A stretch of DNA of 64,000 bases from Thermosulfuriphilus ammonigenes (GTDB taxonomy: Bacteria; Desulfobacterota; Thermodesulfobacteria; Thermodesulfobacteriales; ST65), in the NCBI RefSeq assembly GCF_011207455.1, contig NZ_CP048877.1, positions 364,576-428,575 of the forward strand, given 5' to 3'. The notes beneath the pieces were generated by a model. The model did not search any database. It was not told the DNA's origin and saw only the letters and a program-made list of their open reading frames with translations. Below, piece by piece: positions 1-64,000 of this stretch (positions are counted from its first letter, which is position 1; every line of letters starts with the position of its first letter). A program made the position numbers and the translations under genes.

Positions 1-243
1 GTTTGAGGCAAAATCTACAAAATTCTAAAACTTTACCTAGATCTTGTAGGCGAAATCGTATTTGTTAAGCCCTTTTCCCAAACGAATTATTTCAAAAATA
101 AATCTGATTAATCCAAATAAAGGCTGTATAATAGATATTTATGCATCATAATTTACCCTTAATAAAAAAATTTTGCCATTAAGTATAAATACTTTTCGGA
201 ACATCTCCTTTTAATAAAAACTTGACGAAAGTAATCGATATGG

Positions 244-351
244 TATTTAGAGGACGTACCCCTGTGGGTCCCCCATAATCTCCACCTCACAAAAAAGACG
301 ACCAGATACCCACCTCCATCCTCCTTTTGCCCACAGGGGTACCTCTAAATA
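244..351. repeat. Imperfect inverted repeat, 22-bp matching arms
   Basis: The left arm at 244-268 reads TATTTAGAGG, then a 3-base insertion ACG, then TACCCCTGTGGG. The right arm at 330-351 is the exact reverse complement of the left arm without the ACG. The loop is 61 nt. In RNA this would form a 22-bp stem with a 3-nt bulge. No T-run follows the right arm, so it does not look like an intrinsic terminator. It could be a leader structure of the downstream co-chaperone gene or a relic of a small mobile element. I saw no target duplication and no second copy in the window. Confidence 0.75.
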
Positions 352-360
352 CAGACCAGC

Positions 361-388
361 TTGACAGAAACAGCCAAAAAATTATCTT
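361..388 (+). promoter_or_regulatory. Candidate sigma-70-type promoter of dnaJ-like gene
   Basis: A consensus -35 (TTGACA, 361-366) is followed after 16 bp by TATCTT (383-388), a 4/6 match to TATAAT. Transcription would start about 40 nt before the ATG at 434. This is a pattern match only. No CIRCE or clear heat-shock sigma-32 element is visible. Confidence 0.4.
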
Positions 389-433
389 TGGGAAGGTCTA
401 AAGCCTTCCAAAAGAGATGAAGAGTGCCGAATT

Positions 434-1372
434 ATGCCTAAGGATTATTATAAAATTCTCGGAGTATCCAAAGACGCCACCCAGGAGGAGATAAAAAAGG
501 CCTACCGGCGCCTGGCCCTTAAGTATCATCCGGACCGGAATCAGGGCAACAAAGAGGCAGAAGAGCGTTTTAAAGAAATAAATGAAGCCTACGCTGTCCT
601 TTCCGATCCGGAAAAGCGCCGTCAGTATGACCAGTTTGGATCAGCTGAATTTGAGCGCCGTTTCTCTCAAGAGGATATCTTTCGGGGATTCGACTTTGAG
701 GATATTTTTCGAGATTTGGGTATCGGAGGGGATATTTTTAGCCGCTTTTTCTTCGGCAGCAGACGGCGGGGGGGAATTAACTTTGGCGATATTTTCGCCC
801 AAATTTTCGGCACCAGCAATTTTGAACGCCCCTTCACCCATGGCCGCCATGGAGAGGGTCAAGTTGATGCTGTCCTTGAATTACCTATTACCCCCCAAGA
901 GGCTATAGAGGGGGCAGAGAAAATCATCTATCTGGGCAGCCTTGGGCGTCCGGAAAGACTTAAGGTTCGAGTCCCCCCTAGAAGCCATGAAGGGCGTCGA
1001 CTTCGTATTCCTGGAAAGGGCAAACTTGGGCCAGACGGACGCAAAGGAGATCTTTATCTTCAGATAAAAATTCTGGATGATCCTCGCTACAAAAGGCAGG
1101 GAGCCGACCTAATCATCGATAAAAATATTCGACTTTCTGAGGTCGCCCTGGGAACTAAAATTGAAGTCCCTACGATAGACGGTCGGGTAGTGAGTGTTCG
1201 AATTCCGCCAGGAACAAAGCCTGGAACCAAGCTCCGTTTAAAAGGCCTGGGCCTGCCTAAAGAGGGCGGCAGGCGGGGTGATCTCTATGTTCAGATAGGT
1301 CTTCAAATACCTCAAAGACTTAATAAGGAGCAGCGAGAGGCCCTTGAGAGGCTTGTCCAGGTTGGTCTTTGA
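434..1372 (+). CDS. DnaJ/CbpA-type (class II Hsp40) co-chaperone
   Basis: This is a J-domain protein that would stimulate the ATPase of DnaK and hand it unfolded clients in the cytoplasm. The J domain fills about residues 1-70 with the diagnostic HPD in YHPDR. A G/F region rich in GFDFEDIF-like segments follows (about 75-125). Two C-terminal substrate-binding beta domains then cover about 140-310, including the CTD I motif LRIPGKG and a second repeat RIPPGTKPG. The four CxxCxGxG zinc-finger repeats of true DnaJ are absent, so it is a class II (CbpA-like) Hsp40. At 312 residues it has normal family length. DnaK and GrpE are not nearby. Upstream lie a consensus -35 and a large inverted repeat. 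Confidence 0.92.
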
Positions 1373-2048
1373 TGATGAACGCCTTACCGATCTTAAACAG
1401 CGCCTTCTGGCCCCGGCCCACGATTTAGAGTGGCTCCTTAATCGAGGCTACCCAAAGAAAAGTTCTCTGGTTTTTGTTGGTAACCATTATCAGTTAAACG
1501 CCTGGGAACGGGATATTCTTTTCCGAAGTATTTTTCCCCGAGTTGAGGCCCTAGATGCTAAGAGGAAAAAGATCCGAGCAAGGGATCTCAAAGGACGATC
1601 ACTAGGGATAGATGGCTTTAACGTACTCATCACCTTGGAAAATGCCCTCTCCGGGGAATTACTCATCAGGGGAAATGACGGCTTTATTCGAGACACAGCC
1701 GGGGTCTTTAGGAGATGGCGCCGCTCAGAGAAAACCCTTCAGGCCCTAGATATGATACTCAGAGTTCTTAAAAGATATGAGGTAAAAAAGACTATATTTG
1801 TCCTTGATGCTCCATTTAGCGGAAGCAGAGAACTGGCAGGAATAATCAACCAAAATCTCCAAAAAATGGCCCTAAGTGGAGAGGCTATTCTTCAGAAACA
1901 GGTCGAGACCTGGTTAAGCAAATTCTCTGATATCGTGGCCACCTCTGATTCTCGGCTTATCCGTCGGGTCAAAAAGGCCTTTGACCTTACCGGTCATCTG
2001 ACCCACTACACCTTGAAGATCAGGTCTTTGAAGTTAGTTTCAGTTTGA
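1344..2048 (+). CDS. DUF434/DUF5616 family protein, function unknown
   Basis: A cytoplasmic protein of about 230 residues resembling COG2454 (DUF434 followed by DUF5616), best known from archaea and anaerobic bacteria. Visible family marks are [31 protein letters not shown] and DGFIRD in the N-terminal half. [10 protein letters not shown] and a CheY-unlike alpha/beta segment lie in the second half. The conserved acidic residues in IDGFN and VLDAP suggest a PIN/NYN-like nuclease fold, but that is only inference. Starts are ambiguous: in-frame TTG at 1344, 1353 or 1362. The TTG at 1362 has an AGAGG about 10 nt upstream. All overlap the end of the dnaJ-like gene, so the two are probably translationally coupled. 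Confidence 0.75.
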
Positions 2049-2096
2049 CATCTCAAGCGAAGATGATAGAGACAGGATAAAAGCGGAGAGGAACCT

Positions 2097-2606
2097 ATGG
2101 ATAACCCAGTCCTTAAGGCCATCTACTCTCGCCGAAGTGTCCGGGATTATACCACTGAGCCTGTAGATAGGGAGACGGTCCTGGAGATCATCAAAGCCGG
2201 AACCTGGGCTCCCTCGGGGCTTAACAATCAGCCTTGGCGTTTTGCCATTGTTTGGAACAAAGAGATCAAAGACCAGATTGCCTCCCTGACTAAATATCGG
2301 GTGATCATCGAACGGGCCCCGGTGATCATCTGTGTCTTTGTAGACAAGGAGGCCATGTATCATGAAGTCAAAGATCATCAAGCTATGGGGGCCTGTATCC
2401 AGAATATGCTCCTGGCTACCCACGCCTTAGGCCTCGGAGGAGTTTGGTTAGGAGAAATCCTCAAAAATGCTGACAAGGTTCGAAAACTCCTTGATCTGCC
2501 CGAGGCCCTGGATTTGATGGCTGTCATCGCCTTAGGGCACCCCAAACACCGTAACCAAAGATCAACTCGCCGTCCCCTCTCAGAGGTTATTCTTAAGGAG
2601 GTTTAA
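2097..2606 (+). CDS. Nitroreductase family flavoprotein
   Basis: A 169-residue FMN-dependent NAD(P)H oxidoreductase of the nitroreductase superfamily. The N-terminus IYSRRSVRDYT is the FMN phosphate-binding signature. GTWAPSGLNNQPWRF is the second FMN-contact motif, and GLGGVWLGE the C-terminal one. These small forms are normally dimeric and cytoplasmic, reducing quinone-like or nitro compounds with a physiological substrate that is usually unknown. The ATG is preceded by GGAGAGG. A lipoprotein gene starts 3 nt after its stop, so it is likely the first gene of a short operon running into coaBC. Confidence 0.88.
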   Translation: MDNPVLKAIYSRRSVRDYTTEPVDRETVLEIIKAGTWAPSGLNNQPWRFAIVWNKEIKDQIASLTKYRVIIERAPVIICVFVDKEAMYHEVKDHQAMGACIQNMLLATHALGLGGVWLGEILKNADKVRKLLDLPEALDLMAVIALGHPKHRNQRSTRRPLSEVILKEV

Positions 2607-2609
2607 CCA

Positions 2610-3056
2610 ATGAAAAAAAACTTTTTCACCCTGCTACTACTTCTCAGCCTGGTGGCATGCAGCCATCTTCAGAGAGAGGATGAAAGGGCTCCTTCGGCAA
2701 CGCCCACCAAACCCCTTATTACTCGAACAGAATTCAGTGACATTGTTGTCCCGGCAGAGCTCTCGGTGGTGGAGGATAAGTCTCTGGTAGTAAAAACGTC
2801 CTCCTTCACGGGAGGGGTTTTAGTCTTGAGAGGCCGGGTACTGGTGCCCTCTCTTATTGAGTTCTTCACCCGGGAGCTTCCTAAAAGAGGCTGGCAACTA
2901 GTAGGAACCATTCGCTATAAAGACACCCTTTTGGCCTTCACGCGGCCCAACCGCACCTGTTTCATTTATATTTCTGAACCTGGCTTAGGTATGATGACCG
3001 AAGTCAAAATATGGGCCGCCGAGACCATGGGAGAGAACCTGGAACAAAGCTTCTAA
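2610..3056 (+). CDS. Small lipoprotein of unknown function
   Basis: A 148-residue predicted lipoprotein. A lysine start and hydrophobic stretch (MKKNFFTLLLLLSLVAC) end in the lipobox LVAC, with Cys17 as lipidation site. The mature part is an alpha/beta domain of about 110 residues. It includes GGVLVLRGRVLVPSLIEFF and KRGWQLVG, reminiscent of small domains that compare an amphipathic helix and a strand pair, but I cannot name the family. It sits between a nitroreductase and coaBC with very short gaps and an AAGGAGG ribosome site. Being exported, it probably shares transcription rather than function with coaBC. Confidence 0.7.
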   Translation: MKKNFFTLLLLLSLVACSHLQREDERAPSATPTKPLITRTEFSDIVVPAELSVVEDKSLVVKTSSFTGGVLVLRGRVLVPSLIEFFTRELPKRGWQLVGTIRYKDTLLAFTRPNRTCFIYISEPGLGMMTEVKIWAAETMGENLEQSF

Positions 3057-3060
3057 GGAT

Positions 3061-4269
3061 TTGATCTCCTTAAGCCAAAAAAGAATTCTGCTGGGAATAT
3101 GCGGGGGTATTGCCGCCTATAAAATGGCAGAATCAGTTAGTAGCCTCCGCAAAGAGGGGGCCTTGGTCCGGGTAGTCATGACCCGGGCTGCCGAAAGTTT
3201 TATTTCTCCTTTAACCTTTGAGGCCTTAAGCGGAGAGAAGGTCCTCACAGAAGAGGATTTCCTTAGAGGGTGGCCGGATCCCATCCCTCACATATCCAAT
3301 GCCCGCTGGGCTGAAGCCATAATCATTGCTCCGGCTACAGCGGCGACCATTGCTCGCCTGGCACAAGGTGAAGCCGACAGTCTTTTAGTAGCTACAGTAA
3401 TGGCCAGCCAGGCGCCGGTGCTTGTCTGTCCGGCTATGAATGCTTCCATGTTTAACCATCCAGCAACCCAGAGAAACCTTCAAATGCTGGAGTCCTATGG
3501 ATACCGGGTATTAAAGCCCGAAGAAGGGCCTCTTGCCTGTGGGGAGGAAGGCCAGGGACGTCTTCCAGATTGGCCAACAATTAGAGAAGAGGTTCTCTCT
3601 ATCCTTAGCCCCCAGGATCTTAAAGGGAAAAAGATCCTTATCTCCGCCGGTCCTACCAGAGAGCCCCTGGATCCGGTGCGTTTTATCTCCAATCGTTCTT
3701 CCGGCAAGATGGGCTATGCCTTAGCCCGGGCGGCCCGAAGAAGGGGAGCAGAGGTTGTGTTGATCTCCGGTCCGGTGTCCCTGGCTCCACCGCCAGGAGT
3801 TAAGGTTATCTTTGTGGAGACGGCCGAAGAGATGGCCCGGGAAATGCTCTCTAGGGCCTCTTGGGCCGAGGTCATTATTATGGCGGCCGCTGTGGCCGAC
3901 TACCGACCTCTCAAGACCTCAAAGAGCAAGATCAAAAAAGAAAGACAAGAAATGGAAATCCGTCTCAGCAAGACCAAAGACATCTTGGCCGAGCTGGGAA
4001 AAAATAAAAGACCGGGCCAGATAGTGATCGGTTTTGCCGCCGAGACAGAGAACCTTCTGCCCCGGGCCTCCCAGAAACTCAAGCAGAAGGCCATCGACAT
4101 AATAGTGGCCAATCAGGTCGGCCAGCCCGGTATAGGTTTTGAGAGCGATACTAACCAGGTGACCATCCTCAGCCCCAAAAAACCTCCCTCTGAGATTCGG
4201 CTAGCGCCCAAGGAAGAGATTGCCGATAAAATCTATGACTACCTCATTGAGTTCCTCAAAATGTCATAA
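3061..4269 (+). CDS. coaBC: CoaBC: phosphopantothenoylcysteine decarboxylase/synthetase
   Basis: A bifunctional enzyme of coenzyme A synthesis. The N-terminal flavoprotein domain CoaC (about 1-180) decarboxylates 4'-phosphopantothenoylcysteine. The C-terminal CoaB domain (about 190-402) makes that compound from phosphopantothenate, cysteine and CTP. Visible marks are ICGGIAAYK at the start, PAMNASMF (the CoaC substrate motif), CGEEGQGR, ISAGPTREPLDPVRFISN (start of CoaB), and AAAVADYRP with FAAETEN. At 402 residues it has the usual length. The start is a TTG only one base after an AAGGA, which is unusually tight. No ATG or GTG is available upstream in frame before the lipoprotein stop. Confidence 0.95.
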   Translation: MISLSQKRILLGICGGIAAYKMAESVSSLRKEGALVRVVMTRAAESFISPLTFEALSGEKVLTEEDFLRGWPDPIPHISNARWAEAIIIAPATAATIARLAQGEADSLLVATVMASQAPVLVCPAMNASMFNHPATQRNLQMLESYGYRVLKPEEGPLACGEEGQGRLPDWPTIREEVLSILSPQDLKGKKILISAGPTREPLDPVRFISNRSSGKMGYALARAARRRGAEVVLISGPVSLAPPPGVKVIFVETAEEMAREMLSRASWAEVIIMAAAVADYRPLKTSKSKIKKERQEMEIRLSKTKDILAELGKNKRPGQIVIGFAAETENLLPRASQKLKQKAIDIIVANQVGQPGIGFESDTNQVTILSPKKPPSEIRLAPKEEIADKIYDYLIEFLKMS

Positions 4270-4300
4270 ACTTGTAACAAACTGATTTTAGAGAGGGGTT

Positions 4301-5182
4301 GTGCTGTTAGTTGATCAAATATTTGCTCGAGCGGCCAAAATCTTCGCCCTTGCCGTTGTCCTTTTGGTAATAGCCATTTTTATTACTTTAATTTATGCCT
4401 CTTGGCCGGCCATTAGGACCTTCGGTCTTTCTTTTATTTCTGGTACCACCTGGGATCCAGTCTTTGAGAAGTTTGGTGCCCTGCCCTTTATCGCCGGTAC
4501 CCTCATCACCTCCTTTCTGGCCATTTTTCTAACGCTGCCTTTTGCCATAGGGGGGGCCATTTATCTCGGAGAATATGCCCCTAAAAGGATTGCAGAAATT
4601 CTGGGATTCATTATCGAACTTCTGGCCGGCATTCCTTCGGTAATCTACGGTCTGTGGGGAATTTTCTTCCTGGTTCCCCTCATGCGTCAGGTTCAGATGG
4701 CCCTTGGCTACCCTCCTTACGGAGTGGGATTGATGACGGCCTCTCTTATCTTAGCCCTTATGATCCTCCCCTATGCCGCCTCGGTGGCCCGAGATGTGAT
4801 TAAACTTGTCCCCCGAGACCTTAAAGAAGCCGCTTATGGTCTAGGGGCCACCCAGTGGGAGGTGGTCCGCTACGTTGTTCTTCCCTATGCTAGTTCAGGA
4901 ATATTTGCCGGCATCATCCTGGCCCTTGGGCGGGCTCTGGGTGAAACTATGGCCGTAACCATGGTAATTGGAAATCGTTCCGAGATTCCCGAAAACATTT
5001 TCTCACCAGCCAATACTATGGCCAGTGTCATTGCCAATGAGTTCACCGAGGCCACCAGCGACATCTATCTGGCCTCTCTGGTAGAGATAGGGCTTCTTCT
5101 CTTTGTTATCACCCTAATAGTCAATATTGCCGCCCGGATAATTATCAATCGCCTAGCCGTAGTCAAAAAAGGAGTTTCCTGA
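4301..5182 (+). CDS. pstC: Phosphate ABC transporter permease PstC
   Basis: One of the two inner-membrane permease subunits of the high-affinity phosphate transporter. It is 293 residues with about six membrane segments and begins at a GTG preceded by GAGAGG. The EAA-loop region LKEAAYGLGATQWEVVRYVVLP, where PstB docks, and ALGRALGETMAVTMVIGN are typical of PstC. Its stop overlaps the ATG of pstA by one base, so the two are coupled. Unusually, no gene for the phosphate-binding protein PstS precedes it; the upstream neighbour is coaBC. Confidence 0.94.
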   Translation: MLLVDQIFARAAKIFALAVVLLVIAIFITLIYASWPAIRTFGLSFISGTTWDPVFEKFGALPFIAGTLITSFLAIFLTLPFAIGGAIYLGEYAPKRIAEILGFIIELLAGIPSVIYGLWGIFFLVPLMRQVQMALGYPPYGVGLMTASLILALMILPYAASVARDVIKLVPRDLKEAAYGLGATQWEVVRYVVLPYASSGIFAGIILALGRALGETMAVTMVIGNRSEIPENIFSPANTMASVIANEFTEATSDIYLASLVEIGLLLFVITLIVNIAARIIINRLAVVKKGVS

Positions 5183-6027
5183 TGGAACCGGCCAGAATCA
5201 GATTCAGACTGCTCAAGAACAAACTGGCCACTGCGGCTATCATCGCCTTGGCCTTTTTACCCACCATTCCTTTGGCCATCATCCTTATCAATCTCTTTAT
5301 CAAAGGAATTACGGCCATAAACTGGGAATTTTTGACCTCCTTGCCCAAACCGGTAGGCGAAGAAGGTGGAGGAGTGGCAAATGCCATCGTCGGGACTTTC
5401 ATTCTTGTCCTGCTAGCCTCCATCATCTCTGTACCCATAGGTATTATGGCCGGAATATATCTTTCAGAATACGGAGGACGCCGCCTGCCGGACGTAGTCC
5501 GGGTGGCCGCCGACATCCTTCAGGGGGTGCCCTCTATTGTTATTGGAATCGTGGCCTATACCTGGGTGGTGGTTCCTATGGGGCGTTTTTCAGCCCTGGC
5601 CGGAGGGGTGGCCTTGGCCCTGATGATGATCCCGGTTATTGTCCGCACCACAGAAGAGGTTTTAATTCTCATACCTCGCTCTATCAGGGAGGCCTCTCTA
5701 GCCCTGGGTGTACCCCAATGGCGAACTATCCTTAAGGTGGTGTTACCTACAGGAATGGTGGGAGTAACTACCGGGATCCTGATATCGGTAGCCCGAGTAG
5801 CGGGTGAAACCGCCCCTCTCCTTTTTACCGCCTTTGGGAATCCCTTCTGGAGCCACAAACTAACCGAACCCATAAACGCCCTCCCCTTGGTTATCTTCAA
5901 CTACGCTACCAGCCCTTATCCTGATTGGTGGCGTCAGGCCTGGGGGGCATCTATCATTTTGATTCTTTTGGTCTTAAGCCTTAATATTGGTTCGAGAATC
6001 CTGGCCAAACGAATTGCAGGTGACTGA
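5182..6027 (+). CDS. pstA: Phosphate ABC transporter permease PstA
   Basis: The second permease subunit of the Pst phosphate importer, 281 residues with about six membrane helices. The EAA loop reads [22 protein letters not shown], and the following [18 protein letters not shown] is a PstA hallmark. GIYLSEYGG near residue 95 mirrors the paralogous PstC segment YLGEYAP. The ATG shares one base with the pstC stop, and its own stop shares one base with the pstB ATG. This is a tightly coupled triplet with equal expected stoichiometry. Confidence 0.94.
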
Positions 6028-6788
6028 TGCCTGAAGCAATCATTTTCGAAACCCAAAATCTTTCGGCCTTCTACAATGGCACCAAGGTCTTAAAGGAAGT
6101 CAATGTCTCTTTTCCAGAAAAGAGGGTTACAGCAGTTATGGGGCCTTCAGGCTGCGGCAAGACCACCCTCATTCGCTGTCTGAATCGCCTCCATGAGCTA
6201 ACCCCGGGAGCCTGGATAGAGGGAAAAGTCCTCCTTAAGGGAGAGGACATCTACCAGATGAATCCAATCGTTGTCAGACGCCGAGTGGGAATGGTCTTTC
6301 AAAGGCCGAACCCCTTTCCCACCATGAGCATTTATGACAATGTCTTGGCCGGATACAAGCTAAATGGCATCAGACTTCCCAAGGGCGAAGCTGATCACAT
6401 CGTTGAAGAGGCCCTTCGCAAGGCCGCCCTCTGGGATGAAGTTAAAGATGTCCTCCATCGTCGAGGAACATTTCTGTCTGGAGGACAGCAACAGAGACTT
6501 TGTATCGCTCGGGCCTTGGCAGTAAACCCCGAGGTACTCCTAATGGATGAACCTACTAGTGCCCTGGATCCCAAGGCCACGGCCAAAATAGAAAATCTCA
6601 TCGTCGAACTCAAGGAGACAGTCTCCATTATTATAGTTACCCATAATATGCCCCAGGCCGGAAGAGTCTCTGACTATACGGCCTTTATGTATCTTGGCGA
6701 ACTGGTAGAGTTTGGTCCAACAGATCAGGTCTTTACCGCTCCCAAGGATCCGCGGACAGAAGAATACCTAACTGGTAAATTTGGTTAA
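6027..6788 (+). CDS. pstB: Phosphate ABC transporter ATPase PstB
   Basis: The cytoplasmic ATPase that powers PstCA, 253 residues, normal length. Walker A is GPSGCGKTT (about 38-46), the Q-loop is FQRPNPFP, the signature is LSGGQQQR, Walker B is [12 protein letters not shown] and the switch histidine lies in VTHNM. The proline-rich PNPFP after the Q-loop and the LNRL segment behind Walker A are specific to PstB. It overlaps pstA by one base and is followed after 49 nt by the phoU-type gene. Confidence 0.96.
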
Positions 6789-6837
6789 TTTTAGGTATAA
6801 AATCATCTGTTACTAAAAATTCCGAAGAGGAATACCT

Positions 6838-8166
6838 ATGATCAGCCCTCTACAGAAGGATATCAACGATATCAAGACTTATCTCCTGGAGATGTGTGGC
6901 CTGGTGGAAGAGAGCCTTCGCACCGCCATTTTAGCCCTTAAACATCGTGATCCTGAACTGGCCAAGCGGGTCATCGAACAGGATAGCCGCATAGATGCTC
7001 TGGAGAATAACATTGATACCTTCTGCCTTAAGACGCTGGCCCTCAGACAACCGGTGGCCAGTGATCTGCGCTTTATCACCTCGGCCATGTCTATGATCCG
7101 AGATCTAGAGCGGATTGGTGATCAGGCAGTCAATGTGGCCGAGAGGGTTCTCTGGATCATGGAAGACAGTCAGGTTCTCGACCCACCTAAGGACCTCTAT
7201 GACCTAGCCGATGAGGCCATTAAAATGCTCACCAATGCTATAAACAGCTTTGTTTATCGAGACACCAACCTGGCCCAGGAGGTCAAAGAGCACGATGAAA
7301 CAGTAGATCAACTCTACCGTAAGGTAACCAATGAATTGATTGAACTTATTAAAGAGAATCCTCAGACAGCCCGTTCAGGAGTCTATCTTATTGTTATCGC
7401 CCTCAATCTAGAACGGGTAGCCGATCAGGCCACCAACATCGGAGAAGACGTAATCTATTATGTCGAGGGTCGGTTGGTCAAACACGAGGCCTGTGTTGGC
7501 GAAGGTGGACTGGCGCCGATAGGCCCCTGTAAGGAGCTATGGTCATGCCTTAAGCTCCATGCTGAATATGTCCAGTCTTGTGTAGAAAGGCTTCCTGAGG
7601 CCGTCAGAGCCTACTTTGAGGGAGATTATGAACGTTGTCGTTTTATGTCCGCAGAGATTTCTAAATTCGAACGAGAGGCCGACAAGGTCAAACAAAATAT
7701 CCGTGGCAGTCTGCCTAAAGGGATCATCATCCCCGTAGATAAGTTTGAACTCTTTCTCTATCTTAAAGAGCAGGACGCTATCGCTGATTCGGCTGAGGAC
7801 ATCCTGCGATGGCTTACCTTCCGGCGCACCCAAGTCTCTCCGGTAATTGCCAACCAGATCATAGAGTTAGTGGAAACCTCTGTCTCCCCGGCCAAACTGA
7901 TTATTTCCATGCTCGATGAGGCCAAGGCCTACTTTGACACCCGGAAAGAAGGGCACTGGGATACCGTCAGAAATCTGGTTCGTGAGATCCGCCGTCAGGA
8001 GCATGAGGCCGACCAGCAGGCTACTGATCTACGCCGGGAAATCTTCTCTCTTCCTATCGAACCGCTGGCCGTCTATCACCTCTTAAAGCTCACAGAGTTC
8101 ATTGGTGATGTGGCCAATCACGCTGAAAATACTGCTGACCTCATGAGGGCCATGATCGCTAGGTAA
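6838..8166 (+). CDS. phoU: PhoU fused to a DUF47 (TIGR00153-type) domain
   Basis: A 442-residue cytoplasmic regulator, about twice the length of ordinary PhoU (215-240). Residues 1-218 form a complete PhoU with both metal-binding three-helix repeats: DLERIGDQAVNVAE near 89-102 and LERVADQATNIGED near 191-204. Residues from about 235 onward do not repeat PhoU. They match the DUF47 phosphate-transport regulator: FEREADKVKQNIRGSLPKG, the PVDKFELFLYLKEQDAIAD segment, and LLKLTEFIGDVANHAENTADL at the end. PhoU restrains Pst uptake and PhoR signalling, while DUF47 proteins accompany Pit transporters. It follows pstB by 49 nt with a good ribosome site (GAGG). Its 3' end overlaps the convergent hyuA-like gene by 8 nt. 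Confidence 0.9.
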   Translation: MISPLQKDINDIKTYLLEMCGLVEESLRTAILALKHRDPELAKRVIEQDSRIDALENNIDTFCLKTLALRQPVASDLRFITSAMSMIRDLERIGDQAVNVAERVLWIMEDSQVLDPPKDLYDLADEAIKMLTNAINSFVYRDTNLAQEVKEHDETVDQLYRKVTNELIELIKENPQTARSGVYLIVIALNLERVADQATNIGEDVIYYVEGRLVKHEACVGEGGLAPIGPCKELWSCLKLHAEYVQSCVERLPEAVRAYFEGDYERCRFMSAEISKFEREADKVKQNIRGSLPKGIIIPVDKFELFLYLKEQDAIADSAEDILRWLTFRRTQVSPVIANQIIELVETSVSPAKLIISMLDEAKAYFDTRKEGHWDTVRNLVREIRRQEHEADQQATDLRREIFSLPIEPLAVYHLLKLTEFIGDVANHAENTADLMRAMIAR

Positions 8167-10123
8167 TCTCCAGCCAAAGGTTGCCAAGATCATCCACCAG
8201 AAAGCCAACCTCCGGGGGTACATAACAGGTGGTATAGTCAGAGATAATCACTACGGGCCCCCGGCCACTGTCTCCAGGGGCCAGCCCCCTCCAGGAGAGG
8301 ATCTTGCCTGCCTCCCACCTGTTGTCGATAAATATTCGTACCTGTCCTAAGAGTGCCGGCCCTTCGGGGCTCCAGCCGGGAAAAGAGAATTCTTGGCCCC
8401 TAACATAGACTCGACATCGGACAGCAGTGAGCTCTAAGGGATGATCCGCGAGAAAATATCCATAGAGTCTCTCATGGGTCTTTTCAAAACAAGAAATGAA
8501 GGCTTCATCAAAGGGAACAGTGATCTCATAGGATTGCCCCTGATACCGAAGATCAACCGAGGGCTCCAGAATAAGATCATCTGAAATAAAGCCAAGGGCC
8601 TGGGCCTCGGCCAGGGCAGAGCGAGCCAGATCCTCCACCAGGGCCGCCACCTCGGGATAAAGAAGCCTCTCCTTACTCAAAAAGACCGTCCGGGAATAAT
8701 CGAACATGGGACGGCTAGCCAGCATCCCCAGGGCCGAGAGCACTCCGGCCATAGCCGGGACGATCACCTTCCTTATGCCCAGCTCCCGGGCCAATTCAGC
8801 CGCATGCAGAGCCCCGGCTCCTCCATAGCAGAAAAGGACAAAGTCCCGGGGGTCGTATCCTCGCTCAAGACTCACAGCCCTCAGGGCCCGGGCCATGTTG
8901 ATATTAACCACCCTGATCACTCCCTGGGCTGTCTCAAAGGGAGAAAGCCCCAGGGCCCGAGACAGGGGCTCCATGGCCTTAAGGGCGGCTTGATAATCCA
9001 ATTTCATCCGGCCTGAAAGGAAATGCTCTGAAGGAAGACGGCCAACAAGGAGATTGGCATCGGTGACGGTGATTTTTTCCCCCCCACGAGCGTAACACAC
9101 GGGCCCAGGGTCAGCCCCGGCACTCTGAGGCCCCACCCTCAAGGCCCCTCCACGATCAACCCGAGCGATGGAGCCACCACCAGCCCCTACAGTATGAATA
9201 TCTATAACGGGCAGGGCCACTGGGAAGCCCTCTATTTGATAATCACGGGTATAGGATGGCAGACCGTCCACCAGAGAGACATCGGTAGAGGTCCCTCCCA
9301 TGTCAAAGGTAATGATTCTGGAGAGACCAAGTTTCTGACTCAAGGTCCAGGCCCCCATAACACCAGCTGCAGGACCAGAAAGGATAGTTCTCACAGCCTG
9401 GGAGCCCGCTACTCTGAGGGGAAGCATTCCCCCGTTTGACTGGATCACAAAGATGCTACTTCGCGGCAATCTTTTAGCCAGACGATGGAGGTAACGGTGC
9501 ACCACCGGGACCAGATAGGCATTAATCAAGGTGGTAGAAAAACGCTCATATTCTCGAAATTCAGGGATAACTTCTGAAGAAAGACAAACAGGAATGCCTA
9601 GGTCTTCTAACCATTGGCCAATTTCCCTCTCGTGGCTGGGGTTGACATATGAATGGAGCAGGCAGACCGCTACAGCTTCAGCCCTTTCCCGGGCCAAAAA
9701 GGCCTTGAGTCTGCTTTTTTCATGGGGTGAAAGCCCTCGCAGTACAGAGCCGTCAGCAGAGATCCTTTCTGAAACACCGATGACCCTCTTCCGAGCCACT
9801 ACAGGGGAGGGCCTGGTAACCAAAAAATCATAGAGCTTGGGCCGGGCCTGACGACCGATAAAAATAACGTCTTCAAAACCAGAAGTGGTAATCATGACTA
9901 CCCGAGCCCCTTTGCGCTCTAAAAAGGCATTTGTGGCCACGGTAGTGCCATGGAAGAGTTTAAATGGTTGGTCAAGGCCTGGTAGAAGACATCCCAGCCC
10001 CTCGATTATGGCCTGAGAGGGATCCTTGGGCGTTGAGGGAAGTTTGAAAGTTTGTAAATCATTATCTTTCCGGAGGACAAAGTCTGTAAAGGTGCCTCCG
10101 GTATCTACGGCCACTTCAATCAC
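8159..10123 (-). CDS. Hydantoinase/oxoprolinase family protein (HyuA-like)
   Basis: A 654-residue ATP-dependent amidohydrolase-type subunit of the N-methylhydantoinase A/5-oxoprolinase/acetone carboxylase family, with an actin-like ATPase fold. The start VAVDTGGTFTDF is the phosphate-1 loop. HGTTVATNAFLERKGA, QSNGGMLP, SGPAAGVMGA and FDMGGTSTDVSL are the family motifs, and CYGGAGALHA is near residue 435. The start is GTG. It overlaps the stop of the upstream phosphoesterase gene by 4 nt (GTGA). The partner subunit HyuB, usually encoded next door, is absent from the window, so the substrate cannot be guessed. Confidence 0.87.
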   Translation of the reverse strand: MIEVAVDTGGTFTDFVLRKDNDLQTFKLPSTPKDPSQAIIEGLGCLLPGLDQPFKLFHGTTVATNAFLERKGARVVMITTSGFEDVIFIGRQARPKLYDFLVTRPSPVVARKRVIGVSERISADGSVLRGLSPHEKSRLKAFLARERAEAVAVCLLHSYVNPSHEREIGQWLEDLGIPVCLSSEVIPEFREYERFSTTLINAYLVPVVHRYLHRLAKRLPRSSIFVIQSNGGMLPLRVAGSQAVRTILSGPAAGVMGAWTLSQKLGLSRIITFDMGGTSTDVSLVDGLPSYTRDYQIEGFPVALPVIDIHTVGAGGGSIARVDRGGALRVGPQSAGADPGPVCYARGGEKITVTDANLLVGRLPSEHFLSGRMKLDYQAALKAMEPLSRALGLSPFETAQGVIRVVNINMARALRAVSLERGYDPRDFVLFCYGGAGALHAAELARELGIRKVIVPAMAGVLSALGMLASRPMFDYSRTVFLSKERLLYPEVAALVEDLARSALAEAQALGFISDDLILEPSVDLRYQGQSYEITVPFDEAFISCFEKTHERLYGYFLADHPLELTAVRCRVYVRGQEFSFPGWSPEGPALLGQVRIFIDNRWEAGKILSWRGLAPGDSGRGPVVIISDYTTCYVPPEVGFLVDDLGNLWLEIT

Positions 10124-10608
10124 AGGATAACCTTTTCTATATGCCGCGTCTTGGTGTCAAAGAGGGCAAAGGTAGGAGGACCCTCCTTACCAAGGATCTC
10201 TCCGGGGTTAACCACCAGAGTCTGGCCTATTTGCTGGACTTCATAGACATGAGTATGCCCACAACAGACTAGATCATATTCTCCTGTGGTGGCCAGCCCC
10301 TTGGCCATCTGAGGAAAGTGAACCACGGCGAGCCTTAAGCCATCTATCTCTAAAGTGGCAGACCAGCCATGAAGATAAACTTCAGGGCTTTGGTTACAAA
10401 CTCGGCTCAGTAGCCAAACATCGCCGGGATTGTTGCCTAAGATAAGATGTTTGGGGCCAGTGAAGGCTGACAATTCCTTGATCATAAAAGGAGAGATCAA
10501 ATCACCACAGTGGATTAAACACTCCGCCCCTCGGGCGTTTATCTCCTCAATGGCCTGATGAAGGTTCCAGATGTGATCATGAGTATCACTGATGATAGCA
10601 ACCAGCAT
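10120..10608 (-). CDS. YfcE/MJ0936-type metallophosphoesterase
   Basis: A small (162-residue) two-metal phosphodiesterase of the calcineurin-like superfamily. The metal ligands are in VAIISDTHDH (D and H), HCGDLIS, LGNNPGD, VVHFPQ and CGHTHVYEV; NPGEIL near the end is also typical. Usual members cleave artificial phosphodiesters and physiological substrates are mostly unknown. I place the start at the ATG at 10608 because AAGGAG lies 6 nt before it. An upstream in-frame ATG at 10644 lacks a ribosome site. It is the first gene of a two-gene operon with the HyuA-like gene, which it overlaps by 4 nt. Confidence 0.85.
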   Translation of the reverse strand: MLVAIISDTHDHIWNLHQAIEEINARGAECLIHCGDLISPFMIKELSAFTGPKHLILGNNPGDVWLLSRVCNQSPEVYLHGWSATLEIDGLRLAVVHFPQMAKGLATTGEYDLVCCGHTHVYEVQQIGQTLVVNPGEILGKEGPPTFALFDTKTRHIEKVIL

Positions 10609-10884
10609 GTCTGACTCCTTAAAAAAATCTGGGGCGCGGTTCATTTCTATTACCCAAGAGCCTCAAAAAGCTCAAGGGGAGGCCAAAACATCGAAGCCAC
10701 TTTTATTAATTCTTGGAACCGAAGAGATCATTCCCGAAATTTTAGTCCCCCTTCAGCAGGCCCTCTTTTTAGATAGGCCTTAAAAAATGTCATTTTTCGG
10801 CCACAGATTCGTCAAATGGCTTTTCTATTTAGAAAAAGAAAATCATACCGATTAACTCCCCAAAGAGACCTTGGGAGGGATAAG

Positions 10885-11085
10885 ATGCGCTGCCGATATT
10901 TACGAAATTACTCCCTGGATACCTCTCAGTGGGTAGTAATCTCTTGTGCGGCCAGAAAAGGGCTTTATATTCCCAGTGCTTACGAGCTTCATGGTTACTG
11001 TATCGGTAAAGGCCATCGGTTATGTCCTTATTACCTCCGAAAAATCTTTAACCGCCGGCAGAACAAGAAAGAGGCCGCTGCTTAA
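10885..11085 (+). CDS. Small four-cysteine protein, likely metal-binding
   Basis: A 66-residue basic protein with four cysteines in the order CRY (residue 3), ISCAARKG (21), GYCIGKGH (39) and CPYYL (47). IPSAYELHGYC and the terminal CPYY resemble small uncharacterised proteins of sulfate-reducer relatives with a C...C...YC...CPxY layout. Binding of zinc or an iron-sulfur cluster is inference. The start is the ATG at 10885, with GGGAGG 6 nt upstream; an ATG at 10816 lacks a ribosome site. The tail is Lys/Arg-rich (RRQNKK). It stands alone between a divergent phosphoesterase and an AT-rich gap. Confidence 0.55.
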   Translation: MRCRYLRNYSLDTSQWVVISCAARKGLYIPSAYELHGYCIGKGHRLCPYYLRKIFNRRQNKKEAAA

Positions 11086-11431
11086 AAGGCCCTCCAAGGA
11101 TCGATCCCCTGGATCTCATCTGATCTGGATGAGAGTTCAATACTCGATGACATCTTTCTTGCTTTAAGCGACTTAGAAAAATCAGATAAATACCACTAAA
11201 GCAGACAAAAGAAGCATCCCTTACCAAGGGATAGTTAGAGATAAAAACATATAAACACAAAACCAAAACGTAAAACCCTAAACCATTAGGACAAAAAAGA
11301 GACAACTATTATCACCAATTAACCCTAGAAATATTACCTAGAAAAAACACGAAATCAGCAAAAATTTAAAGAATATCTTTAAAAAGGTCGATTCTTAGAT
11401 ATAAACCATCCCTAAAGAGAGGAGGGTGGAG
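11086..11431. other. AT-rich intergenic region before hemerythrin gene
   Basis: About 345 nt without a supportable gene. The first part contains a small hairpin (CTCATC at 11115-11120 with GATGAG at 11128-11133), too weak and without a T-run to call a terminator. The remainder is strongly AT-rich, like the hemerythrin gene it leads into. It holds a near-perfect 19-bp palindrome at 11365-11383 and a promoter-like pair at 11378-11405. Confidence 0.55.
11365..11405 (+). promoter_or_regulatory. Candidate promoter with overlapping palindromic operator
   Basis: TTTAAAGAATATCTTTAAA (11365-11383) is palindromic at 17 of 19 positions. Its right end supplies a possible -35 (TTTAAA, 11378-11383), followed after 16 bp by TATAAA (11400-11405). 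The hemerythrin ATG is about 27 nt further on. A repressor on this dyad would block the -35. The hexamers are only 4/6 and 5/6, and AT-rich sequence makes chance matches likely. Confidence 0.4.
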
Positions 11432-11839
11432 ATGGAAAAGCTAGTATCATGGAATGATGCGTTTAGCGTAGGAGTAAAGTGCATAGATGATCAACACAAA
11501 CAACTAGTAAAAATAATAAATTGCGTTCAAAGAGTAAAAAATATAGAAAAAGACAGAAAGAAAACCATAACAGTCCTTAACTGTTTAATAAGATATACAG
11601 ATACACACTTCATCACGGAAGAAAAGTTAATGAAAGAATATGACTACCCAGAATACAAAGAGCACCAAGAAGAACATGAAAAACTATTAATGGATATTTT
11701 TAACATCCACTCACTATATGAAAAAGGAGATATAACCTCAAATTGCCTCATGGTCTTCTTAAAAGACTGGCTGGTGTGCCACATACTGGATACAGACAGA
11801 AGGTGTGGCCTTTTTTTAAAAGCAAAGGGAGTTTCTTAA
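11432..11839 (+). CDS. Bacteriohemerythrin
   Basis: A 135-residue diiron oxygen-binding protein. The iron ligands of the four-helix bundle are visible in order: IDDQHKQL (His), HFITEE (His and Glu), YKEHQEEHEKL (two His) and CHILDTDR (His and Asp). Such proteins bind O2 or act in sensing and oxygen defence in microaerobic or anaerobic bacteria. I prefer the ATG at 11432, which has GGAGG six bases upstream, over the GTG at 11426. Codon use is strikingly AT-rich (many AAA, ATA, TTA) compared with both flanks, suggesting recent acquisition. The neighbouring chemoreceptor is convergent, so the two are not co-transcribed. Confidence 0.93.
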   Translation: MEKLVSWNDAFSVGVKCIDDQHKQLVKIINCVQRVKNIEKDRKKTITVLNCLIRYTDTHFITEEKLMKEYDYPEYKEHQEEHEKLLMDIFNIHSLYEKGDITSNCLMVFLKDWLVCHILDTDRRCGLFLKAKGVS

Positions 11840-11843
11840 AAGA

Positions 11844-11871
11844 AGAGAGAGGGGAGTTCTCCCCTCTCTCT
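11844..11871 (-). terminator. Strong hairpin between hemerythrin and mcp
   Basis: A perfect 13-bp stem is formed by AGAGAGAGGGGAG and its complement, separated by only two bases. On the minus strand it is followed by a T-rich tract (TTCTTTTAAG), so it fits the chemoreceptor gene, whose stop is 20 nt upstream. It may also serve the convergent hemerythrin gene, although no T-run follows on the plus strand. Confidence 0.7.
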
Positions 11872-11890
11872 GAAACCTGGCTGGAAGCTA

Positions 11891-13396
11891 CTAACAGCGG
11901 AATCTGGAGGCCAGCTCTTTAAGCCTTACTGCCAAAGAAGCCAGCTCCTGGGAGAGGGCCTGTCCTTCTTCACCCTTTTTGGCCGTCTCCTCTACAGCCA
12001 GGGCCATAGAGTTGATCTTACCCTTAATATTTTCGGTACTTTCTGCCGCCAAAGATATGGATTGACTTATCTCTCCCATGGTCGCAGTCTGTTCCTCTAC
12101 GGCACTGGCTATAGTGTTGGAAATATCGTTTATCTGACCAACAATTCCCGTAATCTCCTCAATGGCCTGGACCGATGCCTCCGCATCGGTCTGAATAGCC
12201 TGGATCTTCTGGGAGATTTCATCTGTAGCCTTGGCCGTCTGTTTGGCCAGCTCCTTGACCTCATTGGCCACCACCGCAAAGCCCTTGCCGGCCTCTCCGG
12301 CCCGGGCGGCCTCAATGGTGGCGTTCAGGGCCAGAAGGTTGGTCTGCTCGGCGATCTGGGTGATGAGCTTGACCACCTCCCCTATCTCCTGAGAAGACAC
12401 ACTAAGCTTGGAGACCACTTCATTGGTCTCCTGGGCCTTTACTAGGGCCTGATTGGCCACCTGAGCTGCCTGGGATGTATTTTGGGAGATTTCGGTAATG
12501 GCTGAGACCATCTCCTGAGCGGCACTAGAGACGGCCTGGATATTATTACTTACAGACTCCTCGGCCTTCTGAACCTCCTCGGCCTCCTGGGCCAGACTTT
12601 TGGCCGTGGTGGCCACTTCAAGGCCAGCCCGATTGACCTCCTCGGCCGAAGCGGAAACCTTCTCCGAGGAAGTCTTGACCTCTCCCAAGGTCTCCCTTAA
12701 GCTGGCAACCATTTTTTGGAGGCCTCTAAGGAGCTGGCCGATCTCGTCTCGGCCCAGATGGGGAAAGCTCACCGTAAAATCCCCTTTTGCCAGCTTATCC
12801 ACCACAGAAAGGGCCTTTTCTACCGGCCTGATCACCGAGACAGAAATAGACCACCAGATAACGGCCAGGATAAGCAGCGTAAAACTAAAGATTATCCCCT
12901 GGTATAGCTTAAGCCGGGAGAGACCTTCTACGGCCTTGGCCTCAAAAAGTTTGGTCAGTTTATTGGCCTCTTCAAGAAGCTCAAGGTTGTGTTCCAGAAT
13001 ATAGTTGCGGTCTTCCTGCGTTCCCTGACCGGAGATGGCCTTGTTTAGGTGGTCTTTAAACTCCTGCCAGGCCTGCTCAAGCCTGGAGATCTGGGCCAGA
13101 ATCTTTTCATCCTCAATGGCCGAAAGGTTGTACTTTGAGTCCCCTCCCTTAAGGGCCCTGAGGCTCTCCTCAAAAAGGGCCATGGTCTCCTTTACGCCGG
13201 CAAAATCACCTTCCAGGAACTGTTTAGTCATCTTCTGGGATAGCATCCGCTGACGTCCGGCCAGATTAACGGCCACGGCATCCTGACTGTTCTTCTGAAG
13301 GACAAAAAAGATTACCCCAAAGTTAACGAGACCTACCAGAAACATGATCAGCACAATCAAAGTCAACCGCCCTTTTATGGTCTCAAAGATCCTCAC
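11891..13396 (-). CDS. Methyl-accepting chemotaxis protein with PilJ-type sensor
   Basis: A 501-residue membrane chemoreceptor. Transmembrane helix 1 is about residues 10-31. The periplasmic domain has the PilJ/type IV pili-MCP signature NLAGRQRMLSQKM, a motif shared with nitrate-sensing-like helical modules. Helix 2 is about 168-188, followed by HAMP. The cytoplasmic signalling hairpin has its tip in the segment QTNLLALNATIEAARAGE plus the adjoining GKGFAVVANEVKELA. There is no C-terminal CheR-binding pentapeptide. The GTG start has AAGGAGG seven bases upstream. A sigma-28-like promoter precedes it, tying it to the flagellar/chemotaxis regulon. Confidence 0.94.
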   Translation of the reverse strand: MRIFETIKGRLTLIVLIMFLVGLVNFGVIFFVLQKNSQDAVAVNLAGRQRMLSQKMTKQFLEGDFAGVKETMALFEESLRALKGGDSKYNLSAIEDEKILAQISRLEQAWQEFKDHLNKAISGQGTQEDRNYILEHNLELLEEANKLTKLFEAKAVEGLSRLKLYQGIIFSFTLLILAVIWWSISVSVIRPVEKALSVVDKLAKGDFTVSFPHLGRDEIGQLLRGLQKMVASLRETLGEVKTSSEKVSASAEEVNRAGLEVATTAKSLAQEAEEVQKAEESVSNNIQAVSSAAQEMVSAITEISQNTSQAAQVANQALVKAQETNEVVSKLSVSSQEIGEVVKLITQIAEQTNLLALNATIEAARAGEAGKGFAVVANEVKELAKQTAKATDEISQKIQAIQTDAEASVQAIEEITGIVGQINDISNTIASAVEEQTATMGEISQSISLAAESTENIKGKINSMALAVEETAKKGEEGQALSQELASLAVRLKELASRFRC

Positions 13397-13432
13397 GTCT
13401 GACCTCCTTAAGATTTTTCTCGTTTAAAATGA

Positions 13433-13458
13433 TTATCGGCCGGAGGCAGATTTCTTTA
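13433..13458 (-). promoter_or_regulatory. Sigma-28 (FliA)-type promoter upstream of mcp
   Basis: On the minus strand the sequence reads TAAAGAAA, 10 bases, then GCCGATAA. The -10 half is identical to the E. coli FliA consensus GCCGATAA. The -35 half matches TAAA exactly, with a spacer one base shorter than the consensus TAAAGTTT-N11. It lies 37 nt before the GTG of the chemoreceptor, leaving room for the AAGGAGG. Confidence 0.75.
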
Positions 13459-13486
13459 TAATGGAATTGTTTAAAGGGGAGAGTGG

Positions 13487-14281
13487 TTATCTCTTCTTGA
13501 CCAGTTTTTCCAGGCAAAGTCTGACTTCAGAGTCGATCAGGTGACGGCCGGCCCAGAAAGTGACCAGGGTTGTCCCCAGAGCATAGGCGGCGGCTAGCAT
13601 GAACATCACCAGAATCTGGTAGGCTACAGCCTGAAGAGGGTCGGCACCGGCCAAGATTTGGCCGGTCATCATTCCCGGAAGGGAGACCACCCCGGCCACC
13701 GACATGGCGTTGACGATAGGAATAAGACCGGTCCTTACGGCCATCTGCCAAGGACGTCTTAATGCCTCTCCCCGGGTGGCCCCATAAGATAGATAAAGCT
13801 CAACCTCCTCCCGGTGGCTAACCAGATAGTCAAGGAAGCGATCCAGGGATAAGGAAACACCGTTTAAAGAGTTTCCCAGGATCATCCCCATAAGGGGGAT
13901 GACATATTGGGGATGATACCAGGGTTTGACCCCCACAATTAGCTGGGTAACTATTCCGCCGACCAAAATGGCGGAAAAGCTCATGGTCGCCGCGGCGTTC
14001 CAGAAGATCCCGGTATAACTTCGCGAAGAACGAGCCACAGCCTCACGACTGGCCATAAGAATCATAAAGATGAGGATGAAGGTCACCGACCAGGGACTCT
14101 CGTGGGCAAAGATCCCCTTTAGCACCAACCCCAAAATGGAGAGCTGAACCACCGTCCTCAAGGCAGCCCAAAGAAGACGCCTCTCAAGTCCCAGGCCTAA
14201 GATTAGAGAAAGAATCCCGGCCAAAAGAACCAAGGTTGAAGCCCAAAAGAGATCCAAAGGCCCTAAAGTAATCTGGGTCAT
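13487..14281 (-). CDS. fetB: FetB/YbbM-type ABC permease (UPF0014)
   Basis: A 264-residue integral membrane protein of the UPF0014 family with about seven hydrophobic segments. Family marks are LERRLLWAALRTVVQLSILGL near the N-terminus, PLMGMILGNSLNGVSL, the cytoplasmic LSYGATRGEALRRP, and GLIPIVNAMSVAGVVSLPGMMTGQIL. In E. coli FetAB is linked to iron export and peroxide resistance; transfer of that role here is by homology only. It begins 3 nt after the stop of the ATPase gene, forming a two-gene ABC operon. Confidence 0.85.
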   Translation of the reverse strand: MTQITLGPLDLFWASTLVLLAGILSLILGLGLERRLLWAALRTVVQLSILGLVLKGIFAHESPWSVTFILIFMILMASREAVARSSRSYTGIFWNAAATMSFSAILVGGIVTQLIVGVKPWYHPQYVIPLMGMILGNSLNGVSLSLDRFLDYLVSHREEVELYLSYGATRGEALRRPWQMAVRTGLIPIVNAMSVAGVVSLPGMMTGQILAGADPLQAVAYQILVMFMLAAAYALGTTLVTFWAGRHLIDSEVRLCLEKLVKKR

Positions 14282-14284
14282 GTT

Positions 14285-14941
14285 TTAAAATATCCTCTTC
14301 AGGCCACCACTCTCTAACCGGAAAAGGATGTCCACTCCTTTAGGCACAGGTTCGTGGATAACACAAAGGCTGGCCCTTCCAGGGCGTCTGGCCTGTCGAG
14401 AGAGGAGTTTAAAGGCTCGAGTGTAACTTTCAGGGTCAAGTCCTGTAAACGGCTCATCGGCTAAAAGCACCTTCGGATCCCAGAGAAGGGCCCTAACCAG
14501 GGCCAAACGGTGGCGTTCGCCTAAAGAAAGATCTCTCACCCTTTGAGACCAGCGAAGATATCCCAGGCCCAAATATTCCATAAGCTCCCGGGCCCTTGAT
14601 TCATCAAAACAGCGATCTCCTCGATTTTTAAGACCAAAAACAAAGGTTAAGTTATCCCAAATTGTGCCGGCAATCATTGCTGCCCCACAAGAGAGTAGAA
14701 GCACCTCGGCCCGAAAGCGGGAAATATCCGACGGAAGATATTCTCTCCCCTCAAGAAATCTCCTTGCCCCCTTGGCTGGTATTAGACCAACCATTTGTCG
14801 CAAGAGAGAAGTCTTTCCCGAGCCAGAAGGACCGGTGAGGACTACCAGGGTGGCCTCAGGCAGAATGACTGTCACGTCCTTATAAAGTAAACGGCCGTTT
14901 TCTTCAAAGCTTAGAGGACCTACCCAGAGAAGATCAGACAT
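14285..14941 (-). CDS. fetA: FetA/YbbL-type ABC ATPase
   Basis: A 218-residue nucleotide-binding subunit. Walker A is GPSGSGKTSLL (about 37-47), the signature is LSLGERHRLALVRAL (variant of LSGGQ with LSLGE), and Walker B is VLLADEPFTGLDP. The H-loop lies in CVIHEP. The short length and partner permease fit the FetAB system. It lies directly downstream of the groEL terminator; only about 32 nt separate the hairpin from its ATG, so its own promoter must be compact or lie within the terminator region. Confidence 0.85.
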   Translation of the reverse strand: MSDLLWVGPLSFEENGRLLYKDVTVILPEATLVVLTGPSGSGKTSLLRQMVGLIPAKGARRFLEGREYLPSDISRFRAEVLLLSCGAAMIAGTIWDNLTFVFGLKNRGDRCFDESRARELMEYLGLGYLRWSQRVRDLSLGERHRLALVRALLWDPKVLLADEPFTGLDPESYTRAFKLLSRQARRPGRASLCVIHEPVPKGVDILFRLESGGLKRIF

Positions 14942-14973
14942 CTTTTGAGGAATACCACAGTGGCCCCAAAAAC

Positions 14974-15000
14974 AAAAAGGCCCCTTTTCGGGGCCTTTTT
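14974..15000 (-). terminator. Intrinsic terminator of groES-groEL
   Basis: The hairpin GGCCCC/GGGGCC with a 5-nt loop is flanked by A5 on one side and T5 on the other, so it can work in both directions. It lies 41 nt beyond the groEL stop on the minus strand. Confidence 0.88.
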
Positions 15001-15041
15001 AAGCCGGGGGCCAATTCCCCCGGCATATCAATTACCTTGCT

Positions 15042-16679
<1,638 letters not shown>

Positions 16680-16744
16680 TTATTTAATCTCTGGGAGTTT
16701 TGTAGGAAAATCTGAAAAAATTCCGGAAAGAAGTTCGAGAAAAG

Positions 16745-17035
16745 CTAATCTTCAATGATGGCTAGGACATCGTCTTCACGCATGATGAGATACTCTTCAC
16801 CCTCGATCTTAACCTCGGTCCCGGCATACTTGCCAAAAAGGATCCGATCACCTTCCTTGACCACCATAGGGATCTTCTGCCCGCTGTCGGTTACCCGACC
16901 ATCACCTACGGCAATCACCTTACCCATGATGGGCTTCTCTTTAGCCGTATCCGGGATAATAATCCCGCCCTTGGTGCGCTCTTCCTCTTCGATCCTCTGG
17001 ACAAGGATCCGGTCATGAAGCGGCCGAATCTTCAT
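16745..17035 (-). CDS. groES: Co-chaperonin GroES (Hsp10)
   Basis: A 96-residue heptameric lid of the GroEL chamber. [12 protein letters not shown] is the conserved start, GGIIIPDTA the mobile loop, and [16 protein letters not shown] plus the final EDDVLAIIE complete the fold. I choose the ATG at 17035, which opens the conserved domain and follows AGGAGG/AAGGAG. An upstream in-frame start would add residues without family support. Transcription is expected from the CIRCE-bearing promoter just upstream. Confidence 0.97.
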
Positions 17036-17079
17036 ACTCCTTCCCTCCTGTGATTGAGTTTTTAACTCTTTGGAGCTTG

Positions 17080-17106
17080 TTAGCACTCGTCGAAGTCGGC
17101 TGCTAA
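17080..17106 (-). promoter_or_regulatory. CIRCE element (HrcA operator)
   Basis: The plus strand reads TTAGCACTC, nine bases, then GGCTGCTAA. The left arm is a perfect CIRCE half. The right arm differs from GAGTGCTAA at two central positions. It overlaps the -10 of the groES promoter and lies 45 nt before the start codon, the usual position for HrcA repression of groESL. Confidence 0.88.
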
Positions 17107-17132
17107 TATAATCACTTGCCTCCGGGGTGCAA
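17105..17132 (-). promoter_or_regulatory. groES-groEL promoter
   Basis: On the minus strand TTGCAC (17132-17127) is followed after 16 bp by TATATT (17110-17105). The CIRCE palindrome begins within this -10. No sigma-32-type consensus is evident, consistent with HrcA-type rather than RpoH-type control. Confidence 0.65.
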
Positions 17133-17163
17133 GATCTTTTTTTAAGACTTTTTAAGGTTGCTT

Positions 17164-19173
17164 TCAGGTCTCTCGGGAGAAGGTTTTGACTAGGGAGTAG
17201 ATCACCACCACTACCGTGGCCCAGAGAAAAAACTTTCCCTGAATGTCAAAGAAAAGCCGGGGGCGAAAGGGTACGATCTCCGGGGCAAGATAATACAGGT
17301 AAGAAAACAGCGAGGGTAGCCCCAAGGTAATGATCAGGACCAAAAGCTCACCCAGAATAGAAAGACGCAAAAAATAGCGAAACCGCTCCATGGTTGTCTG
17401 ATAGGAGATAAGCCCACCCTTTTGAGACTCAAGGGCAACAATGGCCTGTTCCAGTCTCTGGGATTCGGCCATAACCTTCTTTATGTGCCGTTGGGGGTCG
17501 CTTTTGGCCAGAATATCAAGTTCTCTTAAGGATTCTTTGATTTCTTCCAGGGCCTGGCCGAATGAGGCATATTTGTTTTTATAAGGATAATCTCGCCAGA
17601 AAATCACTAACTCGTCGTAGCGCCGGATAAGTTCTCTGACCCCCTCTACTACCTCCCGCTGGCGGCGGACGATCATTCCCTGACCATCCAGGGCCAGGTG
17701 AGCGGCCGCTTTGCGGGCCTCCTCCACGGCGGCGATGCCCCCTTCATAGATGGCCTTCCGGATCTCCTCAAGAGACTCTTCTTTGGCCTTTACCTCCTCA
17801 TCTTCGGGGCTAAAGACCTTTTTGAGCCCGGCCACAACCTCCTCAGCCCTGGTCAAATGGGCCAGCGCCTCCTCCTGGGCCACGGTTAAATGGCGAGAGA
17901 GGATTTCCTCCAGAGTGAGTTGCCATCCAATAAAATTAGGCTCCAGAAAGGCCTTCATCCAGAAAGAGGCCGACTGTCCCACCAGGGCCCTTATTCGGGC
18001 CTCAGCCTCGTCATAGACACCCATCCGGGATAAGGCCAGGGCTTCGGCGTAAAGGGCCTCACTACAACTTTTATCTATTCGAAAGGCCGCCTTCAGGGCC
18101 TCGTCGGCCAGGGAACTCTGGCCTTTAAGGTCAAGACAGCGGGCCTTAACCAAATAAAGGTAGGATCTCTCCAGGGGTAACCTGGCCCGATCCATGGCCT
18201 CCTCCAGAAAGACCAAGGCCCGATCGATATCCAGAGTCTCGATGGCTATAAAGGCCGAGACCAGAAACGGTCTCATATCCTGGGGGCGTTCTTCAATAAG
18301 CTTGTCGAGAAGTCGTCGGGCCTCTTCGTGACCACCCACCCTTAAGGCATCAAGAGCCAAGAACAGCGGCCCTTTGGGGGGAGAGGACCGGCGAAGGTTA
18401 AGTCCCTCCCATCTCTCTGCTTCACTGCCGCAGAGTTGAATTAAAAAGCGGAGTTGATAGGGCAGACGAAGATCAAAAAAGGCCAGGTAAGCTGGATCCC
18501 GAAGATCTTTTTTAAACCAAGCCTTCTCAAAGCGCCCGCCAACATGCTCGGGTTTTATTCTGGCCAGGGCCCTTAAGGCCTGCTGACCAAGATCCAGCTT
18601 CTTGCTAGGGCAATCGCCAGGATGGTGATCAAAGGCCCCACAATAAAAACACTCTGATTCCCGACCTAAAAAGGGAAGATCCCTGGCCCCAAAGATGGCC
18701 TCGCTTTTAAAACTTGAGGCCAAACGAAGCTCGGCCAGATCGGTTCCCTCCAGGGGTTCAAGCTGGGTCAGGATCTCCCAATCTGCCGTCTTGACCTTAC
18801 GGTAGTTTTGGGCCGCTCGAGGGGCAAGATAAAGATGGCCTGGTCGGAGGCGATCCACATTACTGAAGAGCCTTCTGGTTAGGGCCGCGGCCTCTTTGCC
18901 TATCTCCAAGACAACCTGAAAAGGGGGAGGGGCTACCGTAAGGGATCCTTTAAAAAACTGCTGGATCGAAGAAAACAGATTATCCGCCAGAAGAATAGCC
19001 TCTTTGAGGCCCGGAGAAAGGACATAGAAAAAGCCCTTGTGGGCCGAAACCTTTCCTCCCTTGCGGGCCAGCTCCTTACCTATGGTCTGGACAAAGGCCT
19101 CAAAGCGTCCAGGAAAGAGGACCTTACCCAGGGAGGGAAGAGGCGCATATAGACTGAGAACCGGGTCCTTCAT
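17164..19173 (-). CDS. TPR-containing membrane protein with a CCHC zinc knuckle
   Basis: A 669-residue protein I cannot name. Residues 175-188 form a perfect C-x2-C-x4-H-x4-C zinc knuckle ([14 protein letters not shown]). About residues 270-420 are helical repeats of tetratricopeptide character (for example [20 protein letters not shown]). About 430-600 are long charged helices, probably coiled coil. Two hydrophobic segments near 610-665 ([20 protein letters not shown] and [15 protein letters not shown]) anchor the C-terminus. The N-terminal 170 residues look like an alpha/beta domain. It lies upstream of the groES promoter on the same strand and 45 nt after lspA. CCHC knuckles usually bind nucleic acid, but no role is established here. 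Confidence 0.75.
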
Positions 19174-19218
19174 CTTGTCTTAACCTTAAATCTGAAATCG
19201 GCGGAAGACAGAAGCAGA

Positions 19219-19695
19219 CTAAATCCGGCTTCGGCTGAGAAAATAGTAGGCCAGGAGGCATCCCCCCAAGGTAATAGCCGAATCAGCAACATTAAAGGCC
19301 GGCCAGTGATATCCGGACCAGTGCACATCGATAAAGTCTATTACCCGGTGAAAGCGGATCCGATCAGTCAGGTTGCCAAGGGCACCTCCGAAGACAAGCC
19401 CCGTGGCCAGACAGAGCAGAGCCGGTCGCCGCTCGGCCGAAGCCAGCACCCAGACCATCATCCCCAAGGCCAGAATGCTGACACTTACAAAAAAGTAGTG
19501 CCGCCAGCCTTCCTCCCCGGCCAAAAATCCAAAGGCCGCTCCGGTATTGGAAACCAGAGTGAAGTCTAAAAGGCCGGGGACAATTACCATCGGCCCCTGA
19601 GCCAGGGTCTTCAGGGCCCAGAATTTGGTGAACTGATCCAAAAAATAGACCAGAACCGCCGGGATCAAGAAGAGGCTGAGACTACGTCGCTCCAT
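19219..19695 (-). CDS. lspA: Lipoprotein signal peptidase LspA
   Basis: A 158-residue inner-membrane aspartyl peptidase that cleaves prolipoproteins ahead of the lipidated cysteine. It has four membrane helices. The catalytic aspartates lie in GNLTDRIRFHRVIDFIDVHW and FNVADSAITLG. The FWAL segment with LDQFTK near the N-terminus is conserved. Its ATG lies inside the end of ileS (31-nt overlap). The ileS-lspA pairing is common in bacteria. Confidence 0.95.
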   Translation of the reverse strand: MERRSLSLFLIPAVLVYFLDQFTKFWALKTLAQGPMVIVPGLLDFTLVSNTGAAFGFLAGEEGWRHYFFVSVSILALGMMVWVLASAERRPALLCLATGLVFGGALGNLTDRIRFHRVIDFIDVHWSGYHWPAFNVADSAITLGGCLLAYYFLSRSRI

Positions 19696-22502
19696 ACCCT
19701 ACTGACCACCTCGTAACACCGGCGACACAGGGTGGGTTGATCAGCAAAGGTGCCCACATCTTCAGACCAGGTCCAACAACGTTCACATTTTCTCCCCGGA
19801 GCATGACGGACAAGAATGGATAGCCCCGGAACCTCCTCCGAGCGATAAAGAAGCTCTCCCTGGCTGGCTTCAAGCACCCCATCTTCCTGCCACTTAACCG
19901 AGGAGACAATAGCCAGATGGCGCAAGGTGTCCAAATTCTCCCTAACAAAGGGGGCCAGATCTCCCTCCGCCGAGAAGACAAGTTCGGCCTCCAGGGCGTT
20001 CCGGATGATCTTGGCCTCCTTTCTGGCCCGCTCAAGGGCCCGGGTGATCTCTGAGCGAAGCTCAAAAAGCCTCTCCCACTTCTGAAGGAAATCCTCCGGC
20101 AGGCTGGCCAGAGGAGGCTCGGGAAAGGTGGTCAGGTGAACACTGGGCTCCCTGTCGTCTCCGGGAAGATATCCCCAGATTTCTTCAGCGGTAAAGGAAA
20201 GCACCGGAGCCATAAGTTTGGTGATGGCCAGAAGGCTTTGATAAAGCACCGTCTGGGCCGCCCGACGAGCCCTGGAGTCAGGGGCCTCACAATAGAGGGT
20301 ATCCCGCATAATATCAATATAGGTGGCGCTCAAGTCCACCACACAGAATTGATGAATACGATGATAGACAAGATGAAAGTTATAACCCTCATAGGCCTGG
20401 CGAACCCGGGAAATAAGCCCCGATAAACGATAAAGCATCAGGCGATCGAACTCGGGCATCTCCTCTGGGGCCAGGGCGTGCTTACGGGGATCAAAGTCGT
20501 AAAGGTTCCCTAAAATAAAGCGAGCGGTGTTACGGATCTTGCGATAGGCTTCGACCAGACGATCAAGAATCTCCTTACCAATCTTGATGTCGTCTCGATA
20601 GTCCTCGGCGGCCACCCAAAGACGAAGGATCTCTGCCCCATATTTTTTGATGATCTCCTCCGGTCGGATAACATTGCCCAGGCTCTTAGACATCTTCCGG
20701 CCCTGCTCATCGACTACAAATCCGTGGGTAAGGACGGCCTGATAAGGGGCCTTTCCCCGGGTGCCAACAGAACAGATAAGAGAGCTTTGGAACCAGCCCC
20801 GATGTTGGTCGCTTCCCTCCAGATAAAGATGGGCCGGGTAGTCATGATCCTCCCGGGGTTCAAGCACCGCGGCCCAGGAGACACCCGAGTCAAACCAGAC
20901 ATCAAGGATGTCTGTCTCCTTACGGAAGGAAGTAGCACCACAGTGAGGACACCTAGCACCAGCCGGGAGAAAGACCTCCGGTGGATGTTTAAACCAGGCA
21001 TCGGCCCCTTCCTGCTCAAAAATAGAGACCACCTTTTGGGAGACCTTTTCGTCCTTAAGAGGCTCGCCACACTCCTCACAGAGGAAGACACAGATGGGCA
21101 CCCCCCAGGCCCTCTGGCGAGAAATACACCAGTCGGGCCGGGAGGCCACCATGTTGTGGATGCGATCTCTCCCCCAGGAGGGAATCCAGCGCACCTTGTC
21201 AATCCAGGACAGGGCCTTCTCCCTTAGGCCTCCCACATCCAGAGAAATAAACCACTGCTCGGTGGCCCGATAGATAACCGGGCGCTTACAGCGCCAGCAG
21301 TGGGGATAACTGTGTTCGATCTCCTCCCAGTGAACCAGAGCCCCTGTCTCCTTGAGATGGGCAATAATCTTCTCATTGGCCTCAAAGACGAAATCTCCCC
21401 CAAAGAGCGGAAGATCCTGGCGAAAACGACCCACCTCATCCACCGGGCAGTAAACCTCAAGGCCGTAACTAAGGCCGCTTTGATAGTCCTCATCTCCGTG
21501 CCCGGGAGCGATGTGAACACAGCCTGTTCCGGCTTCAAGGGTTACGTAATCGGCTAAAATGATCAGAGAGTCTCGATCGTAGAAGGGATGCCGAAGGTGT
21601 CGCCCCTCAAGCAGAGAGGGAGAAAACTTTTCAACGATCTCGTAGTCAGAGACGCCCAGTTGACTCACCAAAGAAAGAACCCGCCCCTCGGCCAGGATAA
21701 AGTATTCTTCGCCGACTCTTAGAACCACGTAATCAAAATCTGGATTAAGGGCCACGGCTAAATTGGCCGGCAAGGTCCAGGGAGTAGTAGTCCAGATAAG
21801 TACCGAGGCCCTTTTACCCCTTAAGAGAGGCAGGGCAGAGACGACATCTTCCGTTACCGGGAAACGCACCGTAATAGAGGGGGAGCGGTGTGGATAGTAC
21901 TCCACTTCGGCCTCGGCCAGGGCTGTAACACAAGAGGGGCACCAATAGACGGGTTTTTTGCGTCGATACACGTTGCCCTGGTGGAAAAAGGCCAAAAACT
22001 CTCTGGCGATCACCGCCTCGTAGTCAGGGGTCATGGTTAGATAAGGCCTTTCCCAATCTCCAATAACCCCAAGGCGCTGGAACTCCTGACGTTGGATATC
22101 AATAAAACGCTGGGCATAGGCCCGGCATCGTTCACGAATTTCGACGACAGATAGCTCCTTTTTGCGGCCTTTGAGCTCCTTTTCCACATTGTGTTCGATG
22201 GGAAGGCCATGGCAATCCCAACCAGGAACATAAGGACAGACAAAACCCAACATCCGCCGACTCTTGAGGATAAAGTCTTTCAGAACCTTGTTCAGGGCCG
22301 TGCCCATATGGATGTGGCCGTTAGCATAGGGAGGGCCATCATGGAGGGTGAAGCGAGGCCGTCCACGGCCCGCTTCAAGCATCTTCTGATAAAGTCCTTC
22401 CTCATACCAGCGCCGAAGAATCTCCGGTTCTCGCTGGGCCAGATTGGCCTTCATGGGGAACTTGGTCTTGGGCAGATTGAGGGTCTCACGCCAGTCAGGC
22501 AT
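19665..22502 (-). CDS. ileS: Isoleucyl-tRNA synthetase
   Basis: A 945-residue class I aminoacyl-tRNA synthetase that charges tRNA-Ile and edits misactivated valine. The HIGH motif appears as GHIHMGTALNK near residue 65 and the KMSKS motif as GRKMSKSLGNV near 600. The editing domain in between has TTTPWTLPAN and the YVTLEAGTGCVHIAPGHG segment. The tail has a zinc site (CERCW...CRRC), marking the bacterial IleS type. No T-box leader is present; it starts 20 nt after the upstream aminotransferase gene. Confidence 0.97.
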   Translation of the reverse strand: MPDWRETLNLPKTKFPMKANLAQREPEILRRWYEEGLYQKMLEAGRGRPRFTLHDGPPYANGHIHMGTALNKVLKDFILKSRRMLGFVCPYVPGWDCHGLPIEHNVEKELKGRKKELSVVEIRERCRAYAQRFIDIQRQEFQRLGVIGDWERPYLTMTPDYEAVIAREFLAFFHQGNVYRRKKPVYWCPSCVTALAEAEVEYYPHRSPSITVRFPVTEDVVSALPLLRGKRASVLIWTTTPWTLPANLAVALNPDFDYVVLRVGEEYFILAEGRVLSLVSQLGVSDYEIVEKFSPSLLEGRHLRHPFYDRDSLIILADYVTLEAGTGCVHIAPGHGDEDYQSGLSYGLEVYCPVDEVGRFRQDLPLFGGDFVFEANEKIIAHLKETGALVHWEEIEHSYPHCWRCKRPVIYRATEQWFISLDVGGLREKALSWIDKVRWIPSWGRDRIHNMVASRPDWCISRQRAWGVPICVFLCEECGEPLKDEKVSQKVVSIFEQEGADAWFKHPPEVFLPAGARCPHCGATSFRKETDILDVWFDSGVSWAAVLEPREDHDYPAHLYLEGSDQHRGWFQSSLICSVGTRGKAPYQAVLTHGFVVDEQGRKMSKSLGNVIRPEEIIKKYGAEILRLWVAAEDYRDDIKIGKEILDRLVEAYRKIRNTARFILGNLYDFDPRKHALAPEEMPEFDRLMLYRLSGLISRVRQAYEGYNFHLVYHRIHQFCVVDLSATYIDIMRDTLYCEAPDSRARRAAQTVLYQSLLAITKLMAPVLSFTAEEIWGYLPGDDREPSVHLTTFPEPPLASLPEDFLQKWERLFELRSEITRALERARKEAKIIRNALEAELVFSAEGDLAPFVRENLDTLRHLAIVSSVKWQEDGVLEASQGELLYRSEEVPGLSILVRHAPGRKCERCWTWSEDVGTFADQPTLCRRCYEVVSRVWSDVVSASS

Positions 22503-22522
22503 CTAGTACCTCCATTCTAGGT

Positions 22523-23722
22523 TCAGGAAAGTTTGGCCAGGGCTTCTTTGATCCTGGTGATACCCTTTTCAATCTCCTCCTCCGAAGTGGCAAAGGAGAG
22601 GCGAATACAGGTATCTTCACCAAAGGCAACCCCGGGGACACAGGCCACTCGGGCCTCCTCCAGGAGATAGTCAGCCATGGCTAGAGAACCATCTATAACT
22701 TGCCCTCCAGCCTGCCGGCCATAATAGGCCGAGAAGTTGGGAAACATATAGAAAGAACCCATGGGCACCAGACAGCTTATCTCGGGAATCTCCAGGAGAA
22801 GGGAGACCATCAGATCCCGGCGGCGTCGAAAGACCTTAACCATCTCTTTAAGAGAATCCTGAGGGCCGAGAAGGGCCGCCAGAGCCGCCTTCTGAGAGAT
22901 AGAGCAGGCATTGGAGGTGCTTTGACTCTGGATTCTAGAGGCGGCCTTAACCAGCTCCTCCGGCCCCACCAGCCAACCCAGACGCCAGCCAGTCATGGCG
23001 TAGGTCTTAGAGACCCCATTAACGATAAGGGTACGGTCCATCACCTTTGGCTCCAGAGAGACCACATTAAAGGGAGCCCGGCCATCAAAGCGAATAAGAT
23101 CATAAATATCGTCGGTAAGGATATAAAAGTCGTGCTCTAAGGCCAGATGAGCCACTCCTTTTAGAAACTCCGGGGAAAGAACTACCCCGGTGGGGTTTGA
23201 GGGGCTGTTGATAATAATCATCTTTGTTCGAGGGCTTACGGCCTCAGCTACGGCCGAAAGGCTGGGCTCAAAGCCCTTCTCTTCGCTGGTATTGACCACC
23301 ACCGGACGGCCACCGCAGATCTCCACTATCGGAGGGTAAGAGACCCAGTAGGGTGAAAGAATAATAACCTCATCTTCCTCCTCCACCAGGGCGGCCACGG
23401 CATTAAAAATGGCCTGTTTCCCTCCGGAGGTAACGAGAACAGAGTCTGGGGTATAGCTTAGTCCATAATGGGCCTTGATTTTTTGAGCTATGGCCTCCCT
23501 TAATTCGGGGATTCCCGGGACAGGGGTGTAGCGGGTAAAGCCTTCTTCTATGGCTTTGCAGGCCGCCTCTTTGATAAATTCCGGGGTGTCAAAATCCGGC
23601 TCCCCGGCAGAAAGGTTGACCAAATCAACCCCTTTGGCCCGCAGGGCTTTGGCTTTGGCATTTACTGCCAGGGTTGGCGACGGCTTAAGATCTCTTACCC
23701 GACGGGAAAGTCCTTTCTTCAT
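22523..23722 (-). CDS. Aspartate/aromatic aminotransferase, class I (fold I PLP)
   Basis: A 399-residue pyridoxal-phosphate enzyme, most likely aspartate aminotransferase of the thermophilic AspC/AspB (I-gamma) subgroup. LVNLSAGEPDFDTPEFI is the N-terminal substrate-loop motif. INSPSNPTGVVL, the cofactor Asp/Tyr in LTDDIYDLIRF, the Schiff-base lysine in NGVSKTYAMTGWRLGW, and CIRLSFA with the substrate-carboxylate Arg are all present. Prephenate or other acceptor specificity cannot be excluded. It lies between truA and ileS on the same strand with short gaps. Confidence 0.9.
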   Translation of the reverse strand: MKKGLSRRVRDLKPSPTLAVNAKAKALRAKGVDLVNLSAGEPDFDTPEFIKEAACKAIEEGFTRYTPVPGIPELREAIAQKIKAHYGLSYTPDSVLVTSGGKQAIFNAVAALVEEEDEVIILSPYWVSYPPIVEICGGRPVVVNTSEEKGFEPSLSAVAEAVSPRTKMIIINSPSNPTGVVLSPEFLKGVAHLALEHDFYILTDDIYDLIRFDGRAPFNVVSLEPKVMDRTLIVNGVSKTYAMTGWRLGWLVGPEELVKAASRIQSQSTSNACSISQKAALAALLGPQDSLKEMVKVFRRRRDLMVSLLLEIPEISCLVPMGSFYMFPNFSAYYGRQAGGQVIDGSLAMADYLLEEARVACVPGVAFGEDTCIRLSFATSEEEIEKGITRIKEALAKLS

Positions 23723-23739
23723 GACCAGTTCCTTTCCTT

Positions 23740-24483
23740 TTAGTCGTAGATGACCTCTTTAAGATAGAGCCCTTGAGGGGGGGCCGGCGGTGGGGCCAAA
23801 GAACGATCCCGGGCATCAAGAAGCTGAACAAAATCCTCAGGACTCATCCGCCCTTGCCCTACCCTTACCAGAGCCCCGGCTAAGTTGCGAACCATATAAC
23901 GCAGAAACCCATCGGCGGTAATCTCAAAGCGAATCATCCCGGCTACCGGGACCCTTTTAATGGTTGCCTCAAATACCGTCCGCACGGTGGTCCTGGTAGA
24001 GGTGCCAGTATTACGAAAACTGGCAAAGTCTCTGCGACCTTGAATATAAGGTAAACAGGCCTTCATGGCCTCAAGATCCAGGCGATCCGGCACCCACCAG
24101 GCATAGTTACGCCAGATGGCCGAACGTACCGGTCGAGAAAGTATCTGGTAAAAGTATGTCTTCTTTTTGGCCGAAAACTGGGCATGGAATTTGAGATCCA
24201 CTTCCTCCACTTTGATAATGGCCATATCACGGGGCAAAAGGGCATTCAAGGCCCGACCGAGACTGGCTGGATCCAAGGAAGAGGTGGTCTTAAAGTTGGC
24301 CACCTGGCCCAGAGCGTGGACGCCGGCATCGGTACGACCGGCCCCTCGGATATGGACGCGATGATTTAAAATTCGGGAAAGGGTCTCTTCTAAAGTCCCC
24401 TGAATGGTTGGACCGACCTTTTGCCTCTGCCAGCCGAGGTAGTTGGTCCCATCATATTCGATGGTCAGCTTTATGTTGCGCAC
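23740..24483 (-). CDS. truA: tRNA pseudouridine synthase A
   Basis: A 247-residue enzyme that makes pseudouridine at tRNA positions 38-40. The catalytic aspartate lies in RGAGRTDAGVHALGQVA. The N-terminal LTIEYDGTNYLGWQRQ, LLPRDMAI, DGFLRYMVRNLAGAL and the late PPAPPQGLYL motifs are all present. It follows argC by 14 nt and precedes the aminotransferase by 17 nt, so it is probably part of the same transcript. Confidence 0.96.
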   Translation of the reverse strand: MRNIKLTIEYDGTNYLGWQRQKVGPTIQGTLEETLSRILNHRVHIRGAGRTDAGVHALGQVANFKTTSSLDPASLGRALNALLPRDMAIIKVEEVDLKFHAQFSAKKKTYFYQILSRPVRSAIWRNYAWWVPDRLDLEAMKACLPYIQGRRDFASFRNTGTSTRTTVRTVFEATIKRVPVAGMIRFEITADGFLRYMVRNLAGALVRVGQGRMSPEDFVQLLDARDRSLAPPPAPPQGLYLKEVIYD

Positions 24484-24497
24484 CGGATCCCCCCCTG

Positions 24498-25538
24498 TCA
24501 GGGGTAAAGAGCCGGGCCGACGAGCCCCATTGTCTCCTTAAGGCCACACATGAGATTCATACACTGAAGGGCTTGACCGGCAGCTCCCTTGACCAAGTTG
24601 TCAATTACCGAAATGATGACCACCCTCGCGGTCCTTTCGTCCGGGACCACTGCCAGACGACACTGATTGGTCCCCCGAACATGGGCCACATCGGGTAATT
24701 CCCCGGGGGGAAGAACGGACACAAAAGGCTCCCCCTGATAGGCCTTCTTAAGGGCCTCCCGGAGATGATCTCCAGAGACGCCCGGTCGAGGAAAGACATA
24801 TATGGTGGACAATATCCCCCGGGTTATGGGGAGAAGGTGGGGAACAAAGGAGACCCGGACCTCACTCCCAGCGGCAAAAGAAAGTTCCTGCTCCATCTCG
24901 GGAATATGCCGGTGACCTGGAAGGCCGTAGGCCCTAAAGGCCTCATTTACCTCGGCAAAGATAAGGGGCAGCTTGGCCGCCCTTCCCGCTCCTGAGACCC
25001 CGCTCTTAGAGTCAATGATAACCTCCCTCTCGATCAATCCTTGAGACAGGAGGGGATGAAGGGGCAGGATGACACTGGTGGGATAACAACCGGGGCCGGC
25101 TACCAGGTGGGCCTCCATGATCTCCTCCCGCCAGATCTCGGGCAGGCCATAGACAGCCTCATCCAGGAGCTCAGGCGCAGTGTGTTTGGTCTCATACCAG
25201 CGCTCATAGGTGGCAGGATCCTTGAGACGAAAATCAGCTGAAAAATCAACCACCTTGACCCCGGCAGCCAGAAGATCCGGAACAATGGCCATAGCCGCTC
25301 TATGAGGCACACAGCAGAAGACAAGGTCTGCCTTCCGGGCCAAGGTCTTGGGCTCAGGATCCTCAAAGTGAAGATCCGGATAGGCCAAGGCCAGACTGGG
25401 AAAGACATCTTTGAGGAGGCGTCCTTTCTCTTTGCGGGAGGTGATGGAGACTACCTCCACCTCTGGATGACAGGCCAGAAGGCGCAAGAGCTCAGCCCCT
25501 GTATAACCACTGGCTCCTACTACGGCGACCTTAATCAT
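24498..25538 (-). CDS. argC: N-acetyl-gamma-glutamyl-phosphate reductase
   Basis: A 346-residue NADPH-dependent enzyme of arginine synthesis. VAVVGASGYTGAELLRLL is the nucleotide-binding loop, CYPTS within AGPGCYPTSVIL holds the catalytic cysteine, and VSFVPHLLPITRGIL and YVFPRP follow. The ATG has AAGGAG 8 nt upstream. It begins just after the rpsI terminator and appears to start a new transcript argC-truA-aminotransferase-ileS-lspA. Confidence 0.95.
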   Translation of the reverse strand: MIKVAVVGASGYTGAELLRLLACHPEVEVVSITSRKEKGRLLKDVFPSLALAYPDLHFEDPEPKTLARKADLVFCCVPHRAAMAIVPDLLAAGVKVVDFSADFRLKDPATYERWYETKHTAPELLDEAVYGLPEIWREEIMEAHLVAGPGCYPTSVILPLHPLLSQGLIEREVIIDSKSGVSGAGRAAKLPLIFAEVNEAFRAYGLPGHRHIPEMEQELSFAAGSEVRVSFVPHLLPITRGILSTIYVFPRPGVSGDHLREALKKAYQGEPFVSVLPPGELPDVAHVRGTNQCRLAVVPDERTARVVIISVIDNLVKGAAGQALQCMNLMCGLKETMGLVGPALYP

Positions 25539-25557
25539 CCCCGGCTCCTTAAAACTA

Positions 25558-25585
25558 AAAAGGGGAAGGCCGACCTTCCCCTTTT
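25558..25585 (-). terminator. Intrinsic terminator after rplM-rpsI
   Basis: A 12-bp stem (AAAAGGGGAAGG and complement) closes a CCGA loop; on the minus strand it is followed by TTTTTAGTTTT. It separates the ribosomal protein operon from argC. Confidence 0.88.
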
Positions 25586-25617
25586 GGTAACGTCTTGGTT
25601 AGCAAAGACCAAAAGAT

Positions 25618-26010
25618 TTAACGCTTAGAGTACTGCTGACCGCGTCTGGCTCCACGAAGACCGTACTTTTTGCGCTCCTTGACCCGGGCATCCCTGGTGA
25701 GAAAGCCAGCCTTTTTGAGAGAAGAACGAAAATCCGGATTGAAGAGCACCAGGGCTTTGGCAATACCATGACGAATGGCCTCGGCCTGGGCGGACTTCCC
25801 TCCCCCGCAGACGGTACAGATAACATCAAACTGCCCCTTGGTCCCCGTTAAATCAAAGGGCTTATCCACCACGAACCGAGCCACCTCGGTATCAAAGAAG
25901 GTTTCAAAATCCTGATTGTTGACCTTAATCTGACCAGAACCCGGGGCCAACCAGACCCGGGCGATGGCTGTCTTTCTCTTGCCAGTGGCATAAAATCTAG
26001 TCTCTGCCAT
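25618..26010 (-). CDS. rpsI: 30S ribosomal protein S9
   Basis: A 130-residue protein of the small subunit whose C-terminal tail reaches the P-site tRNA. The start has YATGKRKTAIARVWLAPGSG, the middle has GGGKSAQAEAIRHGIAKAL, and the tail ends RGARRGQQYSKR with the invariant KR. It follows rplM by 15 nt, the usual bacterial L13-S9 operon. Confidence 0.97.
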   Translation of the reverse strand: MAETRFYATGKRKTAIARVWLAPGSGQIKVNNQDFETFFDTEVARFVVDKPFDLTGTKGQFDVICTVCGGGKSAQAEAIRHGIAKALVLFNPDFRSSLKKAGFLTRDARVKERKKYGLRGARRGQQYSKR

Positions 26011-26025
26011 ATCAGTCCCCTCGAG

Positions 26026-26454
26026 TTAGAGATCTAGTTTTTCGGGTTGTTGCGCCTGATGAGGATGTTCCTCTCCCCGATAGACCTTAAGCTTTTTAAG
26101 CAACTTACGGGAGAGACGGTTCCTGGGGAGCATTCTCTTGACCGCCAGACGAATAACTTCCTCCGGCTTTTCAGCAAGCATCTGGGCCGCTGATCGAACC
26201 TTAAGCCCTCCCATATATCCCGAATGACGATAGTAGAACTTGTCAGTAAGTTTCTTGCCTGTCAGTCGAACCTTGTCGGCATTGATAACAATGATAAAGT
26301 CACCAGTGTCCAGGTGGGGGGTGAATTCCGGCTTATGTTTGCCCCGCAGTCTTATGGCAATCTGGGTGGCCAGACGGCCAAGGACTTTATCCTTGGCGTC
26401 CACCACATACCACTTTCTCTTTATCTCATTGACCTTGGGCAGTGGAGTCTTCAT
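26026..26454 (-). CDS. rplM: 50S ribosomal protein L13
   Basis: A 142-residue large-subunit protein. [49 protein letters not shown] and [19 protein letters not shown] are characteristic. I choose the ATG at 26454, preceded by AGGA and matching the family start; an upstream in-frame ATG would add 22 unrelated residues. It ends in QQPEKLDL, slightly different from the common tail. Confidence 0.96.
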
Positions 26455-26499
26455 GGATCGTCCTGCCTTTCCGCTTAAGATTCCGAAACAGCGTCGAAT

Positions 26500-26527
26500 G
26501 TTTAAAAGAACTTGGCCCACTTGTCAA
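26500..26527 (-). promoter_or_regulatory. Candidate rplM-rpsI promoter
   Basis: On the minus strand TTGACA (26527-26522) is followed after 16 bp by TTAAAC (26505-26500). The -35 is perfect and the -10 weak. It lies 46 nt before the rplM ATG in the divergent region shared with moeA. Confidence 0.4.
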
Positions 26528-26673
26528 GGAGTGGACTTCAAAAAGGGCCGATGACTAAAATATCCCAAATTTTTGCTCCTCGGCAGCGTAAACAAATTTC
26601 GGGCTGCTTGAGAATCAGACCGGTCTTTAAAGAAGGCTTGACTTTAGAAAGAATAGTTAGTTTGTCTTGAGAT

Positions 26674-27903
26674 GTGGAGTTCTTCTTTCGGGTAAAGACT
26701 GTGGCCGAGGTTCTGGATATCATCTCCTCTTTTCCCCCCCTGCCGGAGGAGGAGGTCGACCTATCAGAAGCCTTGGGGCGTTTTGCCGCCGGTAATATTC
26801 TTTCTCCGGAGGATCTTCCTCCCTTTTCTCGCAGCACAATGGATGGTTACGCCGTCCGGGCCGAGGAGACCTTTGGGGCCAGAGAGGGAGAACCAACCGT
26901 TCTTAAAGTAGTGGGAGAGATTCCCATGGGCCAGGCCCCGGATTTTTCTCTGGGCCCAGGTGAGGCGGCCAGAATCGCTACCGGAGGGATGCTTCCCCAG
27001 GGGGCCAATGCCGTGGTCATGGTGGAGCACACCGAGACCATCGGCGATCTGGTGGAAATTCTCCGTCCTGTAGCCCCGGGAGAAAACGTTCTCCGCAAAG
27101 GTGAGGATATCTCTCAGGAAGACATTATCATCAAAGGAGGCACCAGATTCACCCCGGCCCTCCTTGGTCTCCTGGCTGGAGTAGGGATCGGCAGGGTTCA
27201 AGTCCGGCAGCGGCCTCGGGTAGCCATAATTTCTACGGGAGACGAACTGGTGCCGTCCCAAGAAAGGCCAGCCCCAGGTCAGATCCGAGACATAAACACC
27301 ATCTCCCTCTCGGCCGCCATAATGGAGGCCGGAGGCCTAGCCCTACCAATGGGTATCGTTCCTGACGATGAGGAAGCCCTCTTTAAGGCCGTATCCCTGG
27401 CCCTTGAGGAGGCCGAGGTGGTTCTTATATCCGGAGGCTCATCCGTAGGAACTCGAGACTACACCCTTAAGGTTATAGAAAGGCTGCCCGGTTCAGAGCT
27501 TCTCTGTCATGGTCTGGCTGTTCGACCCGGCAAGCCGACCATCCTGGCCCGTGTCGGCCATAAGGCGGTCTTTGGCCTTCCTGGGCAGGTAACCAGTGCC
27601 CTCTTGGTCTTTTATATCCTTGTCAGACCTCTTGTCTGTCATCTTCAGGGAGCCCAAGGAAAGGAGCTCTTCTTACCCCGGACCTGGGCCCGGGTTAGCC
27701 GAAATCTGGCCTCGGCTATGGGCCGAGAAGACTATATCCGGGCCCACCTCTCCTTTAATGAAGATGGCCTCTGGGCCGAACCCATATTTGGTCGTTCCGG
27801 ACTTCTGTCTCCCCTGGCCCGGGCCCAAGGTCTTATCAGGATTCCCCAAAACAGTGAGGGAGTCTATCAAGGAGAGATGGTTGAGATATTTCTCCTGCCC
27901 TAA
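26674..27903 (+). CDS. moeA: Molybdopterin molybdenumtransferase MoeA
   Basis: A 409-residue cytoplasmic enzyme that inserts molybdate, or tungstate in this setting, into adenylylated molybdopterin. STMDGYAVRAEETFGA is the domain III signature, then IATGGMLPQGANAVVMVEHT, STGDELV, and ISGGSSVGTRDYT with the ligand-binding serines. GLAVRPGKPT, GLPGQVTSALLVF and the C-terminal domain IV (GRSGLLSPLARAQGLIRIP) follow. The start is taken as GTG at 26674, with no strong ribosome site. It opens a five-gene plus-strand cluster around a tungsten-type aldehyde oxidoreductase; a second moeA lies 3 kb downstream. Confidence 0.92.
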   Translation: MEFFFRVKTVAEVLDIISSFPPLPEEEVDLSEALGRFAAGNILSPEDLPPFSRSTMDGYAVRAEETFGAREGEPTVLKVVGEIPMGQAPDFSLGPGEAARIATGGMLPQGANAVVMVEHTETIGDLVEILRPVAPGENVLRKGEDISQEDIIIKGGTRFTPALLGLLAGVGIGRVQVRQRPRVAIISTGDELVPSQERPAPGQIRDINTISLSAAIMEAGGLALPMGIVPDDEEALFKAVSLALEEAEVVLISGGSSVGTRDYTLKVIERLPGSELLCHGLAVRPGKPTILARVGHKAVFGLPGQVTSALLVFYILVRPLVCHLQGAQGKELFLPRTWARVSRNLASAMGREDYIRAHLSFNEDGLWAEPIFGRSGLLSPLARAQGLIRIPQNSEGVYQGEMVEIFLLP

Positions 27904-27978
27904 AGAGCAATTCTATTGCCCCTTAAGATCCTTTATGCTTTAAAGAACAAAATCCCTCATTACTCAAGGAGGTGGGCT

Positions 27979-29787
27979 ATGTCCGGCACTTACGCCCGGA
28001 AACTTCTAAGGGTCAACCTCTCAACCGGCGAGATCAAAACAGAAGAGATCCCGGACAAACTTCTCCGAGATTATATCGGCGGCCGCGGTCTGGGGGCTTA
28101 CCTCCTATCCCGGGAGCTTCCTCCAGAGGCAGATCCCCTCGGGCCAGAAAACGTCCTTGTCTTTGCCACCGGTCCCCTTACCGGAACCCCTGCCCCCACC
28201 GGAGGACGCTATATGGTTCTGGGCAAAAGCCCCCTTACTGGTCTGATAGCTTCCTCTAATTCCGGGGGGCATTTCGGGGCCGAACTTAAGGCCGCCGGAT
28301 TTGATCTCGTTGTCTTGGAATCAAGGGCCAGTGAACCGGTCTATCTATCTATAAAGGATGGTCAGGCTGAGCTAAAGCCGGCAGATCATCTCTGGGGGCT
28401 AGATACCCACGAGACTGTCTCCCGACTCCTGGAGGATTTTGGCGATCCAGGGGCCAAGGTGGCCTGCATCGGACCGGCCGGGGAAAACCTGGTTCGATTC
28501 GCCTGTATCATCAATGATCGGCACCGGGCCGCCGGAAGATCCGGAGTGGGAGCCATCATGGGCGCCAAAAGGCTCAAGGCCATCGTCGTCAGAGGCCATA
28601 AACGCTATCAAGCCCCGGAGGAGAAGGTCTTCATGGACTTTGTCCGCCAAAAGACCGACATCCTTCGACGCGACCCCATCACCGGTGAAGGTCTCCCTAA
28701 GCTGGGCACCAAGGTACTTGATTCCATTATCAACGCCCATGGGCTCTATCCCACCCGAAACTTTCAGACCGGGGTCTTTGAGGCCACAGAGGAGGTCTCT
28801 GGAGAAGCCCTGGTGGAGAAGGGCTATCTCAAAAAGAACCGGGGTTGCTATGCCTGTCCTATCCGCTGCGGCCGGGTGACAGAGCTTCCTACCGGCCACA
28901 AGGGCGAAGGTCCGGAGTACGAAAGCGGCTGGTCTTTAGGGGCCTGCTGCGGGGTAAAGGACCTCATTGCCATTACCGAAGCCAACTACCTCTGCAACCG
29001 CCTGGGGCTGGACACCATCTCCTGTGGAGTGACCATTGCCTGCGCCATGGAGCTTTACGAAAAGGGCCACCTTCCCAAGGAGGATCTAGCCGGAGGGCCG
29101 GAGCTCCGCTTTGGTAGCTCCGAGGCCATTATCTATTATACTCATGCCCTAGCCAGGCGTCAGGGGCTAGGGGACAGGCTGGCCGAGGGGGCCCTACGCC
29201 TGGCGCAGGCCTACGGGCATCCGGAGCTGGCCATGGTGGTCAAAGGCCAAGAACTTCCCGCTTATGATCCTCGAGGGGCCCAAGGACACGCCCTCCAGTA
29301 CGCCACCTCCAACCGAGGGGGCTGCCATGTAAGGGGTTATCTTATTGCTCCAGAGATCTTAGGAGTCCCGGAGAAGCTGGATCCTCAGGAGACGGCCGGC
29401 AAGGCCCAATGGGTTAAGATCTTCCAGGATCTGACAGCGGTAATCGACTCTACCGGCCTTTGTCTTTTTACCTCCTTTGCTCTGGGGGCTGAAGATTATG
29501 CCCAGCTCCTCTCCGCGGCCACCGGCTTCAACTACACCGTAGAGGAGATGCTCCTTTGTGGCGAACGGATCTGGAATCTGGAGCGCCTCTTCAATCTGAA
29601 GGCCGGGCTTGATCCTTCAAAGGACACGCTACCTGATCGTTTTCTCCAGGAACCTCTTCCCGAAGGGCCGCAGAAGGGAGCGGTGGTCAGACTCTCTGAG
29701 ATGCTGCCTGAATATTACCGGGAGCGGGGATGGGACCCTTCAGGCCGACCCACCGAGGAGAAGCTCCGGGAGCTGGGTCTAATTTAG
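27979..29787 (+). CDS. aor: Tungsten-type aldehyde:ferredoxin oxidoreductase (AOR)
   Basis: A 602-residue AOR-family enzyme that oxidises aldehydes to acids, or reduces acids, with ferredoxin, using a tungsto-bispterin and one [4Fe-4S] cluster. Numbering from the chosen ATG, the cluster ligands are C290, C293, C297 (CYACPIRC) and C495 (STGLCLF). These nearly coincide with C288/291/295/494 of Pyrococcus AOR. GGRGLGAYLL and ATGPLTGT mark domain 1, RSGVGAIMGAKRLKAI the pterin region, and E313 in GEGPEYES the catalytic region. The ATG at 27979 has AAGGAGG 6 nt upstream. No signal peptide is seen, so it is cytoplasmic. It is flanked by cofactor genes, which suggests dedicated maturation. Confidence 0.95.
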   Translation: MSGTYARKLLRVNLSTGEIKTEEIPDKLLRDYIGGRGLGAYLLSRELPPEADPLGPENVLVFATGPLTGTPAPTGGRYMVLGKSPLTGLIASSNSGGHFGAELKAAGFDLVVLESRASEPVYLSIKDGQAELKPADHLWGLDTHETVSRLLEDFGDPGAKVACIGPAGENLVRFACIINDRHRAAGRSGVGAIMGAKRLKAIVVRGHKRYQAPEEKVFMDFVRQKTDILRRDPITGEGLPKLGTKVLDSIINAHGLYPTRNFQTGVFEATEEVSGEALVEKGYLKKNRGCYACPIRCGRVTELPTGHKGEGPEYESGWSLGACCGVKDLIAITEANYLCNRLGLDTISCGVTIACAMELYEKGHLPKEDLAGGPELRFGSSEAIIYYTHALARRQGLGDRLAEGALRLAQAYGHPELAMVVKGQELPAYDPRGAQGHALQYATSNRGGCHVRGYLIAPEILGVPEKLDPQETAGKAQWVKIFQDLTAVIDSTGLCLFTSFALGAEDYAQLLSAATGFNYTVEEMLLCGERIWNLERLFNLKAGLDPSKDTLPDRFLQEPLPEGPQKGAVVRLSEMLPEYYRERGWDPSGRPTEEKLRELGLI

Positions 29788-29792
29788 CTTAA

Positions 29793-30074
29793 ATGAGGGT
29801 GATACTGCGTTTCTTTGGCCTCCTTCGCCTTGATCTGGGCCGCCGGGATCTGTCCCTTGACCTTCCAGAGGGAGCCACTGTCGCCGAAGCCATAGAAGAG
29901 GCCAGCAGAAGCCTTGGCCCCGGTCTTAAGGAACGTCTTCTTGACGCCGGGAGAACCCAGCGGGGGACTATTATCCTTCTTAATGGCCAGAATATTCTTT
30001 ATCTACGAGGCCTAGAGACAGAACTCAAAGATGGAGATCAAATCGACCTCTTTCCTCCAGGGGCCGGTGGCTGA
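29793..30074 (+). CDS. MoaD/ThiS-family sulfur-carrier protein
   Basis: A 93-residue ubiquitin-like protein ending in the required Gly-Gly (FPPGAGG). RFFGLLRLDLGRRDLSLDLPEGATVAEAI and LNGQNI...LKDGDQIDLFP follow the MoaD/ThiS/archaeal SAMP pattern. It would be adenylated by an E1-like enzyme and deliver sulfur for molybdopterin dithiolene formation. The ATG lies 5 nt after the AOR stop. Its end overlaps the next gene, a ThiF/MoeB-like E1, so carrier and activator are coupled. Such AOR-linked MoaD copies are likely specific for the tungsten cofactor, but that is inference. Confidence 0.9.
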   Translation: MRVILRFFGLLRLDLGRRDLSLDLPEGATVAEAIEEASRSLGPGLKERLLDAGRTQRGTIILLNGQNILYLRGLETELKDGDQIDLFPPGAGG

Positions 30075-30763
30075 AGAGCTTTTTGCCAGACACCGGCCTC
30101 TTATCTCCCCAAAGGCCCAAAAATCCCTTAATGAAGCCACCGTCTTGGTGGCTGGCCTGGGAGGCCTTGGGTCGGCGGTCTCCGAGGCCTTGGTAAGGTT
30201 GGGAGTTGGTGAACTGCATCTGATTGATCATGGCCGGGTAGATCTTCCGGATCTTAATCGCCAAATTCTCTATACTGCTTCTGATCTAGGACGAAATAAG
30301 GTCGAGGCGGCCGCCCAAAGGCTAAGCCACATTCGGCCAGGGGTCAGACTCCACCTTCATCGACAGACCATTGGGCCAGGTTTTGCTATCCCTTCTGGGG
30401 TTAATGTCGTTGTTGATGCACTGGATAACCTCCCTGGCCGCCTCACTCTCGACGAGGCGGCCCAAAAGGCCGGAGTTTTTTTGGTCCATGCTGGTTTAGA
30501 CGGTCTATTTGGCCAGGTAACCACCATTGCCCCTTATGGAGGGCCCAGGCTGAGAGAGATCCTTGCGGGAGCCAAGCAACCCCAAAGACCGATAGTCGCC
30601 ATGGCTCCGGTCTGCCTCATCCTTGGGGCCCTGGAGGCCCTTGAAGTCTTAAAGATCATCTCCGGGATCGGAAAATCTCTGGTTGGCCGACTTCTGGTGG
30701 TTGACCTTCTAAGCTATAGTCTGGAATCTATCCCCCTTAGGGCGGCAAAGGAGGCCTGTCCTC

Positions 30764-34025
<3,262 letters not shown>

Positions 34026-34328
34026 ATGGCCATTAACCGAGACTATCTTTCAAGAGCCGTCTATCAGGCCTCGCTCCAGACGGGGCGAGGCCTGAGTCGT
34101 TATGAGGCTGAAACCCTGGTGGACTTTTTCTTTGACCTTATCAAAAAGACCCTCCTTCAAGGCGAGGATATTCTTCTTTCTGGTTTTGGACGCTTTGAGG
34201 TTCGTCTCCGCCCTCCAAAGGAAGGGCGAAATCCCAAAACCGGCCAGAAGGTGAAGATTCCTCGACGATGGACGGTCACCTTTAAGCCTTCCCGAGTTCT
34301 GCGCCAAAGGCTCCGAAAGATCGACTAA
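34026..34328 (+). CDS. HU/IHF-family DNA-bending protein
   Basis: A 100-residue nucleoid protein. The dimerising helices (ETLVDFFFDLIKKTL) lead into GEDILLSGFGRFEVRLRPPKEGRNPKTGQKVKIP, the beta arm with the Pro tip that inserts into the minor groove. KPSRVLRQRLR is the last helix. The RNPKTGQ arm sequence is closest to IHF alpha-type proteins, but HU-like variants cannot be excluded. The ATG follows the enolase stop with no intervening base. IHF-like bending would suit sigma-54 promoters such as that proposed near 53.5 kb. Confidence 0.92.
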   Translation: MAINRDYLSRAVYQASLQTGRGLSRYEAETLVDFFFDLIKKTLLQGEDILLSGFGRFEVRLRPPKEGRNPKTGQKVKIPRRWTVTFKPSRVLRQRLRKID

Positions 34329-34432
34329 TTTTGGCCCTCCTCAGTAGCCCTTTAGCCAAACCTCAACAGAGTGAAGTTCTGACTAAAATCTGCCGATTAG
34401 ACCAACAAGATAGGAAAGAGGAGAAAAAGGCC

Positions 34433-34681
34433 ATGTTTAAGGAGGTAAGAACCTTGGAAGGCAAGCGCCATGAGCCCGAATTCATGACTTTAGAAGAGGT
34501 GGCCGAGTATCTTCGCATATCCATCAACACCTTATACAAGATGGTCCAGCAGAAACGTATCCCGGCTCTAAAGGTAGGACGCCTCTGGCGCTTTCGTAAA
34601 GATGAGATTGACGCCTGGATGCGAGAGTGCGCCAACCAGGGCCGGCGCCGCAGTCGGGGAGGCAACGGTCAGGAAGGATAA
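34433..34681 (+). CDS. Excisionase-family helix-turn-helix protein
   Basis: An 82-residue DNA-binding protein of the HTH_17/excisionase group, related to MerR wings. MTLEEVAEYLRISINTLYKMVQQKRIPALKVGRLWRFRKDEIDAWM is essentially the whole fold: helix-turn-helix, then a basic wing (KVGRLWRF). A short Arg/Gly-rich tail (RRRSRGG) follows. I prefer the ATG at 34433, with AGAGGAG nine bases upstream, to a TTG at 34331. It lies 15 nt before a histidine-kinase gene. No phage or integrase gene is near, so a chromosomal regulatory role is likelier than excision. Confidence 0.8.
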   Translation: MFKEVRTLEGKRHEPEFMTLEEVAEYLRISINTLYKMVQQKRIPALKVGRLWRFRKDEIDAWMRECANQGRRRSRGGNGQEG

Positions 34682-34696
34682 TTTCTTACCCAAAAG

Positions 34697-36706
34697 ATGA
34701 AAGACCAGATCTTCCGACTTCTGTGCGAGCAGTTCCCTTACCCTCTTTCCATCCACAACCGTGAGGGGATCATCCTCTGGGCCAACAAGGCCTTTGCCGA
34801 CATGGTGGGGATGGACCTGGAGGAAATCCAGGGAAGCCATTGTTTCCAGATAGTCCACCATCTTGAAGCCTTTCCTTCATATTGCCCTTTGTTAGAGGTT
34901 ATCCACTTCGGTGGTCGCGTCATTGTGCGCACAGAGGAGATTATGCCGGGGCGTATCGCTGAAGTGGTGGTAGTGCCCCTGGAGACCGAAGGTGGTAAGG
35001 TCAAGACCTGCCTTCATCTGGCCCGGGAAGTCACCGAAGAGATAGAACAGCTTAACCACCTCCGGGAGACAAAGCGGGCCTTTACGGCCATTCTGGATGC
35101 CTCGGTATCAGGTATCGCCTTTTTGGTCGATAATCGCTTCCAGTGGATTAACCGCTCCTTTAGCGAGATTCTGGGCTACGAGATAACCGAGTTGCGGAAT
35201 CTTCCTCTCTCGGCCATCTTTGACTCTGATCTTGAGCTAGACATAAGACGCAAGGAAACCCATCAGGCCCTAAGACTTGAGGGGCGCTATCGTTTCCAGA
35301 CCACCCTTAAACACAAAAACGGAAGCAAGGTCCACTCTCTGGTGGGAATCTCTCCCCTTGACCGCAGCGACCTTCGCCAAGGGTTAGTCCTAACCATCAT
35401 CGATATTTCAGATCTTACCCGAGCCCAGGCAGCTCTTATCGAAACCCATCAACGTCTAGAGAATGCCTACGCCAAGATAAAGGAGATAAATCAGGAGCTG
35501 GCCCTCAAAAATCGGGAGCTAGAGCTGGCCCGCAAAGAGGCTGAGGAGGCCAATCGTCTAAAGAGCGAATTCTTGGCCAGCACCAGCCATGAGCTTCGAA
35601 CGCCAATAAACTCTATTATGGGTTTTCTGAAGCTGATCCTTGATGGCCTCTACGACAGCCCCAACGAACTCCTGAATTTTGTGCGTACGGCCTACGATAG
35701 TGCCGAACACCTGCTCAACCTGATCAACGATGTCCTTGATGTGGCCAAGATTGAGGCCGGCCGTCTGGAAATCGACTGCCTCCCCCTTAACCTTGATGAC
35801 CTTTTCACCGAGATTCGTAACCTGACCATGGTTCAGGCCGAAAAGAAACGACTTTCTCTGATGATCGAAGAACCTGGTCATATCTATGTTTATGGAGATC
35901 AGCAACGCCTCCGGCAGATACTGCTTAACTTGGTAGGCAACGCCATCAAGTTTACTGATAAGGGAGAGGTCCGGGTTTGGGCCGAACAGAAACCCGGAAC
36001 CGACTTGGTGGTCATTAACGTAAAAGATACGGGCATCGGAATCCCCCCTGATAAGATTCGGGTCATTTTTGAGGCCTTCCGCCAGGTGGACTCTTCCACC
36101 AGTCGTCCATACGGGGGGACAGGCCTTGGTCTGACCATCTCCAAAAAGCTGGCCGAACTTATGGGAGGGCGATTATCCATCGAAAGCCCGGGGCTTGGCC
36201 GGGGCACCACGGCCCGCGTTTATCTTCCTCTGGCCGCCGGCATAGACCCCGGAGCCTCTCCTCTAGGACCCGAGAAGCCAGAGATAACAGATGTCTTCGT
36301 GGTCTTCCGCAACCGACGCGGATACCCAGAGATTGAAGAGGTCTTAAGAGAAAAGGGGCTTTCCTTTCGCCTCTTCTGTCATCCAGACGAGGTAGCCACC
36401 CTGATAGAAATAGACTGCCGGCCCCAGTTGGTAATCTCTGATCTCATCTTTCCCTGTCGAGAAGAGGCCAAGATCCGCACCGGAGAAGAGCTCCTTAATT
36501 TCCTGGACAAGACCGCCCCGTCAGTAGGGATAATCCTTTACGATGACATCGGCGAGCTCAATGAAGACGAACTTATTGAACACTATACCAATGCTCCCTT
36601 TAAGATCCTCCCCAAACCTCCAGAGAAAACCCCGCTCCTTAAGGCCCTTTTTGCCCTGGGAGTCCTTCAGGATTTAGAGATTCTGGAACGGAACGGCTGC
36701 TTTTAA
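34697..36706 (+). CDS. PAS histidine kinase with degenerate receiver-like tail
   Basis: A 669-residue cytoplasmic sensor kinase without membrane segments. Two PAS-type domains (about 1-110 and 125-240) precede a coiled coil rich in Leu/Glu (about 245-290). HisKA follows with the phospho-accepting H298 in STSHELRTPINS. The ATPase has NLVGNAIKFTD (N box), DTGIGIPPD (G1), FEAFRQVD and GGTGLGLTISKKLAE (G2). Residues from about 545 resemble a receiver: LVISDLIFP supplies the usual Asp position and ILPKPPE the Lys, but the N-terminal acidic pair is missing (VFVVFRNR). The stop lies 68 nt inside the convergent aroK gene, an unusually long overlap. Confidence 0.9.
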   Translation: MKDQIFRLLCEQFPYPLSIHNREGIILWANKAFADMVGMDLEEIQGSHCFQIVHHLEAFPSYCPLLEVIHFGGRVIVRTEEIMPGRIAEVVVVPLETEGGKVKTCLHLAREVTEEIEQLNHLRETKRAFTAILDASVSGIAFLVDNRFQWINRSFSEILGYEITELRNLPLSAIFDSDLELDIRRKETHQALRLEGRYRFQTTLKHKNGSKVHSLVGISPLDRSDLRQGLVLTIIDISDLTRAQAALIETHQRLENAYAKIKEINQELALKNRELELARKEAEEANRLKSEFLASTSHELRTPINSIMGFLKLILDGLYDSPNELLNFVRTAYDSAEHLLNLINDVLDVAKIEAGRLEIDCLPLNLDDLFTEIRNLTMVQAEKKRLSLMIEEPGHIYVYGDQQRLRQILLNLVGNAIKFTDKGEVRVWAEQKPGTDLVVINVKDTGIGIPPDKIRVIFEAFRQVDSSTSRPYGGTGLGLTISKKLAELMGGRLSIESPGLGRGTTARVYLPLAAGIDPGASPLGPEKPEITDVFVVFRNRRGYPEIEEVLREKGLSFRLFCHPDEVATLIEIDCRPQLVISDLIFPCREEAKIRTGEELLNFLDKTAPSVGIILYDDIGELNEDELIEHYTNAPFKILPKPPEKTPLLKALFALGVLQDLEILERNGCF

Positions 36707-37217
36707 GTCTGGCCAAGATGGCATCCCTTACCTCCTCCGGGCTGCGGCCTTCGGTATCTATGGCCCAATGAGCGACCTCCTGATAGAGGGGAAGTCTTTC
36801 GGCCAGGGTCTCTCTGATTTCATTCATCAGATCTCGATGGTTGGTCAAAGAAGGACGTTGAGTGGCTGTCTTCTCATCGGCCACAAGCCTCTGATAAATA
36901 GTTTCTGGAGAGGCCTTAAGCCAGACAACTAAACCCCGGGGGCGGATCTCTGGCCACAAGTCCCGGTGGAGTACGGCCCCCCCTCCACAGGCCACTGCCA
37001 CCCCGTGCGGGAGGCAAACCATCTCCAGTAAGGCCTGTCTTTCCTGGGCCCGGAAGACCGACCACCCATAACGGGCCACTATCTCTTTGATGGTTATTCC
37101 GGCCCTCTCTTCGATGAGATGGTCGAGATCAACAAAGGCCAAACCAAGGGATTGGGCTAAAAGACGGGCCACGGTAGTCTTACCTGTAGCCCGGTAGCCA
37201 ATAAGAAAGATCTTCAT
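36639..37217 (-). CDS. aroK: Shikimate kinase
   Basis: A 192-residue kinase that phosphorylates shikimate at O3. The P-loop is GYRATGKTTVA, the substrate Asp is in FVDLDHLIEERAG, and shikimate-binding R and GGG are in FRAQERQALL and VACGGGAVL. The lid region includes RPSLTN. It overlaps aroA upstream by 4 nt. Its last 22 codons run antisense through the end of the histidine-kinase gene; the tail (SVPESLNPEGLPG) looks non-conserved and may be an extension. Confidence 0.94.
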   Translation of the reverse strand: MKIFLIGYRATGKTTVARLLAQSLGLAFVDLDHLIEERAGITIKEIVARYGWSVFRAQERQALLEMVCLPHGVAVACGGGAVLHRDLWPEIRPRGLVVWLKASPETIYQRLVADEKTATQRPSLTNHRDLMNEIRETLAERLPLYQEVAHWAIDTEGRSPEEVRDAILARLKSSRSVPESLNPEGLPGQKGP

Positions 37218-38482
37218 GGGTAAAGGGATTCAAACACCTCCCAATAGTTAGGAAAACTCTTGGCCACACAGCCGGGATCTTTTATCTGCACCCCGGCCAC
37301 CTTAAGCCCCACCAGCGAAAAGGCCATCGCTATACGGTGGTCGTCATAGGTTTCGATGGTAGCCGGCCTGAGGGAGGCCCCTCCATAGATGATAAGACCG
37401 TCTTCAAGTTCCTCCACCCTGGCCCCCAGACGTTTGAGTTCTGTGGCCACAGCCGCCAGTCGGTCCGTCTCTTTGATGCGCAGATGGGCTACATTGCGGA
37501 TTATGGTCTTACCCTCAGCAAAGGCAGCCACTACGGCCAGCGTAGGCACCAAATCTGGCCAGCGCCCCATGTCGATATCTATGCCCCAAAGCGAACCACT
37601 ACGGGCCACTGTAACTGACTCAGAGGAGTAGGACACCCTGAGGCCCATTCGGGCCAAAATGGCCGCAAAGACAGCATCACCCTGAAGAGAGGGATGGGGA
37701 AGGTTGACCACGGTAACCTCTCCCCCAGCAATAGCCGCGGCCGCCAGAAAATAAGAGGCCGAAGAGGCATCACCTTCTACCCGATAATGAGCCGCCACGT
37801 AGGGACCGCTAGCCGGTCTGAAGCCCCCATCTTCTTTCTGAGTGGTTACCCCGAAGGCCTCCATCACCGCCAAGGTCATGGCCACATAAGGCTCCGATAC
37901 CAGGGTATCCTTTAATCTTATCTCCGCTGGCTCCCTGGTATAAGGTCCAACCAGCAAAAGGGCCGAAAGGTACTGGCTACTCTTAGCCACCGAGATCTCG
38001 GTCTTGCCCCCAGAAAGCCCCTTGGCCTGGAGATAGACCGGAGGGCAAGGGTCATTAAAACAGCGGCCTCTGAGCCCCCAGGCCGCCAAAGCCTCTATTA
38101 ACGGAGCAATGGGCCGTTCATCCATACGGCGTGAACCAACAATAAAGGCCTCTCCGTTTCCCAGGGCAGAAACAGCGGTCAAAAAACGTATTCCTGTGCC
38201 GTTGTTGCCCATAAAAAGAAGGCCCGGTGGCGGGTGGACCTTTCCCTCCATGCCGGTGACAAGAAGATCTTCTTCCTCATCTTCAAACCGGGCCCCCAGA
38301 CAAACCAAGGCCTGACGCAAGAGAAGGGTGTCCTCACTCCTTAGCCAGCCCTCAAGGCGTGACACTCCCTTAGCCAGGGCGGCACAGACCATGGCCCGCT
38401 GGGTGATACTTTTTGAACCCGGCACCTTGACCCGGGCCGAAAGTTGGCCATTGAGCGGCTTTACAGGATAGAGATCTGACAT
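37214..38482 (-). CDS. aroA: 3-phosphoshikimate 1-carboxyvinyltransferase (EPSP synthase)
   Basis: A 422-residue enzyme joining shikimate-3-phosphate and PEP. PGSKSITQRAMVCAALAKG is the N-terminal signature. FMGNNGTGIRFL corresponds to the PEP-loop motif usually written GNAGTxxR, here with NNGTGIR. SSQYLSALL, EGDASSASYFLAAAA and LRIKETDRLAAV are canonical, and DDHRIAMAFSL closes the protein. The stop overlaps the aroK start by 4 nt. Confidence 0.96.
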   Translation of the reverse strand: MSDLYPVKPLNGQLSARVKVPGSKSITQRAMVCAALAKGVSRLEGWLRSEDTLLLRQALVCLGARFEDEEEDLLVTGMEGKVHPPPGLLFMGNNGTGIRFLTAVSALGNGEAFIVGSRRMDERPIAPLIEALAAWGLRGRCFNDPCPPVYLQAKGLSGGKTEISVAKSSQYLSALLLVGPYTREPAEIRLKDTLVSEPYVAMTLAVMEAFGVTTQKEDGGFRPASGPYVAAHYRVEGDASSASYFLAAAAIAGGEVTVVNLPHPSLQGDAVFAAILARMGLRVSYSSESVTVARSGSLWGIDIDMGRWPDLVPTLAVVAAFAEGKTIIRNVAHLRIKETDRLAAVATELKRLGARVEELEDGLIIYGGASLRPATIETYDDHRIAMAFSLVGLKVAGVQIKDPGCVAKSFPNYWEVFESLYP

Positions 38483-38496
38483 CTTTTCTTCGCCTC

Positions 38497-39318
38497 TTAA
38501 TTCCTTAAGGCCCTTAGGGCGGCCTGTCTCATAATTTCTATTGGGGCCCTCTGGCCGGTCCAGAGTTCAAACTGGGCCGCTCCTTGATAAACAAGCATAG
38601 CCAGCCCATCAACAATGCGACAGCCGGCGGCCTCCGCCTCCCTGAGGAGCCTGGTCTTAAGCGGGGAATAGACGATATCCATAACCACCTGAAAACGGGA
38701 GAGGACGGTGGCTGGAACTGGCGATCGGTCTTCATCCATACCGACAGTGGTGGTCTGGATTAAGATGTCTGCGGAAAGACGATTTATATCTTCAAGGGAG
38801 CCGGCCTCTGTCCCCAGCTCTTCGGCCAGGGCCTCGGCCTTGGCCACCGTCCGATTAAGGACAACTACCCTGGATCCGGCCTCAAGAAGACCAAAGACCA
38901 CCGCTCGCGCCGCCCCGCCGGCTCCGAGAACGACCGCCTTCTTTCCCTTAAGGTCCGTTGCCTCTTCAAGGGCCCTTACAGCCCCCAGCCAATCTGTGTT
39001 AGTACCTTCGAGACGACCGTCACGGACTACAATGGTATTCACCGCCCCTATCCTGGTTGCCAAAGGGTCTATCGTATCCAGAAAATCCATTACGGCCACC
39101 TTGTGGGGCACGGTCACCGAGACTCCGCCCACCCCCAGAGCCTTAAGCCCCACAACGGCCTGGGCAAGAAGGTCTTTTGAAACAGGAAAGGGAACATAGA
39201 CTCCGGGGTAGCCAATAGCCGAAAAGGCAGCATTATGCATCGCCGGGCTCAGGGAGTGGGCCACCGGGTAGCCAATGATTCCAAAGACCTTAGTCTGCCC
39301 GGTAATCAACGCAGCCAA
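38497..39318 (-). CDS. aroE: Shikimate 5-dehydrogenase
   Basis: A 273-residue NADPH-dependent enzyme reducing 3-dehydroshikimate. GYPVAHSLSPAMHNAAF is the substrate motif. VSVTVPHKVAVMDFLD holds the catalytic Lys, NTDWLGAVRALEEA the Asp, VLGAGGAARAVVFGL the cofactor loop, and NRTVAKAEAL the NADP-selective basic patch. It overlaps the end of aroD by 13 nt and precedes aroA by 14 nt. Confidence 0.96.
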   Translation of the reverse strand: MAALITGQTKVFGIIGYPVAHSLSPAMHNAAFSAIGYPGVYVPFPVSKDLLAQAVVGLKALGVGGVSVTVPHKVAVMDFLDTIDPLATRIGAVNTIVVRDGRLEGTNTDWLGAVRALEEATDLKGKKAVVLGAGGAARAVVFGLLEAGSRVVVLNRTVAKAEALAEELGTEAGSLEDINRLSADILIQTTTVGMDEDRSPVPATVLSRFQVVMDIVYSPLKTRLLREAEAAGCRIVDGLAMLVYQGAAQFELWTGQRAPIEIMRQAALRALRN

Positions 39319-39971
39319 GCCAGCATCTCCTTAAGAGTTCTGACCGGAAGCTGGCCCGGGGCAGCCTGAGACTCCTCCTCCAGACAGGCATAGGTCATGG
39401 CTCCTCCCAAAAAAAGGGTGGCCAGTCGGGTTATTCGCCCTAAAGGCCCCATGGTGAAGGCTATAAGGGGAAAGTCTAGTTCCCTGCGGGCCCAGAGGGG
39501 GAGGGAGAGAACGCGCAGATTATCCTCTGGCGCCTGAGCGTAGGTAACTAACTTGCCCAGATCAGCCCCGGTATTTTTGAGATCCATGACCTTCTGTCTT
39601 AAAACAGCCTCCGAAGGGGTCTCTGAAAAATAATGGCAGGAGGCAATAAGCTTGGTCCCTTCCCGCCGGGAGAGAAAGTCCTCCCAAAAAGAGGTGGAAA
39701 CATCATGCTCCAGATCCACATAGGCCGCCCGTCCCAGAGTCTGGGCCAAAATAGCCAGCCGATCTTTCTCCGGGCCCCGATAGCGGCCTCCTTCCCGCTC
39801 CGGCCTTAAGGTAAAGAGAAGGGGAGTTGAGATGGTCTCAAGGAAGGCCTCAGGGGCAGGATCAGAGAGACCGTCCAGTCGAATCTCTACCACATCGGCC
39901 ATCTGGGCCGCTGAAGCAGCCCGGGAAAGGGCCCTGTTTATATCTTCTTCAAGAATGGAGACGCAGATCAA
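39306..39971 (-). CDS. aroD: 3-dehydroquinate dehydratase, type I
   Basis: A 221-residue class I dehydroquinase that forms a Schiff base with the substrate. EIRLDGL is the substrate-binding start, TLRPEREGG the Arg site, ASCHYF the catalytic His, and GKLVTYAQ the Schiff-base Lys. The final PGQLPVRTLKEML matches the C-terminal family segment. It is followed by aroE in overlap, giving aroD-aroE-aroA-aroK in pathway order. Confidence 0.94.
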   Translation of the reverse strand: MICVSILEEDINRALSRAASAAQMADVVEIRLDGLSDPAPEAFLETISTPLLFTLRPEREGGRYRGPEKDRLAILAQTLGRAAYVDLEHDVSTSFWEDFLSRREGTKLIASCHYFSETPSEAVLRQKVMDLKNTGADLGKLVTYAQAPEDNLRVLSLPLWARRELDFPLIAFTMGPLGRITRLATLFLGGAMTYACLEEESQAAPGQLPVRTLKEMLAWLR

Positions 39972-39990
39972 AAAGCCCCCCAGAGCAAAT

Positions 39991-40638
39991 CTATCCAGAA
40001 ATCAAAAAGTGATCCCTGGCCTGAGAGAAGAGACGAGAGACCTCTTCCTCCCGGAGACCAGCCCCAAGGGCCACCTGACGGGCCCTTTCAGGTGAAAGAA
40101 AGTCATCAGGGGCATGACCGTCAGAGTTAACAATCAGGGAAGCCCCTAGTTGTTTGGCCAGGGCGGCCACATGGCCGTTAGTAAGGCAATGGCCCCGGCG
40201 GCCGGAAAGCTCCAAAAAGACTCCCTTTTCTGCCGCCAGCCGGACGTCCTCTTCGCTGATAAGACCAGGATGGGCCAGGATATCGGCTCCGGCCAAAATT
40301 CCGGCCCGATTGGTCCCTGGGGCCACTGGCTCAACGATAGTCTCTCCGTGGACAACGACGACCCTGGCCCCCAGCTCCCGGGCCCGGGCCACTAAAGAAG
40401 AAATGAGTTCTGGGGCCACATGGGTAATCTCTATTCCGGGGATAAGTTTAGTCCGGCTGGCGCGATTTATTTCCTCGGCCACCCTGACCAACCTGGGAAT
40501 GATAAAGTCAAGGTTTGAGGCATCGGCATGATCCGTAATGGCTACGGCCTCATAGTTCATTACTTCCAGTCGGCGAACCAGCTCCGAAGGAATCAGCTCC
40601 CCGTCGCTAAAGATAGAATGACAGTGCAGATCAAACAT
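39991..40638 (-). CDS. PHP-domain phosphoesterase
   Basis: A 215-residue polymerase-and-histidinol-phosphatase (PHP) family metal hydrolase. Metal ligands are seen in FDLHCHSIFSDGE (HxH), AITDHADASN, IPGIEITH, VVVHGET, LAHPGLI, and INSDGHAPDDF. It resembles small PHP proteins rather than HisK-type histidinol phosphatase of about 270 residues, so the substrate is unknown. It begins 4 nt after the DUF151 gene stop and precedes aroD by 19 nt. Confidence 0.85.
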   Translation of the reverse strand: MFDLHCHSIFSDGELIPSELVRRLEVMNYEAVAITDHADASNLDFIIPRLVRVAEEINRASRTKLIPGIEITHVAPELISSLVARARELGARVVVVHGETIVEPVAPGTNRAGILAGADILAHPGLISEEDVRLAAEKGVFLELSGRRGHCLTNGHVAALAKQLGASLIVNSDGHAPDDFLSPERARQVALGAGLREEEVSRLFSQARDHFLISG

Positions 40639-40641
40639 AGG

Positions 40642-41133
40642 CTACATTTTGTACTTGCTGAAGATCTCCGGATCAAGGGATTCCAAAACCTCTGACCACT
40701 TATCGCCCTCTTTGCTCTGAGCCTCGGCCTTCTGCCCTTCGGCCTGGCGACTCTTAAGAAGAACCTCTTCGTGGACATAAATCTCGGCCCCAGTGCGAAG
40801 GGCCAGAGCAATGGCATCACTGGGCCTGGCGTCTATCTGCATCTCCCGCCCATCCAGATCAAGGGTGATCAGGGCATAATAGGTATTGTCTTTAAGGTCA
40901 CAGACCTCCACTCGGGGAACTTTTATTCCCAGATTATCGAGGATATTTTTCAGGAGATCGTGGGTCATGGGACGGGAGAATTCGATCTTTTCTATCTGGG
41001 TGGCAATAGCCGTGGCCTCCAGCAGACCGATCCAGATGGGAAGGGTTCTCTCGCCTCCCTTTTCCCGCAAAATCATAATGGGGGTGTTAGAGATAGGGTC
41101 AAGGGCGATGGTCTGAATCTCCATTCTGATCAT
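40642..41133 (-). CDS. Bifunctional nuclease family protein (DUF151)
   Basis: A 163-residue DUF151 protein. Its family marks are LPIWIGLLEATAIA, RPMTHDLLKNIL and ARPSDAIALALRTGAEIYV. Plant and thermophile homologues have both DNase and RNase activity, but the cellular role is unclear. I start it at the ATG at 41133, where AAGGAGG lies about 5 nt upstream. The last 40 residues are charged and variable. It sits between miaB and the PHP gene in one compact transcript. Confidence 0.87.
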   Translation of the reverse strand: MIRMEIQTIALDPISNTPIMILREKGGERTLPIWIGLLEATAIATQIEKIEFSRPMTHDLLKNILDNLGIKVPRVEVCDLKDNTYYALITLDLDGREMQIDARPSDAIALALRTGAEIYVHEEVLLKSRQAEGQKAEAQSKEGDKWSEVLESLDPEIFSKYKM

Positions 41134-41163
41134 CTTTGCCTCCTTACCCCGGCACAACCGGAG

Positions 41164-42531
41164 TCAATGGAGAGTTCCCACCAGACGGCCTCTCACCGAA
41201 TGCTGGCAGGCCTCCTCTACCAGAACCTTAACCAGCTTTCCGGTAAGGTCCTGGCCACCATAAAAATTCACTACCGTGTTCTGTCTGGTTCGCCCTGTCC
41301 ACTGACGGGGATCGCTTTTGCCCCGGCCTTCCACCAGCACCTCTACCTCCTGCCCTACAAGACGTCGATAACGCCGGCGACTTATCTCCAGCTGCAGGTT
41401 GTGGACGGTAGCTAAACGCTCTTCTTTAACCTCTTCAGGGACCTTATCAGGAAAGGACCGAGCCCGGGCAAAAGGGCGATCTGAATACTTAAAGGAGAAT
41501 ATTTCGTCAAATTCTACTTCTTTAAGAAGATCAAGGGTAGCTTGAAAATCCTCCTCTCTTTCACCCGGAAAACCCACGATGATATCTGTAGTCAGGGCTA
41601 TCTCTGGAACCAACTCCCGCAAACGCTCCACCTTCTTGAGATAATCTTCCCGTCGGTAGCCACGGTTCATGGCCGCCAGGATACGATCAGAGCCTGATTG
41701 AACCGGCAAGTGAAGATGCTCACAAAGAATGGGAATCTCTACAAAGGCCCGCATGAGTTCCGGGGAAAGATCTTTGGGATGGCTAGTGGTGAATCTGAGC
41801 CGCCACAGTCCATCAATCTGGGCTACCCGCTCCAGAAGTTGCGCAAAAGTGGGGAACCCGGGCTGCCTTTTACCATAGGAGTTAACGTTCTGCCCCAGAA
41901 GGGTAACCTCCCTCACCCCCTGAGATACAAGAGCCCTTATCTCCGCCAAAATCTCGCCTGGCCGGCGACTGATCTCTGGCCCCCTGACATAGGGAACCAC
42001 GCAATAGGAACAATAATTGTTGCACCCCTGCATGATAGTCACAAAGGCCTTGACGGCCTTGACCTCTGGAGAGAGCGCCGAAGGAAGACAGAAATCATCC
42101 CGAATATCTGTATCCACTACCGGCCCCTCGCCGGCCCGGACCTTGGCCAGGGCCTCTCGAAGGCGATAGATCCCCTGGGGGCCCAGGACAATGTCTATGT
42201 GGGGCATCCGTTCCACCAGACGTTGACCCTCCTGCTGGGCCACACAACCACAGACAGCGATAATCAAATCCGGACGTCGCCGTTTGAGATGCTTGAGACG
42301 ACCAGCCAGACTATAAACCTTAACCTCGGCCTTTTCCCGAACACTACAGGTATTGAGGATAATGAGATCCGCATCCTCAGGGGCAGAGACCGGCGTGTAT
42401 TCGGGCCTTAGGGACTCCAACATGCGCCTGGAGTCGTATTCGTTCATCTGGCAACCAAAGGTCCGGATAAAGACCCGCCTCTGGGCCACCGAGGGAGCCT
42501 CCTGTCTTTTCATCTCCAGATCAGTAAACAT
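41164..42531 (-). CDS. miaB: tRNA-2-methylthio-N6-dimethylallyladenosine synthase MiaB
   Basis: A 455-residue radical-SAM methylthiotransferase that converts i6A37 in tRNA to ms2i6A37. The N-terminal UPF0004 domain binds one cluster through cysteines in FGCQMNEYDS, LNTCSVREKA and AVCGCVAQQ. The radical-SAM cluster is in GCNNYCSYCVVPYVRG (CxxxCxxC). TTDIIVGFPGE and SDRPFARA mark the MiaB subtype. A C-terminal TRAM domain (VEVLVEGRGKSD) binds RNA. It follows tolC by 9 nt. Confidence 0.95.
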   Translation of the reverse strand: MFTDLEMKRQEAPSVAQRRVFIRTFGCQMNEYDSRRMLESLRPEYTPVSAPEDADLIILNTCSVREKAEVKVYSLAGRLKHLKRRRPDLIIAVCGCVAQQEGQRLVERMPHIDIVLGPQGIYRLREALAKVRAGEGPVVDTDIRDDFCLPSALSPEVKAVKAFVTIMQGCNNYCSYCVVPYVRGPEISRRPGEILAEIRALVSQGVREVTLLGQNVNSYGKRQPGFPTFAQLLERVAQIDGLWRLRFTTSHPKDLSPELMRAFVEIPILCEHLHLPVQSGSDRILAAMNRGYRREDYLKKVERLRELVPEIALTTDIIVGFPGEREEDFQATLDLLKEVEFDEIFSFKYSDRPFARARSFPDKVPEEVKEERLATVHNLQLEISRRRYRRLVGQEVEVLVEGRGKSDPRQWTGRTRQNTVVNFYGGQDLTGKLVKVLVEEACQHSVRGRLVGTLH

Positions 42532-42540
42532 AGTTAAAAC

Positions 42541-43866
42541 TTATTCTATCGCGGGCCCAGATTCAACCTGAGGCGGATAACCACTTCCCATGGCCAGCGA
42601 AAGGCGAGCCCGGGCCAAATGAAGTTCAACCAGGGCAGTTAGGTGATTTATCCTGGCCTTAAAGAGAAGGTGTTCGGCATCAAGCACCTCGGTACTGGAG
42701 GCCAGCTGTTCTCGATACCGCTCCCGGTGGAGTCGAAAGTTCTCCTCGGCCTGCTCCAGAGCGGCCCTGGTAACCTTTAACCTCTCCCGGGCCTCTTCCA
42801 GCCCCAAATAGGCCGCCTTGACCTCAAGGGCTATCTGGTCGAGGATCTCCTTCCTCAAGGCCTCGGCCTTCCTTAGTCTGGCCAGGGCCGCCGCGACCTC
42901 GTCACCCGTCTTGCCCCACTCAAAAAGACTCCAGCGAACCTCGGCCATAAAGATGACGTTTTCTGTGAGCCCATAAGGGTTGCGTTCCAGATCTGGCGAG
43001 TTTCCCTGACGCTGATAGGTAGCCACCAAATCTACCCAAGGATAATAGGCGCTCTTAGCCAGCCTAACGCCCTGACGGGCCTTCTCCAGGGCCAACGAAG
43101 CAGAAACAACTTCCGGACGCCTCTTCTGGGCCCTTTGAAGGGCCTCTTTAAAAGATGGAAATATGACGGGCTGATCTAGGGAGTCGACTATCTCCAAAGG
43201 ATGATTGATGTCTTCTTGGAGAAGAATATTGAGCCTGGCCCGGGCCAGACGGACGGCATTTTGGGCCCGGACAAGCCCGTGTCTTCCCTCCATATAGGCC
43301 ACCTTGGCCTGAAGAAGATCGGCCCGGTTGATTAGCCCTTGGGAGTAAAAGGCCTCAGCGTCGTCAAAGTGGGCTTTAAGGCGTTTGACCGCCAGGGAGA
43401 CCTCTTCCAGGCGTCGCCGGGCCTCCAAAAGGTGGAAATAGGCCTCTTTTACGGCGTAAACAAGCTCCTGGCGGGCCCGAAGTTCCTCGGCCCGGGATAT
43501 ATCCACCTCCAGGGCCGCCAAACGGTGCCTGGCCCAAAGGGCTAAGCCGTGGAAAACGGGCTGATTAAGGACCACCTGCCACTGGTAGGTATCCTGAGAG
43601 GAGATGGGAATATCCCGGTTGAGGATGACCACGGTGTTTCGATCCCGATAGTGGCTGTAGGTATAGGTGGTGGAGAGACGGGGCAAAAAATCCTTTAAGG
43701 CGACCTTCTCCCGGAATCTGGCCTCAAAAACGGTCTCTTTGGCTACTTTGAGCCTGGGATGTCGTTTTAGGGCCAGACGGAGACAATCCTCAAGGCTTAA
43801 AGGGCTGGCCAGAACTGCCGCTGGCCAGATCAAAAAAAGCAAAAAAAGGGCTACCGTCCGCCTCAT
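42541..43866 (-). CDS. TolC-family outer membrane efflux protein
   Basis: A 441-residue outer-membrane channel component. A signal peptide (MRRTVALFLLFLIWPAAVLA) precedes SPLSLEDCLRLALKRHPRL, the typical first TolC repeat. Two long helical repeats follow, with VLNQPVF and the second-copy VRWSLFEWGKTGDEVAAA. I place the start at the ATG at 43866, which has AAGGAGG and begins the signal peptide. The reading frame continues upstream but overlaps the DUF4911 gene. No partner pump is adjacent; an RND gene lies 20 kb away at the right edge. Confidence 0.9.
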   Translation of the reverse strand: MRRTVALFLLFLIWPAAVLASPLSLEDCLRLALKRHPRLKVAKETVFEARFREKVALKDFLPRLSTTYTYSHYRDRNTVVILNRDIPISSQDTYQWQVVLNQPVFHGLALWARHRLAALEVDISRAEELRARQELVYAVKEAYFHLLEARRRLEEVSLAVKRLKAHFDDAEAFYSQGLINRADLLQAKVAYMEGRHGLVRAQNAVRLARARLNILLQEDINHPLEIVDSLDQPVIFPSFKEALQRAQKRRPEVVSASLALEKARQGVRLAKSAYYPWVDLVATYQRQGNSPDLERNPYGLTENVIFMAEVRWSLFEWGKTGDEVAAALARLRKAEALRKEILDQIALEVKAAYLGLEEARERLKVTRAALEQAEENFRLHRERYREQLASSTEVLDAEHLLFKARINHLTALVELHLARARLSLAMGSGYPPQVESGPAIE

Positions 43867-44105
43867 GGAGCCTCCTTGAGATGGAGTTGAGAGGCCAGGC
43901 CAGAGATAATCTCCATCACTTGCCAATAGGTATCCCGACTGACCAGGATCTCCACCTCCCCCCGGTGAACATCCCTGGTGCGCACCAGACCCAGGTGACC
44001 ATAGCCTTCGAGAATGAATCGAAGCCAATAGATCTTCTGAGGGTTGATACGCAAAAAAATCCTCACCCCCTTGCCTGAAGAAAGAAGGGAACCCCACTCC
44101 TCCAT
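43863..44105 (-). CDS. DUF4911 domain protein
   Basis: An 80-residue cytoplasmic protein matching the DUF4911 pattern found mainly in delta-proteobacterial lineages. It has FLRINPQKIYWLRFILEGYGHLG, the TRDVHRGEVEILVS strand pair, and a final helix. DUF4911 looks like an ACT-type or ferredoxin-like fold, but its function is unknown. Its stop overlaps the tolC ATG by 4 nt (ATGA). The starting ATG lacks a strong ribosome site. Confidence 0.8.
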   Translation of the reverse strand: MEEWGSLLSSGKGVRIFLRINPQKIYWLRFILEGYGHLGLVRTRDVHRGEVEILVSRDTYWQVMEIISGLASQLHLKEAP

Positions 44106-44147
44106 GATCTTTACTCTTAGCAGAAAGAAGGGTTAGAGGGAACCGGA

Positions 44148-46187
44148 TCAGGAAAGACCCAGGATCAGGCCTACCTGACGGATAACAAAGGCCACAATCC
44201 AGGCCAGACTTACCAGATAGCCGATGGCAAACAGGGTCCAGCCGATTGACCCCGTCTCTCGCCAGATAGTCACTACACTGACAATACAGGGGACATAGAT
44301 AAGCACAAAGGCCATAAAGGCAAAGGCCGTAAGGGGGGTGATTCCACTGTTCTTTAAGGCTTGAGATAGGGTGCTAAAGCCCTCCTCCCCTTCAACTTCA
44401 TCTACCTGGTAGAGAACCCCCATGGAGGAGACGACCACCTCCTTGGCCACAAAGCCGGTGAGCAGGGAGACTCCCATCTGCCAATTAAAGCCTAAGGGGG
44501 CGATAAAGGGCTCAATGGCCCGGCCGGCTCGCCCGATATAGCTCTCCTCTATGGGAGGGGAGTGACCATCTACCCGAGGAAATACTGTCAGGGCCCAGAG
44601 AATCACCGAAAAGGCCAGAACCACTCCCCCCATTTTCTGGAGATAAACCTTGGTCTTGTCCCACATATGGATGATAATGCTCTTTAAGGTCGGCAGGCGA
44701 TAGGGGGGGAGCTCCAGGACAAAGGGGGCCGCCTCACCCCTGAAGATGGTTTTACTAAAGAGCTGTCCCATCAGGACGGCCAGAACAATCCCCAGGAGAT
44801 AAATAGCAAAGATAACATTCCCTTCCCGACCCGGGAAAAAAGTCCCGGCAAAGAGGATATAGACAGGCAACCTGGCCGAACAACTCATCAGAGGGTTGAT
44901 GAGAATAGTAAGAAGCCTGTCCTTGCGCGATTCAAGAGTCCGGGTAGCCATAAGGGCCGGGACATTACAACCAAAGCCCATAAGCAAAGGGATAAATGAC
45001 TTGCCATGGAGCCCCAGAGTGTGCATGACTCGATCCATAATAAAGGCCGCCCGGGCCATATAGCCGGTATCCTCAAGGAGGCTTATCCCCAGAAAGAGAA
45101 GGAGAATATTGGGTAAGAAGACGATCACCCCTCCCACACCAGCCACAATGCCCTCGACCAAAAGATCCCGCAGAAGACTGGGAGCCATGTGGGCACTTAT
45201 CTGGGCCCCCAGCCACTCCACCCCGGCCTCAATCCAGGAAACAGGAACCTCCCCCAGACGAAAGGTGAGATAAAAAAGAAGGTACATGAAGGCAAAAAAG
45301 ATAGGAAAACCGAAGAGCCGGTTGGTGACTACTTGATCAATACGATCAGAGAGGCTTACTCGAGCCTGGGGAGTAAGCCTCATGGTCTCTCTTAAGGCCC
45401 CGGCGATAAAGCCATAGCGGGCCTCAGCGATCAGAGCCTCGGGGCTCTCTTCAAGAAGGGTCTGGATTCTTTCTCTAGAGGCCTCGGCCTGGGTGACTAT
45501 CTCCTGGCCTCCGGCCTCCTGAACCACCTTGGCGACGATATCCTGGTCGGCCTCAAGGAGCTTTACTGCCAGCCAGCGCGAGGGATACTTCTGCCCAAGA
45601 GGGCTTTGAGAGAGGATTTTTGAAAGACGGGCAATTTCTTTCTCCAGCTCTGGACCATAATTTATATGGACACGGCGAAGCCGGGGCTCTTTACCTTCGG
45701 CCACCGAGATGGCCGTAGAGATAAGCTCTTCCATTCCTACGGCCTTGGTGCCCACCGTCTTGACAATGGGTACCCCCAGGAGAACCGAGAGTTGATCAAA
45801 GTCGATCTTCATCCCCCTGGCCTCGGCCAGATCAACCATGTTCATAGCAAAAACCAAAGGAGCCTCGAGCTCGAGAAGCTGAACGGCCAGATACAGATTG
45901 CGCTCCAGGTTAGAGGCATCGATGACATCAACCACCACATCCGGCCGGTCCTCAAGGATAAAGTCCCGAGCGATAACTTCCTCAACGGAATAGGCCGTAA
46001 GAGAATAAATTCCCGGGAGATCCACCACCCGAATCTCATAGTCCCCGCGACGTAAGCGGCCTTCCTTTTTCTCTACAGTAACTCCCGGCCAGTTGCCCAC
46101 CTTCTGGCGGGCACCAGTGAGGTTGTTGAAGATGGTTGTCTTTCCGGCATTGGGGTTGCCGATGAGGGCCAGGGTGATCTTCTTCAT
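44148..46187 (-). CDS. feoB: Ferrous iron transporter FeoB
   Basis: A 679-residue inner-membrane Fe2+ importer with an N-terminal GTPase. G1 is GNPNAGKTTIFN, G2 VTVEKKEG, G3 DLPGIYSL and G4 NMVDLAE. A helical spacer follows. The membrane domain carries two Gate motifs, with GYMARAAFIMDR and LMGFGCNVPALMATRT in the first and SLLTGFVAKEVVVS in the second. PLMSCSARLPVY is the conserved cysteine region. It follows feoA by 9 nt. Typical of anaerobes living with Fe2+. Confidence 0.97.
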   Translation of the reverse strand: MKKITLALIGNPNAGKTTIFNNLTGARQKVGNWPGVTVEKKEGRLRRGDYEIRVVDLPGIYSLTAYSVEEVIARDFILEDRPDVVVDVIDASNLERNLYLAVQLLELEAPLVFAMNMVDLAEARGMKIDFDQLSVLLGVPIVKTVGTKAVGMEELISTAISVAEGKEPRLRRVHINYGPELEKEIARLSKILSQSPLGQKYPSRWLAVKLLEADQDIVAKVVQEAGGQEIVTQAEASRERIQTLLEESPEALIAEARYGFIAGALRETMRLTPQARVSLSDRIDQVVTNRLFGFPIFFAFMYLLFYLTFRLGEVPVSWIEAGVEWLGAQISAHMAPSLLRDLLVEGIVAGVGGVIVFLPNILLLFLGISLLEDTGYMARAAFIMDRVMHTLGLHGKSFIPLLMGFGCNVPALMATRTLESRKDRLLTILINPLMSCSARLPVYILFAGTFFPGREGNVIFAIYLLGIVLAVLMGQLFSKTIFRGEAAPFVLELPPYRLPTLKSIIIHMWDKTKVYLQKMGGVVLAFSVILWALTVFPRVDGHSPPIEESYIGRAGRAIEPFIAPLGFNWQMGVSLLTGFVAKEVVVSSMGVLYQVDEVEGEEGFSTLSQALKNSGITPLTAFAFMAFVLIYVPCIVSVVTIWRETGSIGWTLFAIGYLVSLAWIVAFVIRQVGLILGLS

Positions 46188-46196
46188 GGAGAAACT

Positions 46197-46427
46197 CTAG
46201 AGGGGATCAACGAGGATCTTCTCCGCCTCCTCATGGCGGAGGCTGACGTGATAGCCTTTAATGAGATAGTCCACCGGATCCTTAAGCGGCGCATAACGAA
46301 CCACCTCTACCTCAGCCCCGGGGATAAAGCCCATCTCCATAAGACGCATTTTAAAGGGACCGCTACCAAGAATCTTTAGAATCCGACCCCGCTGACCGGT
46401 ACGGAGATCATCCAGACGACAAGCCAT
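46197..46427 (-). CDS. feoA: Ferrous iron transport protein FeoA
   Basis: A 76-residue SH3-like protein that works with FeoB. Family marks are GSGPFKMRLMEMGFIPGAEVEVV, APLKDPVDYLIKGYHVSLR and the final EAEKI. Its start lies 9 nt after the fur stop; the order is fur-feoA-feoB. Confidence 0.94.
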   Translation of the reverse strand: MACRLDDLRTGQRGRILKILGSGPFKMRLMEMGFIPGAEVEVVRYAPLKDPVDYLIKGYHVSLRHEEAEKILVDPL

Positions 46428-46436
46428 AAGCCATTC

Positions 46437-46910
46437 CTAACGCAGATTGAGCTTCTTGCGACACTCGGGGCAATAACCGTAAACCTCTAACTTGTGACCG
46501 ACAACCCGATAACCGAATTTTCTGGCCAGACGATCCTCAATCTTCTTGAGAGAGGGCTCAACAAATTCATCTATCCGACGGCATTCCAGACAACGAAGAT
46601 GACAATGGTGCTCATGGCCATAGATGAACTCATAGTGCATGTGACCGTCTTCGTAATAGACCTCTTGAATAAGACCACAGTCTATGAGGAGAGGAATGGT
46701 TCGGTATATGGAGGCCTTGGAAAGACGCTCACCCTTGTTGCGCAGACGCAGGTAAAGTTCATCAACATCAAAGTGATCTCCGGTATTTACAATCTCCCGG
46801 AGGATTATCTCCCTTTCTGGGGTGTATCGAAGCCCCTTTTTTCGAATATAGTCTTTAAAGATCTGAAACTCCGGACGCCCCTGGGGACCATCGTTTTTTT
46901 CTCTGGTCAT
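46437..46910 (-). CDS. fur: Fur-family metalloregulator
   Basis: A 157-residue winged-helix repressor. The DNA-binding half has LRYTPEREIILREIV and SKASIYRTIPLLIDCGLIQE. The metal half has HEHHCHLRCLECRRIDEF, including the CxxC structural zinc site, and VYGYCPECRKK, giving a second CxxC. Adjacent feo genes favour an iron-responsive Fur rather than PerR or Zur. I use the ATG at 46910, with GAGG six bases upstream. A dyad (46926-46938) next to it may be its operator. Confidence 0.9.
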   Translation of the reverse strand: MTREKNDGPQGRPEFQIFKDYIRKKGLRYTPEREIILREIVNTGDHFDVDELYLRLRNKGERLSKASIYRTIPLLIDCGLIQEVYYEDGHMHYEFIYGHEHHCHLRCLECRRIDEFVEPSLKKIEDRLARKFGYRVVGHKLEVYGYCPECRKKLNLR

Positions 46911-46925
46911 CAAGTGCCTCGAACA

Positions 46926-46938
46926 AACAATTATCGTT
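46926..46938. promoter_or_regulatory. Candidate operator dyad upstream of fur-feoAB
   Basis: AACAATTATCGTT matches its own reverse complement at 10 of 13 positions and contains ATTATC, one half of the Fur-box consensus. It lies 16 nt before the fur ATG. The other half-site is poor, so the assignment is tentative. Confidence 0.3.
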
Positions 46939-46997
46939 GGCTAGAAGTAGAAAATATCCTTCTCTCTGTCAAGTAAGACTCTTTTTCAGTTAAAATC

Positions 46998-48110
46998 TCA
47001 GAGCCTTTCCAGCTGATATTGACGACTTCCAAGACCGATTTCCTCGGCATGATCCAGTTGAATCTCCCAATCCACTTTGGGGTAAAGCCCGCGCAGTTTG
47101 TCCTCTCCTGGGGAGACATTCCTGGTGAGGGCCGAGCCCGGGAGGGCCATCTCCTGATTGATGAGATCAACTGATGCCTGATCAATGGCTACCGGGTCTC
47201 GCGAGGCCAAAATACCTATATCCCGAACAAAGGGATAGTCGTTAAAGTGGTAGCAGTCACAGGCCGGGGAGACGTTCATGATAAAATTAAGAAAAAGGGC
47301 CCGGTCAGCCTTGCCCCAGAGGGCTCCCTTGGCATATTCTGCCAGCTTCTTAAGAAAGACAGGCCCCACCTCGTTCCACTGAACCTGGATGGCCCCGGAA
47401 GGACAAATGGCGATACACTCACCACAGCCAATGCATTTTTGAGGCTCGATCACCATCCTCTTGCCTGTTGGGCCGGGGGCAATGGCCCCGGAAGGACAGT
47501 ATTCCAGACAGGTCTTGCAGAACACACACTTTTTTTTGTTGACTTTGGGGGCAATGGTAGAATGCTGGGCCAGCTTTCCCTTGCGGGCCGCACATCCCAT
47601 TCCCAGGTTTTTGATAGCTCCCCCAAAACCTGAAAGCTCATGGCCTTTGACATGACTCATGACCACCAAGGCATCGGCCCGGTAAATGGCCTGAGCAATG
47701 AAGAGCTCCTTGAGCAGAGGAAAATCCACCTCCAGGCGGACAAAGTTGTCCCCCAGAAGGCCATCGGCAATGATTATCGGGGCCCGAACCACGGCAAAAT
47801 CAAAGCCGTTTTCTATAGCCGTCTCCAGATGAACGACGGCATCAGAACGGCTTCCTTTGTAAAGAGTATTGGTGTCGGTAAGAAAGGGGCTGGCTCCCAA
47901 TTCCTTAAGAAGATCTACCACCCGCCGGACATATTGCGGACGAATAAAGGCCAAGTTGCCTCGCTCACCGAAGTGAATCTTTATTCCTACCTGGCGGGAG
48001 GGCCTTATGACCTCCCTTATCCCCAGCTTCTCCAGAAGGAGGGCGGTTTTATCCAAAAGATTCAGACGTGGGTTGGCCCTCAGATCAACAAAGTAAACCT
48101 TACTGGCCAT
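46998..48110 (-). CDS. DUF362 protein with two [4Fe-4S] ferredoxin sites
   Basis: A 370-residue cytoplasmic iron-sulfur protein. The DUF362 domain (about 1-190 and 255-340) carries KIHFGERGN, FLTDTNTLY, VVMSHVKGHELSGFGGAIKNLGM and ASRDPVAIDQASVDLI. Inserted at about 190-245 are two cluster motifs, CVFCKTCLEYCPSGAI and CIGCGECIAICPSGAI, so it can carry two [4Fe-4S] clusters. The family is common in anaerobes; its reaction is unknown. It follows the GAF kinase-like gene by 9 nt and ends 90 nt before fur, leaving about 90 nt that hold the fur control region. Confidence 0.9.
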   Translation of the reverse strand: MASKVYFVDLRANPRLNLLDKTALLLEKLGIREVIRPSRQVGIKIHFGERGNLAFIRPQYVRRVVDLLKELGASPFLTDTNTLYKGSRSDAVVHLETAIENGFDFAVVRAPIIIADGLLGDNFVRLEVDFPLLKELFIAQAIYRADALVVMSHVKGHELSGFGGAIKNLGMGCAARKGKLAQHSTIAPKVNKKKCVFCKTCLEYCPSGAIAPGPTGKRMVIEPQKCIGCGECIAICPSGAIQVQWNEVGPVFLKKLAEYAKGALWGKADRALFLNFIMNVSPACDCYHFNDYPFVRDIGILASRDPVAIDQASVDLINQEMALPGSALTRNVSPGEDKLRGLYPKVDWEIQLDHAEEIGLGSRQYQLERL

Positions 48111-48119
48111 GGCTTCCCC

Positions 48120-49787
48120 CTAGCGAGCGGCTTCTTCTATGTCCACGATTTTAATGTCTCCTACGTAGTCTTTAGCCTGATAGCGGGTAATCTGGGTCAT
48201 CTTTTTGGTCAGAAGGCTCATGCGCTTAAGATTGCGCAGAATTAGTTCTACCTCCTCCCGCATGGAGGCCTCCTGTTCGGGTATCTCGTCCAGGAGAAGC
48301 TCTGCAGCCCCAATGGCCACAAACATAGGGGTGTTCAGTTCATGGGCCACGGCCCGGGCCATCTCCACTACTCCCTGGAGGCGTTCTCGCTCCATGGTCT
48401 CTTTTTCTAAAAGCTTCTGGGCCGTTATATCTCTGACAACCTCAATGAAGAATTCGATTCGGCCTGAAGAATCAAGCACCGGAGAGGTAACCACCTCAAG
48501 ATATTGCTTCCCATCTCCCCGGGAGATCTCAATAACCCTGGTGGCCGGGGCCCTGGTGGCCTCCACCTCTCTGGTGGGGCAGGCTTCTTCATTACAGAAG
48601 GAAATAACTTCATAGCAGGGACGGCCTGAGACCTGGCCATCGGTAAGGTTGTAGTTTTCCAGAAAGACCTTATTGGCCATAACGATCTGCCCCTCAGGAT
48701 CAATAACCACCAGGCCGGCATGGAGGCTATCGATGATATTTTTAAGAAACCTTTCTTGACGTTCGAGGGTCTTCAGAAGGTGATTGATTTTCTCATAGGC
48801 CTGGGCCTTCTTCAGGGCAATACCTCCCTGTTCGGCCACGGCCACAGCGAAATTGACCTCACTCTCCGTAAAACTCCGGGGCTCGGCCGTAAGGAGCCTC
48901 AAAACTCCCAGTATCTCTCCCTCCACCAAAATGGGCACGGCCAGAATACTGGCCACTCCTTCTTTGCGGGCGGCCTCCGGATAGCGAATGCGGGGGTCCC
49001 TGGTGGCATCGTAGATGGCTACTGGCCGGCCAGCCAGTGCCTGGTGAATAGCCCTTTCGTCGTCAATAGAACCTCGAGAAAGATACTCCTCAGAGAGCCC
49101 CGAGGCGGCCACCAGTTCAAGGTGTCCTCCGTGAGGGTCAAGAAGTCGAATGGTGCATCCCTTTAGGCCCATTACCTGAGGGAGCTTGGTCACAATAAGA
49201 TCGAGGATCTCCCGAAAAGAAAGGGTGGAGTTTAAGGCCTTGCCAATCTCATTAAGGGTCTTGAAGTATTTGACCTGACGGAGCTGATGACGATAAAGAC
49301 AGGCGTTTTCGATGATGATCCCGCACTGCTCAGCCAGGACTTTAAGAAAATCCACATCTTCTGAGGAAATCTGCCGGGGTTTGCGGGAGAAAAGACTCAT
49401 CAGCCCGATGGTTTGGCCCCTTGAGATGACCGGCACAGTGAGAAAGGATCTTATCCCCTCCCGGACAAAGATCTCCCGAAAGGCCGGCCGAGATTCCTCA
49501 TCGGAGTCGCTGATAAGGAGCGGATTTCCCTCCAGAACCTCGTCCAGGAGGTGATCATCCAGAGTGGCCCAATCCTTGTCTGGACGGCTCTCAAGGCCAG
49601 AGAAAGCCCGGGGGACAAGGTGGTCTCCCGTCTCATCCAGAAGGCAGACCATGGCCCCGTCAAGGCCCATAGCCTGGGGGACCCTCTCCACCAGGAGTTC
49701 GAGAACCTTGTCCACATCCAGGGTGGCGGAGATGGTCTTGACGATCTCCCGAAAAAGCTGAAAGTAGGTCTCTCTTCTGGCTTCCAT
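48120..49787 (-). CDS. GAF-GAF-PAS-HisKA protein lacking a kinase ATPase domain
   Basis: A 555-residue cytoplasmic signalling protein. GAF domains occupy about 18-160 and 180-325 (VPVISRGQTIGLMSLFSRKP and VPILVEGEILGVLRLLTAEP are their typical cores). A PAS domain follows at about 345-455 (DSLHAGLVVIDPEGQIVMAN). It ends with a HisKA dimerisation helix pair carrying H482 in AVAHELNTP. The protein stops 70 residues later with no N, G1 or G2 box. No ATPase fragment is found in the next gene, so this is either a natural phosphotransfer scaffold or a truncated kinase. I prefer the ATG at 49787 over a TTG at 49796. Confidence 0.85.
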   Translation of the reverse strand: MEARRETYFQLFREIVKTISATLDVDKVLELLVERVPQAMGLDGAMVCLLDETGDHLVPRAFSGLESRPDKDWATLDDHLLDEVLEGNPLLISDSDEESRPAFREIFVREGIRSFLTVPVISRGQTIGLMSLFSRKPRQISSEDVDFLKVLAEQCGIIIENACLYRHQLRQVKYFKTLNEIGKALNSTLSFREILDLIVTKLPQVMGLKGCTIRLLDPHGGHLELVAASGLSEEYLSRGSIDDERAIHQALAGRPVAIYDATRDPRIRYPEAARKEGVASILAVPILVEGEILGVLRLLTAEPRSFTESEVNFAVAVAEQGGIALKKAQAYEKINHLLKTLERQERFLKNIIDSLHAGLVVIDPEGQIVMANKVFLENYNLTDGQVSGRPCYEVISFCNEEACPTREVEATRAPATRVIEISRGDGKQYLEVVTSPVLDSSGRIEFFIEVVRDITAQKLLEKETMERERLQGVVEMARAVAHELNTPMFVAIGAAELLLDEIPEQEASMREEVELILRNLKRMSLLTKKMTQITRYQAKDYVGDIKIVDIEEAAR

Positions 49788-49808
49788 GAATATCAACCAC
49801 CCAAGATA

Positions 49809-49837
49809 GAAGGAGGGGCCTTACTGGCCCCTCCTTC
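49809..49837 (-). terminator. Hairpin terminator after the torD-oxidoreductase gene
   Basis: A 12-bp GC-rich stem (GAAGGAGGGGCC and its complement) with a 5-nt loop stands 27 nt after the stop on the minus strand. The T-tract behind it is imperfect (TTCTATCTT). It separates the oxidoreductase operon from the GAF protein. Confidence 0.7.
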
Positions 49838-49863
49838 TTAAGGAATCTTTGCTAAGAAGTCCC

Positions 49864-52716
49864 CTAAGAGCCTTCTTTTTTTATCACCTGAACTTTGTTG
49901 AATTTCAAGGGCGGTGTACCACTATAAAGACAACTGCAGGCCGGCTTCATAACCTTGGTCGTTCCCGTTCCCCAGAAGCGGGGATATTTTGGATCAGCCT
50001 CAAGCCCCCGCCAGTGTCCGAATCCGCCAGCAGCGGCCACCACCCCCTGGCGAATATTCCAGGTAACGCGAACTCGAGTCTCAAACTGCCCCCAGGGGCT
50101 CTTAACCACCACCTGATCGCCATCTTTTAGGCCCCTTAGTTTGGCGTCAATAACGTTGATCCACAGGGGATTGCTCCCCCGCTGTTTCATAAGCTGGATA
50201 TTGTTCATGGTTCCGCAATGCTCATGCTCCAGAACCCGGAAGTAACCGAGAATGAGGGGGTATTCCTCGTCGGGTTTAAGATCCGGCCAGTCTTCCCAGG
50301 GCTCTTTGTAGTCTGGCAGAGGGTCTATGCCCTTTTTCTCGGCTACCGGATGCTTGAAGTTATACTTTCCCGTGGGGGTCTTGCCCGAAGAGCCGTAGCC
50401 CTCTGGGGGATTAAGGCTCCCCCACTTTTTGTACTTAAAGTATTCGTGAGGGTCAGTGATGTAGTAGCCCCTCTTTTTGAGCTCCTCAAGGGTGACCGGA
50501 AGCCCCCTTAATTGATTACGAATAAACTCTTCTTCATCTTTCCAGGGGAAGTATTCACCCAGGCCAAGCCGCCTGGCAAGCTCGGTAAAAATCCACCAGA
50601 TAGGACGAGAATCATAGAGAGGGTCAATCACCCGCTGAAAGAGGCTGATAAAGGCCTCGTAAGTCCAGTCAGGCACCACCCGACTCTGCTCAAGATAGGT
50701 ACAATCAGGCAAAACCACATCCGAGAGGCTAGCCGTATTGCTCATAAAGATGTCAATAGCTACCCGGAAGTCCATCTTTTTGATGGCCCGAACGATGGAA
50801 TCTTCGTTGCCGCAGGAAAGGACGGGATCACCAAAATAGCAGACCAGAGCCTTTATCTTCCCCTGATCCACTTGCTCTTCCAGGTAGGCCGGCCACCAGC
50901 CACTCCATATCCGGCCCTCATTAAGCTTCACCTTGGGGGCATTATTAGGAGGCTTGGGCTGTCCTTCACCCCAGGGGCTTGAGAGCTTGCGTTTGAAGGG
51001 AAGGCTGGGCCCCCCGGGGGCATCAAAGGTGCCCTTTAGGCCGTTTAGGGCCATAATGGCCATGGTAGCGTAGAAGGCGTTAGGGCTCTGAGAGACGCCG
51101 GTCCAGCACAGGGCGGCCGGATGATCGGCATAGCCGAACTCAAGGCCCAGGCGCTCAATGGTTAAGGCCGGAACGCCACAGATCTTCTCCGCCCACTCCG
51201 GACTCCGGGGCTGACCATCCTCCTCGCCTAAAAGGCGGCGCTTAAAGTCCTCAAAGCCATAAGTCCAGTTCTCTACAAACTCCCGATCATAAAGTTCATT
51301 TTTGACAATCACATAGCACATGGCCAGGGCCAAGGCCCCGTCAGTAGCCGGCTTTATGGGGATCCACTCGGTAGCTGCGGCCGCCGTCTCGCTGCGACGG
51401 GGGTCAACGGCCACCAGCTTACAGCCTCTTTTAAGGGCCTCTTTAAGAAGCCCCAGTTTGCGCTGCCCTCCAGAGGTGGCAAATTCGTTGATACCAAAAA
51501 GGATGACAAAGTCGCTCTGTCGGTAGTCAATCCAGGGGCGTTTGTCGTTCAGGTTATATTCATTGGCCATCCGGATGGGGTTATCGCACATTACCCGATG
51601 GGTGACCTTGTGGGGGCAACCATAGGCGGCCATGACCGCCTCATGGAGCCAGGCATTGTAATCATTGCCCCGGTGGTAGCCCACCGTAGCTGGATCAAGC
51701 TCTTTTAGCCTCCGGGCAACATAATCTAGGGCCTCATCCCAGCTGGCCTTGCGGAAACGGCCCTCTTCCTTGATAAGGGGTGTCTTAAGACGGTAGGCAC
51801 TGTAGGCCTGAAGATGGGCGTTTCCTCCCTTAATACAGAGACGACCGCCACCTTTAGGATCACCGGCCAGACCTGTGATTCCCTGGATGATACCATCTTT
51901 AACCCGTACCGTCTGGCCACAGAGCCCCAGACATATGTAGCAATGGGTAGGGTAGGTCTTTAGCCCCTCTTCCGGAAGGGCCCCCGGACTGAGGGTTGAG
52001 TAACCAGAAAGCCCCAATTCCTTGAGAATGGGGACCATTAGATTCAAGGTCTCCAGGTAAGGCTGATTGGGACTGGTCCCGGATTCGACATTAAAAAGAT
52101 ACATCCGCTCCTGGAACAGAAAGGACATCAAAAGCTCGGCCAGCCCCTGGTAATAGGGACTCTGAGCGGCTCCAGAAAGAACAGCCACAAACTCCACCAC
52201 CCAGTTAAGGAGATGCTGACGCAGAAACTCAATATGGCCTTTAAAGGCCGCCTCGTCTCCCTGGCCGGCCTTGTCCAGAAGATAGGCCAGAAAATCCAAC
52301 TCTACGGCAATGTGGTCATCCAGCTCGTAGTAGGCCGGATCCTTCTTGACATCAAAGGCTCGATAGGCCTGTCTTACCTGAGCCACGGCCCCCCGGATAA
52401 CCACCGGTTCTCGGTTTAGATAGACTGACTCATAGGGGAAGACCGGATTGGGGCCTGCATTGAGGAAAAGATCGGCGTATTCGAACCTGAGTTTTTTGTA
52501 GACCTCCTCCGGCCCCTCTTTTTGAAGGTAGTCTGCCACCTTGGCCAGCCCGACAGTCAGATCCACCAAGGGGGCCTGGGACTTTAGGCCCTCGACCCCC
52601 TTGGTAAAACCTGGTTCGGCCAGACGAAGGAGAAAATCCTTTGCCGGTTCATCATGAAGGGCCCTGGCCAGAAAGCGATAGACCTCCGCCCGTTTGCTGG
52701 ATAGTTCTGCGTCCAT
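49864..52716 (-). CDS. TorD-type chaperone fused to molybdopterin bis-PGD oxidoreductase
   Basis: A 950-residue single polypeptide. Residues 1 to about 225 are a TorD/DmsD chaperone: all-helical, with FLNAGPNPVFPYESVYL near 84-100 and ELDDHIAVELDFLAYLL near 131. Residues from about 250 are a catalytic subunit of the DMSO-reductase superfamily. C259, C262, C266 and C294 (CYICLGLC...LCIKG) bind [4Fe-4S]. C377 in THRVMCDNP sits where Psr/Phs/Nap enzymes place the Mo/W-ligating Cys. FGINEFATSGG, DPRRSE and the C-terminal GTMNNIQLM segment complete the pterin sites. There is no Tat signal, so it is predicted cytoplasmic. The ATG at 52716 has AAGGAGG upstream. It follows rex by 28 nt; no FeS or membrane subunit is adjacent. 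Confidence 0.9.
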   Translation of the reverse strand: MDAELSSKRAEVYRFLARALHDEPAKDFLLRLAEPGFTKGVEGLKSQAPLVDLTVGLAKVADYLQKEGPEEVYKKLRFEYADLFLNAGPNPVFPYESVYLNREPVVIRGAVAQVRQAYRAFDVKKDPAYYELDDHIAVELDFLAYLLDKAGQGDEAAFKGHIEFLRQHLLNWVVEFVAVLSGAAQSPYYQGLAELLMSFLFQERMYLFNVESGTSPNQPYLETLNLMVPILKELGLSGYSTLSPGALPEEGLKTYPTHCYICLGLCGQTVRVKDGIIQGITGLAGDPKGGGRLCIKGGNAHLQAYSAYRLKTPLIKEEGRFRKASWDEALDYVARRLKELDPATVGYHRGNDYNAWLHEAVMAAYGCPHKVTHRVMCDNPIRMANEYNLNDKRPWIDYRQSDFVILFGINEFATSGGQRKLGLLKEALKRGCKLVAVDPRRSETAAAATEWIPIKPATDGALALAMCYVIVKNELYDREFVENWTYGFEDFKRRLLGEEDGQPRSPEWAEKICGVPALTIERLGLEFGYADHPAALCWTGVSQSPNAFYATMAIMALNGLKGTFDAPGGPSLPFKRKLSSPWGEGQPKPPNNAPKVKLNEGRIWSGWWPAYLEEQVDQGKIKALVCYFGDPVLSCGNEDSIVRAIKKMDFRVAIDIFMSNTASLSDVVLPDCTYLEQSRVVPDWTYEAFISLFQRVIDPLYDSRPIWWIFTELARRLGLGEYFPWKDEEEFIRNQLRGLPVTLEELKKRGYYITDPHEYFKYKKWGSLNPPEGYGSSGKTPTGKYNFKHPVAEKKGIDPLPDYKEPWEDWPDLKPDEEYPLILGYFRVLEHEHCGTMNNIQLMKQRGSNPLWINVIDAKLRGLKDGDQVVVKSPWGQFETRVRVTWNIRQGVVAAAGGFGHWRGLEADPKYPRFWGTGTTKVMKPACSCLYSGTPPLKFNKVQVIKKEGS

Positions 52717-52744
52717 CTCCCCCTCCTTGACCTGAGGCCACCGT

Positions 52745-53434
52745 TCAGAGAACAGCGGCCACAATCTGTTTGACCTTGTTATACTGCCTTCGACCAGTTT
52801 TTCTTCTTCCTTTTTCTGACATGGAATAGGTTAAGGTGTCTAGCAAAATCGTAAAGTCAACATTCTGAACAATCACGTGTGGCAGGCAGTTGAGCCTCAC
52901 CGGAGAAAAGTTGAGTATTCCCCGAACACCAGCCTCAGCCAGATCCCCCACTGCCTGTTCGGCGAGTTCTCTTTCGGTACAGATAACTCCGATCTCTATC
53001 TCCCCTTCGTGCACTCTTTGGGGCAGGGATTCTATGGCCTCGACCTGAAGCCCCTCTTTTACCACCTGCCCCACCTTCTGCGAATCATAATCAAAGACCG
53101 CGGTCAGCTCATATTCCTCCCGGGGCTCGATAAAATAACGCATCACCGTCTCTCCCAGGGGGTTAAAACCCACCAAAGCAATGCGTCTTTTTTGATTGAG
53201 CCCGAGGATGTTTTTAATCTCCTCCAGAAGCTGGGGCACGTTATAACCCACCCCCCGGACACCGAAGCGACCGAAGAAGGAAAGATCCTTTCGCAGCTGG
53301 GCCGGATTGACCCCACAATAATGGGCCATGGCCTGGGAGGAGATGACCCGACGTCCCTTACGTAAAAGCTCCTCCAGACAGCGCCGATAGAGAAAAAGCC
53401 TGATAATTGTGCTCTGACTGTCCCTAAACTCCAT
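52745..53434 (-). CDS. rex: Redox-sensing transcriptional repressor Rex
   Basis: A 229-residue NADH-responsive repressor. The winged-helix half has TIIRLFLYRRCLEEL, ISSQAMAHYCGVNPAQLRKDLSFFGRFGVRGVGYNV, nearly the family consensus. The Rossmann half has VGFNPLGETVMRYF, where family members normally read GxGxxG; here the second Gly is Asn91. TAVFDYDSQKVG and the VGQVVKEGLQVEA region follow. I use the ATG at 53434, which begins the conserved segment; a 247-residue alternative adds 18 residues. It precedes the oxidoreductase and so probably represses its own operon when NADH is low or high according to family rules. Confidence 0.92.
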   Translation of the reverse strand: MEFRDSQSTIIRLFLYRRCLEELLRKGRRVISSQAMAHYCGVNPAQLRKDLSFFGRFGVRGVGYNVPQLLEEIKNILGLNQKRRIALVGFNPLGETVMRYFIEPREEYELTAVFDYDSQKVGQVVKEGLQVEAIESLPQRVHEGEIEIGVICTERELAEQAVGDLAEAGVRGILNFSPVRLNCLPHVIVQNVDFTILLDTLTYSMSEKGRRKTGRRQYNKVKQIVAAVL

Positions 53435-53471
53435 TTTGAAGCACCCCCTTGATTTTTTTGCCAGATATTCC

Positions 53472-53487
53472 TTCAAGATGGATGCCA
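53472..53487 (-). promoter_or_regulatory. Candidate sigma-54 (-24/-12) promoter of rex operon
   Basis: The minus strand reads TGGCATC, four bases, then TTGAA. Against the consensus TGGCACR-N4-TTGCW the -24 GG is intact and spacing correct, but the -12 GC is GA. It lies about 38 nt before the rex ATG. Two palindromes lie 75-125 bp upstream, a classic enhancer position. Confidence 0.4.
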
Positions 53488-53544
53488 AGGGCCGAAAAAC
53501 GGAAGTTGGAGAATTTTGGAGCTAACAGGGGTGAGAGGCTGTCT

Positions 53545-53562
53545 TAGAGAAAATTTTCACTG
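53545..53562. promoter_or_regulatory. Rex-box-like operator upstream of rex
   Basis: TAGAGAA, four bases (AATT), then TTCACTG matches the Rex operator TTGTGAA-N4-TTCACAA at 10 of 14 positions. It abuts the first enhancer-like palindrome. Autoregulation by Rex is common, which makes the site plausible but not proven. Confidence 0.35.
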
Positions 53563-53598
53563 CCACACTTAGGTGGCAGGTGCCACATTTATGTGGCA
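53561..53598. repeat. Two tandem 18-bp palindromes, likely activator binding sites
   Basis: TGCCACACTTAGGTGGCA (53561-53578) and TGCCACATTTATGTGGCA (53581-53598) are near-identical dyads spaced 20 bp start to start, about two helical turns. The second is a perfect TGCCACA-N4-TGTGGCA and contains the stop codon of the sigma-54 regulator gene. They lie 127-164 bp before the rex ATG. This geometry suits tandem dimers of a Fis-type sigma-54 activator. No other copy was noticed in the window. Confidence 0.7.
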
Positions 53599-54989
53599 CC
53601 CTGACGCATAAGCCTCTGGAAGACCTGCCGCCTTAAACCGGCCAGCCGGGCCGCCTTAGAAACATTGCCACCGGCAAGTTCTAAGGCCTGGCGAACATAG
53701 TCGCGAACAAATCTCTCCATTACCCGGGCCTTGGCCTCATGGTAAGGGAGAAGGCCTCCGGCCTGATCTTCCAGGGGGGGCTCACTTTCGGGATCCAGAT
53801 CAGCAGGAGTGATGACGTTCGCCTGGGTGAGGAGAACGGCTCGCCGGATAACGTTCTGGAGTTCCCGGACATTGCCTGGCCAAGGACGGCTTAAAAGGTA
53901 CTTAAGGGCCTCAGGGCTGAACTCCAGCTCCTCGCGGCCATACTCTCGACCAAAGATCTCCAGAAAGTGGCGGGCCAAAAGGGGAATGTCTTCGGATATC
54001 TCGGCCAAGGAGGGCATCTGGATGGTAACCACGTTGAGGCGATAAAAGAGATCCTCCCGAAAAAGTCCCTGTTTGATTTTGGCCTCTAGATCCTGGTTAG
54101 TGGAGGCCAGAACCCGGACATCCACTTTGATGGGCTTGGTGGCTCCCAAGGGATGAATCTCCTTTTCTTGAAGAACCCGAAGAAGCTTGGTCTGAAGGGT
54201 GGGAGAGATGTCGCCGATCTCATCCAGAAGAATGGTAGAACCATGGGCCATTTCAAAAAGCCCTTTCTTATCCCGCGTGGCCCCGGTAAAGGCCCCTTTA
54301 CGGTAACCAAAGAGCTCGCTTTCCAAAATATGTTCGGGCACTGCCGGACAGTTAACGACAATGAGATCCCGTTCGGCCCGGGGGCTGAGGCGATGAATGG
54401 CTCGGGCGGCCAACTCCTTGCCGGTTCCAGATTCGCCACGGATAAGCACCGTTACATCAGTGGGAGCAATCTTCTCGATAAGGGAGATTACTCGGCGAAG
54501 GCGGGGAGAACGACCGATAAAGTCTCCCTGGGAAAAGGAGCGGAGACAACTTTTTAGGTGGACGTTTTCCCGGAGAAGATGGGTTCGTTCCAGGGCCTTT
54601 TCAACGGCGTGAATCACCCGATCATTGTCAAAGGGTTTGGGGATAAAGTCATAGGCCCCCTGTTTAAGGGCCTCAACGGCCATCTCTATCGTGCCGTATC
54701 CGGTAATGAGGATAATGGTCGAAAGGGGGCTGCTCTTTTTGGTAGCCTCCAGAATGGCAAACCCGTCTATGTCCGGCAGACGGACATCGGTGACCACCAC
54801 CTCCGGGGCCTCTCGCTTGATAAAGCCAATGGCCGAACGGCCGTCGGTAAAGGCCTTTGTTCGGCAAGAAACCCCCCTTTTGATGACCCGTTCCAGAAGG
54901 CGGGCAAAATCTTGATCGTCGTCAATGATTACCACCAGGGGCTGATCGGCCCCCTCTTTCTTAAAAGCCCTTTTCTTGTTGGAATTCAT
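53589..54989 (-). CDS. Sigma-54-dependent response regulator (NtrC family)
   Basis: A 466-residue transcriptional activator. The receiver domain has the acidic pocket in VIIDDDQD, phospho-accepting D68 in VVVTDVRLPD, and K118 in IPKPF. The AAA+ domain has Walker A GESGTGKE (185-192), the sigma-54-contacting GAFTGA (232-237), Walker B ILLDEIGD, and the Arg-finger region. A Fis-type helix-turn-helix closes it (GGNVSKAARLAGLRRQVFQRLM). It would activate -24/-12 promoters on phosphorylation. It is divergent from a membrane protein and histidine kinase (55.2-57.1 kb), its probable partner, and stands directly upstream of two tandem palindromes and rex. Confidence 0.95.
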   Translation of the reverse strand: MNSNKKRAFKKEGADQPLVVIIDDDQDFARLLERVIKRGVSCRTKAFTDGRSAIGFIKREAPEVVVTDVRLPDIDGFAILEATKKSSPLSTIILITGYGTIEMAVEALKQGAYDFIPKPFDNDRVIHAVEKALERTHLLRENVHLKSCLRSFSQGDFIGRSPRLRRVISLIEKIAPTDVTVLIRGESGTGKELAARAIHRLSPRAERDLIVVNCPAVPEHILESELFGYRKGAFTGATRDKKGLFEMAHGSTILLDEIGDISPTLQTKLLRVLQEKEIHPLGATKPIKVDVRVLASTNQDLEAKIKQGLFREDLFYRLNVVTIQMPSLAEISEDIPLLARHFLEIFGREYGREELEFSPEALKYLLSRPWPGNVRELQNVIRRAVLLTQANVITPADLDPESEPPLEDQAGGLLPYHEAKARVMERFVRDYVRQALELAGGNVSKAARLAGLRRQVFQRLMRQGAT

Positions 54990-55118
54990 AAAACTTTTTA
55001 TAAACCCTTAAGACTTTCTTCCCAAGAACCTTGATTATAATCCCTTTTATTCGATTTGCCTGCCAGCAAAAGAAAACAGTCCATCTTATGAAGAAATGTC
55101 CATATTTAAAGGGCCAAA

Positions 55119-55147
55119 TTGACGAAAATAAATCTTCCCCCTAAAAT
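55119..55147 (+). promoter_or_regulatory. Strong sigma-70-type promoter, probably leaderless
   Basis: TTGACG, 17 bp, then TAAAAT: each hexamer matches consensus at 5 of 6 positions with ideal spacing. Transcription should begin about 7 nt after the -10, near 55154. The ATG at 55155 is therefore at or near the 5' end of the RNA, and no Shine-Dalgarno sequence precedes it. Confidence 0.65.
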
Positions 55148-55154
55148 GGCACCC

Positions 55155-55583
55155 ATGTTGAGACTGGCCTTAGTTGTTCTTCTCCTTTGGGCCCGGCCAG
55201 CCTGGGCTGTCCAGGTGCATCCGGCCCCAGAAGGCCTTATTGCCCACATGCTGGGGCATGTTCTCTTTACAGCAGCCATTGTCTATTTTCTTTACCTTCT
55301 CTACCGCCATCCTCCGGGGGACAGACCCGGTTGGAAATATCTTAAGTGGTCGCTGATTTTCTTTCTCCTCTGGAACATAGACGCCTTCACCGTCCACGCC
55401 CTGGCCCTTAAAATTCCCAATGAGGCCATCTACGGAGAGAACATCTTCGAGGCTCGACTCCTCCCTCCCTGGAATTGGGTCAAGATTCTTTACTACTTCT
55501 TAAGTTTTGACCACTTTCTCTGTATTCCAGAAATTATCTTCCTCTTTCTGGCCATGAGGAGTTTTTACTTCCGAGGTGCTTAA
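55155..55583 (+). CDS. Small membrane protein, probable partner of histidine kinase
   Basis: A 142-residue membrane protein of no family I can name. An N-terminal signal or first membrane helix (MLRLALVVLLLWARPAWA) ends in AWA before VQVHPAPEG. Further hydrophobic segments are HVLFTAAIVYFLYLLY, WSLIFFLLWNIDAF and LCIPEIIFLFLAM. Several His and Trp residues flank the membrane segments. It lies 3 nt before a membrane histidine kinase, so it is likely a sensing or stabilising partner. The start is inferred from the promoter position; an in-frame ATG at 55146 lies inside the predicted -10. Confidence 0.65.
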   Translation: MLRLALVVLLLWARPAWAVQVHPAPEGLIAHMLGHVLFTAAIVYFLYLLYRHPPGDRPGWKYLKWSLIFFLLWNIDAFTVHALALKIPNEAIYGENIFEARLLPPWNWVKILYYFLSFDHFLCIPEIIFLFLAMRSFYFRGA

Positions 55584-55586
55584 TAG

Positions 55587-57086
55587 ATGACATCTGGCCT
55601 GCCGCTCTTTCCCCTGTATCTGGTTGACTTTATTGGGGCCCTGATAATGATGTTTTTTGCCTTCTGGACTTCCGTCTACAGCTGGCGCCTGGTAAGGAAG
55701 GATCCTACGGATATCCTCTGGCGTTATCTCTTCTGGCTCTCCATGGCCCTGGTGGGTCTGTCTATCTCGCGGGCCGCAGGTCACGCCGCCCGTTTTATTC
55801 TTCTTTCTATGGAGCTTCACGGAATCTGGCTAAAGATAGCCCCTTATACCGGGGCCCTTAACACCATCTTCTTCATCGCTGTGGCCGTATCCACCTTTTA
55901 CTACCAAAACATCCGTCAAGCCGTGGAAAGGCTCCGGCGATTTAACATGGAGCTGGAAAGAAGAATCGAAGAACGCACCCAGGAACTCCTCCTCTCAGAG
56001 CAAAAGTTCCACCGACTTTTTGAGAACAGCAAAGACATGATTTACTTCTGCAACGAATACGGCCACATAACCGACATCAATCCGGCCGGGGCAGCCATGT
56101 TAGGCTACGAGGAAGAAGAACTGGTAAACACCCCCCTTTGGCGGGTTATCGCCAAGGCTGAAGATTGGGAGATCTACTACACCCAGCTATGCCAGCTAGG
56201 ACACATCACCGACTTTGAGACCCAGCTTTTAAGAAAGGATGGTTCCATCTGCCACGTGCTGATCTCCGCCAGTGCCATAAAGGATAAAAAAGGAAACCTG
56301 GTAGGGTGCGAGGGTATCGCCAAGGACATGACCAGATTCCGGGAAATGACCCAGCAGCTCATCCAGTCAGAGAAGCTGGCCTCCATCGGTCAGCTGGCAG
56401 CCGGAGTGGCCCATGAAATAAATACGCCTTTAGGGATTATCCTGGGTTACACCCAGATCTTGGAGGAAGATCTGGAAGAAAATCCAGAGGCCCGCGAGTA
56501 TCTTGGAATCATCGAACGCCAGACCAAAATCTGTCGGCGCATCGTGGGCGACCTTCTCCGCTTTGCTCGCATGGGGAAAAGTGGTGAAGGGGAGGTTGAT
56601 ATCAACCTCTGCGTGCAGGAGGTGGCCTCCATCCTCTCTCACAGCCTGAGCATTGAGCAAATCTCTCTTGAGCTCAAATTGGCCCCCGACCTTCCCCGGA
56701 TAAGGGGAGACCAGGAAAAGATCCGGCAGGTATTAGTCAATCTGGTAACCAACGCCTTCCAGGCCATTGGTCACAACGGTCGCATCGAGATTGAGACTAC
56801 CTACCACCCCCAGGAAGAAGAGATTCTCATTACTGTGGCCGATACCGGGCCAGGAATCCCGCCAGAGATAATAGACAAGATTTTTGACCCTTTCTTCACC
56901 ACTAAGGAGGTGGGACAGGGTACCGGGCTGGGGCTCTCGGTGAGCTTCGGAATTATCAAGGATCACGGGGGAAAAATCAAAGTGGAAAGCCCTCCGGCGG
57001 ACAAGGAGCTCAAAAAGAGAGGGATCCGGACTGTTTTTTACATTCGCCTGCCTGTCCACCGGAGGGGGGAGACTAACCCACCCTGA
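55587..57086 (+). CDS. Membrane PAS histidine kinase
   Basis: A 499-residue sensor kinase. Three hydrophobic segments (about 10-32, 45-62 and 88-105) form an uncharacterised membrane sensor with a [10 protein letters not shown] loop. A coiled coil ([12 protein letters not shown]) leads to a PAS domain (about 140-250). HisKA has the phospho-accepting H276 in [10 protein letters not shown]. The ATPase has [19 protein letters not shown] and [13 protein letters not shown]. It is co-transcribed with the small membrane protein. The sigma-54 response regulator on the other strand is its most likely partner. Its 3' end overlaps the convergent CheY-like gene by 14 nt. Confidence 0.92.
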
Positions 57087-57456
57087 TCTCCGCCTTGCCT
57101 CCCTTGAGGACCTGGGCCACCTTGGTCTCCAGCTCATTTTTATCTATGGGCTTAAGGCAGTACTCACTGGCTCCCAGACTGAGCGACTCCCGGGCGGATT
57201 CCACCGTTGGATAACCGGTGAGCATGATGACTTTGATCTGGGGCTGATACTCTTTAAGCTTCCTCAAGACCTCAACCCCACTCATCTTCTGGAGTTTGAT
57301 GTCCAGGATGGCCAGATCAAGCTGGTTGTCCTTGGCAAAGGAGATGGCCTCATCCTCATCGGTGAAGCCAAAGATTTGGTGTCCTTTGCGTTCTAAAATT
57401 TTTTTAAGCATAACTACTGCGTCTTCGACATCATCTAGTACGAGGATTTTGGCCAT
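57073..57456 (-). CDS. CheY-like single-domain response regulator
   Basis: A 127-residue receiver domain without output domain. Acidic residues in VLDDVEDAV, phospho-acceptor Asp in LAILDIKLQKM, the Thr in VIMLTGYPTVE, and the Lys in CLKPID are present. It lies 11 nt after a histidine-kinase gene on the same strand, suggesting a phosphorelay pair. Targets are unknown. Confidence 0.9.
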   Translation of the reverse strand: MAKILVLDDVEDAVVMLKKILERKGHQIFGFTDEDEAISFAKDNQLDLAILDIKLQKMSGVEVLRKLKEYQPQIKVIMLTGYPTVESARESLSLGASEYCLKPIDKNELETKVAQVLKGGKAEIRVG

Positions 57457-57467
57457 GGCGTCCCTCC

Positions 57468-58568
57468 TTAGCTGTGCTTTTGCTCCATCCTTACGGAGGC
57501 TTTGGCCGGAAAGCGGATGATAAAGACCGTGCCTTGCCCCGCCGGCCCCCAGTGGGGATCCCTTATGGGAGATTGGACCTCAATGGTTGCCCCATGCTCC
57601 CTAAGGATGGAATCGACGATAAAGAGCCCCAAACCTGTCCCCCCTTCTTTGCAGGAGAAGAAGGGTCGGAAAAGATAGCCTTTTTTGTCTTCCGGAATAC
57701 CGCTCCCTGTATCGGCCACGGCCAATGTCACCTGATTCTCTTGATTTTCCGTGGTCAGGATGATCTCCCCTCCCTTGCCGATGGCCTCCTGGGCATTGGT
57801 GAGAAGATTAATCAGGGCCTCCCTTAACCTCTCCGGGCTACCCCATATTTTCTGCAAATTCTTGGCCAACCTGCTAACCAGACGAATTCCCCGGGCCCGA
57901 AAACTCTCTTTCATAAGTTCAAGGGTCTCTTCCACCACTTGATTGAGGTCTGTCTCCTGAAAGCCTTCCTCATGGGGACGGGCCAGAGAAAGGAGACGAT
58001 GGGTGAGCTCCCGACAGTGACGGAGCTGGGTCTCGATGACCTGAAGCATCTTTCGGGCCTCCGGATCTTTGGCCAGGTCCTCCTCCAGCATCTGAACATA
58101 CCCCAGAATAATCCCCAAAGGAGTATTAAGATCATGGACCATAGCCATGGCCAGAAGACCCATGGTGGCCAGCTTCTCCAGCTGGGCCAGACGTTGACAA
58201 TCGATATCGGGGACGGAAAGATCCCTCACCAGCAAGACCACCCTCTCTGAAAGACAAAGAGCCCGTATAGCCACCAAACGCTCCTGCCCACCAGGGGGAG
58301 CAAAGGTGGTCTTGAAGTCCTTAAGCTCTCTGCTCTTAAGGAGGAGCTCTTTGAATTCCTCAAAGGCCCTCTTATCCCGGAAAAATTCCCCCAGGGAGCG
58401 CCCCACCGGCTCCGGGCTTCCTTCGGCCCAGGCAAGGGCCGAAGGGTTAAGCCACTCCACCCGAAGCTGGAGGTCAAGTATAAAGGCGGCCTCAGGAAGA
58501 ATATTTAAAACCGCCTTTATGGTATCCAGGCAATTGTTTGATCTGCGAAGTTGAGAGGAAAGCACCAT
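57468..58568 (-). CDS. Cytoplasmic PAS histidine kinase
   Basis: A 366-residue kinase without membrane segments. A PAS domain (about 18-118) has ILPEAAFILDLQLRVEWLNPSA. HisKA has H145 in AMVHDLNTPLG, with Asp replacing the common Glu after the His. The ATPase carries LINLLTNAQEAI, DTGSGIPED and GGTGLGLFIVDSIL. It is followed by a CheY-like regulator 11 nt away. The ATG has no ribosome site, and a TTGACA at 58604-58599 lies 30 nt before it, so the message may have almost no leader. Confidence 0.9.
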   Translation of the reverse strand: MVLSSQLRRSNNCLDTIKAVLNILPEAAFILDLQLRVEWLNPSALAWAEGSPEPVGRSLGEFFRDKRAFEEFKELLLKSRELKDFKTTFAPPGGQERLVAIRALCLSERVVLLVRDLSVPDIDCQRLAQLEKLATMGLLAMAMVHDLNTPLGIILGYVQMLEEDLAKDPEARKMLQVIETQLRHCRELTHRLLSLARPHEEGFQETDLNQVVEETLELMKESFRARGIRLVSRLAKNLQKIWGSPERLREALINLLTNAQEAIGKGGEIILTTENQENQVTLAVADTGSGIPEDKKGYLFRPFFSCKEGGTGLGLFIVDSILREHGATIEVQSPIRDPHWGPAGQGTVFIIRFPAKASVRMEQKHS

Positions 58569-58680
58569 TTTTCACTTTAATCATTGAAAAACGATCAATG
58601 TCAATCCAAATTAGATGGTCAATTTGGGGTTAAAATTACTCCTTGTTGACCTGCCTTAAGCCTTGTTGTTGAATAGATTT

Positions 58681-59685
58681 ATGCTGCACCGCCTGGCCCC
58701 CTTCTGGATCTCCTTAGTCCTTATCCTTTCTGCCTGTGCCACCGTCACCGGACCCCCCGTAAGCGAAAAAGAACGTTACCAGGCCAAAGTAGCCATTCTT
58801 ACCTATAAGTGGCGAGATTACCTCCGCTGCCAGCGCCGGGTAGGCGACGTCCTTTATCGGCTTCTTCTGGCTATAGACGACGGCCGAAAGGAATATCCCT
58901 ATCTGGGGGTCAAAACCATAAACCTGGCCAGGCTCACCCCGGAGGAAAAAGAGGCCCTTTCCCAGGTTGAGGGAGCCAGCCTGCCGGATGAGGGCTATCT
59001 GGTCACCTATGCTAGCCCTTATTACCGGAAGACAGGCCTTAAGCCACCGGCCGTTATCTCCCCTCAGGCCTCAAGGCTTCGCCTCTCCAGAGGCCCCCTT
59101 AAGATACAGCTGATCGATGGTCAAGAACTGGACATCCGCCCCCAGATGATCCGCACCAGGCCGGCCGACTTTAAAGTGGTTGACAGTGAGGAGATAAACG
59201 CCTGGGCCACCCCGGAGTACGTCATCTATGTGACCACGGCCTTGTGTCGCCTCCTTCCAGAAGATGACCAGCTGGCGGCGGTGGTGGGCCATGAGCTGGC
59301 CCACCTTAAACGCGGCCACATCGCCAAACGGCAAGGGTTGGTCACCTTAAGGGATCTATTTGGTCTGGTGTTGGGTTCCCTGGGAGGGGCCACAGCCCAT
59401 GATATCTACCAGGTAGGAACCAACTTCGCCCTTCTTAAATTCAGCCGAGATCAGGAAAGAGAGGCGGATTTCTTTGGCCTTTATTATGCCTACAAGGCGG
59501 GATTCAACCTTGAAAAGGCCGCCGAAACCTGGCTCTATTTGGGAGCCGTCTTACCCCGGACGGATCAGCCCAGCCTTCTCCTCACCCATCCGGTCACTGA
59601 GGAGAGACTGGCCCGGATACGTAAAATTGTTGCCTTGATCAAACAGGGAAAAAGCTTTGAAGACTTCATCCACTCCGAACAATAG
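58681..59685 (+). CDS. M48-family metallopeptidase lipoprotein
   Basis: A 334-residue predicted lipoprotein peptidase. MLHRLAPFWISLVLILSAC ends in the lipobox LSAC. The zinc motif is VVGHELAHLKRGH (HExxH), with the third ligand Glu in DQEREADFFGLYY. VNAWATPEYVIYVT (here INAWATP) precedes it, as in BepA/Oma1 relatives. It may process outer-membrane or periplasmic proteins. In-frame TTGs lie at 58663-58669. The ATG at 58681 begins the signal peptide and sits about 7 nt after a candidate -10 (TTGAAT, 58669-58674) without any Shine-Dalgarno sequence. Confidence 0.87.
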   Translation: MLHRLAPFWISLVLILSACATVTGPPVSEKERYQAKVAILTYKWRDYLRCQRRVGDVLYRLLLAIDDGRKEYPYLGVKTINLARLTPEEKEALSQVEGASLPDEGYLVTYASPYYRKTGLKPPAVISPQASRLRLSRGPLKIQLIDGQELDIRPQMIRTRPADFKVVDSEEINAWATPEYVIYVTTALCRLLPEDDQLAAVVGHELAHLKRGHIAKRQGLVTLRDLFGLVLGSLGGATAHDIYQVGTNFALLKFSRDQEREADFFGLYYAYKAGFNLEKAAETWLYLGAVLPRTDQPSLLLTHPVTEERLARIRKIVALIKQGKSFEDFIHSEQ

Positions 59686-59701
59686 GCCAACCACCCACTA
59701 T

Positions 59702-61441
59702 ATGCGGCGGATATGGCAGCTGGCCCGTCCTTACTGGTGGCTGGTCTCTCTGGCCATTGTCTTCAGTTTTGTGGCCTCCTCCCTTCAGGGGGCTATTGCA
59801 TGGCTGGTCAAGCCAGCCATGGACAAAGTCCTGCTGGCCCGTAACTACCAATACCTGGCCCTCCTTCCCGTAGGGGTAATAGCCCTTATCTTTTTGCGTT
59901 CCGGGGCGGCCTTTGTCCAGTCCTACTGCATGAGGGTGGCCAGCCTCCGTCTTGTTCGCGATGTCCGCAACCTTCTCTATCACCACCTCATCCGCCTGCC
60001 GGTGGGCTACTTCCAAAAGGAGACCTCTGGAAGAATCGTCTCTCGTCTGGTAACCGATGTCTCCCTTATCGAGACAAGCCTGGGAACCATATTTCAGACC
60101 ACCATGATCGAAGGGGCCACGGTGATCACCCTGGCGGCGGTGGCCCTGTGGCGCCGCTGGGACCTGGCCCTGCTTTCCTTTATTGTTTTGCCCCTGGTGG
60201 GCTACATGGCCCGGCGACTTGGAGTGCGTATCCATCGCCGTCGCCATCGCGCCCAGGAGAAAATCGCCGATGTCACCCATCGAATCTCGGAGGCCATCCA
60301 AGGGCTAAAGGTGATCAAGGTCTTCGGTCAGGAGAGTCAGCGGGAGAGGATCTTCTCCCAGGAGAATAAGCGTTTTTACCGGGAGATGGTCCGACTGACC
60401 AGGCTCAAGGAGGGGACAAGGATCCTGGCCGATGGTCTTACGGGGCTGGGGGTGGCCTTAGTTCTCTGGTACGGAGGCAGCCTGGTGGTCAGAGGGGTTA
60501 TTACTTCTGGAGACTTCTTCTCCATTCTTACTGCCCTCTTCATGGTCTTTACCCCGGTCAAACGCCTGGCTCGCTCTTACACCAACATCCAGGAGATTCG
60601 GGCGGCCATAGACCGGGTGGATCAACTCCTTTACCTGCCGGAGGAAAAAAGCGGCCAGCACCCCATTGACTCCTTCCGCCGGGAGATTCGCTTTGAAAAG
60701 GTTTCCTTCGCCTATCCAGGTAGCTCCGAACCGGTTTTGAAGGAAGTCGATCTGGTCATAGGTCAGGGAGAGGTGGTAGCCATTGTCGGACCTAGTGGGG
60801 CCGGGAAATCCACCCTGGTGGACCTTATCCCCCGCTTTTTTGATCCTACCTCCGGGCGAATCCTTATTGACGGCCTTGACTTACGTGAGCTTGATCTCCG
60901 GGATCTCCGAAACCTTATGGCCATCGTCTCTCAAGACGTTATCCTCTTTAACGATACCGTGGCCGAAAATATCGCCTTTGGTCGGCCGGAGGCCTCCCTG
61001 GAGGAGATAATAGAGGCGGCCAAGATGGCTTACGCCCACGAGTTTATAGAAAACCTGCCCCAAGGATACCAGACCCTCCTTGGCGAAAGAGGGCTTAACC
61101 TCTCCGGGGGACAGCGTCAGAGAATCGCCATCGCCAGGGCCATCCTCAAGAATCCTCCCATCCTCATCCTGGATGAGGCGACCAGTGCCCTGGATGCTGT
61201 CTCAGAGAGGTTGGTCCAGAAGGCCCTGGAGAAGATGATGATCGGCCGGACAACTATTGTCGTCGCCCACCGGCTCTCCACCATAAAGGGAGCGGATAAA
61301 ATCGTCGTCCTGGACCAGGGGCAGATTATTGCTCAAGGCCGGCATGAGGAACTCTTTCAAAAGAATCCCACTTATCGCCAGCTCTACAGCACCTTCCTTA
61401 ACGAAGAGGAGCGAAGTCAGGTAATCCCCCTTAAAAGATAG
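59702..61441 (+). CDS. MsbA-type ABC exporter
   Basis: A 579-residue full-length half-transporter. Six membrane helices cover about 1-300 (WWLVSLAIVFSFVASSLQGAI first). The nucleotide domain has Walker A GPSGAGKSTLVD, Q-loop VSQDVILFND, signature NLSGGQRQRIAIARA, Walker B LILDEATSALD and H-loop VAHRLST. The pattern is that of MsbA, which flips lipid A core; other lipid-like substrates are possible. I take the ATG at 59702. A TTG at 59657 would overlap the peptidase gene. Confidence 0.9.
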   Translation: MRRIWQLARPYWWLVSLAIVFSFVASSLQGAIAWLVKPAMDKVLLARNYQYLALLPVGVIALIFLRSGAAFVQSYCMRVASLRLVRDVRNLLYHHLIRLPVGYFQKETSGRIVSRLVTDVSLIETSLGTIFQTTMIEGATVITLAAVALWRRWDLALLSFIVLPLVGYMARRLGVRIHRRRHRAQEKIADVTHRISEAIQGLKVIKVFGQESQRERIFSQENKRFYREMVRLTRLKEGTRILADGLTGLGVALVLWYGGSLVVRGVITSGDFFSILTALFMVFTPVKRLARSYTNIQEIRAAIDRVDQLLYLPEEKSGQHPIDSFRREIRFEKVSFAYPGSSEPVLKEVDLVIGQGEVVAIVGPSGAGKSTLVDLIPRFFDPTSGRILIDGLDLRELDLRDLRNLMAIVSQDVILFNDTVAENIAFGRPEASLEEIIEAAKMAYAHEFIENLPQGYQTLLGERGLNLSGGQRQRIAIARAILKNPPILILDEATSALDAVSERLVQKALEKMMIGRTTIVVAHRLSTIKGADKIVVLDQGQIIAQGRHEELFQKNPTYRQLYSTFLNEEERSQVIPLKR

Positions 61442-61504
61442 CCCGGTAGACTACTCCGCCCTAAAGAGCTATCCTGCTTTCAGCCATAAGGAAGGAGAGG
61501 GACT

Positions 61505-63205
61505 ATGAAGAAGATCGTCAAGATCGGAGCCGGGCTGTTGGTCCTGCTGGCCCTGATCTTTGTGGGGCTTTCGGTTTTTGTCCGCTTTTACCTTACCCCT
61601 GAGCGTCTTAAAGACTTGATCATCCCTCTGGCCGAAAAGGCCACCGGCCGCCAGATAGGCCTTGACGAGATCAAGGTAGGGCTATTTAGCGGCATCCAGA
61701 TAAAGGGCTTTCGCCTCAAGGAGGCCGATGGCCAGAAGGATTTTGTCCGGATAAGGGAGTTTGTCCTCCGCTATCACCTCCTTCCCCTCCTCCAGAAAAA
61801 ACTGGTTATTGGCGAGGTGCGTCTGGTTGAGCCCCAGGTGAGGCTTGTTCGGGATAAAAAGGGCCATTTTAATTTTGAAACCCTGGCCTTTCTCAAGGAG
61901 GCCCCCCAGGAAGGCAAAAAGGCGGAGAAGGCCAGAGAAAAAGCGGCCGGTCTTCCCCTGGCCCTGGTGGTTGACCGCATAAAGGTAGAGTCCGCCCAGG
62001 TCTTTTTGGTAGACCAGATGAATGAGCTGCCCACCGCCCGCGGCCAGGCCGATATCAACATAGCCCTTAGTCTTGGCCAGGATCCCTCCAGCATCAAATA
62101 TGAGGGAGACTATTCCTTCCTCCTTAACTTACGCTACGGAGAGCTAACCCCCACAATAAAGGGGCAGGGGCAGTTTAATCAGCAGAGGCTTGACTATCAG
62201 GCCAAGGTCAACCTGGCCCAAGAGGAAGTAGACCTTAAGGGATGGGTCAAAGACTATCTTGCCCCCTCCCCTACTTTCCGCCTTGACTTAAGTAGCCAGA
62301 CCCTCAATCTTGACCATCTTCTGGCGGCCGCGGCCCTGGTCCCCAAATCATCTCCGAAAGGGAAAAGGAGTGGCCCAGGGGCCGCCCCGGATAGGAAAGA
62401 AGCCTTTCCCGACATTCAGGCCTCCGGCCAGGTGGAAATAGCTCGTCTTCTTTACCAGAAGCTGGCCCTGGAAGATTTCAGGGCCAGCTGGCACCTCAAG
62501 GGGGGAGCCCTCAAGGTTCGGGATTTCTCGGCCAAGATGGCCCAGGGGCTTATTCAAGGAGGGATTCAGCTTGACCTAAATGACCCCCGGCTAGGCTATA
62601 AGGGAGAGATCGATGTCTCCGACCTTAAGCTGGGGGATTTTATCTCCCAGGCCCTGGCCATTCCCAGCCCTCCTATCACAGGGCTATTTCGCTCCCGTCT
62701 TGTCTTCTCTGGCCGAGGAACAGAATGGGCTTCCATCAAAAGAAGCCTTTCGGCCGACGGAGACTACGGCCTTCTCCACGGGGCCTTCAAAGAGAGCCTG
62801 GTCACCCTGGCCATCTCCCAGGCCCTGGGGCTTGAAGATCTGAGAACCCTTTCCTTTAGAGAAATAAAGGGAAATGTCAGAATCCGCCGGGGCCGGGTAG
62901 AGACCGAGGCCCTGCTTACCAGCGACTATCTTTCGCTAAAGGCCAAAGGATTTATCGGCCTTGACGGAAGCCTCGACCTGCCCCTTAAGATCAAACTCTT
63001 TGCCCCTCTGGCCGAGAAGTTCGCCCGCCGCCTCCCTGGGGGAAAATATCTCCTTAACGAAAGAGGAGAGGCCGAGCTTGATCTCTACCTCAAAGGTTCT
63101 CTGTCTGGCCCCAGGGTGTCTCTTAACACCAGGGCCATAGAGAAAAAACTAAAAAAGGAGCTTCCCCAGAGGCTCTTCCAGAAACTCGGGATTCCCTGGC
63201 GTTAG
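61505..63205 (+). CDS. AsmA-family envelope protein
   Basis: A 566-residue protein anchored by one N-terminal membrane helix (GAGLLVLLALIFVGLSVFV), with the rest periplasmic. YLTPERLKDLIIPLAEKATGRQIGLDEIKVGLFSGIQIKG is the AsmA/DUF748 start, and ALGLEDLRTLSFREIKGNVRIRRGRV the C-terminal AsmA module. Beta-rich repeats in between fit the bridge-like (VPS13/TamB-related) lipid-transport fold. AAGGAGAGG precedes the ATG. It follows the MsbA-like gene by 63 nt, so an envelope-lipid role is plausible. Confidence 0.87.
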   Translation: MKKIVKIGAGLLVLLALIFVGLSVFVRFYLTPERLKDLIIPLAEKATGRQIGLDEIKVGLFSGIQIKGFRLKEADGQKDFVRIREFVLRYHLLPLLQKKLVIGEVRLVEPQVRLVRDKKGHFNFETLAFLKEAPQEGKKAEKAREKAAGLPLALVVDRIKVESAQVFLVDQMNELPTARGQADINIALSLGQDPSSIKYEGDYSFLLNLRYGELTPTIKGQGQFNQQRLDYQAKVNLAQEEVDLKGWVKDYLAPSPTFRLDLSSQTLNLDHLLAAAALVPKSSPKGKRSGPGAAPDRKEAFPDIQASGQVEIARLLYQKLALEDFRASWHLKGGALKVRDFSAKMAQGLIQGGIQLDLNDPRLGYKGEIDVSDLKLGDFISQALAIPSPPITGLFRSRLVFSGRGTEWASIKRSLSADGDYGLLHGAFKESLVTLAISQALGLEDLRTLSFREIKGNVRIRRGRVETEALLTSDYLSLKAKGFIGLDGSLDLPLKIKLFAPLAEKFARRLPGGKYLLNERGEAELDLYLKGSLSGPRVSLNTRAIEKKLKKELPQRLFQKLGIPWR

Positions 63206-64000
63206 CCCTCGACCTTCGATCCCGGCCCGGGGGAAGGCCTCTTCCCCACAAGGTCGTTAAGGATCAGATAACAACAGGGAACCAGCACCAGGGTAATGGC
63301 CGTGGCCACCAGGACTCCAAAGCCCAGGCTGATGGCCATGGGGATCAAAACCCTGGCCTGGATGCTCTTTTCAAAGATCATGGGCATAAGGCCGGCAAAG
63401 GTGGTCAGAGTGGTGAGGACCACGGGGCGAAAGCGGTCCGAAGAGGCCTTGACCACTGCCGCAAGGGCCTCCTCTCCCTTTTGCCGATACCAGCGGATCC
63501 GGTCAAGGAGCACCAGGGCATCGTTAACCACCACTCCCGATAGCCCCACAATCCCAAACATGCTGAGAATAGAGAGGTTGTAGCCCATAATGATGTGCCC
63601 CAAAAAGGCCCCCACGATCCCAAAGGGAATGGCCACCATGATGATAAAGGGCTGTAGATAGGACTTAAGGGGCACTGCCAGAAGAACATAAATAAGAAGT
63701 AGGGCCAACAGGAGCCCCCTGATGACCTCCAGGGTTGACTCGGCCTCTTCTTTACCCTCCCCTTCGAGAGAATAAATCAACCCCGGATGTTCTCTCTTTA
63801 GGCGAGGAAGATAATCTTGCAGGAGGTGATCCCTCAGTTCTTTGGCGTTGGTCACCTTTTCGTCTATTTCGGCCTGAACGTAGATCACCCGCCGGCGGTC
63901 GAGCCGATCAAGCTGGACATAGCTCCGGCTGCGGTCTATCTCGGCCACCTCAGACAGGGGAATCTGGCGACCATCGGCCAGGATGAGGCGCATATTCTGA
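63202..64000 (-). CDS. RND-type efflux transporter, C-terminal part (partial)
   Basis: The open frame runs through the right edge with no stop; the C-terminal 265 or so residues are visible. PLSEVAEIDRSRSYVQLDRLD is the porter-domain DN region. The membrane part carries LLLIYVLLAVPLKSYLQPFIIMVAIPFG, VVVNDALVLLDRI (the TM10 region) and SDRFRPVVLTTLTTFAGLMPMIF, followed by LATAITLVLVPCCYLI-like TM12. These are AcrB/MexB-like features of a proton-driven efflux pump. Its stop overlaps the convergent AsmA gene by 4 nt. The start is outside the window. Confidence 0.92.
   Translation of the reverse strand, partial: QNMRLILADGRQIPLSEVAEIDRSRSYVQLDRLDRRRVIYVQAEIDEKVTNAKELRDHLLQDYLPRLKREHPGLIYSLEGEGKEEAESTLEVIRGLLLALLLIYVLLAVPLKSYLQPFIIMVAIPFGIVGAFLGHIIMGYNLSILSMFGIVGLSGVVVNDALVLLDRIRWYRQKGEEALAAVVKASSDRFRPVVLTTLTTFAGLMPMIFEKSIQARVLIPMAISLGFGVLVATAITLVLVPCCYLILNDLVGKRPSPGPGSKVEG

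Follow-up and report, generated by a model that had tools for sequence, protein, structure and literature searches.

The window analysed here, a stretch of 64,000 nucleotides from Thermosulfuriphilus ammonigenes, raises the question of whether a TorD-type chaperone and a molybdopterin oxidoreductase (MopB) are truly encoded as one protein and, if so, where in the cell and on which kind of substrate that protein acts.

A chaperone and a catalytic subunit in one gene

The first-pass annotation of this DNA had read a single uninterrupted frame through both domains, and the same frame was recovered here: it runs on the minus strand from 52716 to 49864, from ATG to TAG, and encodes 950 aa (Table 1). 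An alternative in-frame TTG at 52764, upstream of the ATG, is a less likely start, as it would make the gene overlap the end of Rex. Overall G+C and third-position G+C are alike in the two parts (0.54/0.62 and 0.55/0.62). Since the frame is open and full-length orthologs exist, a frameshift, a stop or a chimera between the domains is ruled out, and because these orthologs occur in unrelated assemblies, chance or an assembly error is excluded as well. The joining of TorD and MopB is thus genuine, neither a frameshift nor a one-off.

The TorD/NarJ family domain PF02613 was recognized at residues 57-177 (E 6e-26; 91.5 bits against a curated cut-off of 22.2), which places the N-terminal part among the REMPs, and the NCBIfam models for TorD and DmsD also matched it, with scores under their equivalog cut-offs. 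The AlphaFold model of residues 1-238 (mean pLDDT 83) has the all-helical REMP fold. Its first eight PDB matches in Foldseek were YcdY, DmsD, NarJ and TtrD, all with a probability of 1.00, the first three of the eight alone passing E 0.001; REMP chaperones were the only confident structure matches, and nothing else was convincing. This structure search also settled, in favour of a REMP fold, whether the first domain might not be TorD-like, the outcome that the first-pass annotation had named as a refutation. Motifs such as YADLFLNAG..P.FPYES and DDHIAVEL are kept across the fusion copies, and since these canonical TorD motifs are retained, the domain is not decaying. PF02613 and the all-helical fold are therefore common to the fusion and to TorD, DmsD and NarJ; known REMPs, however, are separate proteins, whereas here the REMP domain is covalently joined to its client.

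The C-terminal part contains PF04879, PF00384 and PF01568 in this order, all above their curated cut-offs, and so belongs to the MopB superfamily. The annotation had read a TorD/DmsD-like domain at about residues 1-225 followed by a complete FeS/Mo-bisPGD subunit, and both are present, at residues 1-235 and 253-946.

Table 1. Coordinates of the fusion gene, its parts and its surroundings in the window.
Feature	Position	Strand	Basis
TorD-MopB fusion gene, 950 aa	49864..52716	-	ORF, translation, Pfam, conserved full-length family
TorD/DmsD-like chaperone domain, residues 1-235	52012..52716	-	PF02613, NCBIfam TorD and DmsD, AlphaFold/Foldseek
Short linker, residues 236-252, without Tat motif	51961..52011	-	Alignment and motif scan
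[4Fe-4S] domain, residues 253-305, PF04879	51802..51960	-	Pfam, invariant columns
Molybdopterin oxidoreductase domain, residues 309-715, PF00384 (E 1e-37)	50572..51792	-	Pfam; PsrA 2vpw best PDB match
C377 codon, candidate Mo/W ligand, within HRxMCDNxxRMANE	51586..51588	-	Invariant in 12/12 orthologs
Molybdopterin dinucleotide-binding domain, residues 821-905, PF01568 (E 7e-17)	50002..50256	-	Pfam
GAF-GAF-PAS-HisKA protein, 558 aa, no ATPase domain	48120..49796	-	Pfam
DUF362 protein, two 4Fe-4S motifs	46998..48110	-	Pfam; also adjoins the fusion in L043
Rex redox-sensing repressor, directly upstream of the fusion	52745..53488	-	NCBIfam
Candidate operator: two perfect TGCCAC-N6-GTGGCA palindromes in tandem, 20 bp apart	53561..53598		Precede the Rex and fusion genes
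Sigma54-activating response regulator (NtrC type), recurrent neighbour	53589..54989	-	Pfam, neighbourhood cluster
Small protein with several TM segments, sensor part or partner of the kinase that follows	55119..55583	+	Neighbourhood cluster
Sensor histidine kinase, recurrent neighbour	55587..57086	+	Neighbourhood cluster; Pfam of the L041 homolog

Distribution and descent of the fusion

A check suggested by the annotation, a search of public genomes for TorD-MopB fusions with this domain order, found them in Desulfobacterota and Archaeoglobaceae. A scan with short peptide patterns over one genome per GTDB species gave 14 contigs with relatives 53-64% identical, 11 with the full fusion and three with fragments at contig ends; the hosts were Desulfocapsaceae/Desulfobulbaceae, other deltaproteobacterial MAGs and Archaeoglobaceae. 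Full-length orthologs are 50-61% identical over the whole chain, and the domain order is identical in all complete copies. When 395 genomes were searched in six frames, the fusion was detected in nine of the approximately 394 other genomes of the phylum, always at full length. It is also carried by 29 of 93 Desulfocapsaceae genomes, some copies being fragments at contig ends. The distribution is patchy, since no fusion was found at this similarity level in the order-level relatives examined.

About 150 PF02613 matches were listed in 247 genomes of the phylum; only those of the fusion family lie in open frames longer than 900 aa, and among these genomes a TorD-MopB fusion was seen in this one family only. 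The 943-aa open frame of L014 and the long open frames around TorD matches in G095, G137, G092 and G209 are spurious high-G+C extensions and not MopB fusions, and L020 is an unfused TorD-stop-MopB pair. The plasmid collection held no confident full-length fusion; one unannotated record, covered over more than 80%, was 25% identical. Full-text literature searches, whose coverage is incomplete and which thus give absence of evidence only, returned no description of a TorD fusion, nor is a TorD-MopB fusion mentioned in papers that treat the diversity of the NarJ family and the evolutionary history of molybdoenzyme maturation.

Among 60 catalytic domains placed in one tree, the 15 fused sequences lie on one side of a branch (SH-aLRT 100, stem of 1.11 changes per column), which indicates that TorD and MopB were joined just once in the family as sampled. 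The two archaeal sequences are nested inside the bacterial fused ones, and for this reason a transfer of the fusion gene between Bacteria and Archaea is suggested. The sister group is composed of PsrA (2vpw), the MOLY-like/MOLY-type reductase and soluble Phs-like proteins; with a support of only 88 and a long stem, the tree weakly places the fused clade next to the polysulfide/thiosulfate reductases.

Cellular location and maturation

No Tat motif was detected by motif scan in residues 1-300 of the fusion or in any of 12 orthologs, and a canonical FeS B subunit lies beside none of 22 fusion loci. With neither a Tat motif nor an adjacent FeS subunit, the enzyme is very probably cytosolic. The annotation had arrived at the lack of Tat export from the fusion itself, an argument that proved insufficient: fusion alone does not imply the absence of export, because the NarJ-dependent NarG is cytosolic without being fused, and the lack of a Tat signal carries more weight. 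Its remark that no electron-transfer subunit is adjacent stands for the canonical FeS B subunit and fails for the DUF362 protein with its 4Fe-4S motifs, which is encoded two genes downstream on the same strand and is a possible electron partner of the fusion enzyme.

The same genome has seven MopB genes and two TorD-family matches. The second TorD is a separate gene of 183 aa that overlaps a MopB gene, itself followed by an FeS subunit; this split set has the MOLY layout (G000:C1:1467883-1471469), and its MopB carries the Tat signal MKRRGFLKLS, whereas the fusion has no Tat motif. A split, exported design and a fused, unexported one are thus found in one cell. In the MOLY cluster (MolyA, MolyB, MolyC) of sulfur disproportionators, the TorD, the MopB with Tat signal and the FeS subunit are three genes (PMC12998232). 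Like the fusion, MOLY has a TorD-family chaperone dedicated to a MopB subunit in Desulfobacterota, and its hosts are sulfur disproportionators (PMC12998232). In contrast to MOLY, which is recognized by separate molyA, molyB and molyC genes and an exported MolyA, the fusion is one gene with no Tat motif and no FeS subunit, and it is about 27% identical to the MopB of the MOLY-layout set in its own genome.

In E. coli, TorD aids Mo-bisPGD insertion into apoTorA even when the signal peptide is missing, and TorA has a second TorD-binding site, which was not located (PMC10609526). A TorD domain working in cis in this apo-enzyme role, freed of Tat proofreading, would fit the anatomy of the fusion. 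The N-terminal domain would hold the apo-catalytic domain open until both the bis-PGD cofactor, with Cys377 as ligand, and the [4Fe-4S] cluster are in place; no Tat signal would be hidden or proofread, and the holo-enzyme would remain in the cytosol. Maturation in cis by the fused domain is probable on these grounds. The domain could instead have become a permanent structural or docking module that no longer acts as a chaperone, for example one that replaces the FeS subunit interface or binds a regulator. Retention of the fusion through the whole clade and the lack of an FeS subunit encoded nearby would agree with such a role, but a docking domain would need neither the canonical TorD motifs nor the REMP-like fold that are both retained, which makes it unlikely.

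Active site, gene context and substrate

All 12 complete copies share the cluster cysteines C259, C262, C266 and C294 as well as K296 and C377, which bears out all five cysteines named in the first-pass annotation, and each of these copies has the family signature HRxMCDNxxRMANE. Cys377 is the likely metal ligand. The full-length model (pLDDT 75, pTM 0.78) is of moderate confidence and weakest around the active site; its fold matched polysulfide reductase 2vpw first and acetylene hydratase 2e7z second in the PDB. By sequence, too, PsrA/PhsA ranks first in the PDB (E 5e-75), its TM score by fold being 0.74 on the target; it likewise has a Cys ligand, whereas PsrA has R where the fusion has K296. 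PsrA is an exported protein complexed with PsrB and PsrC, and enzymes of the PsrA/PhsA type are recognized by their Tat signal and by genes for FeS and membrane subunits next to their own; a Tat signal is missing from the fusion, and the 22 neighbourhoods contain no FeS B subunit. The PhsA equivalog model NF012032 is the nearest one for the C-terminal part, although the score of 290.7 bits is under its cut-off of 694.

Formate dehydrogenases have a His directly after the Cys/Sec ligand, while an invariant Asp378 follows Cys377 in the fusion. DMSO/TMAO reductases use Ser as Mo ligand, in place of which the fusion has its invariant Cys. In acetylene hydratase the catalytic Asp13 stands next to a cluster cysteine; the corresponding residue of the fusion, residue 263 after the second cluster Cys, is L, N or G. 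These active-site residues argue against formate dehydrogenase, acetylene hydratase and Ser-ligand S/N-oxide reductase types. The likeness to acetylene hydratase nevertheless includes the FeS/bis-PGD fold, the Cys ligand and the absence of partner subunits, and a non-redox enzyme of organic substrates, a hydratase or transhydroxylase, would explain why no B subunit was found. The rank of 2e7z as second-best PDB match by both sequence and fold is in line with this, as are the two CoA-transferase genes that adjoin the fusion in L045. Such an enzyme is quite unlikely, as the catalytic Asp is replaced, acetylene hydratase falls outside the fused clade in the tree of 60 domains, and the gene context is related to sulfur.

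On the minus strand of the window, the order is NtrC-type sigma54 response regulator, Rex, fusion, GAF-GAF-PAS-HisKA protein and DUF362 protein; the sensor kinase and its small membrane partner are encoded upstream, on the plus strand. Clustering of the 22 fusion neighbourhoods showed that the response regulator, the kinase, a receiver and the GAF-HisKA protein recur, the latter in eight of them (552-567 aa). This protein ends before any HATPase domain in the window and in L038, L039, L041, L044, L051, L087 and L088. In Desulfocapsaceae it lies beside a PPDK_N/PEP-utilizer dikinase-like protein and a dual-specificity phosphatase, and the three might form an unusual phospho-signalling set. The longer kinase of L040 (5451-7520, 689 aa) seems to include the small membrane protein of other loci, which is probably the sensory part of the kinase because of this apparent fusion. 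In L093 the kinase/regulator pair has a gene for a PhnD-type periplasmic binding protein (L093:7268-8227) next to it, an arrangement that an anion sensor would be expected to show.

TauE/SafE permeases are encoded within 8 kb of the fusion in nine of the 22 loci. Often they have as partner a membrane protein some 200 aa long (L042, L044, L051, L091, L093, L094), which is EMC3/TMCO1-like in L051. In the genome of the window, a TauE that is 60% identical is encoded about 30 kb from the fusion, accompanied by this partner and by a porin-like gene (G000:C1:447064-449048). What speaks against a functional link is that TauE proteins belong to a common family with mixed functions and that, in this genome, the TauE gene lies apart from the fusion. 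In L050 and L090 the fusion has a small gene resembling sulfite reductase at its side, and dsrA was above cut-off in 10 of 10 fusion genomes compared with 121 of 247 genomes of the phylum, a comparison that ignores relatedness.

Sigma54-like sites with at most two mismatches precede fusion or TauE genes in six of 28 upstream regions, against 0.5 in resampled controls; the window itself has none in front of the fusion. The TGCCAC-N6-GTGGCA palindromes have no other exact copy in the 2.29-Mb genome and were rejected as a shared operator, being absent from the orthologous loci at up to one mismatch. Between the stop codon of the fusion and the next gene lies a 13-bp perfect inverted repeat (49808-49838) in a stretch whose RNA folding is unusually favourable (z -3.7), possibly a terminator or processing hairpin.

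Taken together, these features suggest, with a probability of about 0.5, that the protein is a cytosolic, self-chaperoned Mo/W-bisPGD oxidoreductase from the polysulfide/thiosulfate-reductase side of MopB that acts on a sulfur oxyanion. It is the gene context that indicates this substrate class, for which the odds appear roughly even. The substrate of the holo-enzyme would be a small sulfur oxyanion such as thiosulfate or sulfite, transported by a permease of the TauE/SafE type. As to electron partner and regulation, we infer that electrons would come from a soluble donor such as ferredoxin and that expression would be under the sensor kinase and the sigma54 response regulator, plus Rex in this genome. 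That the two-component system senses, and the enzyme converts, another oxyanion (of arsenic, selenium, chlorine or nitrogen) is very unlikely: PhnD-type binding proteins such as the one beside the L093 kinase do occur in known oxyanion-sensing systems, but no arsenic, selenium or nitrogen genes recur near the fusion and the hosts are sulfur metabolisers with dsrA.

More tentatively, the sulfur-oxyanion enzyme may represent a new inter-domain family of cytosolic molybdo- or tungsto-enzymes with the chaperone in cis, fed by TauE and switched by a sigma54 two-component system, which would carry out an undescribed inorganic sulfur step, for example a cytosolic thiosulfate- or sulfite-converting one, in sulfate reducers and sulfur disproportionators. 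Such a fusion may be wrongly assigned when genomes are screened with markers that presuppose MolyA and MolyC as separate genes. The fusion also bears on how TorD-type chaperones hold their apo-enzyme: chaperone and client occur naturally in one chain, hyperthermophile relatives included, so that crystallography or cryo-EM would have a complex of constant 1:1 stoichiometry, and maturation could be tested cleanly in a setting free of Tat. The enzyme itself could account for a step of sulfur disproportionation or sulfate reduction to which no enzyme has been assigned.
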